The notes under the pieces were generated by a model that was not told the origin of the DNA, did not search any database, and saw only the letters and a list, made by a program, of their open reading frames with translations. The translations under genes were made by a program, and so were the position numbers. 64,000 nt of DNA from Oscillospiraceae bacterium (GTDB lineage Bacteria > Bacillota > Clostridia > Oscillospirales > Oscillospiraceae), in the NCBI GenBank assembly GCA_017861365.1, contig JAGFXR010000006.1, forward strand, positions 62,001 through 126,000. The letters run 5' to 3'. Positions 1 through 64,000 of this stretch are shown here, in pieces. Every line of letters begins with the position of its first letter. Position 1 is the first letter of the stretch.

Positions 1-2
1 CC

Positions 3-920
3 CAGGCCGGAGTCCTTTATACCGGCGTCATCACGGTGGAGAAGTCAGGCTCCGAGAACGTTGAAACCGGCACCTATACCGTCACGCTGGTGCCCTCCGA
101 TGATGTTCTGCAGTCAGGCGATACCCTGACAGTCAACGTGGTCATCACCTCCGACGACTACGACACCGTGGCAGCCTATCAGGCGGACATCAGCTACGAT
201 CCGTCTCTGCTCACGCTGTCGGATGCCTCCGGCATCAACGGCTTTGACTACAAGAATAATGCAAGCAGCGGAGTCGTGCGAATTTCCAGCTACGGAGAAG
301 ATCAGGCTCTCGGAAACGGCCTTGTGGTTGCCGTTCTGACCTTTACCGTGCCCGATGACGCCGCTTCGGAGCAGACCACCACCCTTACTCTTTCCAACCT
401 GACAGTCAGCGACACCAGCACTGCGTCAAGCGAATCCTCGACCGCACAGTCCGGCGGTACGGTCACCCTCTATATCAACAAGACCGGATACGGCATCACC
501 TTCATCGACTACGACACCTACAACGCGGCTCCCACTGATCAGAAGGTAATGCTGGTGAAGGTATTCAGTCCCGCGGACGGCATAACGTACTATTATAACG
601 GCACGGCCATGTATTATTCCAGCATGTATCTGGCCTATGTCACAATAGTGGACGCGGATACCACCGCCGACGAAGCCGAGGCGCTCATTACGGCGGTATC
701 CGGGACGGATCTCGTGGTTTCCTACGACGGCGACGTCACGCAAAACAACGTGGTCAACATCAATGACGCGCAGATGGTCTACAATTTCTACACTCAAAAG
801 TCAATCAGCACCACCGTCACGATTCTCCAGCGTCTGGAGGCCGATGTCAACGGCGACGGCACCGTGGACAGCGCCGACGCCAGAGCCATTCAGGTGATCA
901 TTCTGAATCAGAACAGCTAA
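3..920 (+). CDS. Cohesin/dockerin-domain secreted protein, 5' end outside window
   Basis: The reading frame is open from the first bases and has no convincing start with a ribosome binding site, so the gene begins upstream; the GTG at 36 is probably internal. About 305 residues are visible. An N-terminal cohesin-like beta domain (visible residues about 24-155) carries the typical AYQADISYDPSLLTL stretch. The C-terminal 65 residues form a type I dockerin with two calcium-binding repeats, the second being the clear DVNGDGTVDSADA, the first a weaker DVTQNNVVNINDA. Cohesin and dockerin modules pair proteins together in cellulosome-like surface assemblies, so this is an extracellular scaffold or adaptor. 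The first repeat has lost several Asp/Gly positions and may bind calcium weakly. A terminator follows directly. Confidence 0.85.
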   Translation, partial: QAGVLYTGVITVEKSGSENVETGTYTVTLVPSDDVLQSGDTLTVNVVITSDDYDTVAAYQADISYDPSLLTLSDASGINGFDYKNNASSGVVRISSYGEDQALGNGLVVAVLTFTVPDDAASEQTTTLTLSNLTVSDTSTASSESSTAQSGGTVTLYINKTGYGITFIDYDTYNAAPTDQKVMLVKVFSPADGITYYYNGTAMYYSSMYLAYVTIVDADTTADEAEALITAVSGTDLVVSYDGDVTQNNVVNINDAQMVYNFYTQKSISTTVTILQRLEADVNGDGTVDSADARAIQVIILNQNS

Positions 921-945
921 ATCCAATTCATTATCCAACAACTCT

Positions 946-980
946 GAAAGAACTCTGCCCGCAACGGGCAGAGTTCTTTC
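946..980. terminator. Intrinsic terminator after dockerin gene
   Basis: A perfect 15-bp stem (946-960 with 966-980) encloses a 5-base loop and ends in TTCTTTC. The left arm is A-rich at its base, so it could also work in reverse. It lies 25 bases after the stop codon. Confidence 0.75.
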
Positions 981-1091
981 ACTGGTCAGACATCCTTAAT
1001 TGCATCTGCAACCCTCCGGTACTAGACCTTTATGGCATAATATGATAAAATAAGGGCGTTAAAATGAAACTTTGCAAGGAGCGGTTGCGCT

Positions 1092-1538
1092 ATGAAGGAA
1101 TATGAAAACGAAGATCTGATTGTCCACTGGTATCCTGAGCTGTGCTCCCATCCAGGAATATGTCTGCGAACCCTGCCGGAGGTGTTTGATGTCCACCGAC
1201 GGCCTTGGGTGAATATCAACGGCGCGGAACCCATTGAAATCATCAAGGCCGTTGATTTGTGTCCCTCCGGCGCGCTGAGATATTCACTTCCAGAGGGTTC
1301 TCGCATTCGCTCGGAGGAAGCCTGTGGCCCGGGCCGTCTTGACCTGCAACCGCCCTCCGCCGCCGTTATTACCATTAAACCAATTCCAAACGGCCCGCTG
1401 ATCATCGACGGTCCCGCCGCGATTATTGACACAAGCGGGAACACGACGTTTGAAGCTCAGAAAATGGTATTATGCAGCTGCGGCTGCTCCTGCAACAAGC
1501 CATTCTGTGACGGTTCCCACATGAAAAACAAACCATAA
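1092..1538 (+). CDS. Iron-sulfur protein with Fer4_19 and CDGSH domains
   Basis: The 148-residue protein has two small iron-sulfur modules. The N-terminal half matches the divergent 4Fe-4S mono-cluster (Fer4_19, YjdI-like) family with Cys18, Cys24 and the DLCPSGAL signature (Cys57). The C-terminus has a CDGSH-type 2Fe-2S site with Cys128, Cys130, Cys139 and His143 in NKPFCDGSH. Such fusions are small cytoplasmic redox proteins of unclear partner. The start is supported by AAGGAG ten bases upstream. It is monocistronic, with a terminator just after the stop. Confidence 0.88.
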   Translation: MKEYENEDLIVHWYPELCSHPGICLRTLPEVFDVHRRPWVNINGAEPIEIIKAVDLCPSGALRYSLPEGSRIRSEEACGPGRLDLQPPSAAVITIKPIPNGPLIIDGPAAIIDTSGNTTFEAQKMVLCSCGCSCNKPFCDGSHMKNKP

Positions 1539-1566
1539 GCCGCCACCCTCTGCCATATACATACAC

Positions 1567-1600
1567 GAAAAAGTCCTCCTGTGGGAGGGCTTTTCCTTTT
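1567..1600 (+). terminator. Intrinsic terminator after CDGSH gene
   Basis: An 11-bp stem with one G-T pair (AAAAGTCCTCC with GGAGGGCTTTT) is followed by a T-rich tract. Confidence 0.7.
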
Positions 1601-1722
1601 TTTAGTTATTTCAGTTCAAGGTACCGAAAAACGGTTCGCATAAAAAATTTCAAACTAATTATAAGTTTAGCTGTTATACTAAATCAGCTTACGGCATGAT
1701 CACAACATGAAAGGAAACAAAC

Positions 1723-2475
1723 ATGAAAAGAACAATCAGCTTGACATTACTCGCCGCAATGATGGCCTTTGCCTTATATAGCTGCGGCACCAGCTCCTCA
1801 TCAGACTCCAGTACGGCTTCCTCCGACACGACCTCCACCGACGCGGAGGAAACCGATCTGAGCAATACCACAGTTACCGGTCAGGTTACAGAAGTAAACG
1901 GCACCTCTATCACCTTGATTTTGGGTGAACTCGCTGAGAATGACAGCAAGGGCGAAGCACCCTCCGATGAAAAAACTTCCTCCGATGCCGCCACTGGTGA
2001 GACTCCTTCCGGCGACGCTTCCATCGGCGAAGCTCCCTCTGGTGAGGCTCCTTCGGGCGACGCTGCCACCGGTGAAACTCCCTCCGGTGAAGCTCCTTCC
2101 GGGGATGCTGCTACCGGCGAAACTCCCTCCGGTGAAGCTCCCTCTGGTGATGCTGCTACTGGCGAAGCTCCCTCTGGTCAGAAGTCTGGAGGCGCGGCGG
2201 CGAGCTTCACCGCCGGGGATGAGACTATTACCATTACCATCAGCGATGATACCGCCATTACCGTTGAGGGTATGGGCGAAGCAACGGACGGCACTGCGGA
2301 TGACATTTCCACCGACAGCATTCTGGAGGTAACCTTCGGAGACGATAATACGGTAACCTCAATCGTTGTCAAAAACGTCATGGGCGGTCAGGACATGGGT
2401 GGTCAGGACATGGGCGGCAAGAGCGAGAGCACCGACGCCGAACAAACATCCTCCCAGACCTCAAGCGCAGCCTAA
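1723..2475 (+). CDS. Repeat-rich lipoprotein, DUF5666-like
   Basis: The 250-residue protein starts with a lipoprotein signal (Lys-Arg, hydrophobic core, then the ALYSC lipobox with Cys21) and a Ser/Thr-rich linker, so it should be anchored outside the membrane. A short beta-type segment (VTGQVTEVNGTSITLILGE) resembles the DUF5666 family and is resumed after the repeats (ITITISDDTAITVEG). Between them are about four copies of a 15-residue acidic repeat built on GETPSGEAPSGDAAT. The tail has MGGQDMGGQDMGG. AAAGGA lies upstream of the start. Function is unknown. The repeats probably form a flexible acidic spacer or weak cation-binding segment. Confidence 0.75.
   Translation: MKRTISLTLLAAMMAFALYSCGTSSSSDSSTASSDTTSTDAEETDLSNTTVTGQVTEVNGTSITLILGELAENDSKGEAPSDEKTSSDAATGETPSGDASIGEAPSGEAPSGDAATGETPSGEAPSGDAATGETPSGEAPSGDAATGEAPSGQKSGGAAASFTAGDETITITISDDTAITVEGMGEATDGTADDISTDSILEVTFGDDNTVTSIVVKNVMGGQDMGGQDMGGKSESTDAEQTSSQTSSAA
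1990..2178 (+). repeat. In-frame 45-base tandem repeats
   Basis: Roughly four copies of a 45-base unit encode GETPSGEAPSGDAAT variants inside the lipoprotein. Copies differ mostly at third codon positions, and the first is the most divergent (ending ASI rather than AAT). The array keeps frame throughout. Confidence 0.8.
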
Positions 2476-2532
2476 TTTACATGATGCCTGTCCCGTAAGC
2501 AATTGTCGAAACGCCTCAATATGGCTAGACAG

Positions 2533-2563
2533 CAAAAGCCCCCGGCTAAGCCGGGGGCTTTTG
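2533..2563. terminator. Bidirectional terminator between lipoprotein gene and copZ
   Basis: A 14-bp GC-rich stem flanked by CAAAA and TTTTG sits between two convergent genes, so it can stop transcripts from both sides. Confidence 0.85.
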
Positions 2564-2573
2564 TCGCTCTTAC

Positions 2574-2783
2574 TTACGATTTTACATCATAGCCCTGCTC
2601 TTCAATGGCCTCCCGAATGGCTTTCGCCTCCAACACTGACGGCTCAAAGCTAACTGAAACGGTCTTATCCGCCAAACTGACCGAAACATCATCCACCCCC
2701 GACAGAGCGGAAACCGCCTTTTTGACTCTTGCCTCGCAGTGCGCGCAGGACATACCTTCTACATTCAAAACAAGCTTTTCCAT
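2574..2783 (-). CDS. copZ: Copper chaperone / heavy-metal-associated domain protein
   Basis: The 69-residue protein is a single HMA domain with the metal-binding GMSCAHCEARV motif and the expected beta-alpha-beta-beta-alpha-beta length. Such proteins carry Cu(I) in the cytoplasm to a P-type ATPase or a CsoR-type repressor. The start chosen is the ATG at 2783, seven bases after AAGGAG; an upstream in-frame ATG at 2804 overlaps that ribosome site and is unlikely. No copper ATPase is adjacent. The only upstream neighbour is a 50-codon frame behind a shared promoter. Confidence 0.88.
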   Translation of the reverse strand: MEKLVLNVEGMSCAHCEARVKKAVSALSGVDDVSVSLADKTVSVSFEPSVLEAKAIREAIEEQGYDVKS

Positions 2784-2819
2784 TATTTTGTTCTCCTTTT
2801 TCAATAAAAATTATGCGTT

Positions 2820-2972
2820 TTAACCGCAGCCCGGCTGAGGGGCTTGACCGTGGCGCTCCACCCCGATGGCGGGAACAGTCAGGCTCATTTGAACCAGCAA
2901 GAACACCAGTGGAGCGCTGTGAGCACTCATGAATCCGGGCATACCGGTGACGGCATCATTTTTTTGAGTCAT
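2820..2972 (-). CDS. Small 50-residue open frame upstream of copZ
   Basis: An ATG at 2972 follows AAAGGAG with good spacing and opens 50 codons ending 36 bases before copZ. The product is rich in Met, His and Pro, has a short hydrophobic stretch (APLVFLLVQMSL) and ends in PGCG. I recognise no family. A promoter at 3023-3051 lies just upstream, so this frame and copZ would share a transcript. The Met, His and Cys content next to a copper chaperone hints at metal handling, but that is inference. It may also be a decayed remnant. Confidence 0.4.
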   Translation of the reverse strand: MTQKNDAVTGMPGFMSAHSAPLVFLLVQMSLTVPAIGVERHGQAPQPGCG

Positions 2973-3022
2973 GGCATCCACTCCTTTGCAGGGATCTCGG
3001 CCGGTAAGGTTTTGCTAACCCC

Positions 3023-3051
3023 ATTATACCTGAACCGCGGCACTTTGAAAA
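3023..3051 (-). promoter_or_regulatory. Promoter for the copZ transcript
   Basis: Reading the minus strand: TTTTCA, 17 bases, TATAAT. A short inverted repeat (GGTT-TTGCT-AACC) overlaps the likely start of transcription and could bind a metal sensor; that part is speculative. Confidence 0.55.
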
Positions 3052-3063
3052 GAGAAACATGAA

Positions 3064-3096
3064 ACGGGTGTGGAGCGAAAACCGCTCCACACCCGT
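3064..3096 (-). terminator. Hairpin after the copper-amine-oxidase-like gene
   Basis: A perfect 14-bp stem (3064-3077 with 3083-3096) lies 62 bases past the minus-strand stop at 3158. The following T-tract is weak (TTTCATGTTTC). Confidence 0.6.
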
Positions 3097-3157
3097 CATT
3101 CAACATCCGTGATTCCATCGCCGCGGATGAAGTCAGACTTCCTTAGGTTTTCTGTGC

Positions 3158-4645
3158 TCAGTCGCCTTCCACAGTGGTGCCTGTCAGGTCAGCAAAGGGA
3201 ACGATGGTTGCGCCCGCGGGAGGTGTGGTCTCGGCAGTCGTGGTCGCGGCCGTGCAGGTGCTGTTGATCTCAATGGACAGAGACGCGATGTTACCTAAAA
3301 GGGCACTCATCTGGCAAGTGGAGATTCCGTCCGCGCCTTGAGACGCATCCAACGTGATATCAATGGTCTCCGGCAGACCGCCGAAGAGCGCGAGAGTGGT
3401 GAGCTCATCCCCGCTCAGACTGTCGGAGATGAAATCGGTGGAAACAGCGGCGGTTCCGCTGACAGTGTAGCCGGTAACCGCACCAGAGGAATCGGTGGTC
3501 AGGGTCAGGGCAACAGAACCGTCTGCACCGAACGGAGCAAGAGACAGGGTATTTTCATATCCTGCCGCGGTTTTGGTAAAGGCGCTGTCGGAAAGGGCGG
3601 CCGCCACAGAGTTCAGGGTTTCGGATACCTCCTGATATCCGGTGGATGCCTTGCCGTCCAGGGAAATTTCATTTCCGGCCGCGGTCAAAAGAAGCGAGGT
3701 AAGGTCATAATCATGGCTCAGAAGATCAGCCAGGGAAATACCCAAACCGCTTTCAGCGAAGAGTTCATTTAAATCAATGGAGATCCATGCACCCGCCGGA
3801 ATCCCCAGCTGCTCGTTGATCGCGTCACTATAGAGACAATAGACCATTGCGTTGGAGAGATCGGCGCGTACCTCCACGCTGAGTCCAGCGGAGCCGTCGG
3901 AGAAGCCCGACCCGAGATCTTCGTCGGTCAATCCCGTCAGGCTCATCAGACCCGCCAAATTCAACGTAAAGGATTCCGTCAGCTGCGCGGCGGTTCCGTC
4001 TACGCTGACTCCGCTGACCGTGCCGTCAAGAGACGCCATGGTCTGCCCCAGCATCAGAAGCTCCATAGCAAAGGTTTCATTGACCGAGAGGCTGGATGCA
4101 TCCAAGGTCTTGGAATAGTCCATATAGTTCTCAAGAATGGTAAACTGATAGTTGCTGAGCACCTGAGAAACCAGTTTGTCGGTATCGACAATCACAACGG
4201 TATGACTGTCCTGATCCCAGCCGATGTTGCAGCCAAAGGCCTCAGCGGCAAACCGGACGGGGACGTATGTACGGTTGGATGTACTGTCAACATAGGGGGC
4301 AGTGTCCATGGAAAGTGTGGTTGTACTGCCGTCCTTGGTCACGGTGACATCAACAGACCCCACTGTTATGGTGATCGTGGTTCCGTTTAACGTGGCGGTA
4401 ATGGTGGATGTTTCTGAATCCCACTGCGTTGTTCCGCCCATCGCCTCCACCACCGCGGTCAGGGGCAGCATGGTGCGTCCGTCCTTCACGCAGGGGGAAG
4501 CATCTGAAAAGTCGATGGTCTGACCATCCACGACTACGGAAACACCCTGAGTCTCCGCCGCCATTGCGGAAATGGAGATGGTCAGAAGCAGGGCGAAGGA
4601 TAGCAGCACCGATAAAATGCGTTTTGCTGATTTCACTGTTTTCAT
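3158..4645 (-). CDS. Secreted protein with copper amine oxidase N-terminal-like domain
   Basis: The 495-residue protein has a signal peptide (Lys-rich start, LLSFALLLTISISAMA, cleavage near AMA-AE). Residues about 35-160 form the Cu_amine_oxidN1 stalk-type domain with its usual marks: DGRTMLPLTAVVEAMG, then NRTYVPVRFAAEAFG and a VVIV strand. The remaining 330 residues are polar and beta-rich, unassigned to me. Despite the name these domains do not oxidise amines; in Firmicutes they are surface or cell-wall modules. The start is the ATG at 4645, eight bases after GGAGG; an upstream TTG overlaps that site. Monocistronic with its own promoter. Confidence 0.82.
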   Translation of the reverse strand: MKTVKSAKRILSVLLSFALLLTISISAMAAETQGVSVVVDGQTIDFSDASPCVKDGRTMLPLTAVVEAMGGTTQWDSETSTITATLNGTTITITVGSVDVTVTKDGSTTTLSMDTAPYVDSTSNRTYVPVRFAAEAFGCNIGWDQDSHTVVIVDTDKLVSQVLSNYQFTILENYMDYSKTLDASSLSVNETFAMELLMLGQTMASLDGTVSGVSVDGTAAQLTESFTLNLAGLMSLTGLTDEDLGSGFSDGSAGLSVEVRADLSNAMVYCLYSDAINEQLGIPAGAWISIDLNELFAESGLGISLADLLSHDYDLTSLLLTAAGNEISLDGKASTGYQEVSETLNSVAAALSDSAFTKTAAGYENTLSLAPFGADGSVALTLTTDSSGAVTGYTVSGTAAVSTDFISDSLSGDELTTLALFGGLPETIDITLDASQGADGISTCQMSALLGNIASLSIEINSTCTAATTTAETTPPAGATIVPFADLTGTTVEGD

Positions 4646-4688
4646 GAACAAGGCCTCCAAAATTTAAGAAATACTTCAGTATCATCAT

Positions 4689-4717
4689 ATTTTACCACAA
4701 TTAAGATAAAAATTCAA
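4689..4717 (-). promoter_or_regulatory. Promoter for copper-amine-oxidase-like gene
   Basis: Minus strand: TTGAAT, 17 bases, TAAAAT, ending about 44 bases before the start codon. Confidence 0.5.
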
Positions 4718-4743
4718 CTGTGCGGCAATTTGTTAAGAAAATA

Positions 4744-5763
4744 TTAATCCCCTCGGTTCAGAATCCGAATAAGATCATCGGCGGTATTGTCCTGCGGGTG
4801 GAGCCGCACATGCGCCAGAAGCCTTCTCTGCGCGGCGCCGATCTCAGGGCCCCGCAGCCCCATCCGGTACATCGCTCCGCCGGAAAGGGCCAGGTCGCGG
4901 ATGCCGGGGGCAGCGCCGTCATTCAATATTTCTCGAATGACGCGGCGTTCCAGACGCAGAGAGCTTAAAAATTCCTTCCGGCCGGAGATAGCGCCTTCTT
5001 CCTCCAAAAGCCCGCAGAGGGCGCTCCAGCGGGCAGGCGCGTGGGGCTCCCGCTCACTCAGCCTCCCAAGCTCCGGCGAAGCCCGTTTGAGAAGGAAGCG
5101 GTCCATCAGTCCGAGAGAGAACAGTCCGTCCGCCCATCCAGGGAACGGGGCACAGATGGCTTTTTCCAGCTCTGTCCTGACGCGCTCCGCCGAAACGCTC
5201 CGCGCCCGTTGCGCGTAAAGCGCCACAGCCTCGGTGACATCCGTGCTGATGGAAAAATCCAGCTGCGCGGCAAACCGGAGGGCGCGAAACATCCGAAGGG
5301 CGTCCTCCCCGAAGCGCTGTTCCGGCGTCCCGACACACCGGATGACGCGGGCATCCAAATCCTGCCGTCCGCCGAAAGGGTCAACGACCCCGCCGGACGC
5401 GTCCAGCGCCATGGCGTTTATGGTGAAATCGCGGCGGGACAGATCGTCGGTCAACGTGGCGTCAAAGGAAACCTGATCGGGATGCCGCCCGTCAGAGTAG
5501 GCGCTCTCCCTGCGGAAGGTCGTCACCTCAATTTTCATACCGTCTAAGAAAACGGATACCGTTCCGTGGCGCAGGCCGGTGGGAACGGTTTTGTCAAACA
5601 GCGCTGTCACCGTTTCTGGCAAAGCGGAGGTGGTCACGTCCCAGTCTGAGGGAGGGCGTCCCAACAGAAGGTCGCGGACGCAGCCTCCCACGGGATATGC
5701 CTCGTGTCCACTACTCCGAAGTGCCTCACAGCAGACCGAGACAGGCCGTGGAATCAGATTCAT
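4744..5763 (-). CDS. CCA tRNA nucleotidyltransferase / poly(A) polymerase family
   Basis: A class II nucleotidyltransferase of the CCA-adding/PcnB family, 339 residues. The head has GGCVRDLLLGR, the metal-binding pair in DWDVTT, and RRDFTINAMAL. The neck has the flexible-loop region GEDALRMFRALRFA. These enzymes add or repair the CCA end of tRNAs in the cytoplasm. It is shorter than the usual 400-450 residues, mainly lacking the C-terminal tail and any HD domain; short forms are common in Clostridia. CCA- and A-adding activity cannot be separated by eye. Start at 5763 is set by GGAGGTG. Confidence 0.85.
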   Translation of the reverse strand: MNLIPRPVSVCCEALRSSGHEAYPVGGCVRDLLLGRPPSDWDVTTSALPETVTALFDKTVPTGLRHGTVSVFLDGMKIEVTTFRRESAYSDGRHPDQVSFDATLTDDLSRRDFTINAMALDASGGVVDPFGGRQDLDARVIRCVGTPEQRFGEDALRMFRALRFAAQLDFSISTDVTEAVALYAQRARSVSAERVRTELEKAICAPFPGWADGLFSLGLMDRFLLKRASPELGRLSEREPHAPARWSALCGLLEEEGAISGRKEFLSSLRLERRVIREILNDGAAPGIRDLALSGGAMYRMGLRGPEIGAAQRRLLAHVRLHPQDNTADDLIRILNRGD

Positions 5764-5822
5764 TTCTTCACCTCCGGTATTTTTTTCGGTGGGAGCGTCT
5801 ATAATGTTTTCATACGGTTCCC

Positions 5823-5851
5823 TTGTCATTTGAAAGCAAAAGGATTATAAT
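5823..5851 (+). promoter_or_regulatory. Promoter upstream of murC
   Basis: TTGTCA, 17 bases, TATAAT on the plus strand. Transcription from here gives an mRNA leader of about 180 bases before murC. I see no recognised riboswitch in that leader. Confidence 0.6.
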
Positions 5852-6034
5852 ATGACGTCTGTGAAGCTTACCACAACGGTTCCTGCCGCACGCATTCACG
5901 CGGAACCGGCAGCACCCCTTCAAAGCCCATTCACCCTGCATTTACGATACCTGCAATACCGCCCCGGCTGTGCTCCTGTGAGCCGTGCCCGGTGTCACAT
6001 AAATCATTTCTTAGAATGAAAGGCGTGTCAATCA

Positions 6035-7411
6035 ATGCTGAACAAAGCTCATATTGAAGATTATATGAAGCCCGGCCGCCGGGCCCATCTGGTGGGAATC
6101 GGCGGCGTTTCCATGTCCCCGCTGGCGGAGGTTCTGGCGGACCGTGGCATGATCATCACCGGCTCGGACATCAGTGAGAGTGAGAAGGTAAAGCACCTGC
6201 GTTCCCTTGGAATGGATGTGGCCATCGGCCACAGAGCGGAAAACCTGGGCGGAGCGGAGTGCGTCATCCGTACGGCGGCGGTTCATGACGAAAATCCGGA
6301 AATCGCCGCCGCCCACGCACAGAATATTCCCGTGTTCGAGCGGGCTCAGGCCTGGGGCGCGATCATGAGGGGATACCAAAACGCGCTGTGCATCTCAGGC
6401 ACCCACGGAAAGACCACCACCACCTCGATGTGCACGCACATCGCCATGGCCGCGGGCAGCGACCCCACCGTGATGATCGGCGGCACTCTGCCGCTGCTGG
6501 GAACCGGGTACCGGGTTGGAAACGGCGGCATGATTATTATGGAATCCTGCGAATATTGCAACTCGTTTCTCTCCTTTTTCCCCACTGTGGCGGTCATCCT
6601 GAATATTGAGGCAGATCACCTTGACTTTTTCAAGGATTTGGAGGACGTGAAGCACTCCTTCCGTGCCTTCGCGGAGCTGACTCCTGAAGACGGCACGATC
6701 GTTGCCAACTGCGAAGACCTCAACACCATGGACGCGCTGCGGGAGATCGGGCGTCCCATACTGACCTTCGGACTGGAGCGGGGCGATGTGCATGGCGAGC
6801 GCCTGTCCTGGAGCAACGGACTCCCCACCTTTGATATTGTGGTGCGGGGAGAGGTCTTCGCCCATGTGTCCCTGAACATACCGGGCATTTATAACGTCAA
6901 AAACGCCATTGCCGCCACAGCGGCGGCCGCAGCCGTAGGGCTGCCGTCGGCGGCGGTGGAGCAGGGACTAAGCGCGTTCCGGGGCGCGGGCAGGCGCTTC
7001 GAACACAAGGGTACTTATCAAGGGGCCGAGATTTATGACGACTATGCCCACCATCCCGGCGAACTGACCGCCCTTCTCAGCGCTGCAAAAGGCCTTTCCT
7101 ATCAGCGGGTCATCTGCGCCTTCCAGCCCCACACCTACACCCGGACCCAGGCGCTTTTCCCCGATTTTATCGAGGCGCTGAAGCTTGCCGACAAAGTTCT
7201 TCTGGCGGAAATTTATGCAGCCAGGGAGCAAAATACCATTGGCATTTCGTCGGCCGATCTGGCAAAGGAGATTCCCGGAGCAGAATATTTCCCCTCGTTT
7301 CCTGCCCTCACCCAGCGGCTGCGGGAGCTTGCCTCCCCCGGCGATTTGATTCTGACTGTGGGCGCGGGTGACATTTACCGCACCGGAGAGGAATTGGTCA
7401 AATCCATCTGA
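6035..7411 (+). CDS. murC: UDP-N-acetylmuramate--L-alanine ligase
   Basis: The 458-residue Mur ligase adds L-alanine to UDP-MurNAc, the first cytoplasmic step of the peptidoglycan stem peptide. The N-terminal Rossmann domain has GIGGVSMSPLAEVL, the central domain the ATP loop GTHGKTTTTSM and NIEADHLDFF, and the C-terminal domain YDDYAHHPGE and FQPHTYTR. Length is normal for MurC. AAAGG lies 12 bases before the ATG. It stands alone behind its own promoter and faces mreB across a shared terminator. Confidence 0.96.
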   Translation: MLNKAHIEDYMKPGRRAHLVGIGGVSMSPLAEVLADRGMIITGSDISESEKVKHLRSLGMDVAIGHRAENLGGAECVIRTAAVHDENPEIAAAHAQNIPVFERAQAWGAIMRGYQNALCISGTHGKTTTTSMCTHIAMAAGSDPTVMIGGTLPLLGTGYRVGNGGMIIMESCEYCNSFLSFFPTVAVILNIEADHLDFFKDLEDVKHSFRAFAELTPEDGTIVANCEDLNTMDALREIGRPILTFGLERGDVHGERLSWSNGLPTFDIVVRGEVFAHVSLNIPGIYNVKNAIAATAAAAAVGLPSAAVEQGLSAFRGAGRRFEHKGTYQGAEIYDDYAHHPGELTALLSAAKGLSYQRVICAFQPHTYTRTQALFPDFIEALKLADKVLLAEIYAAREQNTIGISSADLAKEIPGAEYFPSFPALTQRLRELASPGDLILTVGAGDIYRTGEELVKSI

Positions 7412-7451
7412 GCTCCAAATCGACAAGGCAGTAACATTCCGCAAATGGAAG

Positions 7452-7486
7452 AAATCCTCCGTGCGCCGTGCGCCCGGAGGATTTTT
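7452..7486. terminator. Terminator between convergent murC and mreB
   Basis: A 10-bp stem (7452-7461 with 7475-7484) with a GC-rich interior ends in TTTTT on the plus strand and has an A-rich left base, so it likely serves both genes. Confidence 0.75.
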
Positions 7487-7502
7487 GTACGCCTTTCACA
7501 AA

Positions 7503-8528
7503 TTAATGGTTCATCTGCTTGCGGCGGGAAATATTGATGGTGCCGTCCTGCATGGTGGAGAGCCATTCCAGAGATTTGCCCGTACCGTAGGCGACGCAGG
7601 AAATCGCGTCGTCCGCCACATGGGTCTCAATACCGGTGTGGGACTCCAGCAGCTTGTCAAAGCCCCAAATCAGAGAACCGCCGCCGGTCATGACAATGCC
7701 GTTGGTGGAAATGTCCGCCACCAGCTCCGGTGGTGTGCGCTCCAGAACAGAGTGGATGGTCTCCAGAATGCGGGTGGTCGTCTCCTCAAAGGCCTCAATC
7801 ATCTCGGACGAGGTCACGCTGAAGACACGGGGCAATCCGGTCATGAGGCAGCGGCCCTTAATTTCAGCGGTGACTTCCTCCGGACGGGGAAAAACACATC
7901 CGATGGAACACTTCAGCTCTTCCGCGGTACGCTCGCCAATCAGTACATTATGCTTGCGGCGTATGTACTTGATAATGGCCTCATCAAACTGGTCGCCCGC
8001 AACCTTGATGGATTCTGAGGTGACAATACCGGACAGTGAGATCACCGCCACATCGGTGGTGCCGCCGCCGATGTCCACGATCATGTGTCCATCGGGCTTG
8101 TTGATGTCGATACCGGCTCCGATCGCGGCGGCAAGGGGCTCCTCAATCAGGTAGACGCGGCGAGCCCCCGCCTGAAGGCCGGCGTCGATGACCGCGCGCT
8201 CCTCCACCTCGGTAATACCGGATGGGACGCAGATCACCACACGGGGCTTAAAAATACGGAAGGATACGGACTTGCGGATAAATTCCCTCAGCATCCGTTC
8301 GGTCATATCATAATCGGAGATCACGCCCTCGCGGAGAGGACGGATCGCCACAATGTTGCCGGGGGTGCGTCCCAGCATCCGTTGGGCGTCCGTGCCAACC
8401 TTGAGCAGCTTTCCGGTATTTTTATCCACGGCAACGACAGAAGGCTCCTGAAGAACAATTCCTTTGCCGTCCACATAAACCAGGATGGAAGCGGTACCCA
8501 AATCTATACCGATATCTTTACTGAACAT
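7503..8528 (-). CDS. mreB: Rod-shape-determining actin-like protein MreB/Mbl
   Basis: The 341-residue protein has the actin-fold phosphate loops IGIDLGTASILVYV and VDIGGGTTDVAVIS, and the adenosine motif MTGGGSLIWGFDKLLE. MreB filaments under the membrane guide elongation of the lateral cell wall. No mreC or mreD follows, which suggests an Mbl-type stand-alone paralogue; the two cannot be separated safely by eye. It has its own promoter at 8632-8660 and GAGGTG before the ATG. Confidence 0.93.
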   Translation of the reverse strand: MFSKDIGIDLGTASILVYVDGKGIVLQEPSVVAVDKNTGKLLKVGTDAQRMLGRTPGNIVAIRPLREGVISDYDMTERMLREFIRKSVSFRIFKPRVVICVPSGITEVEERAVIDAGLQAGARRVYLIEEPLAAAIGAGIDINKPDGHMIVDIGGGTTDVAVISLSGIVTSESIKVAGDQFDEAIIKYIRRKHNVLIGERTAEELKCSIGCVFPRPEEVTAEIKGRCLMTGLPRVFSVTSSEMIEAFEETTTRILETIHSVLERTPPELVADISTNGIVMTGGGSLIWGFDKLLESHTGIETHVADDAISCVAYGTGKSLEWLSTMQDGTINISRRKQMNH

Positions 8529-8631
8529 AGTGACACCTCATATTGTATTTTTCTCCGCCCGGCAGATGTTTCTTTCTTGTTTAACGTCAGAAAGTCTATC
8601 CATAGAAAGCGGAAATTATCCCTATTTTTTT

Positions 8632-8660
8632 ATTATATAATGTCTGGTTTTGTTTTTCAA
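8632..8660 (-). promoter_or_regulatory. Promoter for mreB
   Basis: Minus strand: TTGAAA, 17 bases, TATAAT, between the comF stop and the mreB start. Confidence 0.6.
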
Positions 8661-8687
8661 TGGAAAATTGCACGAACATACCGCAAA

Positions 8688-9356
8688 TTAGGTCCGCGCT
8701 CTTGCCAAGGTGGCGCACACCACGCCGGAGGCTCCAGCGGCCCGCAGTACCCGGGCGCACTCTGATAGTGTTGCCCCTGTGGTCATAATATCGTCAATCA
8801 GCAGCACACGCCGCCCGGCAACCAGTTCTGGATCGGCAGCCTCATAGGCGTTGAGGATATTCGCGTGGCGCTCCCCGTCTCCCTCCAGTCCGGATTGGGC
8901 GTCGGTGTGGCGCACCTTTTTCAGCGTCTCCACCGCCACGTCGTCCAGACGCAGGGCCGCGGCCATGGCCAGCAGCATCGCCTGATCATAGCCTCTCGCT
9001 TTGCGCCGCTGCTTTGACAGGGGCACCCATGTGATGAGGTCATACCGCCCGGACAGATGATCCCGGACGCACTCCGCCACCAGAGCCCCGTACGCCTCGC
9101 TGTAGCCTCGGCAGTCCTTAAATTTATAGCGGTGAAAGGAGCTTCGTACCGCATCGTTATAGCGAAGAGGGGAGACTGCCAGAGAAAAGGACTCTCCGGC
9201 CTGTTCCGCGGCAGTGCCGTGCAGCCAGGGCAGAGCATTCCTGCAGCCGGAACAGATATGGCGCTCTCCGCGAAGCAGAAGCCCACGGCAAAAGATACAT
9301 TTGGGAGGAAACAAAAGGTCCAAAAAACCGCTGATCACGCCTGTATGATTCCGCAT
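8688..9356 (-). CDS. comF: ComF family phosphoribosyltransferase-like protein
   Basis: The 222-residue ComF-type protein begins with a zinc-ribbon-like part (PPKCIFC, then CSGCRNALP) followed by a phosphoribosyltransferase domain whose PRPP loop reads VLLIDDIMTTGAT. WVPLSKQRRKARGYDQA is a hallmark of the family. In competent Firmicutes ComF helps move single-stranded DNA inside the cell. Here it lies downstream of recD2. The ATG at 9356 is preferred, ten bases after GGAG; the GTG three codons earlier overlaps the ribosome site. Confidence 0.88.
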   Translation of the reverse strand: MRNHTGVISGFLDLLFPPKCIFCRGLLLRGERHICSGCRNALPWLHGTAAEQAGESFSLAVSPLRYNDAVRSSFHRYKFKDCRGYSEAYGALVAECVRDHLSGRYDLITWVPLSKQRRKARGYDQAMLLAMAAALRLDDVAVETLKKVRHTDAQSGLEGDGERHANILNAYEAADPELVAGRRVLLIDDIMTTGATLSECARVLRAAGASGVVCATLARART

Positions 9357-9412
9357 TAACAGCACGCTCCCGATTCATCATTTCAAGTGATAACTGGAGA
9401 AATGTCCGGACT

Positions 9413-11626
9413 TTACTCAAGCTCCGACAGTCTGGCCCGCAGGCCGCTGTACCGCCTCTGTTGGCGGTTATTGCGTATCATTTGTGAAATGACAGCCTCA
9501 TCGCCCACCACGATAAACAGCTCTCTTGCCCGGGTAATAGCGGTATAGAGCACTCCGCGGGTCAACAGCGACGGCGCGCCGTCAAAGGCCGCCAGGATCA
9601 CCGCCCGGTATTCGCTGCCCTGCGCCTTATGCACGGTAACGGCAAAAGCAGGTTCCAGCTCGCCGAGCATCTCGGGGCTGTAGTCCACTACCCTGCCTTC
9701 AAAATCTACGGTAAGCGTCCCGTTTTTCAAATCTACCTCAGTTATTTTTCCAATATCTCCGTTAAAAATTCCCATTCCGTTCTGCAGGTCGCCGTCCATC
9801 CGCCACAGCACATCATAATTGTTTTTTACCTGCATCACCCGGTCACCGGTTCTGAAGGTATAATCGCCGAAGCGGCGCTCCTCCTTTTCCTCAGAGGGCG
9901 GGTTCAGCGCGGCCTGAAGGGCGCTGTTGAGGGCTGCGGTTCCTGTTCCCCGGCGGCGGGTGGGCGAGAGCACCTGAATTTGATCGGCGGGAATACCCAT
10001 GTTCTGCGGGAGCCGGGTTTTACACAGCTCCGTGATGGTTTCCACCGTGGAAAGGCCGTCCCGGCGGCGCAAAAAGAAGAAATCTCCGCCTTCGTTGCGC
10101 AGTCTGGGGAGCTGTCCCTGGTTGACCGCATGGGCGTTCATGACAATGGCGCTCTCCTGGGCCTGACGAAAAATTTCGGTGAGCCGAACGGATGGAATAG
10201 TCCCGCAGCGCAGCAAATCCGAGAGGACGCTGCCCGGCCCCACGGAGGGGAGCTGGTCGGGATCCCCCACCAGAATCAGGCGGCAGTCTCCCCGCAGCGC
10301 CGTCAGAAGCGCCCGCATCAGCATAATGTCCACCATGGAGGTCTCGTCAACGATCACCGCGTCGGCGCGCAAGGGGTTGTCCGCGTCGTGGAAAAACACC
10401 AGCTGCCCGGTGGCCGAGTCAAAGCGGGTCTCCAGCAGGCGGTGGATGGTGTAGCCCTCGGAGCCGCAGGCCTCCCCCAGGCGCTTGGCGGCCCGTCCGG
10501 TGGGCGCCGCGAGAGCGGTCTCCAGCCCCAGCGTCTCAAACAGGCGCAGAACGCCCCGAAGGGATGTGGTTTTTCCGGTACCGGGGCCTCCGGAAAGCAG
10601 CATAACCTGCCGGGAGGCGGCAATTCTGACCGCGTCGCGCTGGGAATCGGCGTAGGAAATGCCCTGCTCCCGCTCGATTTGCGACATCAGCCGATCCAAC
10701 TGCTTGGGTGGAAGCAGCTCGGCGGCGCTCATCTCCGCCAGGCGGAACGCAACATAGGTTTCTGCCTCATGGAGGTCGGCAAGGTAGCAGGCGGTCTCCC
10801 CCGCGATGTCCTCGGTTACGATTGCTCCCCGGCTCTCCAGCGCATCCAGAGACACCTCCAGACAGTCACTCCCCACATCGATGAGCTGGGCGGTGGCGTC
10901 CAGAAGCTTGCGCCTTGGGAGAAAGGTGTGTCCGTTTCCCGTGTTGTGGGAGAGCTCAAATAAAAGCGCCGCCTCCAGCCGCTGGGGATCGGAGCCCTGA
11001 AGCCCGATAGAGAGGGCGAGGCCGTCCGCGGCGGAAAACGCGACCCCCAGCTCGCTGTCGACCAGCATATAGGGATTATCCTTTAATGCTTCCAGCGCCA
11101 CATCACCGAACCGGCGGTAAAGCGGCATTGCCAGCTGGGCGGGCAGGGCGTGCTCGGTAAGAAAAGTCAGCAGCCTGCGCATTCCCATCTGGCGGCGGAA
11201 CGCCTCTCCGATGGAGAGGGCGCGCTTGCGGGTGATACCCTTGAAGCCAGCCAGCTTTTCCGGCTCTTCCTCCAGAATCCGGAAGGTGTCCGCCCCGAAT
11301 TCATCCACCAGCCGGCGGGCGGTGGCAAGCCCCACGCCTTTCACCGCTCCCGAGGCAAGGTAATCGAACATCGCCTTGGCGCCGGATGGCATCTCCCGCC
11401 GGATGACCTCCGCCTTGAACTGCGGGCCATAGGTGGCGTGATGAATCCATCTTCCCTCCGCTGAAACGCCCTCACCGGGCGAAATACCCGGCATACAGCC
11501 CACCATGGTAACGGCTCCCCGCTCTTGCGTGGTCAGCCGCAGAATGGTATATCCGTTTTCCTCATTCCGGTAAACCAATTCGGAAACAGTACCCGCTATT
11601 TGGTTGTTAAGGTGCTGCTCATCCAT
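9413..11626 (-). CDS. recD2: RecD2-type ATP-dependent DNA helicase
   Basis: The 737-residue SF1B helicase has the RecD2 layout: an N-terminal OB-like segment (about 5-80), helix-hairpin-helix regions (GVGLATARRLVDEFG), then two RecA-like domains with Walker A GGPGTGKTT, Walker B DETSM, and motif VTVHKAQGSEY near the end. RecD2 unwinds DNA 5' to 3' and acts in repair without RecBC. The start at 11626 has ACGGAGC seven bases upstream and overlaps the previous gene by 31 bases, so the two are translationally linked. A longer frame to 11767 lies inside that neighbour and has no ribosome site. Confidence 0.93.
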   Translation of the reverse strand: MDEQHLNNQIAGTVSELVYRNEENGYTILRLTTQERGAVTMVGCMPGISPGEGVSAEGRWIHHATYGPQFKAEVIRREMPSGAKAMFDYLASGAVKGVGLATARRLVDEFGADTFRILEEEPEKLAGFKGITRKRALSIGEAFRRQMGMRRLLTFLTEHALPAQLAMPLYRRFGDVALEALKDNPYMLVDSELGVAFSAADGLALSIGLQGSDPQRLEAALLFELSHNTGNGHTFLPRRKLLDATAQLIDVGSDCLEVSLDALESRGAIVTEDIAGETACYLADLHEAETYVAFRLAEMSAAELLPPKQLDRLMSQIEREQGISYADSQRDAVRIAASRQVMLLSGGPGTGKTTSLRGVLRLFETLGLETALAAPTGRAAKRLGEACGSEGYTIHRLLETRFDSATGQLVFFHDADNPLRADAVIVDETSMVDIMLMRALLTALRGDCRLILVGDPDQLPSVGPGSVLSDLLRCGTIPSVRLTEIFRQAQESAIVMNAHAVNQGQLPRLRNEGGDFFFLRRRDGLSTVETITELCKTRLPQNMGIPADQIQVLSPTRRRGTGTAALNSALQAALNPPSEEKEERRFGDYTFRTGDRVMQVKNNYDVLWRMDGDLQNGMGIFNGDIGKITEVDLKNGTLTVDFEGRVVDYSPEMLGELEPAFAVTVHKAQGSEYRAVILAAFDGAPSLLTRGVLYTAITRARELFIVVGDEAVISQMIRNNRQQRRYSGLRARLSELE

Positions 11627-11952
11627 GCCGTAAGCTCCGTAATAGGGGTATAGCTCACCCCGTTTTCCTGTTCCGTCAGACGAAGGGCAATCTGCTTTCC
11701 TTCTTCGTCCAGGGCGACGTCCGCAATCACGATGGAAAAGTCGGGCACCCCGGCTTCCCGCATCCATTTTAAGCTTCTAATGGTGTGCTCTAAATTTGCC
11801 CCGCCGTCAAAGCCCAGCACGACAGAAATCATAGGCGCGTTTCGCGCGTCGGGGGCGACGAGTTTTCCAAATAAAATCCACATCAGAGATAAAAACCCAA
11901 GGGCGGCGAATAAAGAGACGAAAACTTCTAAAAATGTCTGCAAGGAACCCAC
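11596..11952 (-). CDS. Small membrane-anchored protein upstream of recD2
   Basis: 118 residues with one N-terminal transmembrane helix (about 8-29, LEVFVSLFAALGFLSLMWILFG) and a soluble cytoplasmic or external part containing PMISVVLGFDGG and LEHTIRSLKWMREAG, which look like an alpha/beta fold. I do not recognise the family, though similar short proteins occur next to recD2 in Clostridia. Its 3' end overlaps recD2 by 31 bases, suggesting coupled expression. Confidence 0.6.
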   Translation of the reverse strand: MGSLQTFLEVFVSLFAALGFLSLMWILFGKLVAPDARNAPMISVVLGFDGGANLEHTIRSLKWMREAGVPDFSIVIADVALDEEGKQIALRLTEQENGVSYTPITELTAWMSSTLTTK

Positions 11953-12079
11953 CTCCGCATTATCCTATGCGTCGGCCCGGAATCTGTGAACGGACGTGCT
12001 TCGGCCGGTTCCCGCTCTTCAGTGTATCATCATCCGAGGGCAGACGCAAGAAGAAGCGCGCATTTTAAGCGATTTCAGC

Positions 12080-12108
12080 TTGTTCCGTCAGAAAAGTTGT
12101 GATAAAAT
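12080..12108 (+). promoter_or_regulatory. Promoter for pyrE-radC
   Basis: TTGTTC, 17 bases, TAAAAT, about 60 bases before the pyrE start. Confidence 0.55.
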
Positions 12109-12168
12109 AGCAACAACATATGTGATTTGCGCGAAAACCGCCAAATACACAGGAGAGAAGGCTTACAG

Positions 12169-12840
12169 ATGACCTATCAGGAAGAATTTATTTCGTTTAT
12201 GGTGCAGTCCGGAGTGCTGACCTTTGGGGATTTCGTAACCAAAAGCGGACGCCGGACGCCTTATTTTGTCAACACGGGAAACTACAAAACCGGTGCCCAG
12301 ATTGCCCAGCTGGGAGACTATTACGCCGCCTGCGTGCAGGAACACTTACCTGAAGGCATCGACTGTCTCTTCGGGCCTGCCTACAAGGGAATCCCCTTGG
12401 TAACCGCCACGGCGGCCTCTCTGGCGAGAACCTATGGCCGCGACCTGCCTTTCGCCTTCAACCGGAAGGAAGCCAAGGATCATGGTGAGGGGGGCAGTCT
12501 GGTGGGCTTTAAGCCAAGCGCGGGCGACCGCATCGCCATCATTGAGGATGTAGTAACCGCGGGAACCGCCGTCCGGGAAACCATCGCGTTTTTTAAAACT
12601 GTCGCCGATGTCAGAATTGAGGCTCTGTTTGTCTCCGTGGATCGTATGGAGCGGGGTACGAGAGCGTGCACCACACTGGACGAGCTACGGGAGGATTTGG
12701 GCATAGCCGTCTATCCCATCGTGACCATCCGCGAGATTCTGGCCTTCCTGACAAAGAATCCCGTGGACGGGAAGCTCTGCATCGATGAGTCCTGCGCTGC
12801 GGCCATCGAAGCTTATTTACAGCAGTATGGCGCCAGATAG
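12169..12840 (+). CDS. pyrE: Orotate phosphoribosyltransferase
   Basis: The 223-residue enzyme joins orotate to PRPP to form OMP in pyrimidine synthesis. The PRPP loop reads IAIIEDVVTAGTAV, and FGPAYKGIPL and FAFNRKEAKDHGEGG are family signatures. The start at 12169 follows GGAGAGAAGG; an upstream in-frame ATG at 12127 lacks a ribosome site. The gene's last 14 bases overlap radC. No other pyr genes are nearby, so it is expressed apart from the pathway. Confidence 0.94.
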   Translation: MTYQEEFISFMVQSGVLTFGDFVTKSGRRTPYFVNTGNYKTGAQIAQLGDYYAACVQEHLPEGIDCLFGPAYKGIPLVTATAASLARTYGRDLPFAFNRKEAKDHGEGGSLVGFKPSAGDRIAIIEDVVTAGTAVRETIAFFKTVADVRIEALFVSVDRMERGTRACTTLDELREDLGIAVYPIVTIREILAFLTKNPVDGKLCIDESCAAAIEAYLQQYGAR

Positions 12841-13519
12841 CATTCACCAAGGACACCGCCTGCGCGTCAAACAGGAATTTTTGGCGCGGGGGCTTGAGGG
12901 GATGCCTGACCACAAGGCGCTGGAACTCCTGCTTTTTTACGCCCGCCCTCAGGGCGATGTGAATCCTCTGGCACACGCGCTGATTGACCATTTCGGCAGC
13001 TTCTCCGGCGTACTGAACGCGACGCCCGAACAGCTGATGGCGGTTCCGGGGCTGGGGGAGCACTCCGCCGTGCTCATTAAGCTGGTCACAGCCATCGGGG
13101 CGCGGTATCTGGAGGATAAAAGCCGCATCGGCGATCTGATCGACAGCAGCAGCCGGATCCGGGAACTGTTCGCCCCCTATTTCTTCGGCAGCCGCTACGA
13201 GAGGGCCTACGTGGCCTGTCTGGACGGAAAGCGCAAGCTCCTGTCCTGCAGGCTTCTGGACGAGGGCACCGTGGACAGCGCCAACGTCAGCATCCGCAAG
13301 ATGATGGAAATTGCTATGGCCTGCAACGCGTCTTACATGATTCTTGCCCACAATCATGTCAGCGGCATCGCCTGGCCCTCTACCGCGGATATTCTGACCA
13401 CCCGGCAGGTGCACGAAGCCTTCAAGAGGGTGGGCATCGGGCTGGTTGATCATGTGATCTTCTGTGACGACGACATGGTTTCCATGCGAGACAGTCACAT
13501 GATGGTGGATTTAACCTAG
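12827..13519 (+). CDS. radC: RadC family JAB/MPN domain protein
   Basis: The 230-residue protein has an N-terminal helix-hairpin-helix part (LMAVPGLGEHSAVLIK) and a C-terminal JAMM/MPN+ domain whose metal site is AHNHVSG plus the Asp of PSTADI. The usual proline in HNHPSG is a valine here. RadC proteins are widespread, with an unsettled role in DNA metabolism. The ATG at 12827 lies inside the end of pyrE, so translation is coupled. Confidence 0.88.
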   Translation: MAPDSIHQGHRLRVKQEFLARGLEGMPDHKALELLLFYARPQGDVNPLAHALIDHFGSFSGVLNATPEQLMAVPGLGEHSAVLIKLVTAIGARYLEDKSRIGDLIDSSSRIRELFAPYFFGSRYERAYVACLDGKRKLLSCRLLDEGTVDSANVSIRKMMEIAMACNASYMILAHNHVSGIAWPSTADILTTRQVHEAFKRVGIGLVDHVIFCDDDMVSMRDSHMMVDLT

Positions 13520-13532
13520 GTGATATTGGTTC

Positions 13533-13561
13533 TTGCAATCGAACATGTGTTTTGATATAAT
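13533..13561 (+). promoter_or_regulatory. Promoter for uvrB(-uvrA)
   Basis: TTGCAA, 17 bases, TATAAT, 43 bases before the uvrB start. The spacer contains a LexA box. Confidence 0.75.
13540..13553 (+). promoter_or_regulatory. LexA/DinR SOS box in uvrB promoter
   Basis: CGAACATGTGTTTT fits the Gram-positive SOS consensus CGAAC-N4-GTTCG except near the right end. It fills the spacer between -35 and -10, where bound repressor would block polymerase. This is what is expected for uvrB in the SOS regulon of Firmicutes. Confidence 0.7.
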
Positions 13562-13603
13562 AAAGAACAGATGTGCGAGAAACATAATTGTGGAGGCGAT
13601 GGT

Positions 13604-15574
13604 ATGCCGCGGTTTGAGTTAGTATCCGACTATGTGCCCTCCGGCGACCAGCCTGAGGCCATTGACGCGCTGGCTCGTGGTGTGGAGCTTGGATTAGACG
13701 AGCAAACCCTCCTAGGGGTCACCGGCTCTGGCAAAACCTTTACCATGGCAAAGGTCATCGAGCGGCTACACCGCCCGGCGCTTGTGCTGGCCCACAACAA
13801 GACCCTTGCCGCCCAGCTCTGCGCTGAGTTCCGCGAATTTTTCCCCAATAACGCGGTGGAGTATTTCGTCTCCTACTACGACTATTACCAGCCGGAGGCC
13901 TATATTGCCCACACCGACACCTTTATTGAAAAAGATTCCTCCATTAATGAGGAGATTGAGCGTCTACGCCACTCCGCCACCTCCGCCCTCTTCGAGCGGC
14001 GGGATGTGATCGTGGTGTCGTCAGTCTCCTGTATTTACGGACTGGGCGACCCCATTGACTACGCCAACATGGTGGTTTCCCTCCGTGAGGGGATGGAAAA
14101 GAAGCGAGACGAGCTGCTGAAAAAGCTGGTGGAAATCCGCTATGAGCGCAACGATATCGCCTTTGAGCGCAACATGTTCCGGGTGCGCGGGGACACGGTG
14201 GAAATCTTCCCGGTTTACGCCAGAGACTACGCCATCCGGGTGGAGTTTTTCGGCGATGAAATCGACCGTATCTCTGAAATTAACCCCGTGACGGGCGCGC
14301 CAAACCGCCGTCTCTCCCATATTGCCATTTACCCCGCCTCCCACTATGTGACCACGAAGGAGAAGATGGACGCCGCCATCTCCGAAATCTACCAAGAGAT
14401 GGAGGGTCGGGTCGCTTATTTTCAGGGGCGCGACAAGCTCATTGAGGCGCAGCGTATCAAAGAGCGGGTTATGTATGATGTGGAGATGATGCAGGAGCTG
14501 GGGTACTGCAGCGGCATTGAAAATTACAGCCGCGTGATTTCTGGCCGCCCGGAGGGCTCCCCGCCGATGACGCTTTTGGATTATTTCCCCAAGGATTTTC
14601 TGCTGTTTGTGGACGAGAGCCATGTGACCCTGCCTCAGGTACGCGCGATGTATGCCGGAGATCGGGCGCGGAAGCAGGCTTTGGTTGAATACGGCTTTCG
14701 GCTGCCCTGCGCCTTTGACAACCGCCCGCTGAATTTTGAGGAATTTACTCAACGCATCGGGCAGGCCGTTTTTGTTTCGGCAACGCCGGGAGAGTATGAG
14801 CGCACCCGCTCCGGGCAGATTGTGGAACAGGTGATCCGTCCCACGGGTCTGGTAGACCCGAACATTGAGGTTCGGCCCGTGGAGGGACAGATCGACGACC
14901 TGATCGGAGAGATCAACGAGCGCACTGCCCGGCAAGAGCGGGTTCTGGTGACCACGCTGACGAAAAAAATGGCAGAGGACTTGACCGCCTATCTGAAAAA
15001 CGCGGGTATCCGGGTGCGCTATATGCACCACGACATTGACACCATTGAGCGCATGGAGATTATCCGCGACTTGCGTCTGGGCGTCTTTGACGTGCTCGTG
15101 GGCATCAACCTTTTAAGAGAGGGTCTGGATTTGCCCGAGGTCTCCCTCGTCGCCATTCTGGACGCGGATAAGGAGGGCTTCCTCCGCTCGGAGACTTCTC
15201 TGGTTCAGACCATCGGCCGTGCCGCCCGAAACGCCCAGGGACTGGTCATCATGTACGCCGACCGGTATACCCCCTCCATGCGCGCCGCCATCGGGGAAAC
15301 CGAGCGCCGCAGGGAGAAACAGATGGCTTTCAACGAGGCACACGGCATTGTTCCCAAAACCATCGTCAAGTCCGTCCGTGATTTGATTGAGATCTCCAAG
15401 CCCTCTGACGCGCGCTCCGATGATCTGAAAAACGCCAAACAGATGACCAAGCCGGAGCGGGAGGCCGCCATTGCCAAGCTGGAGCGGGAAATGAAGGAAG
15501 CGGCCAAAATGCTGGAGTTTGAGTACGCCGCCGCCCTGCGTGATCAGATCATCCAGCTGCGGGGCAGCGGATAA
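13604..15574 (+). CDS. uvrB: Excinuclease ABC subunit B
   Basis: The 656-residue UvrB has Walker [13 protein letters not shown], the beta-hairpin region [11 protein letters not shown] used to probe damaged strands, helicase motifs DESHVTLPQ and QTIGRAARN, and a C-terminal UVR motif ([19 protein letters not shown]) that contacts UvrC. It verifies lesions handed over by UvrA in nucleotide excision repair. The start at 13604 follows GGAGG; a longer frame to 13571 lacks a site. uvrA lies 63 bases downstream on the same strand; uvrC is not in the window. Confidence 0.97.
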
Positions 15575-15637
15575 TGTGCTGTCTTCTGCCCGTGAGCCGC
15601 TTGCCTGAATACGCCGAACCGATAAAGGAGAACCGTC

Positions 15638-18472
15638 ATGCTCGACCATATCCATGTCAAGGGCGCCCGCGCCCACAACCTGAAAAATATCGACATTAAC
15701 ATTCCCCGCGACAAGCTGGTGGTGCTGACCGGTCTGTCCGGCTCCGGAAAATCCTCTCTCGCCTTTGACACCATCTACGCGGAGGGTCAGCGGAGATATG
15801 TAGAGTCCCTCTCCTCCTATGCCCGCCAGTTTTTAGGACAGATGGAAAAACCGGACGTGGATTATATTGAGGGTCTCTCCCCCGCGATTTCCATTGATCA
15901 AAAAACCACCTCAAAGAATCCCCGCTCTACCGTTGGCACCGTCACCGAGATTTACGACTATCTGCGTCTGCTCTGGGCCCGGGTGGGCACTCCCCATTGC
16001 CCGGTGTGCGGCAAGGAAATTCACCAGCAGACCATCGACCAGATCATTGATCAGGTGATGCAGCTGCCCGAATCCACCCGCATTCAGGTGCTGGCGCCGG
16101 TGGTGCGGGCGCGGAAGGGCGAATACGCCAAGGTGTTCGAGGACGCCCGGAAATCGGGATATGTCCGCTGCCGGGTGGACGGCGCGCTCTATGAGCTGAC
16201 GGAAGAAATCAAGCTGGAGAAGAACAAAAAGCACGATATTGAGATTGTGGTAGATCGTCTGGTGATCCGGGAGGACATCGGCCGCCGCCTGACCGATTCC
16301 GTGGAGACCGCCGCCTCCCTGGCGGGAGGCTTGGTGATCGTGAATCTCACCGGAGAGGACCGGGACATTCTCTTTTCTCAGAACTATGCCTGCGAGGACT
16401 GCGGCATCTCCATTGAGGAGCTGACCCCCCGCATGTTCTCCTTCAACAACCCCTTCGGCGCATGTCCCACCTGCACCGGTTTGGGCGCCCAGCTGAAGGT
16501 GGATCCCACTCTTATCCTGCCCAACCCCTCCCTGTCCCTGCTGGACGGCGCCATTACGGTTTCCGGCTGGAATAATATCAAGGGCGACGGCATTTCCCGC
16601 ATGTACTTCGACGCGCTGGCGAAGCGGTACAAGTTTAACCTCTCCACCCCCGTCAACAAGCTGCCGGACAAAATCGTGGATATCATTCTTTACGGCACCA
16701 AGGGAGAAAAGCTCACCCTTGAGTATGAGAGGGAGCACGGGAAGGGCACGCTGTCCCAGCCCTTCGAGGGCATCGTCAACAACATTGAGCGCCGATATCA
16801 GGAAACCCAGTCCGACGCCATCCGCCGGGAGCTGGAGGAATACATGAGCGAACACCCCTGCCCCGACTGTCAGGGAAAGCGGTTGAGGAAGGAATCTCTG
16901 GCGGTTACCGTGGGTGAGATCTCCATCCACGAATTCTGTCAGAAATCTGTGGTGGAGGCACTGGCATTTCTGGAGCGGCTGGAGCTGGGGACAACCCAGC
17001 AAATGATTGCCGACCGCATCCTGAAGGAAATCCGCGACCGCCTCGGCTTTCTCAAAAGCGTAGGCCTCCAGTATCTAACCCTTGGCCGGCACGCCGGAAG
17101 CCTCTCCGGAGGCGAAAGCCAGCGTATTCGTCTCGCCACCCAGATCGGCTCCTCTCTGATGGGCGTGCTCTATATTCTGGATGAGCCCTCCATCGGACTG
17201 CACCAGCGGGATAACGACATGCTGCTGGACACCCTTAAGCATCTGCGTGATCTGGGCAATACCCTTTTGGTGGTGGAGCACGACGAGGATACCATGCGGG
17301 CGGCGGATTATCTTGTGGATATCGGGCCGGGGGCGGGAGTCCACGGCGGCTATGTGGTGGCGGCGGGCACCGCCGAAGAGGTCATGGCCACGGAGGGCTC
17401 CGTCACAGGGGATTACCTCTCAGGGCGCAGGCGGATACCCATACCCGCACAACGGCGGGAAGGCAACGGTAAATTCCTGAGACTCAAGGGCGCGGCGGAA
17501 AATAACCTTCGCCACATTGATGTGGAAATTCCCCTGGGCACCTTCACCTGTGTGACCGGTGTTTCCGGATCGGGCAAATCCAGTCTGGTGAATGAAATTC
17601 TGTATAAGAAGCTGGCGGCAGACTTAAACCGCGTCAAGGTACGTCCGGGAAAATTCGATTCCTTTGAAGGTATTGAGCTGTTGGACAAGGTGATTGATAT
17701 CGACCAGTCCCCCATCGGCAGAACCCCACGCTCCAATCCCGCCACCTATACGGGGCTTTTCAATGAAATCCGCGACCTTTTTGCCTCCACCCAGGACGCA
17801 AAGGCCCGGGGCTACAATTCGGGACGCTTTTCCTTCAACGTTCGGGGCGGCCGCTGTGAGGCGTGCGCCGGAGACGGCCTTCTGAAAATTGAAATGCACT
17901 TTTTGCCCGATATCTATGTTCCATGCGAGGTCTGCAAGGGCAAACGCTACAACCGCGAGACGCTGGAGGTACGCTATAAGGGCAAAAACATCCACGAGGT
18001 GCTGGAAATGACCGTGGATGAGGCTCTGGGCTTTTTCGAGAATATTCCACGCATCTACCGGAAGCTGCAAACTCTCTCGGAGGTCGGCCTGTCCTATGTC
18101 AAGCTGGGACAGCCCTCCACTACCCTCTCCGGCGGAGAGGCCCAGCGGGTCAAGCTGGCCACTGAGCTCTCCAAGCGCTCTACAGGCAGCACCATCTATA
18201 TTCTGGACGAGCCCACCACAGGGCTGCACACCGCCGATGTCCACAAGCTCATCGAGGTACTCCAGCAGTTTGCCGAGAACGGCAATACGGTGGTAGTGAT
18301 CGAGCACAATCTCGATGTCATCAAAACCGCGGATTATCTGATTGATCTGGGACCGGAGGGTGGAGACGGCGGCGGAACCGTCGTGTGTACCGGAACACCG
18401 GAGGATGTCGCGTCCTGTCCTGAGTCTTATACGGGTCGTTATCTCAAAAACCTGCTGGCAGTAAAGCAATGA
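15638..18472 (+). CDS. uvrA: Excinuclease ABC subunit A
   Basis: The 944-residue UvrA contains two ABC ATPase modules: Walker [16 protein letters not shown] and [11 protein letters not shown], signatures [12 protein letters not shown] and [12 protein letters not shown], and Walker [14 protein letters not shown] and [13 protein letters not shown]. Zinc-binding Cys pairs are visible (CEDCG...CPTC and CEAC...CEVC). It is the damage sensor of nucleotide excision repair and acts as a dimer with UvrB. AAAGGAG precedes the ATG. Co-transcription with uvrB would put it under the same SOS box. Confidence 0.97.
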
Positions 18473-18476
18473 CAAT

Positions 18477-18518
18477 AAAAACAGATCAGGCCGCCGTACG
18501 GCAGCCTGATCTGTTTTT
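18477..18518. terminator. Bidirectional terminator between uvrA and glnS
   Basis: A perfect 15-bp stem (18477-18491 with 18504-18518), AAAAA on the left and TTTTT on the right, between convergent genes. Confidence 0.85.
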
Positions 18519-18572
18519 ATACACGCACATCTGCCGCAGCAAAAGCCACGCGCGATTCTTGCGGCTTTTCCG

Positions 18573-20249
18573 TTACGGCTTGAAGCTGTCCTTCAGAGAA
18601 ACAGAGCGGTTGAACACTGGCGCGCCCGGCTGAGAATCCCTGCTGTCCACACAGAAATAGCCCTGCCGCATGAACTGGAAAAAAGCGGGCGCCGCAGCGT
18701 CGGCCAGACAGGCCTCCACCTTGCAGTCGGAAAGCACCTCCAGGGAACCGGGATTCAGGCAGTCCAGAAAATTCCTGTCGCCTCCGTCAGGATCGGCATC
18801 GGAAAACAAATTGTCATAGAGCCGGATCTCAGCGGTAGCGGCGGTAGCGGCATCTACCCAGTGGATCGTGCCCTTAACCTTGCGCCCGTCCGCGGGGTCG
18901 CCCCCTCTGGAATCAGGATCGTATTCGCCTAAAACCTCTGTCACAGCGCCGGTTTGATCCTTCACACAGCCGGTGCATTTCACCACATAGGCGCCTTTTA
19001 AGCGCACCTCATTGCCCGGAAACATGCGGAAATACTTTTTCGGCGGCTCCTCCATAAAATCGTCCGCCTCCATCCAGAGACTGCGGGAGAAGGAGACCGT
19101 GCGTGTTCCATCCTCGGGACGGTTGGGGTTGTTTTCCACCTCGAAATTCTCGGCTTTGCCCTCGGGATAATTGGTGATGGTCAGCTTCACGGGACGCAGG
19201 ACAGCCATAACTCTATGGGCCGTCTCGTTCAGATCCTCCCGGAGACAGTGCTCCAAAAAACCGAACTCCACGGTAGAGGCCGCCTTGGAGACGCCGTTGC
19301 GTTCGGAAAAATTGCGGATCGACTGCGGGGTATAGCCCCGCCGCCGCAGACCGCAGAGCGTTGGCATACGGGGGTCGTCCCAGCCTGAAACTCTCCCCTC
19401 CTCCACCAGCTGGCGGAGCTTGCGCTTGCTCATGACGGTATAATTGATGCCCAGACGGGCAAATTCAATCTGCCGGGGCTTACTGGGGCAGGAGATATTG
19501 GCGATCACCCAGTCGTAAAGAGGACGGTGATCCTCAAATTCCAGAGAACACAGAGAGTGGGTAATGCCCTCCAGGGCGTCCTCAATGGGGTGGGCATAGT
19601 CGTACATGGGGTAAATGCACCACGCGCTGCCCGTGCGGTGATGAGCCATGTGATTGATACGGTAGATGACGGGATCCCGCATATTAAAGTTGCCGGAGGC
19701 CAGGTCAATTTTCGCGCGGAGGGTCATCGCGCCATTGGGAAGCTCCCCGGCTCTCATACGGGCAAAAAGCTCCAGACTCTCCGTGATGGGGCGATCCCGG
19801 TAGGGCGACTGCGCGGGTGTTCCAATATCGCCCCGCATGGCCTTAAACTCCTCCTGTGTCAGCTGGCAGACGTAAGCCAGCCCCTTCTCAATCAGCTCCA
19901 CGGCAAACTGATACATTTGCTCAAAATAATCAGAGGCAAAGTAGAATCGGTCATCCCAGCCGTAGCCAAGCCACTGGATATCCTCCTGGATGGCCTGCAC
20001 ATATTCCACGTCCTCTTTGGTTGGGTTGGTATCATCCATGCGGAGATTACACATACCGTTATATTTTTCAGCGGTGCCGAAGTCGATAAAAATCGCCTTG
20101 GCATGTCCGATGTGGAGATATCCGTTGGGTTCGGGCGGGAAACGGGTATGCACCGTCATACCTTGGAACTGGCCGCCGGGTGCGATATCCTCATCGATAT
20201 AATCATGGATAAAGTTTTGTGGCATGGTCGGCTTTCGTTCGTCTGGCAT
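18573..20249 (-). CDS. glnS: Glutaminyl-tRNA synthetase
   Basis: The 558-residue class I synthetase charges tRNA-Gln directly. The HIGH motif is in PPEPNGYLHIGHAKAI and the KMSKS equivalent is VMSKRKL. Length fits bacterial GlnRS. Many Firmicutes lack GlnRS and use GatCAB, so its presence marks the Clostridia groups that acquired it. The ATG at 20249 has TAGGAG upstream; the frame's extension to 20324 has no ribosome site and covers the promoter. Confidence 0.96.
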   Translation of the reverse strand: MPDERKPTMPQNFIHDYIDEDIAPGGQFQGMTVHTRFPPEPNGYLHIGHAKAIFIDFGTAEKYNGMCNLRMDDTNPTKEDVEYVQAIQEDIQWLGYGWDDRFYFASDYFEQMYQFAVELIEKGLAYVCQLTQEEFKAMRGDIGTPAQSPYRDRPITESLELFARMRAGELPNGAMTLRAKIDLASGNFNMRDPVIYRINHMAHHRTGSAWCIYPMYDYAHPIEDALEGITHSLCSLEFEDHRPLYDWVIANISCPSKPRQIEFARLGINYTVMSKRKLRQLVEEGRVSGWDDPRMPTLCGLRRRGYTPQSIRNFSERNGVSKAASTVEFGFLEHCLREDLNETAHRVMAVLRPVKLTITNYPEGKAENFEVENNPNRPEDGTRTVSFSRSLWMEADDFMEEPPKKYFRMFPGNEVRLKGAYVVKCTGCVKDQTGAVTEVLGEYDPDSRGGDPADGRKVKGTIHWVDAATAATAEIRLYDNLFSDADPDGGDRNFLDCLNPGSLEVLSDCKVEACLADAAAPAFFQFMRQGYFCVDSRDSQPGAPVFNRSVSLKDSFKP

Positions 20250-20282
20250 GTGATTCACTCCTATTTTGTTCTTTAACAATTT

Positions 20283-20312
20283 ATTATACACTTTTTTTGA
20301 GGAAAAATGCAA
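20283..20312 (-). promoter_or_regulatory. Promoter for glnS
   Basis: Minus strand: TTGCAT, 18 bases, TATAAT, about 34 bases before the start codon. Confidence 0.55.
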
Positions 20313-20417
20313 CCATTGTTTCAATTTTGAAATTTATGGAATTCAACATCTCTCAGGCAGTAACGATATTGTCTGATTATACTGTTTTCATGCGGCTTGT
20401 CAAGGCGGAAATAATAC

Positions 20418-20447
20418 TTGACAATCCCTTTTCGCATCGTTTATGAT
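20418..20447 (+). promoter_or_regulatory. Promoter for fhs and its riboswitch
   Basis: TTGACA, 18 bases, TATGAT, immediately upstream of the aptamer. Confidence 0.7.
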
Positions 20448-20451
20448 TGTG

Positions 20452-20550
20452 CTACGATATGACTGACGGAAGTGGATGAAACCACATGGAGTATCGATGG
20501 AAGCTTGCCGACCGTCTGGGCGCACTGTCTGATAGTGCGCCCATTTTTTG
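20452..20550 (+). ncRNA. ZTP (pfl) riboswitch
   Basis: The leader of fhs shows the pfl/ZTP layout: an outer helix CGATA (20455-20459) with TATCG (20492-20496), an internal GTGG-CCAC hairpin within ATGACTGACGGA...ACATGGAGT, then the conserved downstream segment CCGACCGTCTGGGC. That segment runs into an intrinsic terminator (stem 20517-20526 with 20534-20543, then TTTTTT). In known ZTP riboswitches, binding of ZMP/ZTP, a sign of low 10-formyl-THF, prevents termination and turns on one-carbon genes such as fhs. Context and motif agree. Confidence 0.85.
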
Positions 20551-20597
20551 TAGCGCGCAGGGACGTGAATCACTCCGAATCGAGAGGAGAACCAATC

Positions 20598-22265
20598 ATG
20601 AAAACCGACATTGAAATTGCACAGGCCGCCGCGCTGCTCCCCATCGCGGCGATTGCCGACCAGGCGGGCATCGACCCGGAGCTTGTGATTCCCTACGGGC
20701 GAAACAAGGCAAAGATTGATGTGACCGCCCTGCGGGACAAACCCCGGCGCGGCAAACTGATTCTCGTGACCGCCATCAATCCCACGCCCGCCGGCGAGGG
20801 AAAAACCACCACCAGCGTCGGTCTGGCAGACGCCATAGCCCGGCTGGGGAACAACACCATGCTCTGCCTTCGGGAACCCTCGCTGGGCCCGGTATTTGGT
20901 GTCAAGGGCGGCGCGGCGGGGGGCGGCTACGCTCAGGTGGTGCCTATGGAGGAGATCAACCTTCACTTTACCGGCGACTTCCATGCCATCGGCGCAGCGA
21001 ATAATTTGCTGGCTGCTCTGCTGGATAACCATATTCAGCAGGGGAACAGCCTCAGGCTTGATCCCCGCCGTATTACCTGGCGGCGCTGTGTGGATATGAA
21101 CGACCGTCAGCTGCGCAATGTCATCTGCGGGCTGGGCGGCAAAGCCAATGGAACCCCCAGAGAGGACGGCTTTGATATTACCGTCGCCTCTGAAATTATG
21201 GCAGTGCTCTGCCTTTCCTCCAATCTTGCCGATCTGAAACAACGCCTGGCCCGTATTGTGGTAGGCTATACGTATGAGGGCGCACCGGTCACCGCAGACG
21301 ACCTGAAGGCCACCGGAGCCATGGCTGCCCTGCTGAAGGACGCGCTTTTCCCCAATCTGGTGCAAACTCTGGAGCATACACCTACGCTCATCCACGGCGG
21401 CCCATTTGCCAATATCGCCCACGGCTGCAACAGCGTCATTGCCACAGAGACTGCCCTGAAGCTGGCGGATTACGTGGTCACCGAGGCTGGCTTCGGCGGC
21501 GATCTCGGCGCGGAAAAGTTTATTGATATTAAGTGCCGAACAGCGGGGCTTCACCCTGATGCGGTGGTCATCGTCGCTACCGTCCGCGCCCTCAAGCACC
21601 ACGGCGGAGCGCCCAAGGGGGAATTGGGGCAGGAAAACCTGGACGCACTGAACCGTGGCGTAGCCAATCTGGCGCGGCATCTGGAGAACGTCACCCAGGT
21701 GTTCCGCCTGCCCGCCGTAGTGGCAATCAACCGGTTTGAAACGGACACCGAGGCCGAGCTTGACCTGATCCGTACCGCCTGCGGCGTGTATGGAGCCAAG
21801 GTGGCCCTCTCCGAGGTTTGGGCAAAGGGCGGAGCAGGCGGAGAGGCCCTGGCGTCCGAGGTACTCAGTGCGCTGGAGCGCAGCGGCAGCGGCTGTTCCT
21901 TTGCCTACGAGCTTGATTGGAGCCTGAAGCGGAAGATCGAGGCAGTCGCGGAAAAAATTTATCATTCCGACGGTGTGGACTATTCCCCCTTGGCAGACAG
22001 GGAGCTTGCCCGGCTTGAGGAGCTGGGCTTCGGTGAACTTCCTGTCTGCATCGCCAAAACCCAGTACTCTTTTTCCGATGATCCTAAGAAGCTGGGCGCG
22101 CCCTCCGGGTTCCGCATCACCGTGCAGAAGGTGAAGGTCTCTGCCGGCGCTGGTTTTGTAGTAGTCATGACAGGCGACATCATGACCATGCCGGGACTGC
22201 CTAAGGTTCCCGCGGCGGAACGCATTGATGTGGACGAAAATGGCGTGATTTCAGGACTGTTCTAA
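20598..22265 (+). CDS. fhs: Formate--tetrahydrofolate ligase
   Basis: The 555-residue enzyme makes 10-formyl-THF from formate, THF and ATP, feeding purine synthesis and, in acetogens, the methyl branch of the Wood-Ljungdahl pathway. The ATP loop [15 protein letters not shown] lies near residue 65, and [21 protein letters not shown] and FTGDFHAI are family signatures. The ATG at 20598 follows GAGGAGA; frames extending into the riboswitch are not translated. It stands alone, controlled by the ZTP riboswitch. Confidence 0.96.
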
Positions 22266-22280
22266 ATGCAATCATCAAAA

Positions 22281-22316
22281 AACCGGCGCGGCATCCGTTT
22301 GGATGCCGCGCCGGTT
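22281..22316. terminator. Terminator between fhs and chemoreceptor gene
   Basis: A perfect 16-bp GC-rich stem with a GTTT loop. The T-tract lies on the minus-strand side (TTTTTTGATG), so it works best for the chemoreceptor transcript and perhaps both. Confidence 0.75.
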
Positions 22317-22438
22317 GCTGTTAGAACACAAGGGATTGACGCAGCCCGTCTCATTGCGCGACGGCGGGCAATCGAATCCGCACGCCGGGGTATGACAAGC
22401 CTCATCCTTCTCCGTGGCAAAAAACCGCCGTATACCTC

Positions 22439-24445
22439 TTACTCCACGCGCAGCTCGAACCGGGAGATCATTTGTTTCAGCAGCTGGGATTGCGAGGACA
22501 GCTCCTGGCTGGTTGCCGCCGATTCCTCCGCTGCGGAGGAGTTCATCTGCACCACACCGGAAATTTGGTCAATTCCCGCTGTGAGCTGGCTGACCGCCTC
22601 GGCCTGTGTCATGGAGGCTTCCGCAATGACCCCGACTGTGGAAACCACATGGTTGGCACGACGCACCACATTCTCCAGCGACTCACCGGTTTCATCCACC
22701 AGCTTTGTCCCCTCGTTGACTGCATTGATGGCACTCTCAATTAATACAGTTGTACTGTTGGCCGCCTGGGCAGATTTTCCGGCCAGATTGCGCACCTCAT
22801 CGGCAACCACCGCAAAGCCTTTTCCGGCGGTTCCTGCTCTGGCCGCCTCGACCGCGGCGTTCAGAGCCAAAATATTGGTCTGGAAAGCGATATCTTCAAT
22901 CGCTTTGATAATTTTACTGATTTCCGCGGAGGCGCTCCCAATTTCATTCATGGCGGTAATCAGCTGCTTCATCTGATCATTACTGCCGCGCAGTTCCAGC
23001 ATCAGCTGCTCCGCCTCTCCGCCGGCAGTTTTGGCATTCTCCGCATTCTGGCTGGTCTGAACGGAAATTTCGCTGACGGTAGCCGCCAGCTCCTCAATGG
23101 AGGATGCCTGCTCCGTGGCACCCTGGGAGAGACCCGTTGCCGAGGCGGCAAGCTGCTCCGCACCCGCCGCCACCTGTTCCGATGACGCCTCAATGCCGCT
23201 CATGGTACCGGTCAAATCTCTGGTAACCTTTCTCAGCGTTAACAGAATTCCCTCAAAGTCACCGATGTACCGGTCAACCGCCTTACTGCTCACGTTCAAA
23301 TTTCCCTCTGAGATTTCGCCGACGAGATAGTTAATATCAGTAATGATCAGATTCAATCCCGTGAGGTGTTCCTCGGTGGCACGCGCCAGAAGACCCGTTT
23401 CATCATCGGATGTAACCACGGGCATCGGCGTACTTAAATCCCCCTTTGCGATCAGGGCAATCCGTTCGGCGCAGAGCCGTATCGGATCCGCAAGCCGTCC
23501 GGCCAGCCTGCGGGATATCAAGATGGAAATCCCAATAAACACCACCAAGATCACCATTCCCGTGATGATGGCCTGGTAAGTGCCGTCCATAAAATCCGAA
23601 ACGGGTGCGTTAATGCCTATGGTCCAGCCGTCCGTATCCCCGACGGGGGCGTAAGCGAGAAATTTTCTGACGCCATTGTAGGTATACTGGCCAAAACCAA
23701 CGTCACCTGCAATCTCCTTCGTCACAATTTGTGCAAGACTTGCCATGGAGGAATCCGTTTTTGCCTGCTGGATGGAGTTGCTTTTGCTTTGCACAAGCGC
23801 CATCTTGACATTTGCAATGTTGGTACCATCCGCGTCCGCCAGATAAGTTGCGCTGTTCGCGCTGATATCAATCTCCGACACTATATCGTTTAAAAATGTC
23901 TCGGAGGTCACAAAGTACACCGCCCCCACCACCTTTGAATTAGCAACTCCGCCTTCCCACAGGGGTGCGGCTACGGTGATGGTCAAAGCGCCGGTGGCAT
24001 CATCCACTTGCGGCGCGGTAATGACGGCAGAACCGCCCCCGGTGGTCGCAAACCAGCTTTCGCCGCTGTAATCGGTTCCGTCAAAAATGCTGATTCCTTT
24101 GGCGTTCAGAACGTCGCCCCGCTCAAAGTCATAGGTCTCGACCTTCTGGTCAATCAACGCCTGCTTATCCGCCAGTGAGCTGCTGTCGCTTGCTAAGCGC
24201 GCAAGAGCACCTGTTTCAAAGGCAACATTTTTAACTGAGTCCAGCTGCCACTGCACGCGGGCTGCGGCAACCACCGCCGTCTGCGTCATGGTTTCTTTCA
24301 GCAGATTCACAGAGCTAAAATAGGTTAACAACGAAGTGACCACTGTCAGAATCAGCAGAGAAATACCAACCAAAAGAATTGAAAATACTTGTATTTTCCC
24401 TTTGATAGAACGGATGCCTTTTTGATTTTTTGCCCTTTTTCTCAT
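22439..24445 (-). CDS. Methyl-accepting chemotaxis protein, dCache type
   Basis: The 668-residue receptor has a first transmembrane helix (about 22-48), a large extracellular dCache-like sensor (about 50-285, with [19 protein letters not shown] and [18 protein letters not shown]), a second helix (about 290-312), a HAMP region and a signalling domain with the hairpin tip [19 protein letters not shown]. It reports ligand binding to CheA/CheW. The start at 24445 is fixed by GGAGG seven bases upstream. No che or flagellar genes are nearby. A second receptor of the same plan lies at 28522-30561. Confidence 0.92.
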
Positions 24446-24644
24446 AAATTTTCCTCCAGCCATCTCCCGTTTATTTTGTAAAATGCTTCCTCTTCCTCAT
24501 TTTAACCTGAATTATTTATTAAGTCAACAAAATATATTCTATTTCGAAATAAATCGACATTATTATTACTATTCTTTGGATGGAGCCATGAAACTTTTGT
24601 TGCAGCCGATACCTCACCAAGCACCTGCTGTACAGAATGACAAA

Positions 24645-24691
24645 CAAAAATGCGCCTTGAAGCAGACTCGTTCAGTCTGTTCAAAGCGCAT
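24645..24691 (-). terminator. Terminator after sleB-like gene
   Basis: An 18-bp nearly perfect stem (24650-24691, one bulge and one G-T pair) followed on the minus strand by TTTTTGTTTG. The rest of the 290-base stretch between the two genes is AT-rich without a credible gene. Confidence 0.7.
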
Positions 24692-24733
24692 CTTCATGCA
24701 CATAGCAGGGAGGTGTTCCCCGGTCAATACCGA

Positions 24734-25543
24734 TTATCCATAGAAATTGTGATTTCCGATTGTCGCAACATATGTTTTGTGGGTAGACGCCCAACTGGAG
24801 GTGAGCTGTACGGAATTAAACCAATAAGCGCTGCTGAGCACCATCGCTCCATCTAAACAAAGCTTTGCGGCAATAATACTGTCGGCATTGGGGTCTCTGT
24901 TAACAGAGCCGCTGCTTGCGGGAGTAAACTGATTCTTTTGAAAAATGACTTCGTAGATGGTGTCGGGGAACCGGCTGTCACTCACCCGGTTGAGGATCAC
25001 ATTCCCGACGGCGATTTTTCCCGCCAGCGGCTGGTTTCCGCTTTCGGCATTAATAATATGGGACAGCCAATAAACATCATCGCTTCTATAATAGGTATCT
25101 CCGCTTTCGATGGTGCCGGTTCCCGCGATGATGAACAGACGTCCCCATTCCTCACTGTACCAAGTCGTGGCGCCCAGCGCTTTGGCAATGACTGACGCAG
25201 GCGCCATAACATTGCCATCCTGTATCGTAACAAGATTCGGTACATAGAGATAACGCCCGTTCGCCACAATATACGAATCACCGGGTGTTGCGGTAATGGT
25301 AAGATCATCGGCATATACCGCTGCAAAGCTGCCATTCCAGTCAATCCACGCATCCGGCCGCAGCCCTTCCGCAACGGTGCGCAGAGACACATAAGAATCC
25401 GCGACCGTACCGTCAAAGGCTACGCTGGCTACATCTGTTTGACTGGAATTGGTCTGGGTTGTGTCCTCAATCGCAAGAGTTTGGCTGCCGATACTCACGC
25501 ATAGAGCCAGCGCAAGCAGCAGACAAGCCAGCTTTCGTTTCAT
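24734..25543 (-). CDS. Cell wall hydrolase, SleB-type, with copper amine oxidase-like domain
   Basis: The 269-residue secreted protein has a signal peptide (LACLLLALALCVSIGSQTLA). Residues about 40-140 are a copper-amine-oxidase N-domain-like module (SYVSLRTVAEGLRPD...VMAPASVIAKALGA). The C-terminal 125 residues are a Hydrolase_2/SleB catalytic domain: LSHIINAESGNQPLAGKIAVGNVILNR, in which the Glu of NAESGNQP is the expected catalytic residue, and FTPASSG. SleB-type enzymes are lytic transglycosylases that open spore cortex peptidoglycan; stand-alone forms also act on vegetative walls. Start at 25543, 11 bases after GGAG. Confidence 0.87.
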   Translation of the reverse strand: MKRKLACLLLALALCVSIGSQTLAIEDTTQTNSSQTDVASVAFDGTVADSYVSLRTVAEGLRPDAWIDWNGSFAAVYADDLTITATPGDSYIVANGRYLYVPNLVTIQDGNVMAPASVIAKALGATTWYSEEWGRLFIIAGTGTIESGDTYYRSDDVYWLSHIINAESGNQPLAGKIAVGNVILNRVSDSRFPDTIYEVIFQKNQFTPASSGSVNRDPNADSIIAAKLCLDGAMVLSSAYWFNSVQLTSSWASTHKTYVATIGNHNFYG

Positions 25544-25695
25544 GGGGTTAAACACTCCTTCAATTCAGGCCAAAGGCCAATGTTTTTATTATTTAATTTT
25601 TGTAACCATATTGTAACTTATTTGTATCCAATATGCAAGCACTATTTTCACCATGTTTATCCAGATTTATACATTCATTTTTGTACAATAGCAAC

Positions 25696-25735
25696 AAAAA
25701 GTGACCCTATTGGATGGTTAAACCAATAGAGTCAC
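25696..25735 (-). terminator. Terminator after the Cys-rich protein gene
   Basis: A 13-bp stem with one mismatch (25701-25713 with 25723-25735), with TTTTTG following on the minus strand. Confidence 0.7.
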
Positions 25736-25796
25736 AGTGGAATGATGTAATTTTGACCTTTGCTCTCGCCTGCTGTAGGAAACAAAACGGTAACGA

Positions 25797-26630
25797 TCAG
25801 TTGCAGCTGTTACTTCTTGTTTCTCTCCAGGAATCACACGTATCAATGGTATTGGGCGGGAAGAACTCATCCACGGGGAAGCGGACATGGCGGAAAATTT
25901 CACAGGGATCGTCGTCGCTGCTGCAGCCGCACTCTTTCTCAGGCATGCAGTAATCATATGCCGGGATTAAGAGCTGGGAGTCACGCTCCAGACGGATGAT
26001 GGAGAATTGCCCCAGAGTGACATATACCCGTTTGGAATCCCCGCCAAAGACGAGATCATCGCCAAAGCAGCCAAAGATACAGGGCGGAACCTCCGTCAGC
26101 TCGCCGGAGTCATTGGGATGATAGTCACAGACGTCGACCAGCTTGATGCTCAGGACAATCGGATCCACGGTTTCCACCACCGCGGTGGGAAGATTGCTTT
26201 TGCGAATATTCTGGGCATCCAGATCGCAAAGCGCGGTTTCTGAGCTGAAAATTTTGGCGTTCCCTTCGCTGCCGAAGAGAATCACCCGCTTGTCAAAGAC
26301 GCACAGCCCGGAAATTTCCACCGGACGGGTTGCTCCGACAAAGGCGTCGGCGGTGACGCGATAAAAATATCTGACATCAACCGTGAAAAAGCCTCGGTTA
26401 AATCCGACGGGTTCAACATCGATGTACACATAGAGCAGTTCGGCCTGGCCAGCCTTAATACTGATTGCTCTATCGATTACTGCCTGCGCGCCGCGGATCG
26501 GATAGAAGCGAAGGTCTTCTATGCAGTCCTTGTCTCGGCAGGAATCGTAGATCTTTTTCGTGTGTATGCACACGGCCTCCCGGATAGCAGCGGTTTCACC
26601 AACGGGGCCGGGCGCGACCTTATCAGGCAT
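25797..26630 (-). CDS. Conserved cysteine-rich protein of Clostridia, function unknown
   Basis: The 277-residue protein has no signal peptide or membrane segment. It begins MPDKVAPGPVGETAAIREAV followed by CIHTKKIYDSCRDKDCIEDL, and has Cys pairs through the middle and near the C-terminus (CMPEKECGCSSDDDPC). I recall similar proteins as conserved hypotheticals in spore-forming Clostridia. The cysteine distribution and solubility would fit a cross-linked spore-coat-like protein, which is inference. AGGAGG before 26630 fixes the start. Monocistronic. Confidence 0.65.
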   Translation of the reverse strand: MPDKVAPGPVGETAAIREAVCIHTKKIYDSCRDKDCIEDLRFYPIRGAQAVIDRAISIKAGQAELLYVYIDVEPVGFNRGFFTVDVRYFYRVTADAFVGATRPVEISGLCVFDKRVILFGSEGNAKIFSSETALCDLDAQNIRKSNLPTAVVETVDPIVLSIKLVDVCDYHPNDSGELTEVPPCIFGCFGDDLVFGGDSKRVYVTLGQFSIIRLERDSQLLIPAYDYCMPEKECGCSSDDDPCEIFRHVRFPVDEFFPPNTIDTCDSWRETRSNSCN

Positions 26631-26788
26631 TGCGATACCTCCTAGAAAACAAATTGAAAGGGTTGATTGCTTCCATCCCATTCTATGGGAGCGTGAAAAA
26701 ATGGTGCAGATGGATTTGAAAACTTTTGTCTAATCAACTTTTTTCGGGTAGTGAAACGGTCGAAAAATAGAGAAAGAGGATTTTTTGC

Positions 26789-26817
26789 TTGCTGTCACGG
26801 GGATTTTCACCTATAAT
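26789..26817 (+). promoter_or_regulatory. Promoter for DUF4364 gene
   Basis: TTGCTG, 17 bases, TATAAT, about 35 bases before the start codon. Confidence 0.6.
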
Positions 26818-26851
26818 ATAAAGATGACATTCGACGATTGGAGGCGCGGTA

Positions 26852-27385
26852 ATGGCAAGACGGGGGTACATCCAGGATGATCTGGATGTCAAGGTTCTGA
26901 TCCTTTATCTGATGGCCCGGGTGGCGGCGCCCATTGATCTGTCACTTCTTACCGACCTGGCCCTTTGTGATGAGGGGATGGATTATTTTCGTATGACGCA
27001 GGCGGTCAGCGAGCTGGTGCAGACAGAGCACATTGTCCTGGAGGACGGGCGGTACGCGATTACGGATAAGGGAAGAAAAAACGGAGAGGTTTGCGAGGAC
27101 AGCCTCCCCTATTCTGTACGCCGCCGATGCGACCTGGGGCTGGCCCGCGTGAATACGCAGCTGCGCAGGGATGCTCAGGTGCGGGCAGAGGTAGTAAAGC
27201 GGGATGAGGGCGGATTTACGGTACGCCTGCGCCTGGACGACGAGGGCGGCAATTTGCTCACCCTGGAGCTCTTCTCCGGCTCGGAAGCTCAAGGCAGCCA
27301 TCTGGCGCAGTGCTTTAAAGAGCATCCCGAGCATATTTTTAATGGAATTCTCAACGCGCTTCTGGCTTCCTATGAGCAAGAGTGA
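26852..27385 (+). CDS. DUF4364 family protein
   Basis: The 177-residue protein starts with the family's typical RRGYIQDDLDVKVLILYLMARV and has a winged-helix-like N-terminal half (LLTDLALCDEGMDYFRMTQAVSELVQ, then a wing GRYAITDKGRKN). The C-terminal half is a beta-rich domain. The family is near-universal in Clostridia and may be a DNA-binding regulator, but no function is established. GGAGG precedes the ATG. Only 26 bases separate it from the next gene, so they are co-transcribed. Confidence 0.8.
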   Translation: MARRGYIQDDLDVKVLILYLMARVAAPIDLSLLTDLALCDEGMDYFRMTQAVSELVQTEHIVLEDGRYAITDKGRKNGEVCEDSLPYSVRRRCDLGLARVNTQLRRDAQVRAEVVKRDEGGFTVRLRLDDEGGNLLTLELFSGSEAQGSHLAQCFKEHPEHIFNGILNALLASYEQE

Positions 27386-27411
27386 CTCATTGATCATAAA
27401 GGAGTGATTCC

Positions 27412-28320
27412 ATGACGGAACCTCTTCTGTTTGGATATCCGCTTACGGTGCTTTTCTTGTTCTTTCTCTTTTATTCTCTTGCCGGCTGGATGATGGAAAC
27501 CATTTACTGCTCTATTCTGGAGCGCCGGTTTGTGGTCAGAGGCTTTCTGTATGGTCCGATATGCCCGATTTACGGCGTGGGCGTCCTGCTGATGGTTTTA
27601 TTTTTCAAACCGTTTATGGATTACCCTGTGCTGTTTTACCTGGTCGCGGTGGTGGTGATGTCGGCCTGGGAATACTTTGTCGGGTGGTTTTTGGAAACCA
27701 CTACCCATATTAAATACTGGGACTACAGCCACTTTCCGTTTAATATTAAGGGTCGGATCTGTCTTTGGGTCTGCCTCACCTGGGGCATCCTCTCCTATCT
27801 TATGCTGTATGTGGTGCATCCGCATGTGGAACATCTGGCAAATTTTCTGCCGGAACAGTTCCGCTGGATCGCAAGCGGCGTGCTGGGCGTACTTCTGATT
27901 ACCGACGCCGTAACCACCATTCGAAAGCTGGCGCTGATGAGCCGGCTGATGAACCGGCTGGAGCAGGCCAGTGGGGAGCTGCAAATTCAAGTTGCGCTGG
28001 GTAAAGCCGAGTTAAGCGAGTTTTTGGATTCGGCAAAGGATAATCTTGCCGACCGGCTTGCGGCGGCGGCACCCGATGGCGTTGTCGAGACCGCGGAGCA
28101 AATTCGAGCGAAGTACAACGAGCTGCTGCGGGCAGCGGTACGGCAGAGCAGCCGTTTTCGCAACCGCTACCGGGATATGATATCTGTCAGGCACCCTTAC
28201 CGGCTGGAAGACGTAAAAGCCGCCGGTAACCTTCTGCGCGAGCGTCTGCAAGCCGCTAACCAGGCACGAAAAGAGGAGAAGCGGCTCAAGAAGCGGGATC
28301 AGCAAAACAATCCCAAATAA
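27412..28320 (+). CDS. CmpB-type putative ABC-transporter membrane protein
   Basis: The 302-residue integral membrane protein matches the ABC_trans_CmpB family (PF06541) with GWMMETIYCSILERRFVVRGFLYGPICPIYG and WDYSHFPFNIKGRICL. About five or six transmembrane helices occupy residues 8-175, and the last 120 residues are a charged cytoplasmic coiled-coil-like tail ending in a Lys-rich stretch. No ATPase is next to it and the transport link is unproven. Second gene of a two-gene operon with the DUF4364 gene. Confidence 0.78.
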   Translation: MTEPLLFGYPLTVLFLFFLFYSLAGWMMETIYCSILERRFVVRGFLYGPICPIYGVGVLLMVLFFKPFMDYPVLFYLVAVVVMSAWEYFVGWFLETTTHIKYWDYSHFPFNIKGRICLWVCLTWGILSYLMLYVVHPHVEHLANFLPEQFRWIASGVLGVLLITDAVTTIRKLALMSRLMNRLEQASGELQIQVALGKAELSEFLDSAKDNLADRLAAAAPDGVVETAEQIRAKYNELLRAAVRQSSRFRNRYRDMISVRHPYRLEDVKAAGNLLRERLQAANQARKEEKRLKKRDQQNNPK

Positions 28321-28402
28321 ACCAATTGAGCCGAAGCGCCTGATCAGGACTGGGACGTCTGATACTTCCCGTTCCTTGACACAGACTTAAATTTTTTTAA
28401 GC

Positions 28403-28485
28403 AGCTTAAGGCTTTTCGGCATAGAGAAGGGCGCGCCGCGGAATCGCCGCGTCGCTCCCTTCTCTATGCCGAAAAGCCTTAAGCT
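28403..28485. repeat. Very long perfect hairpin between convergent genes
   Basis: A 29-bp perfect stem (28403-28431 with 28457-28485) continues inward, after a single C-A mismatch each time, with GCG/CGC and then CGCGG/CCGCG. It is far longer than a usual terminator and lacks a clean T-tract (TAAGCTAGGATT follows on the right), although TTTTTTT lies 12 bases to its left. It lies between the CmpB-type gene and a chemoreceptor gene and may end both transcripts. Confidence 0.8.
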
Positions 28486-28521
28486 AGGATTCCAGACCTT
28501 CCCAAAGCGGGTTTTATATTG

Positions 28522-30561
28522 TTACAGCTTTTCGGAATGAAAGCGAAAGGTTTCCACCAGATTTTTCAGCAGTTCAGCTTGTGTGGAAAGCTCTTCAGAG
28601 GTTGCGGCGCTCTCTTCGGCAGCCGAGGAATTGGTTTGGATGACGGCGGAAATCTGGTCCACCCTTCCGCAAACCTGACCAACCGACTCGGCCTGCTGTT
28701 CAGTGGCTACTATAATTTTTTTCATAATTTCCAGCACGCGATCTGCCTGAGTAACCACATCACTAAGGGAACCGCCGGTTTCCTCCACCACGCGAGAGCC
28801 GTCCTGCACCGCTCCAATAGCACGTTCAATCAACGTAGTCGTACTGGTGGCGGCCGCAGCGGATTTGCTGGCCAAGCTGCGCACCTCATCGGCAACAACG
28901 GCAAAGCCTTTTCCCGCCGTTCCGGCACGCGCCGCCTCCACAGCGGCGTTCAGCGCCAGAATATTCGTCTGGAATGCAATATCTTCAATTACTTTAATAA
29001 TTTTGCTAATTTCAAAAGCAGCGTGGTTGATCTCCTCCATCGCACCGGTCAGCTGCCCCATCTGTGCGTCGCTATGCTCAATATTTTTACCCAGCTGCTT
29101 GATCTCCCGTTCCGCGGAAATGGCATTGGCCGCATTTTCCTGGGTACTGGCGGATATCTCTCCGATTGTGGCGGCAAGCTCTTCCACGGATGCCGCCTGG
29201 TCAGTTGCACCCTGGGACAGACCCTCCGCTCCGACGGCCAGCTGCTCTGCACCGTAGGCCACCTGTTCGGACGCGTTTTTAATATGAATCAGCGTGTTGG
29301 AAATATTGGAGTGCATGTCCTTCAGAGCGGTAAAAATGGCTCTCAGGTCTCCGACATACGCCCCTTCGCCGGTCTTGCTCTGCACCGTCATATTTCCCGC
29401 CGCCATTTCTCCAAGCATAAAGCTCATATCGCCAATGATGGAGTTGAGATGGGTCACCATCCGTTCCGTTGATTCCGCCAGCAGCTTGGTTTCGTCGTTG
29501 GTGTTAACCTCGGGGACGGCGCTCTGCAAATCGCCCTGGGCCAGCAATTCCAGCCGATCCGAGCATGTTTTGATGGGCTGCCCGATCCGATGAGCCAATT
29601 TCGAAACAAAGAAAATCCCAATGAGCAGGGCAATGACCGCAATAGCGGCGATGGCCGCGATACAGCTATAAGTACTTGACATAAAATCTTCGACAGGGGC
29701 GCTGACGGCAATACTCCAGCCGCTGTCCCCGGCAATGGGCGCATAGGCAAGATATTTGCGCTCGCCGTCATAGGAATAGCTTCCGAACCCGGTTTCTCCC
29801 GCAAGCATCCTCTCCTCCAGCGCGGCAAGTGACTGCGCCGAGGAATCCGTTTGAGCCTGCTGGATCATATTCGTTTCCTCTTTGGCCAGGTCATAGTCCG
29901 TGTGGGCAATAATGTCTCCCGAGCTGTTCAAAATAAAGGTAACGGAATGATCACTCACCCGAATTGAGGCGGCAAAATCACTCAAAACCTGGGCGCTGAG
30001 ACACGCCACCACTACCCCCACCAATTCGCTATCCCTCTCGCCGTTGGCCCAGACCGGAGCCGCCACGGTATAGATCAGCTCGCCGGTATCCTGACTGATG
30101 AGGGGATCGCTCAACGCGGTGACTCCTGTCAGGGCGGTTTGATAATACTCTCTGTCCAAAATATTGACATTGGAATTACCCAGCTTATATCCCGCGAGAT
30201 CAAACAATCCAACCGAGGTCCAGCCGTAATAATCTTTGTATTCGTTCAAAAAAGTCTGCTGCTCGGTATAGGAGTCCTGCGTGGCCTCACTGAGCAGCTT
30301 GACCGTTCCCAGTGTTTCAAGAACATTCATAACTGAATCCAGGCGGAATTTTACCTGGCCGGCCGCCACTGTGGCGGTAGTCGTCAAATCCACCTGCAGC
30401 CTATTTTTCATGGCCGAATAATTCAGCCAGCAGGATACTCCTCCCGATATCAGCATGGCCCCGGTTAAGATCAATATAAAAATAAACTGAATTTTACGCT
30501 TGATTGTGGTTTGCCGTTTCACTCCGGCAGAGCTCTGGTTCTTTTTCACATTCGCACACAT
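28522..30561 (-). CDS. Methyl-accepting chemotaxis protein, dCache type
   Basis: About 679 residues. First helix about 25-46 ([21 protein letters not shown]), extracellular dCache-like sensor ([18 protein letters not shown], then [16 protein letters not shown]), second helix about 300-325, HAMP, and signalling domain with [19 protein letters not shown]. Domain order and many stretches match the receptor at 22439-24445, so they are paralogues with different sensors. The start is uncertain: the ATG at 30561 is almost on top of AGGG, and a GTG 12 bases further in is an alternative. Confidence 0.9.
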
Positions 30562-30576
30562 CCCTAAAATATACAT

Positions 30577-30943
30577 TCTAAAAAAATTGCGAGCGATTGA
30601 AGCGCCATATCGTCATATTTCGACAATGGCGCGACATTCCCGCTCAAATACTGCGCTGTATCCCCAAACACAGCATCATTGCCATTATCTGTACTTGATT
30701 TTTGAGTTTTTCCAATTTACTCACTCATTTGTGTTTCTTCTTCAAAACTTATTGTAATCGCCTAAATATGTAAAAAAATACAAAAAATTTTTTCTTTTCT
30801 ATCTATTTACAAACTTTTCTCCGATTGCTATTATACTAAATATATCATGATTTTCATTATATTTTAGGCAATCTTTTTTTACAATTCTAATTTTAAATAC
30901 GAAATATTCCATACCTGAATAAATTAGAGGTGTGAGGAGTGGA
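30577..30943 (+). promoter_or_regulatory. AT-rich divergent intergenic region with LysR-gene promoter
   Basis: About 370 bases without a gene. The best promoter is TTTACA, 17 bases, TATTAT (30806-30834), reading toward the LysR gene and leaving a leader of about 100 bases. The chemoreceptor promoter must lie on the other strand here but no clear match, including to the flagellar sigma-28 consensus, was found. Confidence 0.45.
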
Positions 30944-31846
30944 ATGAAAAAAATGGATTTAGAATACTTATATGAATTCTCCGTAGTCGCTAAGATCGGT
31001 AGTTTTACTCTAGCCGCTGAAGAACTATCCCTCTCCCAATCCTCACTTTCCAAACACATTTTATCCCTGGAAAAAGAACTGAACGTAAAGCTGTTTAACC
31101 GAACCACCCGCAAGGTAACCCTGAGCAACGCAGGAAAGGAGATTTTAACCTTTGCCAACCAGGCCGAAGAACTGAAACGAAGCATCACCAGCATCGCGAC
31201 AGAGCAAAATAAGGAAAAAAATACCTCTCTCAATATTGTTTCATTTCCCTATATGGCGCAGTATGGCATCACAGACGCGTTTGTGCAGTTTCAGAAATTA
31301 CAACCCGAAATCAATCTAACCATTTCAGAGTGCGAAGCGGAGGAAATTATCAGGTTATTAAAATCGGGAAAATGCGAGATTGCCTTTATGCGCAGGTTTC
31401 AGGAGGAATTTCTTGATTACATCACCTTTTTCGAGGATCATCTGGTTGCGGTGCTCCCCGCGTCTCATTGCCTGTCCTGTGAACCGTCTCTGCGGCTGAC
31501 TCAGCTGAAGGATGAACATTTTTTGCTGCTCAATAAGGACTTAAGACTTTACAACTTTTGCATCCAGATGTGCTTTCATGCCGGCTTTTCCCCCACTGTC
31601 AAATATGTCAGCCGGCACCCTGAAAACATTGTCAGCCTTGTTTCCCAGGGTTTGGGAATTGGCCTGCTTATGAAGGGCCACACCCGATACCTGAATCACG
31701 CGGGCGTGCGCTATATCGATATTGTCCCGGCGGCGCGCAGCACGGTTTGCCTGGCCAAACTAAAGGGTCACAAGCTCTCCCATCCTGCCGACCTGTTTTG
31801 GGAGCACATTCAAACGATATCCCGCCTTCGCTGCGACGATATCTGA
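30944..31846 (+). CDS. LysR family transcriptional regulator
   Basis: A 300-residue LysR protein with an N-terminal winged helix (MDLEYLYEFSVVAKIGSFTLAA, then LSQSSLSKHILSLEKELN and LFNRTTRKVTLSNAG) and a PBP-like effector domain from about residue 90. The start at 30944 follows GAGGAG closely; the ATG three codons later is also possible. It sits 80 bases before a CbiE/CbiT-like gene in the same direction, which may be its target. Confidence 0.88.
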   Translation: MKKMDLEYLYEFSVVAKIGSFTLAAEELSLSQSSLSKHILSLEKELNVKLFNRTTRKVTLSNAGKEILTFANQAEELKRSITSIATEQNKEKNTSLNIVSFPYMAQYGITDAFVQFQKLQPEINLTISECEAEEIIRLLKSGKCEIAFMRRFQEEFLDYITFFEDHLVAVLPASHCLSCEPSLRLTQLKDEHFLLLNKDLRLYNFCIQMCFHAGFSPTVKYVSRHPENIVSLVSQGLGIGLLMKGHTRYLNHAGVRYIDIVPAARSTVCLAKLKGHKLSHPADLFWEHIQTISRLRCDDI

Positions 31847-31926
31847 TTTTCAGGCAGGGAGGAACGATGCGCCGCTCTTCACAAATTGAAAATATATGAT
31901 ATGATAGAGAAAAGGAGGCTTTTGAC

Positions 31927-32856
31927 GTGGAACAAACTATCTTTACAAACGAGATCATCCTATCCTGGCTCCACTATTTTTCGCAGCACGCCGACATGAA
32001 TCTGACAGCACTGAAAATTCTGGATATTACAGGGAGTAATAAAAATCTGATTCCCACGGTCATGTGCAACCGCTCCGTACTGGTCCTGACAGATGCCGGA
32101 CACCCGGAGCTTTTTTATGACATGTGGGACGCCGGGCTGGGTCAATGCGACATCTGGTATAACGAGGGCTCCGAGCCTTCCGGGTTCATAAAGCATGACA
32201 AGCTCTCAAACATGATCAATCGCGGAATCAGCGCCTCGGCTGCCATGCTGATTCATAACCCGGACGCCGAAACGAATTACCAGATCGGAATTGAAAACAG
32301 CCGCTTTTCCTACGGTTCCGTGCACTACGTCTGCCGTGAGGTGCGGGCTGTTATCATGAATAAGCTCCACCTGGGAGACCGGGATAATATCTGCATCATT
32401 TCGGGTGAAAGCATCGCCGTAGAAGCCGCCATGATCGCCGCCGAAGGCTGTGTCATTGCCGTGGAATATGACGACAAAGACCGGGAAACCATGGAGGTCA
32501 ATATTAAAAAATTCGGCTTAAGCAATGTAACCGTCGTCAAGTCTCTGGAGGACGAGCCAACCGGCCGCCGCCCCGCTCCCAACACCGCTTTCATCGTGGC
32601 CTCCCCGCGCATCGGCAGCGAGATCAGCCGTCTGCTTTCCATCAATCCCGCCATCAATTTTGTGATCTACACACTGGACTTTGAGATTCTGTCGTCACTG
32701 TCCGAACTGCTCCGGGAGCACAGCCTGGAGCGTACCGAGGCGATTCATATCCAGGTATCCAGAGTCAACAGCAAAAACATGGCTGAGGCATTTCCATCCC
32801 CCTGGATCATCTCTGCGCACAGGGTCAGGCAGTCCCTCCCGCAGTCTACCGAATAA
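31927..32856 (+). CDS. CbiE/CbiT (CobL)-like protein with degenerate SAM motif
   Basis: The 309-residue protein resembles CobL, the fused precorrin-6Y methyltransferase/decarboxylase of cobalamin synthesis. Its C-terminal half follows CbiT: EVRAVIMNKLHL, then VEAAMIAAEGCVIAVEYDD and NIKKFGLSNVTVV. However, the glycine-rich SAM loop, normally DIGAGTGSV, reads ICIISGESIAV, and the N-terminal CbiE-like part (SVLVLTDAGHPELFYD) is poorly conserved. No other cobalamin genes are in the window. It may be a repurposed or non-catalytic relative. GTG start after AGGAGG. It lies between a LysR regulator and the glutamine synthetase gene. Confidence 0.6.
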   Translation: MEQTIFTNEIILSWLHYFSQHADMNLTALKILDITGSNKNLIPTVMCNRSVLVLTDAGHPELFYDMWDAGLGQCDIWYNEGSEPSGFIKHDKLSNMINRGISASAAMLIHNPDAETNYQIGIENSRFSYGSVHYVCREVRAVIMNKLHLGDRDNICIISGESIAVEAAMIAAEGCVIAVEYDDKDRETMEVNIKKFGLSNVTVVKSLEDEPTGRRPAPNTAFIVASPRIGSEISRLLSINPAINFVIYTLDFEILSSLSELLREHSLERTEAIHIQVSRVNSKNMAEAFPSPWIISAHRVRQSLPQSTE

Positions 32857-32974
32857 TGACAGAAAAATTTCAATCAGAAGCTTTTTCCAGGGTCCATTGT
32901 GGTTTATGATGGTGCTTTATGCAATTTGGAGAATACAGACCTGCAAAAAACTGCAAATTATAGAGCAAAAGCTA

Positions 32975-33003
32975 TTGACTATACTAATTCAAAATGGTAT
33001 ATT
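32975..33003 (+). promoter_or_regulatory. Promoter for glnN
   Basis: TTGACT, 17 bases, TATATT. Transcripts starting near 33010 would cross the leader terminator before glnN. Confidence 0.65.
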
Positions 33004-33039
33004 TACTTAGAAAATAGATGGTGCGAACTGTTGAGAAAC

Positions 33040-33076
33040 AAAGGCGTTTCTGAATTGTATCAGAACGCCTTTTTTT
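33040..33076 (+). terminator. Leader terminator upstream of glnN, possible attenuator
   Basis: A stem of about 13 bp with one bulge (33040-33053 with 33060-33072), hexaloop ATTGTA and T7. It lies downstream of the promoter and 30 bases before glnN, so it is placed to control glnN by premature termination. It could instead end the transcript of the upstream gene. Confidence 0.65.
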
Positions 33077-33105
33077 ATTTTGTAAATTAATAGGAGGAAT
33101 CCACA

Positions 33106-35187
33106 ATGGGATGCGGAAAAACCAGCTCGCCTGATGCAATATTCGGCGAATACGTATTCAGCGAAACAGTTATGAAGGCCAGATTATCGAAGGCTGCATT
33201 TAAAGTTCTGAAAGCAACAGTCGATGCCGGCAAGTCTCTTGACACATCGGTTGCCGATGAAGTTGCCTCTGCTATGAAGGAATGGGCAATTGAAAAGGGC
33301 GCTACCCACTTTACCCATTGGTTCCAGCCGATGACCGGCATCACCGCCGAAAAGCACGACGCGTTCATTTCCCCCGTGGGCGATGGCCGGGTTGTGATGG
33401 AGTTTTCCGGCAAAGAGCTGATCAAAGGTGAGCCCGACGCCTCCTCTTTCCCCTCCGGCGGCCTGAGAGAAACCGCCGCCGCCCGCGGTTATACGGCCTG
33501 GGACTGCACCTCCCCCGCCTTTGTTAAGGATGGCACCCTGTACATACCCACCGCATTTTTCTCTTATACTGGCGAAATCCTGGATAAAAAAGCGCCCCTG
33601 CTCCGCAGTGTTGAGGTTCTGAGCAGCCAGGCTCTGCGCGTCCTGAAGGCGCTGGGCAACACCACTTCCAAAAAAGTCATCGCCACGGTTGGCCCGGAGC
33701 AGGAGTACTTCCTGGTGAACCGCACCCAGTATGAGAAACGCCTTGACCTGCTGCTGACCGGCCGCACCCTGTTCGGAGCCATGCCCCCCAAGGGCCAGGA
33801 GCTGGAGGATCAGTATTTCGGCAGGCTTCGCATCAAGATCGGTGAGTTTATGCACGATCTGGACACCGAGCTTTGGAAGCTGGGCATCACCGCGAAAACC
33901 AAGCATAACGAGGTTGCTCCCGCGCAGCATGAGCTGGCCATTATTTTTGATCCCGCCAACGTCGCGGCGGATCACAACCTTCTGGTCATGGAGACCATGA
34001 AGACGGTTGCCAAGAAGCACGGTCTGGCTGCCCTGCTCCACGAGAAGCCCTTTGCCGGCGTCAACGGCAGCGGCAAGCACATCAACTGGTCTGTGGCTAC
34101 GGACGACGGCATCAACCTGCTGGATCCCGGCACCGCTCCCATTGAAAACCCCCTGTTCTTGATCTTCCTTGCCTCTGTGATCAAGGCAGTTGACGAATAT
34201 GCCGCGCTTCTCCGGCTCTCCGTCGCCAGCGCCGGCAACGACCACAGACTGGGTGCCAACGAAGCACCTCCCGCCATTATCTCCATCTTTGTCGGTGAGG
34301 AGCTGGACGCGATTATCAAGTCCATCATCAGCGGCAACCCCTATTCCGATGCGGGCCGTGTCCAAACCAACCTGGGTGTTTCCTCCCTGCCTGTCATCAC
34401 CGAGGATTCCACCGACCGCAACAGAACTTCTCCCTTCGCTTTCACCGGCAACAAGTTTGAGTTCCGTATGTGCGGCTCCGCCAACAATATTGCCGAGCCT
34501 TGCTTTGTTCTCAACACAGTGGTCGCCCAGATCCTGTCCGAGGTTGCCGATACTTTGGAGAAGGCGACGGATGCCGAAGCCGAAGCTAAAGCTTTGATCA
34601 AGGATTTCCTGACGGCGCACGAGAGAGTCATCTTCAACGGCAACGGTTATTCTGACGCTTGGGTTGAGGAAGCCGCCAAGCGTGGCTTGCCCAACATCGG
34701 CAACACTGTGCTTGCCATCAAGGAACTGAAGTCCGAAAAGAGCAAGGCTGTGTTCACTGGAACCGGTGTGCTCAATGAGAAGGAACTGGAGTCCCGCTAT
34801 GAGATCCTTCTTGAGAACTACACGAAGACCATTAATATCGAGGCTCTGACCCTGATCGACATGATGGATCGTCAGCTGCTGCCGGCTACTCTGGGCTATT
34901 CCCTGACGCTTGCAGAGATCGCTGAAAAGGCCGGCAGTCAGTCTGCCAAGAATCGTCTCACGTCTATCGTTTCCCTGGCGGATGACATGGACAGCAAGCT
35001 CACAGCGCTGAAGTCCGCTGTTGCGTCCGGCGATGGTGAGGATGCGTTTGCCACCGCGCTGTACTACCGCGAGAGTGTTGTCAGTGCCATGGAGGCAGCG
35101 CGCACTGTCATCGATGAGGTCGAAAAGGTCATGCCCGCAGATGTCTGGCCTGTACCGGTTTACTCCGACATGCTGTTCAGAGTATAA
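33106..35187 (+). CDS. glnN: Type III glutamine synthetase
   Basis: The 693-residue enzyme makes glutamine from glutamate, ammonia and ATP. Length and motifs are those of GSIII (GlnN), not GSI: GATHFTHWFQPMTG near the N-terminus, VGPEQEYFLV with metal-binding glutamates, AKHNEVAPAQHE-type KHNEVAPAQHELA, VNGSGKHINWS and GANEAPPAI. GSIII is the main ammonia-assimilating enzyme of many gut anaerobes. TAGGAGG fixes the start. A leader terminator upstream suggests control by attenuation. Confidence 0.95.
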   Translation: MGCGKTSSPDAIFGEYVFSETVMKARLSKAAFKVLKATVDAGKSLDTSVADEVASAMKEWAIEKGATHFTHWFQPMTGITAEKHDAFISPVGDGRVVMEFSGKELIKGEPDASSFPSGGLRETAAARGYTAWDCTSPAFVKDGTLYIPTAFFSYTGEILDKKAPLLRSVEVLSSQALRVLKALGNTTSKKVIATVGPEQEYFLVNRTQYEKRLDLLLTGRTLFGAMPPKGQELEDQYFGRLRIKIGEFMHDLDTELWKLGITAKTKHNEVAPAQHELAIIFDPANVAADHNLLVMETMKTVAKKHGLAALLHEKPFAGVNGSGKHINWSVATDDGINLLDPGTAPIENPLFLIFLASVIKAVDEYAALLRLSVASAGNDHRLGANEAPPAIISIFVGEELDAIIKSIISGNPYSDAGRVQTNLGVSSLPVITEDSTDRNRTSPFAFTGNKFEFRMCGSANNIAEPCFVLNTVVAQILSEVADTLEKATDAEAEAKALIKDFLTAHERVIFNGNGYSDAWVEEAAKRGLPNIGNTVLAIKELKSEKSKAVFTGTGVLNEKELESRYEILLENYTKTINIEALTLIDMMDRQLLPATLGYSLTLAEIAEKAGSQSAKNRLTSIVSLADDMDSKLTALKSAVASGDGEDAFATALYYRESVVSAMEAARTVIDEVEKVMPADVWPVPVYSDMLFRV

Positions 35188-35207
35188 TTGCTTCTCAATC
35201 AACAGGA

Positions 35208-35248
35208 ACAGCTCCGCTTCCGTTTTACGGAAGCGGAGCTGTTTTTTT
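35208..35248. terminator. Terminator between convergent glnN and lon
   Basis: A perfect 15-bp stem with loop TTTTA followed by TTTTTTT on the plus strand. Confidence 0.85.
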
Positions 35249-35259
35249 GTACGGCTTAC

Positions 35260-37638
35260 TTATGCTCCGAGCGGTATTCCAATGACTCCGCTTTTTTGTG
35301 AAACCGTATGCTCAATTCTCGGCAGGGAGATTCGCAGCGTTTCTCTCATCACGTCCTCTACAGTTTCCACGGGGATGATAGTGAGCTGGTTCTTCAGCTC
35401 TTCGGGCACATCCTTCAAATCCACGGTATTGTCTTTGGGAATGAGTACCTTGGTAATTCCGGCACGCTGGGCACCCAGCAGCTTCTCTTTTAATCCCCCG
35501 ATAGGCAGGACCGCTCCCCGCAGGGTAATTTCACCCGTCATGGCGATTTTCGGATCCACCTTGATGCCCGTGACCAGAGAGGCCAGCGCGGTGAACAGCG
35601 CGATACCGGCGGAGGGGCCGTCCTTTGGAACCGCGCCCGATGGGACGTGGATATGCAGGTCACGCTCCTTAAAGTTGATGATCGTAAGGGGCAGCCTGGA
35701 CTTTAACAGACTGAGCGAAATCCGGGCGGATTCCTTCATGACGTCTCCCAGCTTTCCGGTGAGGGTTACATCACCGCTTCCGGGCATATCGGTTGCCTCA
35801 ATGAACAGGATTTCCCCTCCCACAGGTGTCCATGCCAGCCCCGTCACCACGCCGGGCGGATTGTCCTGCTGGGCCTTGTCGTGCCGTGATACCTGTCTTC
35901 CCAGCATATCCTCCAGCTCCTCGGCCTGTATGCGGTATGGAGCCTCTACCTTGTTGGAGACGATTTTCTCAGAGGTGATCCGCGCCAGAGCGGCTAACTG
36001 CTTTTTCAATCCGCGGACACCGGCTTCCAGCGTGTAGTTTTCAATGATCTTACGCAACACATCGTCTTCGATCATCATCTGCCCGGCAGTCAGCCCGTGC
36101 TCCTCTAATACTGATGGAATCAGATAATGCTTGCCGATGTGGAATTTTTCCTCCAGGGTATAACTGGAGATTGAAATGACCTCCATGCGGTCCAGCAGCG
36201 GCCCTGGAATGGTATCGAGGGAATTGGCCGTCGCGATAAAGAACACATCCGACAGGTCGTAGGGAAGATCCAGATAGTGGTCGGTAAAGGTACTGTTTTG
36301 CTCGGGATCCAGCACTTCCAGCAGGGCGCTGGCGGGATCTCCACTGTAGCCGCCGGTCATGAGCTTATCTACCTCATCCAAAATCATGACAGGATTGCTG
36401 GCGCCCGCTTTTTTGATGCTCTGAATAATTCTGCCCGGCATAGCGCCCACATAGGTTCTGCGGTGTCCTCTGATTTCCGCCTCGTCTCTGACTCCGCCCA
36501 GACTTAAACGGATATATTCCCGATCCAGCGCCTCGGCGATGCTCTTGCCCAGGCTGGTTTTGCCGGTGCCGGGCGGTCCCACCAGCAGCAGGATGGAACC
36601 CTTTTTATTCTTGTTGAGCTGCATCACCGCCAAATGCTGAATGATTCTGTCTTTTACCTTTTCCAGTCCGTAATGCTGTTCATCCAAAATCCGTCTGGCC
36701 TCGCCCAGGTTGATGGGCTTTGCCTCAGGCTTGCTCCATGGCATCTGCACCAGCAGATCCAGGTAATTGCGAATCACATGGTATTCCGCGCTGTTTGGAT
36801 CCTGGGATTTCAGCTTCTCCAGCTCTTCCAGGGCAGCCTCCCTGATTTCAGTAGGCATTTGAGCATCTTCAATTTTAGCGGCATAATCCTTGTCATTTTT
36901 TGCTTTTTTCCCGCTGCCCTCGTTCAGCTCCTCCTGAATGGCTTTCAGCTGCTCCCTGAGTACTGACTCACGGTAAGATTTGTTGGCCTTTTCAGAAAAC
37001 TTCTCAGACAGCTGCATCTGGAGCTGGATGGACTCTTTTTGCTTCAAAAGATGGTCGATAAAGCGGAGGCTGCGCTCCTTTAGAGAGACAATTCTCATGA
37101 GTTCATATTTATCTTCATTGGACAGCGGCATAAACTGATTTAGGAAGACAATCAGCGTATTGAGCTCCTTAAACTCCTCCAGCATTTCAATATACTGCTC
37201 GCCGCCCTGGAACCGACTGCTGATTTCGCGCACCACGCGCTTGAGATAGTCAAGCATTTCTTCCCGGCTCTTCTCATTGAGATCCACCTGCTCGGCAACC
37301 ACCTCATAATCGGCGTAAATCATTCTGCCAACCTTCTGGACGAATTTTGCTTCCACCCGTTCCAGTACCTTTATGGTCAGCATATAGCCTTTTTCGTTCT
37401 CCTCCAGCTCCTCTACTTGGAACAGCATCCCTGTCCGGTAAAAATCCTCCTCGCTGAGACCCTTCTGCCCGAAATTTTGCTTCAGAGGCAGGGCGATGTG
37501 AGGCATTTGATCACTTTTCAGGGTGTCCAGCTGATCCGTGGTTAATTTGGAAACCCGGAGCATCGAGGTCACCCCCGGAAGCAATACGGTATTGGATACC
37601 GGAATGACCATTCCTCTGCCGTTTGTGTTGATTGTCAT
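35260..37638 (-). CDS. lon: ATP-dependent protease Lon
   Basis: The 792-residue LonA has the N-terminal substrate domain (about 1-200), an AAA+ module with Walker A GPPGTGKTSLGKS and Walker B VMILDEVDKL, and a C-terminal protease domain with the catalytic serine in KDGPSAGIA and lysine in PIGGLKEKLLGA. It degrades damaged and regulatory proteins in the cytoplasm. The ATG at 37638 follows AAAGG at nine bases. A TetR gene lies directly upstream on the same strand and both have similar palindromes before them. Confidence 0.95.
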   Translation of the reverse strand: MTINTNGRGMVIPVSNTVLLPGVTSMLRVSKLTTDQLDTLKSDQMPHIALPLKQNFGQKGLSEEDFYRTGMLFQVEELEENEKGYMLTIKVLERVEAKFVQKVGRMIYADYEVVAEQVDLNEKSREEMLDYLKRVVREISSRFQGGEQYIEMLEEFKELNTLIVFLNQFMPLSNEDKYELMRIVSLKERSLRFIDHLLKQKESIQLQMQLSEKFSEKANKSYRESVLREQLKAIQEELNEGSGKKAKNDKDYAAKIEDAQMPTEIREAALEELEKLKSQDPNSAEYHVIRNYLDLLVQMPWSKPEAKPINLGEARRILDEQHYGLEKVKDRIIQHLAVMQLNKNKKGSILLLVGPPGTGKTSLGKSIAEALDREYIRLSLGGVRDEAEIRGHRRTYVGAMPGRIIQSIKKAGASNPVMILDEVDKLMTGGYSGDPASALLEVLDPEQNSTFTDHYLDLPYDLSDVFFIATANSLDTIPGPLLDRMEVISISSYTLEEKFHIGKHYLIPSVLEEHGLTAGQMMIEDDVLRKIIENYTLEAGVRGLKKQLAALARITSEKIVSNKVEAPYRIQAEELEDMLGRQVSRHDKAQQDNPPGVVTGLAWTPVGGEILFIEATDMPGSGDVTLTGKLGDVMKESARISLSLLKSRLPLTIINFKERDLHIHVPSGAVPKDGPSAGIALFTALASLVTGIKVDPKIAMTGEITLRGAVLPIGGLKEKLLGAQRAGITKVLIPKDNTVDLKDVPEELKNQLTIIPVETVEDVMRETLRISLPRIEHTVSQKSGVIGIPLGA

Positions 37639-37664
37639 ACTGATCATCCTTTCCTTGTAATACA

Positions 37665-37685
37665 AAAGTGAATGTTCATTTATTT
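37665..37685 (-). promoter_or_regulatory. Possible TetR operator upstream of lon
   Basis: The core TGAATGTTCA (37669-37678) is palindromic and followed by TTTATTT. It resembles the palindrome in front of the TetR gene. Confidence 0.4.
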
Positions 37686-37749
37686 AAAAGTGATTTTTTT
37701 GCGAGACATTTTGCACTAACGGTGTACAAAATCATCTCGCGAAAAGGGA

Positions 37750-38313
37750 TCACAGCAACAGCGCCTGCTGCACAATTTGAATGAGCTCCTGAAGAGACCG
37801 GTCTCGCTCCGCCTCATTCTTGTAATTATCCATTGCAATGGCTTTGACCGGATAGAACATTAACGCCATCACATTATCATCGTTATAGTTTCTGATCACC
37901 TGACCCCGCTTCATCTCTTCCAGCAGGTGGTAGATATGGCAGATCTGCGATTTCCCTGTACATCGGCTGGATAACGACGGACAGTTGGAAAACTGCTCCA
38001 CAAAGCTGAAAATTTCCTTATGCCCCAGGATATAATCGTAGTAGCCGCGTATGAGCATCTCAATGATCTGGCGTCCCTCCATCTGCCGGTCAATCTGATC
38101 AAGCAAATATTCAAAGATTTCATCTGAATACTCATAGTAGATATTCTGCAGCATATCTTCCTTACTGTCAAAGTAGATATAGACAGTTGCTGGAGAAACA
38201 CCCGCCATTCGCGCAATTTTAGCGATGGAAGTACCTTGAAAGCCCTCTTGCAGAATCAGCTTAATGACGGCGTCCTTAATATTTCTCTCCTTCTCATCAT
38301 CGCGTTTTCGCAT
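37750..38313 (-). CDS. TetR/AcrR family transcriptional regulator
   Basis: A 187-residue TetR-type regulator: N-terminal helix-turn-helix (IKDAVIKLILQEGFQGTSIAKIARMAGVS split over two helices, then TVYIYFDSKEDML) and an all-helical ligand domain of unknown specificity. The ATG at 38313 has GAGGTG upstream. A palindrome just before the gene suggests self-repression, and a related site lies in front of lon. Confidence 0.87.
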   Translation of the reverse strand: MRKRDDEKERNIKDAVIKLILQEGFQGTSIAKIARMAGVSPATVYIYFDSKEDMLQNIYYEYSDEIFEYLLDQIDRQMEGRQIIEMLIRGYYDYILGHKEIFSFVEQFSNCPSLSSRCTGKSQICHIYHLLEEMKRGQVIRNYNDDNVMALMFYPVKAIAMDNYKNEAERDRSLQELIQIVQQALLL

Positions 38314-38336
38314 CTTATCACCTCTGATGCTTTTAT

Positions 38337-38358
38337 AATAAACGATCATTCATTTATT
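38337..38358. promoter_or_regulatory. Possible TetR operator, self-regulation
   Basis: A 22-base imperfect palindrome (8 of 11 positions pair) with AATAAA and TTTATT ends, directly upstream of the TetR start. Confidence 0.45.
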
Positions 38359-38565
38359 GTCAACCATTTTTTTCTGACTTTCATGACAAAAAATATGCCG
38401 GAGCCCATGGGTGATTCCATGCGCTTCCGACAAATGACCAGGCAGCCCCTGCAATCAGTTTGAGGCACTCGCGCCGCTGAAACGAAACATCAATTTTGTT
38501 TCTTTGTATGATGTGCTATAATGATCTCAGTATTTGCTTCCACCAGAAAGAAGGCCCCAGCTAAA

Positions 38566-39234
38566 ATGAAAAAAAGAATCGTGTTCCGCGGAGAGCTTGC
38601 GTTGTGTATTGTAATCGTGCTCAATAGCTTTGGTGTGGATTTAATGCTCTACAGCGGCTCCGGCATCTCCGCCATTTCTTCCGTCCCTTACATCGTTTCC
38701 GAGGTTTTGACCTGTTTTACACTCGGAACATGGACGTACCTGTTTCAAACCGCTTTGGTAGTCGCTTTGATGATCATGAGAAAACAAATTACGCCGAGTT
38801 ATCTGTTTTCCTTTGCGGTGGGCATCGCTTTTGGAAAGCTGATGGATCTCCACCAGTTGTGGATTTTACAGCTGCCTCTGACCATGGTACTTCGGATTGT
38901 TTACTTCGCGATCAGTTACGCCGCAATCGTCATCGGAATCTCGTTGTCCAACCATTGTAAGCTTCCCATTATTCCGACGGATTTATTTCCAAGAGAAACA
39001 TCAGCGATTCTTAAAACACCTTATCAATCGGTTAAAACCATTTTTGATGTCAGCTGCCTGGCGGTCACACTCATGATCTCCCTGACATACTTTCATTGTA
39101 TCATCGGAATCGGCCTGGGAACGCTCCTGAGCGCTTTTACAATGGGAAAAATGATTGGCCTGATTGATGCAAAAGTGGACAAACAATTTGTATTTGTTTC
39201 CTTTATGGAACCGCCAGGCGCAGCGCGCGTGTAA
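38566..39234 (+). CDS. YczE/YitT-like integral membrane protein
   Basis: The 222-residue protein has about five transmembrane helices with short loops and resembles the YczE/YitT/DUF6198 membrane proteins: NSFGVDLMLYSGSGISAISSVP after the first helix and GTWTYLFQTALVVALMI. Function is unknown in this family. The start at 38566 has AAGAAGG upstream. A TATAAT at 38517-38522 with a weak -35 lies in front. A short hairpin with GTTTT (39277-39294) may end it. Confidence 0.7.
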   Translation: MKKRIVFRGELALCIVIVLNSFGVDLMLYSGSGISAISSVPYIVSEVLTCFTLGTWTYLFQTALVVALMIMRKQITPSYLFSFAVGIAFGKLMDLHQLWILQLPLTMVLRIVYFAISYAAIVIGISLSNHCKLPIIPTDLFPRETSAILKTPYQSVKTIFDVSCLAVTLMISLTYFHCIIGIGLGTLLSAFTMGKMIGLIDAKVDKQFVFVSFMEPPGAARV

Positions 39235-39319
39235 CGGCAGTTTATATACAATCAAATAGCCGGATCATCGTCTCATAGCTCCGCAGAGCTGTTTTGCCGT
39301 TTGCAGCCGGTCAAATCGG

Positions 39320-40850
39320 TCAAACGCGATCACTCTGTTGAATATAGCTGAACGCGTCCCGCTCAAACCACGAATCCTGATAGGGCAGCTTCACAAACCT
39401 GGACAGCCTTTGGGAAAAGCTTGGATTTTCCAGGTGAAACACGATGCTCTTGAGCAGGGCGTATTCGCCGATATACCCGAAAAAGGGCCGTGCGGGCGTA
39501 AACAGGTTGACCGATGGAATTCCCGCCTTGGCAATCCAGCCGTGCTTGCCCGCGTGATCCACCACGATATCGGGTCTGTGGCGTTTGAGCTGATTGATCT
39601 CCTCAAACACCTGGTTGCTGACCGAAATAGGGATTTCAGGCAGTTCCTCCGCCAGCTCCTCATAGACGGGCAGCGCGCCGCTGTCGAAGTGGTATGCCCG
39701 CACGGAGAGCACCTCCAGCCCGCGCTCATTGAGCAGCCTCGCCTCCTCCGCCACGCGGATGACGCCGCCGCCCACCAGAACACGCTTGCCTTTGAGCTTG
39801 GGTAAAAACTCCTGTATTGCCCCGTTCAGGCGATTCTCTTCCTGATCACACAGGAGATTCGCCTGCTCCTCCCTGCCGAAAAACCGGGCGATGGCAGTCA
39901 GCCAGGCCCGGGTCGCCCTCGTTCCCAGGGGCATCCCCTCAATGAGATACGGAATCCGGTAAGTTTCCTCCAGATACTTCAGAATGTAATCGTCATGCAC
40001 GTTGCACATGCTCACATTCAGCGCCGCCTCCGACACAGAGCGCAGTTCATCTCTGGAGCTGTACTCGGCAAAAATCCGCACCTTTAAATCCAGCGCGCCC
40101 AGCAGCCGGACAATCTCACACTCGTCGTCTGCGTTGATGGAGGTTGCGTTAAACAGGTTGACAGTGCGGCTCTTTTCATACCGACGCTTCCCCTGCGCGG
40201 GCTCATATCTCCGATCGCTTCTGTCATAGGGAGTAAAGCCCCGGTATGGCTCGGGTTCAAATGAAATATGACGGATCAGGGAGTGATAAAAAGAATCATA
40301 GGCAGAGGCCACTACCCGGGATTTAAACCCGGGGCAGTGGATGGCGGTCAAATCCGCCGTGACCTCGTCGTGCATGCTCTCCACCACGTCCTCTACATCG
40401 TCTCCAATGATATTCGGAGCACAGGTGGAAATCACAAAGATAATTTCCGGACGAAACTCCCGGTCCGCGTAGCGTATGGTTTCCCTCAGACCGCTCTCCC
40501 CTCCCCCGATAACGTCATTTTGCCGCATGTTGGAGGATAGCCAAATCACCGGTTCCTTTGCGGGCCCGCGTTTTGCCCTTCCGGCCGCCACCGCGCTGGA
40601 GACGCCCGTCAAATTCGCGCCGCAGCCGATGGGGCCGTGCAGAATGATCACGGACCGGCTGATGGTTGCCGCCATCATCAGGGACAGAGACATTTGGCAG
40701 GCATTCGCCTGCCAAATGTCTCTGTCCCTGACGGAAGATGCAGCCGCTTTTGGCGCAGTCGATCAAATCGCGGCCACAGCCGCTGAAGCTGTCGCCGATG
40801 GTCAGGCGCTGGTCTCTGACAGGCGGCTCACCTTGCTCATAATAGCCCAT
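39320..40850 (-). pseudogene. Nitrogenase component 1 alpha (NifD)-like, frameshifted
   Basis: Two reading frames together encode a NifD-like protein of about 509 residues. The 5' part begins at 40850 after GGAGG (MGYYEQGEPPVRDQRLT, then GCGRDLIDCAKSGC). The rest continues one base out of frame from about 40735, where ANACQMSLSLMMAATIS and PIGCGANL follow; read alone it opens at 40693. P-cluster-type cysteines are kept (ACQMS, IGCGAN, STCAPN), and SMCNVHDDYILKYLEE holds a Cys where NifD has its cofactor ligand Cys275. The segment matching NifD's His442 region reads LFTPARPFFGY with no His. This is a nitrogenase-family reductase subunit of unknown substrate, not a classical nitrogenase. A 25-bp palindrome overlaps the frameshift. 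Confidence 0.8.
40678..40731. repeat. Perfect 25-bp palindrome at the NifD-like frameshift
   Basis: 40678-40702 is the exact reverse complement of 40707-40731, with loop ATTC. In the gene's direction the 3' arm encodes conserved residues CQMSLSL, and the 5' arm covers the region where the frame is lost. No T-tract follows, so it is not a terminator. Confidence 0.95.
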
Positions 40851-40862
40851 AATCGCTTCCTC

Positions 40863-41393
40863 CTATTTCCCCGCAACCAAAACACTCAGAATATCTTCCA
40901 GAAGGTGCAGACCGCCCCGATATCCCGCATATCCGCGATCCAGCACCGCCCGGTGATACAGCGGATAGCTCACACCCAAAAGGCTTGCCGCGCGCTTGGC
41001 CGCAAACTCCTTCTCAAAGGAACTGCCAAGAACAAACAGCGGCCCGTCCGCATTGAAGTAAAGCTCACCGTGATAATCAGGATGATTCCTTGTAATTGCC
41101 TGCTCAATTTTCCATGTGTCCGTTTCAAAAATCAGATTCCCGCGCAGTCCAAGCGCCTCAAACCGATCCGCAAGGGTATGCTTCTGGCTCTGGGTCAGCA
41201 CGTCTGTAATCACAACGTCGTGAATCAGCCAGCCAAGCTCCCGTTCCAGAAACCGCGCGTACGGAATCGCCGTGTTGGCGTTGGACACCACCTCAGCAAA
41301 AAATTTAAATTCGGAATCGGCAATTACATCCGCCACCCGCTCCACATACCGGTAATAGATCTCGTTTTCCGACCGGATGACCTCTTCCGCCAC
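40863..41393 (-). pseudogene. NifK-like subunit, 3' part after in-frame stop
   Basis: 176 codons from a GTG, in the same frame as the fragment 41397-42200 and separated from its TAA only by one AGG codon. The sequence continues the NifK-like fold (SENEIYYRYVERVADVIAD, then GPLFVLGSSFEKEFA and GVSYPLYHRAVLDRGYAGYRGG). The two parts add to about 445 codons, a normal length for this family. No ribosome binding site precedes the GTG, so separate translation is unlikely. A point mutation in a once-intact gene is the simplest reading. The NifD-like gene starts 12 bases downstream. Confidence 0.8.
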
Positions 41394-41396
41394 CCT

Positions 41397-42200
41397 TTAA
41401 TTCAGCTTGAGCGCCTGCGCCGTCCGCAGCAGAAACTCCTCTGTGGCCTCAGCTCCTACCGGAAGCTCAGTCACCAGATAGGGCGTCCCGTGCCGCTCCT
41501 GAAACGCCTGCGCCACCTCAACGCCGCGCACAGAGGACAGCACAAGATTCAGCGCGGCCTCCGGCGCGGTTTTGAGATCAGCAAAGGCCTGATCGGCGGT
41601 AAAAAAGGTATTGACCTGCAAGCCCAGGCGATGAAGCAGCCGTTTCAGCTCCTCCAGATCGCCGCGGAAGAACGGGTCAAACAGCGGCACTACCCCAAAC
41701 AGGTTCACCAGATTGGTCCTTTTTTTAGTACGAACGGGGAGAAATTCGTTGAATAAAGCATGCAGGAGAATTTCATAGCCGCCGTAAGCATCCGCTTCAA
41801 AGCTGGGCGTGTTGATGCAAATGACGGGCGCGCCGCCGTCGTCCTGAAATTCCGAAACCACGCCGCTGACATCATCCGCGATAATTTCCGTCATGCAGCC
41901 CGTGGTGACGACAAACAAATCCGCCTCCAGCAGCTCCCTGGCACTTCGGATTTCCTCCTCCAAGCGGTTCCCCCCGCCGAAAATCACGTGCTGCTCGCTG
42001 ATATTGCTCACGGGAACACTCTGCCCGCTGCAATAGCTGGAGCCGCAGTAGCCTGAGTTGGCGGCGGTGGCTCCGCCCAGATTCCCCGCACAGCCGGAGG
42101 CCGTATGAGAAATCGGCACCACTCCCGGCAGTGAGCTGATGGCTGCCAGCGCCCCGCCCAGTGAGCAGGTCGTTCTGGGCCGCTCAATAAAACCCGACAT
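41397..42200 (-). pseudogene. Nitrogenase component 1 beta (NifK)-like, 5' part
   Basis: 267 codons starting at 42200, seven bases after AGGAGG. The fragment has the N-terminal NifK-like half with cluster-type cysteines in RPRTTCSLGGALAA, ASGCAGNLGG and TTGCMTEIIADDV, and ends ALKLN before TAA at 41397-41399; the same frame continues with RVAEEVIRSENE. All three cysteine positions remain, so the domain was functional until recently or could work if the stop were suppressed or corrected. It heads the reductase part of the operon, following two ABC transporter modules. Confidence 0.82.
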
Positions 42201-42215
42201 TTCCATTCCTCCTGT

Positions 42216-42344
42216 TTAATCCGGATACTGATAGAGCGGGGTGGACAGATACCGTTCTCCCGTATCCGGCAGCAAGGCCACAATGACCTTTCCTCGATTT
42301 TCCGGGTGTTTTGCAAGCTGGAGCGCCGCAAAGGCGGTCCTCCC
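42216..42344 (-). pseudogene. cysK: 3' remnant of a cysteine synthase gene
   Basis: The minus strand encodes about 40 residues that match the C-terminus of O-acetylserine sulfhydrylase: [40 protein letters not shown] and stop. Upstream, 42345-42357 still resembles the ISSGA loop at base level but with small deletions. No start, lysine or catalytic core remains. It lies in frame just after the stop of the LolD-like ATPase gene. A full cysteine synthase gene probably once sat between the transporter and the NifK-like gene. Confidence 0.8.
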
Positions 42345-42368
42345 AGATCTCCTTTGCCGTGGTTTGCT

Positions 42369-43055
42369 TTAGGATACGACGTGTACAACCTCCTCCAAGC
42401 GTCCGTGCTTCATGGAAAACACCCGGTCGGAATCGTTGGGAAACATTATATCATGTGTACTGACCAGTACCGCGACGCCTTTGTCGCGGATGCGCTGGAA
42501 CAGCTTTAAAATCATCACGCTGTTTTCCGGATCCAGATTACTGGTCGGCTCATCCGCTATGATCAGGGAGGCGTGGCTCACCAGCGCGCGGGCAATGGCT
42601 GCCCGTCTGGCTTCTCCGCCGGACAGTTCATGGGGGTAAGCATTCCTCAGATGCCAAATACCCAGCTCCTCCAAAATGCTCCTCACCTCGCCGGCGGTGC
42701 CTTCCGGTTTGATATTCCGTCCCTGAACAAGCGGCATGCAGACATTTTCCAGTACGCTGAAATTCAAAAGCAGGTTTTTTTCCTGCAAAATATATCCGAT
42801 CGTTTGATTTCGAAGCGCGGACAGTTCCCTCCCGCCCGCACTGTGCACAGGGAAGCCGTCAATCCAGATTTCTCCCTCGCTTGGCCGAAGCATTCCGGTC
42901 ATCAGATGAAACAGCGTGCTTTTACCGCTTCCGGAGGGGCCGACGATACTGGCAAGCTCACCGGAGCTGATGCTCAGCGAGACCTGATCCACAGCGGTGA
43001 CGCTGTGACCTTGATGTTCAAATCTTTTTGAAACCCCAGTCAACTTCAATACCAT
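42369..43055 (-). CDS. ABC transporter ATPase, LolD/MacB type
   Basis: The 228-residue ATPase has Walker A VGPSGSGKST, Q-loop ILQEKNLLLNF, signature LSGGEARRAAIA and Walker B LIIADEPTSNLD. Its sequence type pairs with FtsX-like permeases rather than with importers, so its partner is the FtsX-like protein at 44277-45485. Start at 43055 after AGGAGG. Together they would form a MacB-like mechanotransmission or export unit, within an operon that also carries an importer. Confidence 0.9.
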   Translation of the reverse strand: MVLKLTGVSKRFEHQGHSVTAVDQVSLSISSGELASIVGPSGSGKSTLFHLMTGMLRPSEGEIWIDGFPVHSAGGRELSALRNQTIGYILQEKNLLLNFSVLENVCMPLVQGRNIKPEGTAGEVRSILEELGIWHLRNAYPHELSGGEARRAAIARALVSHASLIIADEPTSNLDPENSVMILKLFQRIRDKGVAVLVSTHDIMFPNDSDRVFSMKHGRLEEVVHVVS

Positions 43056-43094
43056 CGGCAAATTCCTCCTAAGCGGTCAGCGGTTGGTTACATG

Positions 43095-44234
43095 TTATGT
43101 GCTTTCTGTAAATTCCTGCGTATCCGGGTCATAGGTCATACTGTCCGGCACACCGTCCAGCTTCACATAATGCTGGCTGATAAATTCATCTACATCGGTG
43201 CTGTCACTCAAATCGCCAGTTTCCTTCAACTCTTTCACGCAGTTTTCAAAGGTTTCCAGACCCGCGCTGACAGACGGAGAATAGTTGTAGGACTCCAAGA
43301 GCTTTGCGTTGGTGTCCAGATCGCCTGAGCAGAACCCGTTATTCAGCTGAATCTCCGCCGCCTGCTCCGGCTCCGCCTGAATAAAGGCCGCCGCCTCCTG
43401 CAATGCTCTGGTATAGGCCGCCGCGCCTTCGGGCGAGGTGCTGACCAGGTCTGCCGAAACGTATGCCTGGCAGCAATACTCACCGGCAAATTTTTCATCC
43501 GTCCCTGTGTCCAAAATCAACTTAAACCCATACTCCTGCTGCGCCTGATAGCCCACGGGGTCATGCAGGGCCACGGCGTCCACCGCTCCGTTCTCCAACG
43601 CCAGCGGCAGGTCGGTGAGGGAATATTCCGCAAACGTCACTTCAGAGGGATCAATTCCAACCTCAAGTAATTTTCGTTTCAGATTCATGGTGGAGGAGTC
43701 GGACAGCCCCGGCACGCCAACGGTCTTGCCCTTCAAATCCGACACGGAGTTAATGGAAGAATCACTCTTGACAAAGTATTTGGTGCATCCGGTATGTAGC
43801 CCTGTCGTAAACACAATATCCAAGCCGTTGTCAATCGGCTGAATCAGGCTTGCCGTCAGGCCGAAGCAGGCGTTGATTTTTCCCGCCGCCAACAGCTCAG
43901 CCGCCTGGGTCAGATCCACCTCTTCATAGCTCCAGGTAATACCCGCCGCCGCAAATTCCTTTTCAAAATATCCGTTTAAATAAGCCAGATGAACAGGCGC
44001 CACGCACAGGCTCCCCTTTGCAAAGCCGATTTTGACCACGGCCTGATCCGATGAGGTCTGCGTGGACGTGGTGGTGCCGTCACCCGTGGAGACGGTTTCC
44101 GTGGCGGACGCTTCGGTGGATGCGGTTCCCGCCGCCGCGCTTTCCGAAGCGGAGTTTCCGCACGACGGCAACAGAGTTACCATGAGTATCGCGGTCAGGA
44201 AAAGCGCCACTGTTTTTTTCATTCTTGTCATCAT
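43095..44234 (-). CDS. Lipoprotein substrate-binding protein, SsuA/NMT1-like
   Basis: The 379-residue protein has a lipoprotein signal (LFLTAILMVTLLPSCG, lipobox Cys about 26), a Ser/Thr-rich linker, and a periplasmic-binding-protein type II fold of the NMT1/SsuA group (KIGFAKGSLCVAPVHLAYLNG, then LKGKTVGVPGLSDSSTMNL and VDAVALHDPVGYQA). Such proteins deliver sulfonates, nitrate, taurine or thiamin precursors to SsuBC-type importers. The ligand cannot be assigned. It would work with the permease and ATPase at the operon's 5' end. Confidence 0.85.
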   Translation of the reverse strand: MMTRMKKTVALFLTAILMVTLLPSCGNSASESAAAGTASTEASATETVSTGDGTTTSTQTSSDQAVVKIGFAKGSLCVAPVHLAYLNGYFEKEFAAAGITWSYEEVDLTQAAELLAAGKINACFGLTASLIQPIDNGLDIVFTTGLHTGCTKYFVKSDSSINSVSDLKGKTVGVPGLSDSSTMNLKRKLLEVGIDPSEVTFAEYSLTDLPLALENGAVDAVALHDPVGYQAQQEYGFKLILDTGTDEKFAGEYCCQAYVSADLVSTSPEGAAAYTRALQEAAAFIQAEPEQAAEIQLNNGFCSGDLDTNAKLLESYNYSPSVSAGLETFENCVKELKETGDLSDSTDVDEFISQHYVKLDGVPDSMTYDPDTQEFTEST

Positions 44235-44276
44235 TGTCTTTACCCCCTGTTTCTTCGATTGAATTGATTTGACTGT

Positions 44277-45485
44277 TTATTCGCCGCTTGATTTAATTAA
44301 CGCAATGCCGTCAAGACGCGCCAGACTGTAATAGGACTTTACCGATGCCAGGGCACATACCAGCAGATTCGTGCAAAACGCGTACGCGCCGTTTTTGGCA
44401 AGCTCAGTTCCCCCCAGCCTCAGGTATGGAATGGATAAGGACTGCCTGATGGCCTCATGAAACGGAATCGTAATCAGGCAGACCAGACCGATCCCAATGG
44501 CCGTTGAGGTCACCGCCACCAAGAGCAGCTCCGACAGCAGCATGAGCAGAATGCGTTTTTTCTCTGTGCCGAAGGAAAAATAGGTCCCGAATTCCGCTTT
44601 TCGCAAATGAATGATCACAGAATAGATGCCATACAGGGCAATCACGGCCATCAGCAGGAAAAGTCCCTGAAAAATGGTAGCGTAGCTAATATAATTTTTC
44701 AGCTCGTCTGAAAAACGCCCCACCAGGTCGCTGTTGGTATAAACCGCAATTCCTTCATCCGCATATTGGCTCATCAGCTCTTCCTTCACCTTGGCGCTGT
44801 CGTCTCCCTCCTTCAGCTTCACCAAGACCATGGAGATGACCTCCTCATCCTTTTGAAACGGCAGAACATTGTCATAATCCGGGTCATTGGCAATCTGGTA
44901 TGCCGCCTCATAGCTGATAAAGGCACAGCTGTCATATCCCATTCCGGTTTCCTCCAGCACGTCAATGACCGTAAAATTCCGCCCAAAATATTTGACCACA
45001 TCACCTACCTTCTTATTCATGCTGCTGCCCACGATGATTTCATCGTCCGCAACGCTATGGATTCCATCCTCCGACAGCCACGGCGCAACCGCGAAGTCAC
45101 TGTTGATGTCAAAGGCAATCAGCTGCATTGACGTTTCGCAGCAATCGGAGTTCAGGGAGGAGAGATAGAGCTGATAACTGACCTGCTCCACTCCTTCCTC
45201 CGCTGAAATTTTGTCCAGCCAGCTTTTATCAAAATTCACGGTACACGGTTTCCCTAAAAAAAGGGCATCCTCAATACTTGATACGAATCGATTCGGAACC
45301 ACGATGATATCCGCCCCGAGCCGATCTTTTGTTTTCTCCAGTCCCTCTTTCATGCTCTCTGCAAGAGACGCGCTGAAAAAAACAGTCAGTGCCGTAACCG
45401 TAAGAAGCGCCGTTAAAATCACGGACTGAAATTTCTGCCGCCTGAGATTTTGAATCGCCACCCACCAGATGGTTCTGTTTTTCAT
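44277..45485 (-). CDS. FtsX/MacB-like permease
   Basis: The 402-residue protein has one N-terminal helix (about 20-42), a large extracytoplasmic MacB_PCD-like domain (about 45-255) and three C-terminal helices of the FtsX fold, with a conserved TYFSFGTEKKRILLMLLSE loop. It contains an SDCCETS pair of cysteines outside the membrane. It should pair with the ATPase at 42369-43055. Its first four bases overlap the end of the DUF4418 gene (ATGA type). Confidence 0.85.
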   Translation of the reverse strand: MKNRTIWWVAIQNLRRQKFQSVILTALLTVTALTVFFSASLAESMKEGLEKTKDRLGADIIVVPNRFVSSIEDALFLGKPCTVNFDKSWLDKISAEEGVEQVSYQLYLSSLNSDCCETSMQLIAFDINSDFAVAPWLSEDGIHSVADDEIIVGSSMNKKVGDVVKYFGRNFTVIDVLEETGMGYDSCAFISYEAAYQIANDPDYDNVLPFQKDEEVISMVLVKLKEGDDSAKVKEELMSQYADEGIAVYTNSDLVGRFSDELKNYISYATIFQGLFLLMAVIALYGIYSVIIHLRKAEFGTYFSFGTEKKRILLMLLSELLLVAVTSTAIGIGLVCLITIPFHEAIRQSLSIPYLRLGGTELAKNGAYAFCTNLLVCALASVKSYYSLARLDGIALIKSSGE

Positions 45486-45895
45486 ATCACCCCAAGTCCT
45501 TTACCACGCTTGAGTCCCCGCAGTATGTTGATCACGGAGGCCACCATGACCACGATGGCAGTCACGTAAAATGAGGGAAATGTGACGCTTTGGCATTCCA
45601 TTCCCTTCATGTCACATCCCCCAATGAGAACACTGGGAATCAGGATCGCCACAAGGCTGTTTACAACTGCGATGCCGGACAGCAGCGCCCGCTCTCTCTG
45701 GGTTTTGGTCACAGCGTAAAGAACTGCAATGCCGACCAGCAAAATGGCAACGCCGAATTCCGCACGAACGCTCCAGTGACATCTCATAACCGTGTCGCCT
45801 GTCGCCTCGCAGACCTGAAACACTGTGTGCGGGCCCAGAGTATAAACAACCGCCGCTAGCAAATAGATTCCCGTAATCCAGACATTCTGTTTCAT
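45482..45895 (-). CDS. DUF4418 family membrane protein
   Basis: The 137-residue protein has four predicted transmembrane helices and the family's marks: GPHTVFQVCEATGDTVMRCHW after helix 1 and GGCDMKGMECQS between helices 3 and 4, which place four cysteines on the outer side. DUF4418 proteins are often found beside FtsX-like permeases, and the 4-base overlap here supports a joint complex. Role unknown. The start at 45895 is set by AAGGGGTG. Confidence 0.82.
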   Translation of the reverse strand: MKQNVWITGIYLLAAVVYTLGPHTVFQVCEATGDTVMRCHWSVRAEFGVAILLVGIAVLYAVTKTQRERALLSGIAVVNSLVAILIPSVLIGGCDMKGMECQSVTFPSFYVTAIVVMVASVINILRGLKRGKGLGVI

Positions 45896-45925
45896 AACGC
45901 ACCCCTTCTCTTCCATACTGCTTAC

Positions 45926-46711
45926 CTACAAATAATAATCCGGCGTCTTAATTTCGCCTCCGAAGTTCAAAATCTCCAGAATTTCGGTGCGATAGCGGAT
46001 AAAATCGTCCTGGTTACGCGCTCTCGGCCTTGTCATTTCAATGTCAATAATGGTTTCAATTTTAGCCGGCCTGGGTGACATGACAACCACCTGATCCGAC
46101 AGGTAGATGGCTTCGTCCACGTCATGGGTCACCATCACCACGGTCATATTGTGCTCCGACCAGATTCTAAGGATTTCATCCTGCATGTTCATACGGGTGA
46201 AGGCATCCAACGCACCCAGCGGTTCGTCCATCAGCAATACCTTGGGATGGCCGACCAGCGCTCTTGCCAGGGACACACGCTGGCACATCCCGCCCGACAG
46301 CTGATGGGGAAACGACTTTTCAAAACCCTTTAGTCCCACCAGCTCAATCAATTCATCCACTGTTTCCTTCTTTTCTCTGTATTCATGACGTGCCCTGAGG
46401 CCAAAGGCGATATTTTCTCTGATATTCAGCCACGGGAACAGATTGGCGGACTGAAACACAAATCCCCGCTCATAATGCGGCCTGTCGATGACGACCTCAT
46501 CCAGAAGCAGCGCTCCTCTGGTCGGGGCGTCCAGCCCCGCGATCAAACGAAGCAGCGTCGTCTTTCCGCACCCCGACGGCCCGATCAGCGACACAAATTT
46601 CCCGGGTTTAATATCCAGAGACAGTCCGTTTAGGGCCACAACATCCGCTTCCCGAGGATCGGGATTTACAAAGGTCCTCACCACATCGCAAATTTTGATT
46701 TCTCCTACCAT
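45926..46711 (-). CDS. ABC transporter ATPase, SsuB/TauB type
   Basis: The 261-residue ATPase has Walker A IGPSGCGKTT, Q-loop FVFQSANLFPWLN, signature LSGGMCQRVSLARAL and Walker B VLLMDEPLGALD, the nitrate/sulfonate/taurine importer type. It powers the permease encoded just upstream, with which it overlaps by seven bases. The start at 46711 is set by GGGGGTGATCAA. Confidence 0.92.
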   Translation of the reverse strand: MVGEIKICDVVRTFVNPDPREADVVALNGLSLDIKPGKFVSLIGPSGCGKTTLLRLIAGLDAPTRGALLLDEVVIDRPHYERGFVFQSANLFPWLNIRENIAFGLRARHEYREKKETVDELIELVGLKGFEKSFPHQLSGGMCQRVSLARALVGHPKVLLMDEPLGALDAFTRMNMQDEILRIWSEHNMTVVMVTHDVDEAIYLSDQVVVMSPRPAKIETIIDIEMTRPRARNQDDFIRYRTEILEILNFGGEIKTPDYYL

Positions 46712-47664
46712 TTGATCACCCCCTTTTGCCAAATCAGAAGCTTATCCCGCATCTTAAACAGGAGTGTTAAAATGGTTGTGCACATCACAGCGATAATCAT
46801 AAGCCCCGCGTATACACCGGAATAGACCATCATCTGCTTGGCATGATTGACATACCACCCAATGCCGCAGGAGCTGCCCATCAGCTCAGCCACCATGAGC
46901 GTAATAAACGATGAGCAGGTTCCATAGAAAACGCCCATAAAAATACTGGGCATCGCATTGGGAATTCCCACCTTAAATACCTGATACAGTGTGCTCGCCC
47001 CCAGCGTGCGGGAAACCTCGTAATAAGAGTTATTGGTGGCCCAAATGCCGCTGCTGGTCATCAGCGCGGTGGGAAACCAAACCGCAAATGCAATCAAAAA
47101 CACACTGGCGTCATAGGTTGCCGGGAAAACCGACAGCGCCAGCGGCGTCCAGGCCGTGGTCGGCATGGGTCCCAGCACCTTCGTCACCGGATTGAGCCAG
47201 TATGCAACCTTTTTATTGAAGCCCAGCAGCAAGCCGGTGGTAAGCCCGATGCTCCCTCCCCACGCAAAGCCGATGATTAGCAATTTCAGGGAAAAGAGAA
47301 CACACTTTACAAGCAGCGCGCCGTCGGTGACATATACCTCCAGCACCCGATCAATATTGGGAAAAAATAAAGCGGGAAGCAGCGTGAGCTTTGCGGTGAT
47401 CACATTCAGGATATTAAAAAACAAAAGGACTCCGGCATAAAACGGGCCGGCATCAACCAGCTTGCGTTCCAATTTCTTAAACCGGAAGGACAGCACAAAC
47501 AGCATCAGAAAGATGACCACTGCCAGAATTAAAAAATAAGTGAAATATGGCCTTTCCGCTTCCTTTTGTTTCTCCGAATTATGTAATACCACTTGCAGAA
47601 GCAGGGCAAAGGCAGCGGATAAAATCGGAATCAGTTTTTTCAAGTAATAGATTGCGCGTTTCAT
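46705..47664 (-). CDS. ABC transporter permease, SsuC type
   Basis: The 319-residue permease has about seven helices. The BPD_transp_1 domain (from about 115) has the ATPase-contact loop EVSRTLGASTLYQVFKVGIPNAMPSI. An extra N-terminal part with two helices joined by a charged linker is unusual for SsuC proteins. First gene of the operon. The ATG at 47664 has GGGGAG eight bases upstream, and the leader contains a terminator hairpin. Confidence 0.9.
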   Translation of the reverse strand: MKRAIYYLKKLIPILSAAFALLLQVVLHNSEKQKEAERPYFTYFLILAVVIFLMLFVLSFRFKKLERKLVDAGPFYAGVLLFFNILNVITAKLTLLPALFFPNIDRVLEVYVTDGALLVKCVLFSLKLLIIGFAWGGSIGLTTGLLLGFNKKVAYWLNPVTKVLGPMPTTAWTPLALSVFPATYDASVFLIAFAVWFPTALMTSSGIWATNNSYYEVSRTLGASTLYQVFKVGIPNAMPSIFMGVFYGTCSSFITLMVAELMGSSCGIGWYVNHAKQMMVYSGVYAGLMIIAVMCTTILTLLFKMRDKLLIWQKGVIKW

Positions 47665-47690
47665 TGGCTCAACTCCCCTGTATGGACAAA

Positions 47691-47736
47691 ATAAAAACTG
47701 GAGGCAAAGCATGCGGCATACATACTTTGTCTCCAG
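47691..47736 (-). terminator. Leader terminator of the ABC/nitrogenase-like operon
   Basis: On the minus strand a stem of about 16 bp with two mismatches (47698-47736) is followed by TTTTTATTTTG. It lies between a consensus promoter and the first gene of the operon, the position of an attenuator. I do not recognise an aptamer in the roughly 50 bases before it. Confidence 0.7.
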
Positions 47737-47796
47737 ATGACTGGTCAACTCAATGCATATTAAATTCATGTATATTATATGTTATTTATGTTCAGC

Positions 47797-47825
47797 ATTA
47801 TAACCCTGATCTATAGTGATGTCAA
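47797..47825 (-). promoter_or_regulatory. Consensus promoter of the ABC/nitrogenase-like operon
   Basis: Minus strand: exact TTGACA, 17 bases, exact TATAAT. It is the strongest promoter match in the window and the only clear one for the eight-gene operon. Confidence 0.85.
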
Positions 47826-48077
47826 TGATTTTTTCGCCCGCCCATTAAAAAAATTGTTGTCGTTGGACCTCACTTTCCACAATGTCTGTCAAATGTCATA
47901 ATCCTTCTTTTTCAAAATAATACAAATATTTAATATTGTTCTGATTTTTTCAAAAGTGTTATATATTTTAAATATTTTTGACACTAAATCATTATCATTT
48001 TACTTTTTTATTCTACTATTTTGTAATATAATGTGGTATGATAGTGAAGAAAAATTTATAGTAACGGATGTGATCAT
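47826..48077. other. AT-rich divergent spacer
   Basis: Part of a gene-free stretch of about 410 bases between the operon and a chemoreceptor gene. The sequence is strongly AT-rich with T-runs. A TATAAT at 48027-48032 without a good -35 may belong to the chemoreceptor gene. Nothing else was recognised. Confidence 0.4.
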
Positions 48078-49820
48078 ATGCGGGAAAAAGGAAACAAGTC
48101 CTTTGGTATCAAAGCAAAGCTTATCGTTCTGGTGGCGATTCTGCTGGTTGGCTCAACACTCATTTTGGGAACCATTGCATATATTCGAATGAACAGCGCG
48201 TATAATTCCGCCATTGAGGAAATTCAGGCGGGTTTTGATACAAAAATAAGAACTGCCGTAGAAAATATCATTGGAGTCCTTGAAGTGAATCAGGATCGAT
48301 ATTCAAACGGCGATATCACCGAGGAGGAAGCGATGGAAGCCGCCGAGGCCATTGTCCGTGACGCACGGTACGACGACGGCGACGGATATTTCTGGGCCGA
48401 TACGGCAGACGGCACTTGTGTGGTACATATGAATGCCGACAACGTTGGCGTAAACCGTTATGATTTTCAGGACTCCCAGGGCAATTATTACATCCAAAAT
48501 ATCATTCAGGCCGGAAACAATGCCGACGGCGGTTTTACGGAGTTCTATTACGCAAAACCCGGCGAATCCGCTGACGTAAAAAAACGCGCCTTTACCATGT
48601 ACTTCGAGCCCTATGGATGGTACATCAGCACAGGAAACTATTATGACGATATCGATGCATCCATCAGCACCATACAACAGAAAAAAATGCTGGCGGAGGC
48701 CTCGATTTTACTGTCCTGCGCCGCTATCTCCGTTTTAGGAATCCTGCTTGCCTATCGGTTCGCCAAAAAAATGACCGATCCTATCAGGGATGTCACAAGG
48801 CGGCTCACTCTTCTGTCGGAGGGCGATATCAGAACCGAACCTTCCAAGCTCTCGTCCTCAAAGGATGAAACCGGTCAGCTTACTAAGGCGGCGGAGCGTG
48901 TCATCCTTCAAATCAGAGGAATTATCGGAGACCTCACCGAGCAGCTCCGGTATATTTCCCAGGGAGATATGACCTCGCCCATTACTCATGAATATATTGG
49001 GGATTACGTCCCGATTTTAGACTCCATCGAACAGATCAAGCAATCCCTTAACGAGACGCTGCTCACAATAGAAACATCCACCGGGCAGGTATCCTCCAGC
49101 GCTTCGGAAATTTCCTCCATGTCTCAATATCTGGCTTCCGGAGCGGCGGAACAGTCCGGCTCCATTGATTCCCTGTCGCAGTCCATTGGCGAGGTATCCA
49201 ACTCCTCCAAGGAGAATGCAACAAGCGCGTTGGACGCCTCCAAACAAGTGGAAGAAACCATGTCCAGCATTCAGATGTCGGAACAGGAAATGGAGCTTAT
49301 GCTGAAATCCATGTCGGAAATCAGCGAAACCACCGAAAAAATCAGTCATATTACCACCCTGATCGAAAACATTGCGTTTCAGACGAATATTCTCGCCCTC
49401 AACGCATCCATTGAGGCCGCCAGAGCCGGCACACAGGGCAAAGGCTTTGCTGTGGTCGCCGAAGAGGTTCGGGTTTTGGCGGAAAAGTCCGCGGATGCGG
49501 CAAAGCAGACGGAGGAACTGATTGTCTCCACGCAAAAGGCCGTTGCCGAAGGTTCTAAGATTACAGACAAAATGTCCCTCATGATTCAGGATTCTGTCAG
49601 TAAAATGCAGCAGGCCAATCAGACCATCGGCGCAATCGGCGTCAAATCAGGGGAACAGGCCGACGCCATCGAGCAGATCTTCGACAACATCAATCAAATC
49701 TCATCCATTGTACAAAGCAATGCCGCTACCGCCGAAGAAAGCTCTGCCTTCAGTGAGGAGCTGTCAGCCCAAACCTCCATACTGTATAAGGAACTGGAAA
49801 AGTTTACACTGGCAAAATAA
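48078..49820 (+). CDS. Methyl-accepting chemotaxis protein, single-Cache type
   Basis: The 580-residue receptor has a first helix (about 14-34), a compact sCache-type sensor (about 40-190, with [18 protein letters not shown] and [18 protein letters not shown]), a second helix (about 200-222), HAMP and a signalling domain with [19 protein letters not shown]. Its sensor differs from those of the other two receptors. sCache domains of this type usually bind small organic acids. The ribosome site is weak. Confidence 0.91.
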
Positions 49821-49926
49821 AATGCCTCCCCTTTTTCAGGCGAACCGCCTACCGGGCAAGGCCGCTTCATGAGCGCGGGGACAGCGTCCCTTTGTCGTGA
49901 ACAACCTGCTTCAAAGCGTAACACGG

Positions 49927-49967
49927 AAACCGGGCAGACGATGTGATCACATCGTCTGCCCGGTTTT
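49927..49967. terminator. Bidirectional terminator, 40-base perfect palindrome
   Basis: 49927-49946 is the exact reverse complement of 49947-49966; AAA starts and TTTT ends it. It lies between convergent genes. Confidence 0.8.
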
Positions 49968-49989
49968 ATCCGTTCAGGCACAACCTCAA

Positions 49990-52437
49990 TTAATCAATCG
50001 GAGTAACGACAATATTCCCTGTGTAGATACGTGTGTCCAGACGCTCGGCCTCCATGGCTTCTCCGTTGATCGTGACTGTGCCGTTGATCGTGCAGTCTTC
50101 ACCCAGCGCCAAGGCGGAAAGGTAACTGGTACCAGTTACGTTCCAGGCCGTTCCATTTGTAAGGGTGAGCTCCACACGATTATTCACAGCCTGGGACGCC
50201 GTATTGACAATGCGTCCCGCATAGAGATAATCTTCCGAGGTGATGACGGTGCCGCCCTCGATGAGGGTGCCGCTTTCATCCACATGATTGGCGTTGGACG
50301 AGGAAACCACGCCGTTGATGGTCACGTGATCCAGTGTTACCTCCAGACCCTGATTCAGGGTATAAACCGAGTTATAGATGTTTCCATTGAGAGTCATGTT
50401 GGAAAATTCAGCAACTGCGGCGGCAGTCTGATCCGTAACGGCAGCCACACTGCTCCAGTCGTTCTCCTGGGCCGGTACCGTGTAAGTATCGGCAAAAATG
50501 CCGCCGGCATCATCGCTGTCCATCAGCTGATAGATCACACCGCTGTAATTTTTCGTACCGTTCACGTTCAGCGTCGCGCCATCCACCGAAAGCACAGGGA
50601 AGCAATCATTTCCTGCGGTACTCTTAACAAGGAACATGCAGTCCGCCGCCGTCCAGGTGCCGCCGTTGATCACGGTGCCGCCGCCGTCGCTTTGGTGCCA
50701 CATCACTCCACAGCGCTGCGACAGGAAGGTACCGCCGTTAAACACATTGCCGCCGGAACTGTTTGCGGGGCTGATCAGGATATAATCCGGCGCGTAAAAT
50801 TCACAGTCATTATAGGTGTTCTTCACTCCGCCGTCCGCGTAGGTGACGTAACCGGAACCCTCGCCGCGATCTGCCATGGTAAACCCATAGGTCACGCCGT
50901 TGACGGTCTTGGTGGCGGTATACTGCTTGCCCGTTTCAGCCACTTCCAGAGAACCGATACCGGAGAGAACATTGCTACAGGTCAGGCTGGTGGGCGCTTC
51001 GCCGGAATCCGTGGAGAGAGCGCCCCAGTTTTCCGCCACCACAATGGAATCGGCATAGCTGACCTGAGCCTTGCCCAGAACATTCGTGGCACGGCAGTTT
51101 CCAAGGAGCCCCAAGGCCCAGGGAACCTGTTTCATCATATTGACCTTCAGGTTTTGATAGGCTTCGGAGGTTGGGTCCGCGTCATAGGTTGTCACAACCG
51201 TGTCGGAGACATTTACCACAGATTCGCTGCCGGCCCAGATTGCGGTACGGATTGCCCCTTTTGATACAATGGTGGAGCGTTGGATGGTCAGATTGGCGGT
51301 ATCCGTGGCCATAATGCCCGCGCCAATCCCCTGAAAGTCGCTTCCGCCGTTTCCCTCCAGAGAGATATCCGCGCCGTCAATGGTATAGGCGCTGTTGCCG
51401 CCTACCACAATGCCGTTGAACTGGTCACTCCTGGAACTGATGGCAACATCCTTTGCGGTGCTTCCGTCATAGGTGCCGCCGGTGATGGCAGATGTGGCAG
51501 AATAGTCGTTCTGGACTACTCCATCCTTGATATAAAGCGCCATCCTCATGACCCAGGTAAAGCTGCCTCCGGGACCCGCCGCAGAAATGGTATAGCTTGC
51601 GTTGGTCACCTGAAGCACCGCATCGCGGTAGGTTCCTTCGGCAATGGCGGTATCCACTCCGTCCACTGTCAAGGTCAGCTCTGATCCAGCGGGCGCAGAG
51701 AATATGGTGTTAGGGCCAATGGTCAGCGAGGAATAAGAGGTCGTTTCCGCAATCGGCACCACCCTGGGCAGCTTTGCCGAGCCGTCACTGGCCTCCAGGG
51801 CATTTACCATGAGGCGCGCCGCATCGTCACGAGTGATCGCCCCGTTGGGGTCCGCGGAAATTCCGGCAAAAAGCCCTTTTTCTTCCCCGATACTCAGGGT
51901 ATCCTCAGCCCAGCTTGCTTCCTCCAGCCCGGAAACACCCATGGTGCCAAGCAGCATTTTTGCCGCCTGAACGCCGGTCACAACGCCGTCCGGCTGAACT
52001 GTTCCGTCACCATTGCCACCAATTGCGCTGATCTGAACACAGTAAGCAATATAGGAATCGGCCCAGTGTCCCACGGTGTCGGTAAAGCCAGAGGTTCCGG
52101 AGAACTCTCCGCCGCCCGCAACGGCTTTGGCAATCATCTTTGCCATTTCGGCACGGGTCAGGCTGCTGTCAGGCTCAAACGCGTAACCGCTGCCGCTGCG
52201 CACACCACTCACAATGCCCAGCTCCACTAACAGGTCGACTGAGGCTGTATTTTGAATGGACGCGCAATCGATAAAGTCTGCCGAAGAGGTGGGCAGCAGA
52301 GGAGTTGCGTCTGTGGTGGACGCAGCGGCGTCGGTTTCAGTCGCATTAAGAGTGGTTTCCGCGGCCAAACCACCCGGAGTGAGCGTTCCGACAAGCAGGA
52401 ACAGGGACAGCAGAACAGCTGCGACTCTTTTCTTCAT
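49990..52437 (-). CDS. S-layer homology (SLH) domain surface protein
   Basis: The 815-residue protein has a signal peptide (VAAVLLSLFLLVGTLTPGGLAA). Residues about 50-230 contain SLH-type repeats (SSLTRAEMAKMIAKAV, FTDTVGHWADSYIAYC, GAITRDDAARLMVNALE) that anchor proteins to cell-wall polymers. The rest is rich in Thr, Gly and Asn, with repeated hydrophobic strand patterns (TIDGADISLEG, LTIQRSTIVSKG, TVINGGTWTAAD) typical of a right-handed beta-helix of the pectate-lyase/adhesin kind. No catalytic motif was recognised. The start at 52437 follows GAGGGTG. Monocistronic. Confidence 0.83.
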   Translation of the reverse strand: MKKRVAAVLLSLFLLVGTLTPGGLAAETTLNATETDAAASTTDATPLLPTSSADFIDCASIQNTASVDLLVELGIVSGVRSGSGYAFEPDSSLTRAEMAKMIAKAVAGGGEFSGTSGFTDTVGHWADSYIAYCVQISAIGGNGDGTVQPDGVVTGVQAAKMLLGTMGVSGLEEASWAEDTLSIGEEKGLFAGISADPNGAITRDDAARLMVNALEASDGSAKLPRVVPIAETTSYSSLTIGPNTIFSAPAGSELTLTVDGVDTAIAEGTYRDAVLQVTNASYTISAAGPGGSFTWVMRMALYIKDGVVQNDYSATSAITGGTYDGSTAKDVAISSRSDQFNGIVVGGNSAYTIDGADISLEGNGGSDFQGIGAGIMATDTANLTIQRSTIVSKGAIRTAIWAGSESVVNVSDTVVTTYDADPTSEAYQNLKVNMMKQVPWALGLLGNCRATNVLGKAQVSYADSIVVAENWGALSTDSGEAPTSLTCSNVLSGIGSLEVAETGKQYTATKTVNGVTYGFTMADRGEGSGYVTYADGGVKNTYNDCEFYAPDYILISPANSSGGNVFNGGTFLSQRCGVMWHQSDGGGTVINGGTWTAADCMFLVKSTAGNDCFPVLSVDGATLNVNGTKNYSGVIYQLMDSDDAGGIFADTYTVPAQENDWSSVAAVTDQTAAAVAEFSNMTLNGNIYNSVYTLNQGLEVTLDHVTINGVVSSSNANHVDESGTLIEGGTVITSEDYLYAGRIVNTASQAVNNRVELTLTNGTAWNVTGTSYLSALALGEDCTINGTVTINGEAMEAERLDTRIYTGNIVVTPID

Positions 52438-52701
52438 AAATTTCACCCTCTTTTCCCATGATCTTGACTGATGTTCTCCGCATAATGGCTCTGGAGTTGA
52501 TTCTTTCCGAATCAACTGTGTAACACCTTCCTTCCGTTATTTTTTCATTGATGCTTAGACAGAAATCACAAATTAAATCTATTACAAATAAATTTGTTGT
52601 ACATCTCGCCATATGCCACTATTTTAACTTGCGCATCGTTGAAAATAAAGTGCAAAACTTCCATGCCACATGCACACGATGCATGCATTTTGCCGAATTG
52701 C

Positions 52702-52730
52702 TTGCAATCCTATCAATCGGGCTATATAAT
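52702..52730 (+). promoter_or_regulatory. Promoter for LysR gene, in a 363-base spacer
   Basis: TTGCAA, 17 bases, TATAAT. The -35 overlaps TTGCTTGCAA, matching TTGCA repeats found upstream of the next gene, so the LysR protein may control its own gene. The rest of 52438-52800 is AT-rich with nothing recognised. Confidence 0.6.
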
Positions 52731-52800
52731 GGCAGTTATTACCCAATATTGTTTAAATTCTATAAATCTGTGCTGATGGACGGAAAGCAAGAGGTGCATA

Positions 52801-53688
52801 ATGCTAAACTTGGAGTATTTGGAGCATTTCCTCATTACGACAAAGTATATGAGTTTTACGGTGGCCGCGGAAAAACTGTTTATGAATCAATCCACGCTGA
52901 GCCGACAGATCTCCGCACTGGAAGAAGAATGCCGGGCAGCTCTGTTCGACCGAACCGGGCGCATGCTGCGGCTCACCGACGCGGGTTTAAAATTACAGGA
53001 GGAGGGCGCCGCTCTGCTGTCTCTTCAGGGACAGGTGGTAAACAGCGTACGTGCCGTCGCCAGCCTTGCCTCCTCCAAGCTCAATATTTATACCGTTCCG
53101 GGGTATTTCCCCAGCCTGGATTGTATTTATGAGCGGATGTACCGGCTCTATCCAAACATCGAGCTGTCTGTTTATCATCTGAAAATGATGGAGCTGTCTG
53201 CCAGCCTCAGCAATGATACCGCCGACTTTGGCATCACCTATGAGACACATTTTCAAAAAGATCCCCAATTTGTGATCCAACCGCTGGAGACAGAGCCATT
53301 TGTCGTGATCTGCTCCCCCGACCACCCCTTTTCGGCCCGGAACGAAGCTGTAACCTTTGAAGAATGCCTTCACGAAACCATTTTATTCGGCGCCGATTTT
53401 CCTCTCTTTTTAAAGGGGAAAATATCCAGTGACTTCTTTAAGTATCCGGCCTGTCCGGAAAGTACCCTGGAATCACTGCGCTATCTGGTGTTGATGAATG
53501 CTGGGATTATTATTCTGCCATCCGGCTCGGCAAACAGCTGTTTGCCTGGATTAAGCCGGGTTCCCATCCGCGATCAGGATTTGCGTCACCGCGTTGTACT
53601 GATTTATAAACGGGATAAAAGCCTGAGTACGGCTTGCCAGCTCTTTTTAAATGAAGTAAAAAATTATCTGCTGGAACAAGAGCCGTAA
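52801..53688 (+). CDS. LysR family transcriptional regulator
   Basis: A 295-residue LysR protein: N-terminal winged helix (EYLEHFLITTKYMSFTVAA, then MNQSTLSRQISALEEE and LFDRTGRMLRLTDAG) and a PBP-like effector domain from residue 90. AGAGGTG fixes the start. It precedes the flavoenzyme cluster in the same direction and is the likely activator, since repeated TTGCA sites occur upstream of both this gene and the first flavoenzyme gene. Confidence 0.9.
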   Translation: MLNLEYLEHFLITTKYMSFTVAAEKLFMNQSTLSRQISALEEECRAALFDRTGRMLRLTDAGLKLQEEGAALLSLQGQVVNSVRAVASLASSKLNIYTVPGYFPSLDCIYERMYRLYPNIELSVYHLKMMELSASLSNDTADFGITYETHFQKDPQFVIQPLETEPFVVICSPDHPFSARNEAVTFEECLHETILFGADFPLFLKGKISSDFFKYPACPESTLESLRYLVLMNAGIIILPSGSANSCLPGLSRVPIRDQDLRHRVVLIYKRDKSLSTACQLFLNEVKNYLLEQEP

Positions 53689-53735
53689 CAAATTGGCGCG
53701 CTGTGCCCAGGCCTGCCGATCCCTGAGGTTGGACG

Positions 53736-53780
53736 TTGCATAATTTGCAGGTAGCATGAGTAACTTGCAATTCGCTTGCA
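53736..53780 (+). promoter_or_regulatory. TTGCA repeats, possible LysR binding region
   Basis: Four copies of TTGCA (53736, 53745, 53765, 53776) in 45 bases, forming two T-N-A-type pairs as expected for a LysR dimer of dimers. Located about 75-120 bases before the flavoenzyme start. Confidence 0.45.
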
Positions 53781-53855
53781 TGGAATATGGCATTGCTTTA
53801 TCATTCAAATCATCTTCAACGAAAAAGAGACGTCAATATTGAAGGAGTTTTTTGA

Positions 53856-55871
53856 ATGAATCATAAATATGCCCATATTCTAAGTCCTGTTCAGATTGGA
53901 AACGTCTTTTTAAAAAACCGCCTCATGGTATCCAAATCTGTTTCCCAGGAGCTGCAAGGGCCAGAACCCTTTCCCGCGGAAGCAACGATTTCTTATCTTG
54001 AGCAGTACGCCAGAAATGGAGCCGCCATTGTAACCTGCCCCATCGGAAGCTGGCCCGAGGATCGGATTGACAACACCTTTGTCAGCAAATTTGAAATGGA
54101 AGACCGGCGGGTTTTGAATTATTTCGGTCAGATGACACGTCGTATTCACAATCATAATTCCCTTGCAATCGGGAATTTATCATGTGCCATTCCTCAGAAA
54201 TATGCCATTTCTGAACGGCGGCACCCCGAGTGGGTCTTAAAACCGCTGATGGGACCTGACGGTAATTTCTTCCCGGACGGCAGTCCGAAGCCTCCCAAAC
54301 CTGAAATCACCAAAGAGCAAATTGCCTGCTTTATTTCCTCCTTTGCAGCAAAATGCGCCGTCCTGAAGGCGCTGGGTTTTGACGGAGTCAATGTCTATAT
54401 GTCCTATAACGGCTCCATTCTGGCCCATTCTCTTTCTCCGGTTCTCAATCAAAGAGTGGATGAGTATGGCGGCTCCTTGGAAAACCGCGCCCGCCTTACG
54501 CTGGAGCTTTACCGCGCCGTGAAAGCCGCCTGCGGGCAGGACTTTCTCATCGAATGCCAGATTTCCGGAGAGGAGGATATGCCAAACGGGTACTCTCTGG
54601 AGGATTTTCTAAGCTACGCAAAGCTGTGCGAGGGACTGGTGGATATTTTCCAGATCCGGGCTAAGAGCGGAACGCTGTCACACCCCACTTCCTTCAGCTG
54701 TCCGGAGCATTTCCCGCGAACGCTCCATTACGCGCAAGCCTTTAAGCAGCGCGGAATCAAGGCACTCTGCGCCCCCATCGGCGGATTTCAGAATTTAGAT
54801 GACATCGAGCGTTTTATCGCTGAAGGAAAGACCGACATGGTTGCCATGGCCCGGGCGTTCATCTGCGACTCCCAGTATGGTCAGAAGCTGTATGAGGGCA
54901 GAGGCGAGGATGTTGTCCCCTGTATCCGATGCGACAAATGTCATGGTTCGGTTTGCTCCGTGAATCCCTCCGTCGGGCTGGGACATGTGATCCAGCAATC
55001 ATACCCCGCTCGCCCATATCATGAAAAAAAGGTCGCGGTGATCGGCGGCGGCCCCGCTGGGCTGAGCGCGGCGCTGGAAGCCGCCTGGAGAGGGCATCAG
55101 GTTACGGTGTATGAATCCAGACCGTACCTGGGCGGGCAGCTGATGCACGTGGATTACATGCCCGGCAAGTGGGCTTTGAAAAACTACAAAGATTATTTGA
55201 TCGCACAGCTTCAAAAAACCGACGCGGTACTCCTGCTCAATACGAAGGCCACTCCCGAACTGATTCGCCAGGGCAATTTTGACGCGGTGATTGCCGCCTG
55301 CGGCTCAAGGCCCAAGCTTCCTCCCGTTCCGGGCGGCGATGACGTGCGCATCTGGAAGCCCATTGAATGCTTTGGACGGGAGGGTGAGCTCGGTTTGAAT
55401 GTTACCGTCATAGGAGGCGCCTCCACGGGAAGTGAAACCGCGCTTTATCTCGCGGACAGCGGTCATAAAGTCACTCTCGTCACACGCAGAGAGCGTATTT
55501 GCCACGATGACGTTTCACACGGCGGGGAATATCTGCACCATATGATGGAGCATCATCCCAACATCACCGTCATGACCAGCACCGCCACGTTGTCAATCGC
55601 CAACGGTACGGACGCCACACTGCAAGGTCCCGACGGGACAGTATTCGTTGTGACTGCGGATTGTCTGGTTTTTTCCTCAGGTGTTGAGCCCATGACGCAG
55701 GAGAGCGCCAAATTCGCGGGACTGACCCCTGAATTTTATGTGATCGGAGACGCAAACATCCATAATGACGCGCTTTGGTGTACGTTTCATTTTCCCGCAA
55801 AAGCCGAGGTCGTCGGGGGTGACATAAAGCATTGCACCGCAACGGCCTATGCCGCCGCAATGAGTTTGTAG
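53856..55871 (+). CDS. Old Yellow Enzyme / 2,4-dienoyl-CoA reductase-like flavoenzyme
   Basis: The 671-residue protein has the three-part layout of 2,4-dienoyl-CoA reductase, BaiCD and BaiH. An FMN TIM barrel (about 1-340) has DEYGGSLENRARL. A 4Fe-4S cysteine cluster (CIRCDKCHGSVC, about 357-368) follows. A C-terminal FAD/NAD(P) part has two dinucleotide loops, VAVIGGGPAGLSAAL and VTVIGGASTGSETAL. Such enzymes reduce conjugated C=C bonds of enones, dienoyl-CoAs or steroid-like substrates, passing NAD(P)H electrons through FAD and FeS to FMN. AAGGAG precedes the ATG. A related gene closes the cluster at 62042. Confidence 0.88.
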   Translation: MNHKYAHILSPVQIGNVFLKNRLMVSKSVSQELQGPEPFPAEATISYLEQYARNGAAIVTCPIGSWPEDRIDNTFVSKFEMEDRRVLNYFGQMTRRIHNHNSLAIGNLSCAIPQKYAISERRHPEWVLKPLMGPDGNFFPDGSPKPPKPEITKEQIACFISSFAAKCAVLKALGFDGVNVYMSYNGSILAHSLSPVLNQRVDEYGGSLENRARLTLELYRAVKAACGQDFLIECQISGEEDMPNGYSLEDFLSYAKLCEGLVDIFQIRAKSGTLSHPTSFSCPEHFPRTLHYAQAFKQRGIKALCAPIGGFQNLDDIERFIAEGKTDMVAMARAFICDSQYGQKLYEGRGEDVVPCIRCDKCHGSVCSVNPSVGLGHVIQQSYPARPYHEKKVAVIGGGPAGLSAALEAAWRGHQVTVYESRPYLGGQLMHVDYMPGKWALKNYKDYLIAQLQKTDAVLLLNTKATPELIRQGNFDAVIAACGSRPKLPPVPGGDDVRIWKPIECFGREGELGLNVTVIGGASTGSETALYLADSGHKVTLVTRRERICHDDVSHGGEYLHHMMEHHPNITVMTSTATLSIANGTDATLQGPDGTVFVVTADCLVFSSGVEPMTQESAKFAGLTPEFYVIGDANIHNDALWCTFHFPAKAEVVGGDIKHCTATAYAAAMSL

Positions 55872-55903
55872 TCCGCTTTCTGTTGCCTCCGTGAGCAAAC
55901 AGA

Positions 55904-55940
55904 AAACCTTAGAGTCTCCGAAAGACTCTAAGGTTTTTTC
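55904..55940. terminator. Terminator between convergent flavoenzyme and PucR-type genes
   Basis: A perfect 14-bp stem (55904-55917 with 55925-55938) ending in TTTTTT. Confidence 0.85.
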
Positions 55941-55992
55941 TTAGCTCCAAAGCAGCGGTGAGGCAAAGCTCAGCCGGAGCACTTTCCGTGCT

Positions 55993-57270
55993 CTATCCCC
56001 TTTTGAATGGCACTCTTTGCCGCTGTTCATCCTGATCCCGCATCACAGCCGCACTGTAATATTCCAAAATCTGATAGGAAAACAACAATTGAGTCAACGT
56101 TTCGCTGCGGTTTAAGTCAATGTCCAGCAGATCGTTGATTTTATTGATCCGGTAGCTCAACGTATTGCGGTGAATGCGCAGCATGCCCGCCGCCTCGGGC
56201 AGGCTGAGATGGCAGAGCAGGTATGCTTCCAGCGTTGCCAGCAGATAGGTTCCGTGCTCATGGTCATATTCCGCCAATGCATAGATCGCCGAGTGGCATA
56301 ATGTCATAATATCCATGGTTTCTCCGCAAATCTTCAGCGCATGGAAGGTTGCGTAATCATCGTAAAAAAAGACGCGGTTTTCCTTTCTCAGCAGCGTGCC
56401 AAGCTCAAGCGCCTGCTCGGACTGCGTATTGAACTCGGCAAAATTTTTCACATTTTGACAAGGGCGGCTCACGCCAGCGGAAAGCTGCTCACGCTCCAGA
56501 ATATCCTGAAATTCCTTGCGCCGGGGCATGCTTAAAACGGATGTCGCGGAGGGCGGCACGATGACCTTGATATACCGTCCGTAAACGAAAGCGGTGGACA
56601 GAGGAATAGCCGCCGCCAGCCGCGTGCAGGCGGACTGTAAAATCAGGTTGGAGGGCCATTCTTCCTCACTCCTGTATTGAATGGTCATTAAATAAAACGG
56701 GATCTTGAGCTCCCAGTTAAAATGGCGGAAGCGCGCCTCAATCAGCTGCTCATTAACCATGCGCCCTTCCAGCAAATCTGAGATAAAAAACTCCAGCATA
56801 TTGTCAGGAGATTCCATATAATTGTGGTCTTTCTCCATCCGCAGCGTGCACAGGTCCGCAATCATGTCAAACAGAACGATCTCGTCGTCGGTGAACGGTT
56901 CCTCCCGATAGCAGGGAGCGTCCAAATAGCCGATAATCTTGCTGTCGGAGCATAACGCGCGCCGGAGCATGACGGGGGATCCATCCACCTCATCCTCAAT
57001 CTGAGCGTTTCCCGTTTTAATCGAACGGCGGTAGCAAAAATTCGCGGATTTTTGATTGGCCCGATCCAACGGAATCCTCCCCAAAGAGATGATCTCGTCC
57101 CATGGGGCATGGTGCAGGCCGGGTTCCTTTGTGGCCGCCAGCAGCCTGTGCGTGAAATCACAGAGAATCATCGGAAAGGGAAACAGCTCGCGTCCGGCAT
57201 CGAGTATCGCCTGCAAACTCCTGCTGTGCATTAAAGAATGGAATTGTTCTCCATATTCTCTGATGTTCAT
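55993..57270 (-). CDS. PucR/CdaR-type transcriptional regulator
   Basis: The 425-residue protein ends with the PucR-type helix-turn-helix (LSLPEAAGMLRIHRNTLSYR, then INKINDLLDIDL). The N-terminal part (about 1-170) looks like a GAF-like sensor, followed by a GGDEF-like CdaR middle segment. Relatives regulate purine, sugar-diacid or amino-acid use in response to the substrate. It is transcribed away from the FAD-enzyme genes at 57448, so it probably controls that operon from the shared 180-base gap. The start at 57270 follows AGGGAGG. Confidence 0.85.
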   Translation of the reverse strand: MNIREYGEQFHSLMHSRSLQAILDAGRELFPFPMILCDFTHRLLAATKEPGLHHAPWDEIISLGRIPLDRANQKSANFCYRRSIKTGNAQIEDEVDGSPVMLRRALCSDSKIIGYLDAPCYREEPFTDDEIVLFDMIADLCTLRMEKDHNYMESPDNMLEFFISDLLEGRMVNEQLIEARFRHFNWELKIPFYLMTIQYRSEEEWPSNLILQSACTRLAAAIPLSTAFVYGRYIKVIVPPSATSVLSMPRRKEFQDILEREQLSAGVSRPCQNVKNFAEFNTQSEQALELGTLLRKENRVFFYDDYATFHALKICGETMDIMTLCHSAIYALAEYDHEHGTYLLATLEAYLLCHLSLPEAAGMLRIHRNTLSYRINKINDLLDIDLNRSETLTQLLFSYQILEYYSAAVMRDQDEQRQRVPFKRG

Positions 57271-57447
57271 CAAAATCCCTCCCTGCATCGAACCTCTTTA
57301 TCATAGCATATTACACAAAAAAGCAACAGCTATTTTTGCATCTATGTAACTTTTTATAACACATCTCATTTTTTTCGTTTTAATTGAACAAACACAGAAG
57401 CATCAAAACCAGATATACTAGCCTTAATCACAAAAGGAGGTATCATG

Positions 57448-58989
57448 ATGGACGAAATTGAGCAGGCCGTTCCTCCCGTGGACGGTCCACCGCCGATTGA
57501 ACACATGTATCGCGGTATTCAAAAAATTGAGTCGGCCACCGCCCCCGACAATGGCACATTAGAGGCTGATGTGGTCGTGATCGGCTGCGGAGGCTCTGGA
57601 ATTCCCGCTGCTGTTTCCGCTTATGAAAACGGCGCAAAAAAAGTGGTCGTCATTGAAAAGCGCGGCCGCGCCGGTGGAAACTCCGTGATGGCGCGGGGTA
57701 TATTTGCTTGTGAAACCAGCGTACTGCGGCAGGCTATGATCAAATCGGACCGGGATGAAATTTTCACCAACGCCATGCGCTGGCATCATTATAGCCGGGT
57801 GAACGGGCGGATTCTCCGGGCCTGGATCAACCAGTCGGGCGACACGGTGGAATGGCTGCGCCGCCGGGGTGTGGAGTTTGAGGTGGGAACCACCCAGCGT
57901 ATGACCTACGACATTGACCCGAACTGGCACTGCGTGAAGAACGGCACCATGGCCATTGCCATGGGAAAACTATTTGATGAAGTAATCGAAAACGGTGCTT
58001 CCATTTTTCTTGAAACTCAGGTAACAGAAATCCTGAAAACAGAAGAGAAGGTATACGGTGTCCGCGCGGAGAAGGATGGTAAAAGCTTTCTTATCAATGC
58101 CCCTCGCGTTATCATCGCGTCGGGCGGCTTTCTCGCCAACACGGAGATGGTGAAGCAGTACTGCCACTATTATGATCCCGATTGCTTCGGTGGATTCCAG
58201 GCGCCCAACATGGGCGAAGGGGTTGGCCTTGCCGAGCATGCCGGCGGAGCGCTGGAGAAGGAAGTCATGATCATTCGTGAGGCCTGCGCCGCTTCAGATA
58301 AAGCGCCCCGTCTGCTGTGTGAATTTACACGGGAACCCTATCTGCTCTGGGTGAACAAAAAGGGGCGGCGCTTTGTGGAGGAAACGGCTGGTTCCCAGCT
58401 TCAGATGTGCACCAACGCGCTGATGACCCAGCCCGGTATGAAGGCATATGCCCTTTTTGACCAGGGTGCCCTTCACCGCATGATGGATCTCGGCTTTGAG
58501 CTGTGCAAGGGAGACCATATGCGCGGCTGTCCCATCCCCAGCCTGAAGGAACAGCTGGAGGCCGCGCAGAAAAAGGCTCCCTTTGCGGTCAAAATTGCAG
58601 ATACTGTGGAAGAGCTTGCCCAGTGGATCGGCTGCGGGACGGAGGCCTTGCAGGATGAGCTCAACCGCTATAACAGTTATTGCGAACAAGGCTATGACGC
58701 GGACTTTAACAAAGCGCGCCGGTATTTGGTTCCCTGCCGCACGGGTCCATTCTATGCCATTGAGCATATGGCGCTGGCGGTGGACACAGCGGGTCCCATT
58801 CGCGTTGACGAACATATGCGGGTGCTGGGCAGCGACTATGAGCCGGTGAAAGGACTTTACGCCGCGGGTTCCACCACTGCGGGCTGGCAGTCAAATGATT
58901 ACTGCGGTCCTTTCCTGTTTGGAGGCGCGTTATCCTACGCCATGAATTCCGGTCGTATCGCAGGCAGAAGCGCCGCAGAGGGGGTATAA
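57448..58989 (+). CDS. FAD-dependent oxidoreductase, fumarate reductase flavoprotein-like
   Basis: The 513-residue protein has an N-terminal dinucleotide loop (VVVIGCGGSGIPAAVSA, about residue 43), RAGGNSVMARG, and a C-terminal FAD loop (GLYAAGSTTAGWQSNDYCGP). This is the FAD_binding_2 family of fumarate, urocanate and ketosteroid dehydrogenases/reductases. There is no Tat or Sec signal, heme or FMN domain, so it is cytoplasmic and needs a separate electron donor. ATG codons at 57445 and 57448 both follow AGGAGG; the second is better spaced. The next gene starts three bases after its stop. Confidence 0.86.
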   Translation: MDEIEQAVPPVDGPPPIEHMYRGIQKIESATAPDNGTLEADVVVIGCGGSGIPAAVSAYENGAKKVVVIEKRGRAGGNSVMARGIFACETSVLRQAMIKSDRDEIFTNAMRWHHYSRVNGRILRAWINQSGDTVEWLRRRGVEFEVGTTQRMTYDIDPNWHCVKNGTMAIAMGKLFDEVIENGASIFLETQVTEILKTEEKVYGVRAEKDGKSFLINAPRVIIASGGFLANTEMVKQYCHYYDPDCFGGFQAPNMGEGVGLAEHAGGALEKEVMIIREACAASDKAPRLLCEFTREPYLLWVNKKGRRFVEETAGSQLQMCTNALMTQPGMKAYALFDQGALHRMMDLGFELCKGDHMRGCPIPSLKEQLEAAQKKAPFAVKIADTVEELAQWIGCGTEALQDELNRYNSYCEQGYDADFNKARRYLVPCRTGPFYAIEHMALAVDTAGPIRVDEHMRVLGSDYEPVKGLYAAGSTTAGWQSNDYCGPFLFGGALSYAMNSGRIAGRSAAEGV

Positions 58990-58992
58990 TCC

Positions 58993-60444
58993 ATGAGAAC
59001 AATTGAAACAGATATCGCAATTGTCGGCGCGGGCGCGGCGGGCATTCCAGCCGCCATTGAGGCCGCCCGCCGGTACGTCAAGGTGGATGTATTTGAGCAG
59101 GCCGACCATATTGGCGGCTCCTGCAACGGCGGAAACGGCGTGTTTGCCGTGGAAACCCAGATGCAGAAGGAGAAGCAGTATACCTACACCAAGAAAGAAA
59201 TTCTGGACTACTGGGCGGAATATACCCACAATACCGTGGATATGCGTCTGGTTTCCGAGTTTATCAACCGTTCCGCAGGCACCTATGAGTGGCTGAAAAG
59301 CTTCGGCGTGGAGTTTTCCGATCTCATCGCCTACTACCCCGGCGCAAAATACGTCTGGCACTTCCGCAGAGACGGTTCCCCGTTTATCACGGATCTGCTC
59401 CGCCTGGTCAGCGAAGAGGCAGGCGCCCAATACCACCTCAATACCGCAGTCAATCAGCTTATGATGAAAGACGGCCGCTGTATCGGCTTCCGGGGAAAGG
59501 ACGCCGAGGGGGAGCTTGAGGTTCTGGCGAAGGCGGTGATTATCGCCAGCGGGGGAACCGGCAAGCGCGCCGACTTTGTCAAGGAGCATACCGGAGTGGA
59601 GCTGGGCAAAGATATTACCGTATTCCCTGGCATGCTGTATGAAAATCCCGCCACATCCCCCAAGCTCGGTGTGGAGCTCTGCTGGGAGGCAGGCGCCGCC
59701 CATACCCCGCTGATGATTGACTCCTTCGCGTCCATCCCCGATCCGAACTTCGGCCCGGGCGGTGTTCCCGCCCAGCTTCCGTGGTTCCGGCAGCCCCAGA
59801 ACATTTGCGTGAACCTTCACGGCGAGCGCTTTATCAGCGAGTATGAGATGCGAAACGGAGCCTTTATGGGCAATGCCATCGCCACCCAGAAGGACTCCAC
59901 CGCCTTCATGATTTTTGATCAGAACATGCGGGACTATTATGAGTCGGTGGGCATGGATTTTGTCATGGGCAACGTCCATTTCATGGATGAACTGACAGCG
60001 GACGAATATCTGGATATGAACGCGGCCCGCGGCAATCAGGACATTATCGTGGCGGACAGCTTAAAAGAGCTTTGCGGCATGATGGGCATTCATAAGAAGC
60101 TCATCGACACCGTGGAGGAGTATAACCGCAACATTAAAGAGCATGGAAATGATCCTGTCTTCTTTAAGGATAACAAATATCTGATGCCCATTGAAGGCCC
60201 TACTTACTATTGCGCCCGGTTCCGCCGACACGCCTATGGCGTCATGGGCGGTCTGAAAATCAATTACAGAACGGAGGTCATCGATACAAAGGGCGACCCT
60301 ATCCCAGGTCTTTACGCGGCGGGCAACGACGCAAACGCGATTTACGGCGACACCTATCCCTTCGCGCTCTCCGGCAACACCTCCAGCTTTGCCATTAATA
60401 CCGGCAGAATGGCAGGCGAGCACGCGGCTTTTTTTGTGAAGTAG
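58993..60444 (+). CDS. FAD-dependent oxidoreductase, fumarate reductase flavoprotein-like
   Basis: The 483-residue relative of the preceding gene product has IAIVGAGAAGIPAAIEA at the N-terminus, IGGSCNGGNGVFAVETQ and the C-terminal GLYAAGNDANAIYGDTYP. Also cytoplasmic and single-domain. The two genes are three bases apart and paralogous, so they may form a heteromer or act in sequence on one substrate. GAGGGGG precedes the ATG. Confidence 0.86.
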   Translation: MRTIETDIAIVGAGAAGIPAAIEAARRYVKVDVFEQADHIGGSCNGGNGVFAVETQMQKEKQYTYTKKEILDYWAEYTHNTVDMRLVSEFINRSAGTYEWLKSFGVEFSDLIAYYPGAKYVWHFRRDGSPFITDLLRLVSEEAGAQYHLNTAVNQLMMKDGRCIGFRGKDAEGELEVLAKAVIIASGGTGKRADFVKEHTGVELGKDITVFPGMLYENPATSPKLGVELCWEAGAAHTPLMIDSFASIPDPNFGPGGVPAQLPWFRQPQNICVNLHGERFISEYEMRNGAFMGNAIATQKDSTAFMIFDQNMRDYYESVGMDFVMGNVHFMDELTADEYLDMNAARGNQDIIVADSLKELCGMMGIHKKLIDTVEEYNRNIKEHGNDPVFFKDNKYLMPIEGPTYYCARFRRHAYGVMGGLKINYRTEVIDTKGDPIPGLYAAGNDANAIYGDTYPFALSGNTSSFAINTGRMAGEHAAFFVK

Positions 60445-60531
60445 GCCAGTCAAACCTCACAGAAAGACGAGATCTCTGCGGGTGCAGAAACCTCGCGTTT
60501 CCATGAAAGAACTGTTTTGGAGGAGAAAATT

Positions 60532-61944
60532 GTGAGTAAACAAACTTATGTTATAGCGCCTGAAAATCGAATCGGTGTCGTCGGTAAGATCTGTTATTCC
60601 ATTGGTTTTGCCGGAAAGGACGGATTCACCACCATTGCAAACAGCTACTCCATGCTGTTTCTGATGATGGTCGCCGGCTTAGACGGAGCGTTTATCGGCG
60701 TGATGATGCTGGTATGCCGCGTTTGGGATGCCTTTTTTGACCCTGTCCTCGGTTCTCTGGCGGACCATACCAATACCCGCTTCGGACGGTTCCGTCCCTA
60801 TCTCTTCTCTGTCATTCCAATGGCGATTGTCTTTATCGCGCTGTTCTCCAATCCAAGCCTTGGTTCCACCGGCAAACTGGTTTACTACTGCGTGTTCTAC
60901 TGGCTGTACAGCATGCTGTTCACTGTGGTGGAAATTCCCTATTTCGGCCTTGCCGGAGCCATGTCCTTTGACCCCCAGGAGCGCGCCTCCGTGACTGCAT
61001 GGAGCCGTATCATCTCCCGCATCCCCGCCTTCGCTCTCCCGCTGCTGCTGGGCGCTCTGGTCACCAGGTATGATGGAGCAGGGTTGTCCATCGGTCAAAA
61101 CGGAGCGCAGTATACCGCAATCATCATTGGCATTATTGCGGTGATCGCCGCATTTGTTTCGTTCGCCGGCTGCAAGGAGAAGGCCCTGGTCAACGCCGAG
61201 CCCTCTGTACAAAAGGCCTCCGGCTGGAAGGATTTTTGGAATGTACTGAAAGGCAACCGTGCACTCTTGATCGTGATGCTTGCGCAATTATTCTTCACCT
61301 TTAATACCATCCTCAGCGACATGATCAACAGCTACTACCTGACCTATTATCTCGGCTCTCCCGCGATTATTACCGGCGTTGGCGTCGCCCTGGTGGCGGT
61401 GGGCGCGTGCATCGGCCAATTCCTGTATCCCTATATTCTCTCCGGTCTCAAAAGCTGCAAGACTATTATGATGATTGGCGCGCCTATTTATTGTGCGCTG
61501 TTGGCAGTCTGCTACGTTGCGGGCACCGTCTCTGCGGAGCTGTATCTGGTTTTTCTAGTCATTTTAAACCTGTTCACCGGTATCCTCCAAATCAATGTCA
61601 TCAACCTGTGCTTTGAGGTCTGCGACATGTTGGAGTATAAAAACGGAGTACGCGCGGACGCCACGGTTTTCGCGGTTGTATCCTTCCTGATGAAGCTGGC
61701 GGCCGGTTTGGCTTCCACGATTGCCGGTTTTGGCCTGCAATTGGTTGGTTTTGCTGGTATGGGCCCGGTGATGATTGAGGTGACTCAGACAATGTCGGAA
61801 GGAGTTGCCGTTCTGAGATTTGCAATGCCAGCCATCCTTGCACTTCTGTCCTTCCTGGCGGTTTGCCTCTATCCTATTACCAAATCCCAGATCACCTCCG
61901 TGCGTGAGGAGTTGGCGGTACGCCACGGAAAACAAGAAGGCTAA
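60532..61944 (+). CDS. GPH-family MFS transporter
   Basis: The 470-residue membrane protein has about 12 helices and the marks of the glycoside-pentoside-hexuronide:cation symporter family: CRVWDAFFDPVLGSLADHTN and RFGRFRPYL in the first cytoplasmic loops. Besides sugars, GPH transporters in gut anaerobes occur in operons for steroids, glycosides and aromatic compounds. Here it sits between reductase genes, so it should bring in their substrate or a conjugate. The GTG start at 60532 follows GGAGG; a TTG five codons earlier overlaps that site. Confidence 0.88.
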   Translation: MSKQTYVIAPENRIGVVGKICYSIGFAGKDGFTTIANSYSMLFLMMVAGLDGAFIGVMMLVCRVWDAFFDPVLGSLADHTNTRFGRFRPYLFSVIPMAIVFIALFSNPSLGSTGKLVYYCVFYWLYSMLFTVVEIPYFGLAGAMSFDPQERASVTAWSRIISRIPAFALPLLLGALVTRYDGAGLSIGQNGAQYTAIIIGIIAVIAAFVSFAGCKEKALVNAEPSVQKASGWKDFWNVLKGNRALLIVMLAQLFFTFNTILSDMINSYYLTYYLGSPAIITGVGVALVAVGACIGQFLYPYILSGLKSCKTIMMIGAPIYCALLAVCYVAGTVSAELYLVFLVILNLFTGILQINVINLCFEVCDMLEYKNGVRADATVFAVVSFLMKLAAGLASTIAGFGLQLVGFAGMGPVMIEVTQTMSEGVAVLRFAMPAILALLSFLAVCLYPITKSQITSVREELAVRHGKQEG

Positions 61945-61962
61945 TTCTTTTCTGATCAAGGA

Positions 61963-61992
61963 ACGGTCTGCCCTGCTGACAGGGCGGACCGT
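61963..61992 (+). terminator. Hairpin between transporter and last flavoenzyme gene
   Basis: A 13-bp stem with one mismatch and a CTGA loop, followed by CCCTTCAC rather than a T-run. It may give partial termination or mark an RNA end. Confidence 0.4.
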
Positions 61993-62041
61993 CCCTTCAC
62001 ATCAATTTTGCAACCGATACATCACATTGGAGGAACTCATA

Positions 62042-64000
62042 ATGAACTATCCTTATCTGCTGTCTCCCATAAAAGTCGGAGACCATGTGCTAAAAAACAG
62101 GCTCATCTACCCCAACGCGTCGCCTCATTTTTTACAGGGGCCGGAATCCTATCCGGCGGAGGGATACCGGGCCTATATTGCCAATCTGGCGAAAAACGGC
62201 GCGGCGGTGGTCACGGTGGCGGAATGGGACAACTATGAAAATCAGCGTCAGTTTCCCGCCGACATGGACATGTCCCACATGCAGGCCTTTGACTTAAACA
62301 ATCCCGCGGTACACAACTATCTCTCCCAGATGGCGGAGGAGGTCCATTTTTACGGTTCCAAGCTGTTTGTATCCTTGACGCTGCCATACCCCAAGGGGTA
62401 TTCCGTCCAGGGCGGCATGGTGCATGGGCCGGGGGGCGGAGAGACGCAGCCCATGAGCCGGGACATGATCCCGGAGGTAATCGCCTCCATGGTGAAAAAG
62501 GCCCGCTTTTATCAGCTGCTGGGGTATGACGGCCTTTCCATCCGCTGTGACGGCGATTTAACCCCCAGCGAGCATCCCCGTGCGGACGAGTACGGCGGCA
62601 ATGTGGAAAATCGCACCCGTCTGCTGCGTGAGGCGCTGGCGGCGGTGAAACAGGAACTGAAGGGTTCTTTTTTAATTGAAGCGGTGATCGCGTGGGAGCA
62701 GCCCGATGGCTACGGAATGCGCACTGTGGCGGATTCCGGCTATAGCGCGGAGGAGGCCATGGAATTTGTCCGCCTGATTGAGGGCATTGCAGATATTCTG
62801 CAGCTGCGGGAAAACAATGGCTGCACCTCACATCCCACCGGTTATAATTTCTGCAAAGGCATCCACCCCGCCATGGCCTTTGCCGCCCGTATCAAGGCGG
62901 CCGACATTCAGATTCTCACCGAGCCCATCGGTGGCTTTCAGGAGCCCGACGAGATGGATGACGCAGTCAAAAAAGGCAAATGTGATTTATTCGGCATCGC
63001 CCGCGGAATCATTGCCGACCCGGAGTATGGAAAAAAGCTTTACAGCGGCAAGGGTGAAGATATTACGCCCTGCCTGAAATGCAATAAATGCCATGGAGTG
63101 CTGTTAAACGAGCATGAGCCCTGGCTGAGCGTGTGCTCAGTGAACCCCGTTCAAAGTCTGGGGCATAAGCTTCAGCGGATGCTGGAAGGGGTTTCGGACG
63201 GGACAAGCAAGAAGGTTGCCGTCATCGGCGGCGGATGCGCGGGTATGCGGGCGGCTATTATAGCCGCCGGACGGGGCCACAAGGTCACGCTGTATGAGAA
63301 AACCGACCATCTGGGCGGTCAGCTCATACACGGGGATTCCTTTTCGTTTAAATGGCCCATCGGAAGCTATAAAAACTGGCTGATCCGGGAGCTGTACCAA
63401 TCGGGTGTGACAGTTCACATGAATACAGAGCCTACTCCTGAGGAAATTGCCGCCGAACGCTATGACGCGGTTCTGGCCGCCACCGGCGCAAAGGCGACTC
63501 TTCCCGCCTCCATCAAGGGGCTGACCAACCCGGACGGTTCCCGTAAAGAGGGCGTTCTGACCTGTATCGATGTCTTCGGCAAAGAGAGTGAGCTGGGAAA
63601 GCATGTCGTGATCTGCGGCGGCTCCGAGGTTGGCGTGGAGACTGCCATGTATCTGTGCGACAACGGGCATGACGTTACCATGCTGACCCGCCAGAACGAA
63701 CTGGCCCACGACGCCTCAAAGCTGCACTACATCACCGCCGCCTGGGTCTGCAAAAAGGACGGTGTCGCCATGGAAAGCCCCGCGTGGGAGCAGTATGAAA
63801 ACCTTCACGGCATTCTCAACGCAACCACCACGCAGGTCAACGGCAATCAGGTAACCTATCGCGACGGACAGGGCGAGGAGCACACCATCACGGCGGACAG
63901 CGTGGTCATCTGCGGCGGCATGACCCCCTGCACCGATGAGGCGCTGGCATATGCCAACCTGAGCAACCAGTTTTTCGCCATCGGAGACTGCAACGGCGCG
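62042..64000 (+). CDS. Old Yellow Enzyme / 2,4-dienoyl-CoA reductase-like flavoenzyme, 3' end outside window
   Basis: An ATG at 62042 after GGAGG opens a frame that is still open at the last base, giving 653 codons. Layout as in the gene at 53856: FMN barrel with DEYGGNVENRTRL, FeS cysteines (CLKCNKCHG...CSVNP), then VAVIGGGCAGMRAAI and VVICGGSEVGVETAM loops. Compared with its paralogue it has an insert between the third and fourth cysteine (LLNEHEPWLSV). Its N-terminus starts like the paralogue's (YPYLLSPIKVGDHVLKNRL against YAHILSPVQIGNVFLKNRL). Only a few dozen residues should be missing. Confidence 0.88.
   Translation, partial: MNYPYLLSPIKVGDHVLKNRLIYPNASPHFLQGPESYPAEGYRAYIANLAKNGAAVVTVAEWDNYENQRQFPADMDMSHMQAFDLNNPAVHNYLSQMAEEVHFYGSKLFVSLTLPYPKGYSVQGGMVHGPGGGETQPMSRDMIPEVIASMVKKARFYQLLGYDGLSIRCDGDLTPSEHPRADEYGGNVENRTRLLREALAAVKQELKGSFLIEAVIAWEQPDGYGMRTVADSGYSAEEAMEFVRLIEGIADILQLRENNGCTSHPTGYNFCKGIHPAMAFAARIKAADIQILTEPIGGFQEPDEMDDAVKKGKCDLFGIARGIIADPEYGKKLYSGKGEDITPCLKCNKCHGVLLNEHEPWLSVCSVNPVQSLGHKLQRMLEGVSDGTSKKVAVIGGGCAGMRAAIIAAGRGHKVTLYEKTDHLGGQLIHGDSFSFKWPIGSYKNWLIRELYQSGVTVHMNTEPTPEEIAAERYDAVLAATGAKATLPASIKGLTNPDGSRKEGVLTCIDVFGKESELGKHVVICGGSEVGVETAMYLCDNGHDVTMLTRQNELAHDASKLHYITAAWVCKKDGVAMESPAWEQYENLHGILNATTTQVNGNQVTYRDGQGEEHTITADSVVICGGMTPCTDEALAYANLSNQFFAIGDCNGA

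Follow-up and report, generated by a model that had tools for sequence, protein, structure and literature searches.

A window of 64,000 nucleotides from a draft Oscillospiraceae genome, which is the whole stretch of DNA analysed here, holds an operon for a group-IV nitrogenase-like reductase that has probably been inactivated recently. Three adjacent genes are broken in the contig: a cysteine synthase gene (cysK) by deletions, the gene for the K-like subunit by a nonsense codon, and the gene for the D-like subunit by a frameshift that is likely to have arisen through a template switch. The frameshift lies within a perfect inverted repeat, one arm of which is conserved as coding sequence; the repeat and the lesions are absent from the relatives examined, in which the genes stand in a recognisable operon context.

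Lesions in the K-like and D-like Genes

The K-like gene (42206-40863) and the D-like gene (40850-39320) are both encoded on the minus strand and both match PF00148. An in-frame TAA at 41397-41399, reported in the initial annotation of the NifK-like gene, is borne out. It cuts the gene into an N-terminal part of 269 aa that it terminates (41397-42206, minus strand; ORF and Pfam evidence) and a downstream C-terminal part of 176 aa (40863-41396, minus strand; ORF and Pfam evidence), and the two ORFs joined form one PF00148 match that covers positions 1-398 with a single TAA within. Three cysteines of the N-terminal part align with the MarK cysteines and are retained.

The D-like gene changes frame after its first 40 residues, the last 457 being read in another. 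The first 40 codons, in the original frame, occupy 40731-40850 of the minus strand and show 55-64% identity to the relatives L052, L053 and L054, while the 457-aa remainder (39320-40693, minus strand; ORF and Pfam evidence) is out of frame with the gene's own start. The gap between the two pieces measures 37 nt in the window vs 36 nt in the same three relatives, and the net change is therefore one base. The one-base frameshift described for the NifD-like gene thus stands, but not its placement near 40735, since the extra base lies somewhere in 40715-40730, slightly downstream. The cluster-type cysteines said to remain in both subunits are indeed there: the D sequence has all three, the first of them in a frame other than that of the start, and the K sequence has three.

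The cysK Remnant and Neighboring Genes

The pair of lesions originally described holds up, but a third lesion, in cysK, and the inverted repeat had been overlooked. The cysK remnant (42225-42375, minus strand) is found only in pieces, by comparison with cysK of relatives, whose full-length genes are cysK by NCBIfam with scores over the cut-off. The segment 42225-42347 gives a strong match to residues 270-310, and 42337-42375 a short and weak match to residues 156-168 in another frame. The remnant adjoins K upstream. Sequence reaches beyond K in 18 clade loci, and 16 of these have a cysK match there; no such match lies just before K in L078 and L080. The genome of the bacterium itself contains two other PALP-family genes that are strong matches and open, plus one weaker match.

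Upstream of the remnant, a series of open genes follows on the minus strand. An LolD-type ABC ATPase (42369-43061; Pfam/NCBIfam), which at its end shares a few bases with the cysK remnant, is followed by an NMT1/SsuA-like substrate-binding lipoprotein (43095-44234; over the cut-off for Pfam NMT1, below it for NCBIfam SsuA), an FtsX/MacB-type permease (44277-45485), a DUF4418 protein (45482-45916), an ABC ATPase (45926-46732) and an ABC permease (46705-47769), the last two having homologues near the D/K genes of several relatives. All 15 neighboring genes with Pfam matches are open, although they were chosen from a list of open frames, and between 33106 and 61944 no unassigned gap between presumed genes exceeds ~310 bases. 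Apart from K, D and cysK, the stretch shows no gene with an obvious break.

Identity of the Enzyme

Judged by its sequence, the enzyme is a predicted group-IV nitrogenase-like reductase whose nearest solved structure is that of methylthio-alkane reductase and which falls outside the MarD clade. Bearing on this prediction are the PF00148 domain in both subunits, the P-cluster-type cysteines, a position outside NifD/NifE, and matches to NifH and to NifB-type radical SAM genes, each at 10 of 20 clade loci. The best solved matches of both subunits are 9fmg and 9d9u, equally; 9fmg is the methylthio-alkane reductase MarDK of R. rubrum (PMC12552129). Identity to MarD is ~32% over the D residues compared. 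Likeness to MarDK is seen in this best solved match, in the equivalents of the cluster residues Cys270 and His429 and of His375, all present in the window D, and in the P-cluster-type cysteines. The differences lie in Arg428, His194, Trp195 and Phe199, none of them conserved, and in a separate clade of the D tree. Arg428, next to His429, is proposed as a hallmark of MarD in PMC12552129; the window has Asp at this position, and Arg occurs there in none of 80 relatives (the best 80 of 358). The S2B-site residues His194, Trp195 and His375 of MarD correspond to Val, Val and His in the window, so that one of three is kept, and the equivalent of Phe199 is not conserved.

The earlier statement that no FeMo-cofactor histidine is recognisable does not hold for this family, since a histidine of the MarD His429 type is present in the window and, like the Cys270 equivalent, in 80/80 relatives (best 80 of 358). 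The position of NifD His442 is taken by Phe in the window and by Phe, Trp or Tyr in all of the same best 80 of 358. The 457-aa piece scores 107.2 bits against the NCBIfam nifD equivalog, with a cut-off of 653.55, and the scores for the nifD, nifE, BchB, BchN and CfbD equivalogs are all far under their cut-offs. In a tree of 44 D rows, chosen by the authors, with no CfbD or Bch sequences and with MarD represented only by 405 residues, the window pairs with L074 in a 21-row group (100/100), itself within a 38-row group (97/99) that does not include MarD. MarD falls together with two other rows (97/91), and the window is placed outside NifD/NifE. Family searches agree with the initial annotation in making the reconstructed proteins nitrogenase-like, and this tree (without CfbD/Bch) separates the D from MarD as well as from NifD/NifE. 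One relative, L053, has a second D/K pair (6257-9038) whose D carries Arg-His at MarD positions 428-429 and groups with MarD.

Two other systems invite comparison. The isethionate reductase IsrBHDK of R. capsulatus unites nitrogenase-like HDK subunits with a radical SAM protein and an Ssu transporter and serves to obtain sulfur (PMC11423573, in excerpt); the likeness lies in this combination of nitrogenase-like HDK, radical SAM protein and Ssu transporter for sulfur acquisition. According to the same excerpt, IsrD has only one of the three P-cluster cysteines and no equivalent of Cys275, and on that description isethionate reductase is ruled out by the cysteine pattern, as the window D has all three together with the Cys275/270 equivalent. 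Among the other group-IV Nfl/Nfa proteins, the D of Heliophilum fasciatum (L126) and two D of Paenibacillus (L114, L133) belong to the 38-row clade of the window. Most of these proteins are left without a known function in PMC9147875 as excerpted, which records a proposal of N2 fixation for one Heliophilum pair. The window's subclade differs from them in having cysK adjoining K.

Conservation of the Genes in Relatives

A scan of species genomes yielded 358 relatives, of which the best-scoring 80 were kept, a selection that favours complete genes. Isolate codes hint at a termite source for many of the relatives, but no such codes turned up in PMC9137090, and this origin is not claimed. Among these best 80 of 358, none has a stop inside the D match, and a single one, L078, has stops inside the K match. 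The K-like gene of L078 (1541-2840, a Gracilibacteraceae draft) is frameshifted near its C end, at another place than in the window, and its adjoining D is open. Several partial K matches end at contig ends, and those of L069 and L130 start late (at residues 126 and 76, respectively). Comparison with related genomes thus indicates that the lesions of the window are not shared.

The age of the lesions, like their order, we infer. When each member of the clade was left out in turn, the window was found to differ at 4/107 D columns on which the 20 other members all agree and at 4/103 K columns on which 17 others agree; L068, L069 and L078, whose K genes are partial or broken, were left aside in the K test. 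Open relatives have 0-6 such differences in D and 0-8 in K; when rows are ranked by broken invariant columns, the window takes third place among 21 in D and shares second place among 18 in K. The window K is also the row least similar to the others on average (0.52). Because conserved residues show no unusual loss, the lesions would be recent, or else errors. Long-standing decay is unsupported, there being no excess of losses at invariant sites, and the recent loss of the system put forward from the beginning gains support from three adjacent broken genes with open homologues in other species.

A Perfect Inverted Repeat at the Frameshift

The one-base frameshift is contained in a perfect 25-bp inverted repeat with a 4-nt loop (40678-40731), which we interpret as a putative template-switch scar. 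The arm at 40678-40702 is, base for base, the reverse complement of that at 40707-40731; folded as RNA, the 131-nt stretch around them reaches -81.3 kcal/mol, against an average of -44.8 for shuffled sequences (z -9.51). Read in the direction of the gene, the arm that comes second codes for ACQMSLSLMM, a stretch conserved in relatives, with a cysteine present in 80/80 (best 80 of 358). Relatives encode, for example, QGRRFWQA where the window has the first arm, and in the window this arm now matches the reverse complement of the second at every base.

The repeat is peculiar to the window among the sequences compared. The motif was recognised in 72 of the best 80 of 358 relatives, the eight others being left out of the measurement; the longest perfect repeat near it is 3-8 bp, and a 25-bp repeat occurs in none of the 72. 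When synonymous codons were sampled 30,000 times for 20 homologous peptides, the arms never exceeded 11 bp, and 1,321 samples reached 10 or 11. A 10-bp core can thus come from the codons of the motif, and 25 bp was never reached. The open D gene of L078 contains such a core, its arms 8 bp long and its loop 4 nt. Among the 18 clade loci with a recognised motif, 8 have a 5-8-bp repeat centred on it and the other 10 have none.

Rfam models gave no known RNA element at the hairpin at gathering thresholds. Elsewhere in the window, Rfam finds a ZMP/ZTP riboswitch (RF01750, 52.8 bits) at 20449-20528 on the plus strand, and 28403-28485 forms a hairpin with 39-nt arms that are 95% complementary. Repeats of at least 18 bp were also counted within genes. 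Mechanically called frames of the bacterium's own genome (361,041 bases, about a quarter of it) contain 3 vs 0 in synonymous shuffles, and the loci of the best 80 relatives (711,660 bases) contain 1 vs 0; the repeat of the window falls outside this count, as the called frame starts inside it. No excess of in-gene palindromes is claimed, several of them lying at doubtful gene starts or being terminator-like. One, on contig C19 of the same genome (L148, 5184-5232), is a perfect 22-bp inverted repeat with a 5-nt loop, set in an open histidine kinase gene, where it overlaps the end of the HisKA match.

Probable Template Switching and Alternative Explanations

The D frameshift is most likely the product of a replication template switch at a quasi-palindrome, an event deduced from one natural sequence. 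The Phe-Trp-Gln-x3-Cys-Gln-Met motif is conserved, and its codons can pair as an imperfect inverted repeat. While the DNA was being replicated, the growing strand would pass the conserved arm, fold back, copy its own finished arm and return to the proper template, and this fold-back copying could yield the perfect 25-bp inverted repeat and the extra base in a single event. The D sequence before the mutation has to be deduced, because the closest relative, L074 (Clostridium sp. LS), shares only 70% identity in D. For E. coli, template switches at quasi-palindromes have been described that make the inverted repeat perfect, and reporters show that such mutations can shift the reading frame (PMC7202029, in excerpt), and quasi-palindrome mutations of this kind also occur in coding genes of yeast (PMC8604942, in excerpt). 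The likeness, as far as these excerpts go, is that an imperfect inverted repeat turns perfect; the difference is that no event has been witnessed in the present case.

One may go further and ask whether the Phe-Trp-Gln-x3-Cys-Gln codons (TGGCA...TGCCA) are an inherent hotspot of template switching, offering a recurrent route to inactivation in a cluster-binding site. The centred repeats at 8/18 clade loci and the 1,321/30,000 synonymous samples of at least 10 bp speak for it; the 10/18 loci without a centred repeat and the lack of a second scar among the relatives examined speak against it, and we regard it as a rather doubtful, tentative idea. If it were true, the same scar would be expected independently in other lineages.

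The lesions could instead be sequencing or assembly errors, in which case the bacterium would have unbroken K and D genes and the contig two wrong sites. The initial annotation had offered linked assembly errors as the alternative to loss, and we consider them unlikely, ranking them below decay. The draft has 26 contigs and a completeness of 74%, a frameshift is found in the K gene of another draft, L078, as well, nonsense and one-base lesions are the kind that errors typically produce, and the absence of an excess of lost invariant residues is equally what errors would leave. Base-calling, however, would not remove long stretches of cysK, and the frameshift is no lone indel, being accompanied by a block of sequence that gives 25 matching base pairs; the open state of the 15 neighboring Pfam genes is a weaker point against errors, as they were drawn from a list of open frames.

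It is very improbable that the pieces are functional as they stand, with K made as two polypeptides and D from an internal ATG at 40693. Start codons do exist inside both breaks (a GTG follows the K stop), and invariant residues are mostly kept, but a D begun at the internal ATG would lack the first P-cluster-type cysteine, which is conserved in 80/80 relatives, and a split D is found in 0/80 (both among the best 80 of 358). Recoding, by which a hairpin would stimulate frameshifting in D and the K stop would be read through, is highly improbable. The repeat would give a very stable RNA hairpin (the fold of the 131-nt stretch given above) and conserved residues are not lost, yet two separate events would be required and cysK is broken in any case. 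Nor is the shared stop and frameshift that recoding could have left in homologues to be found: D is interrupted in 0/80 relatives (best 80 of 358), the repeat is present in 0/72, and the column of the K stop is a sense codon in 17/17 aligned K genes. Insertion of a mobile palindromic element of the REP/MITE type into D, suggested by the long perfect hairpin within the gene, is barely credible, as the net gain is +1 against three relatives, whereas an insertion would add ~50 bp, one arm encodes a conserved motif, and the draft has no second close copy (an 18-base arm probe against the 1.69-Mb draft finds both arms and one other site with 3 mismatches).

Operon Context and Inferred Function

In relatives, the core of the operon is cysK-K-D. 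The 20 clade loci frequently lie on short contigs. Among them, a binding protein is encoded near D/K in 10, as often as NifH and NifB-type proteins, and PatB-type C-S lyase matches occur in 5. The gene models of relatives exceed the cut-offs for nifH, cysK and C_S_lyase_PatB and stay below that for nifB. The window has kept the transporter genes in an order that differs from that of relatives and accompanied by the DUF4418, FtsX and LolD-type genes; among 89 partly overlapping relative loci searched, DUF4418 and FtsX were each found in 1. From the gene neighbors and distant homologues, the likeliest role of the system would be the acquisition of sulfur from organic compounds. The enzyme would cleave C-S bonds and hand the sulfur to cysteine synthase.

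The draft itself contains a NifB-type gene over the cut-off and, at 74% completeness, no NifH over the cut-off, while a strong NifH is present in 18/20 of the other D/K-bearing genomes compared. The view that this is an orphan system without NifH was set aside, its absence not being established in a draft so incomplete. Contig C26 of the same genome carries a second, open D/K pair (L061, 7868-10587), whose D has a gap at MarD His429 and near which lie matches to PatB-type and cystathionine-type genes of relatives.

Significance

As gene decay the case is ordinary, with one mutation that can be read unusually well; both the kind of enzyme and the type of mutation are known. No earlier report of this combination was found in the open-access literature, a search that does not by itself show its absence from print. 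The locus is a natural example, still readable, of a metallo-enzyme gene that was apparently put out of action by a template switch at its cluster-binding motif. The clade to which it belongs has members in genomes of Bacillota, Spirochaetota, Synergistota and Fusobacteriota, and with cysteine synthase as a steady neighbor of this group-IV reductase, the substrate of the enzyme becomes a testable question of sulfur metabolism.
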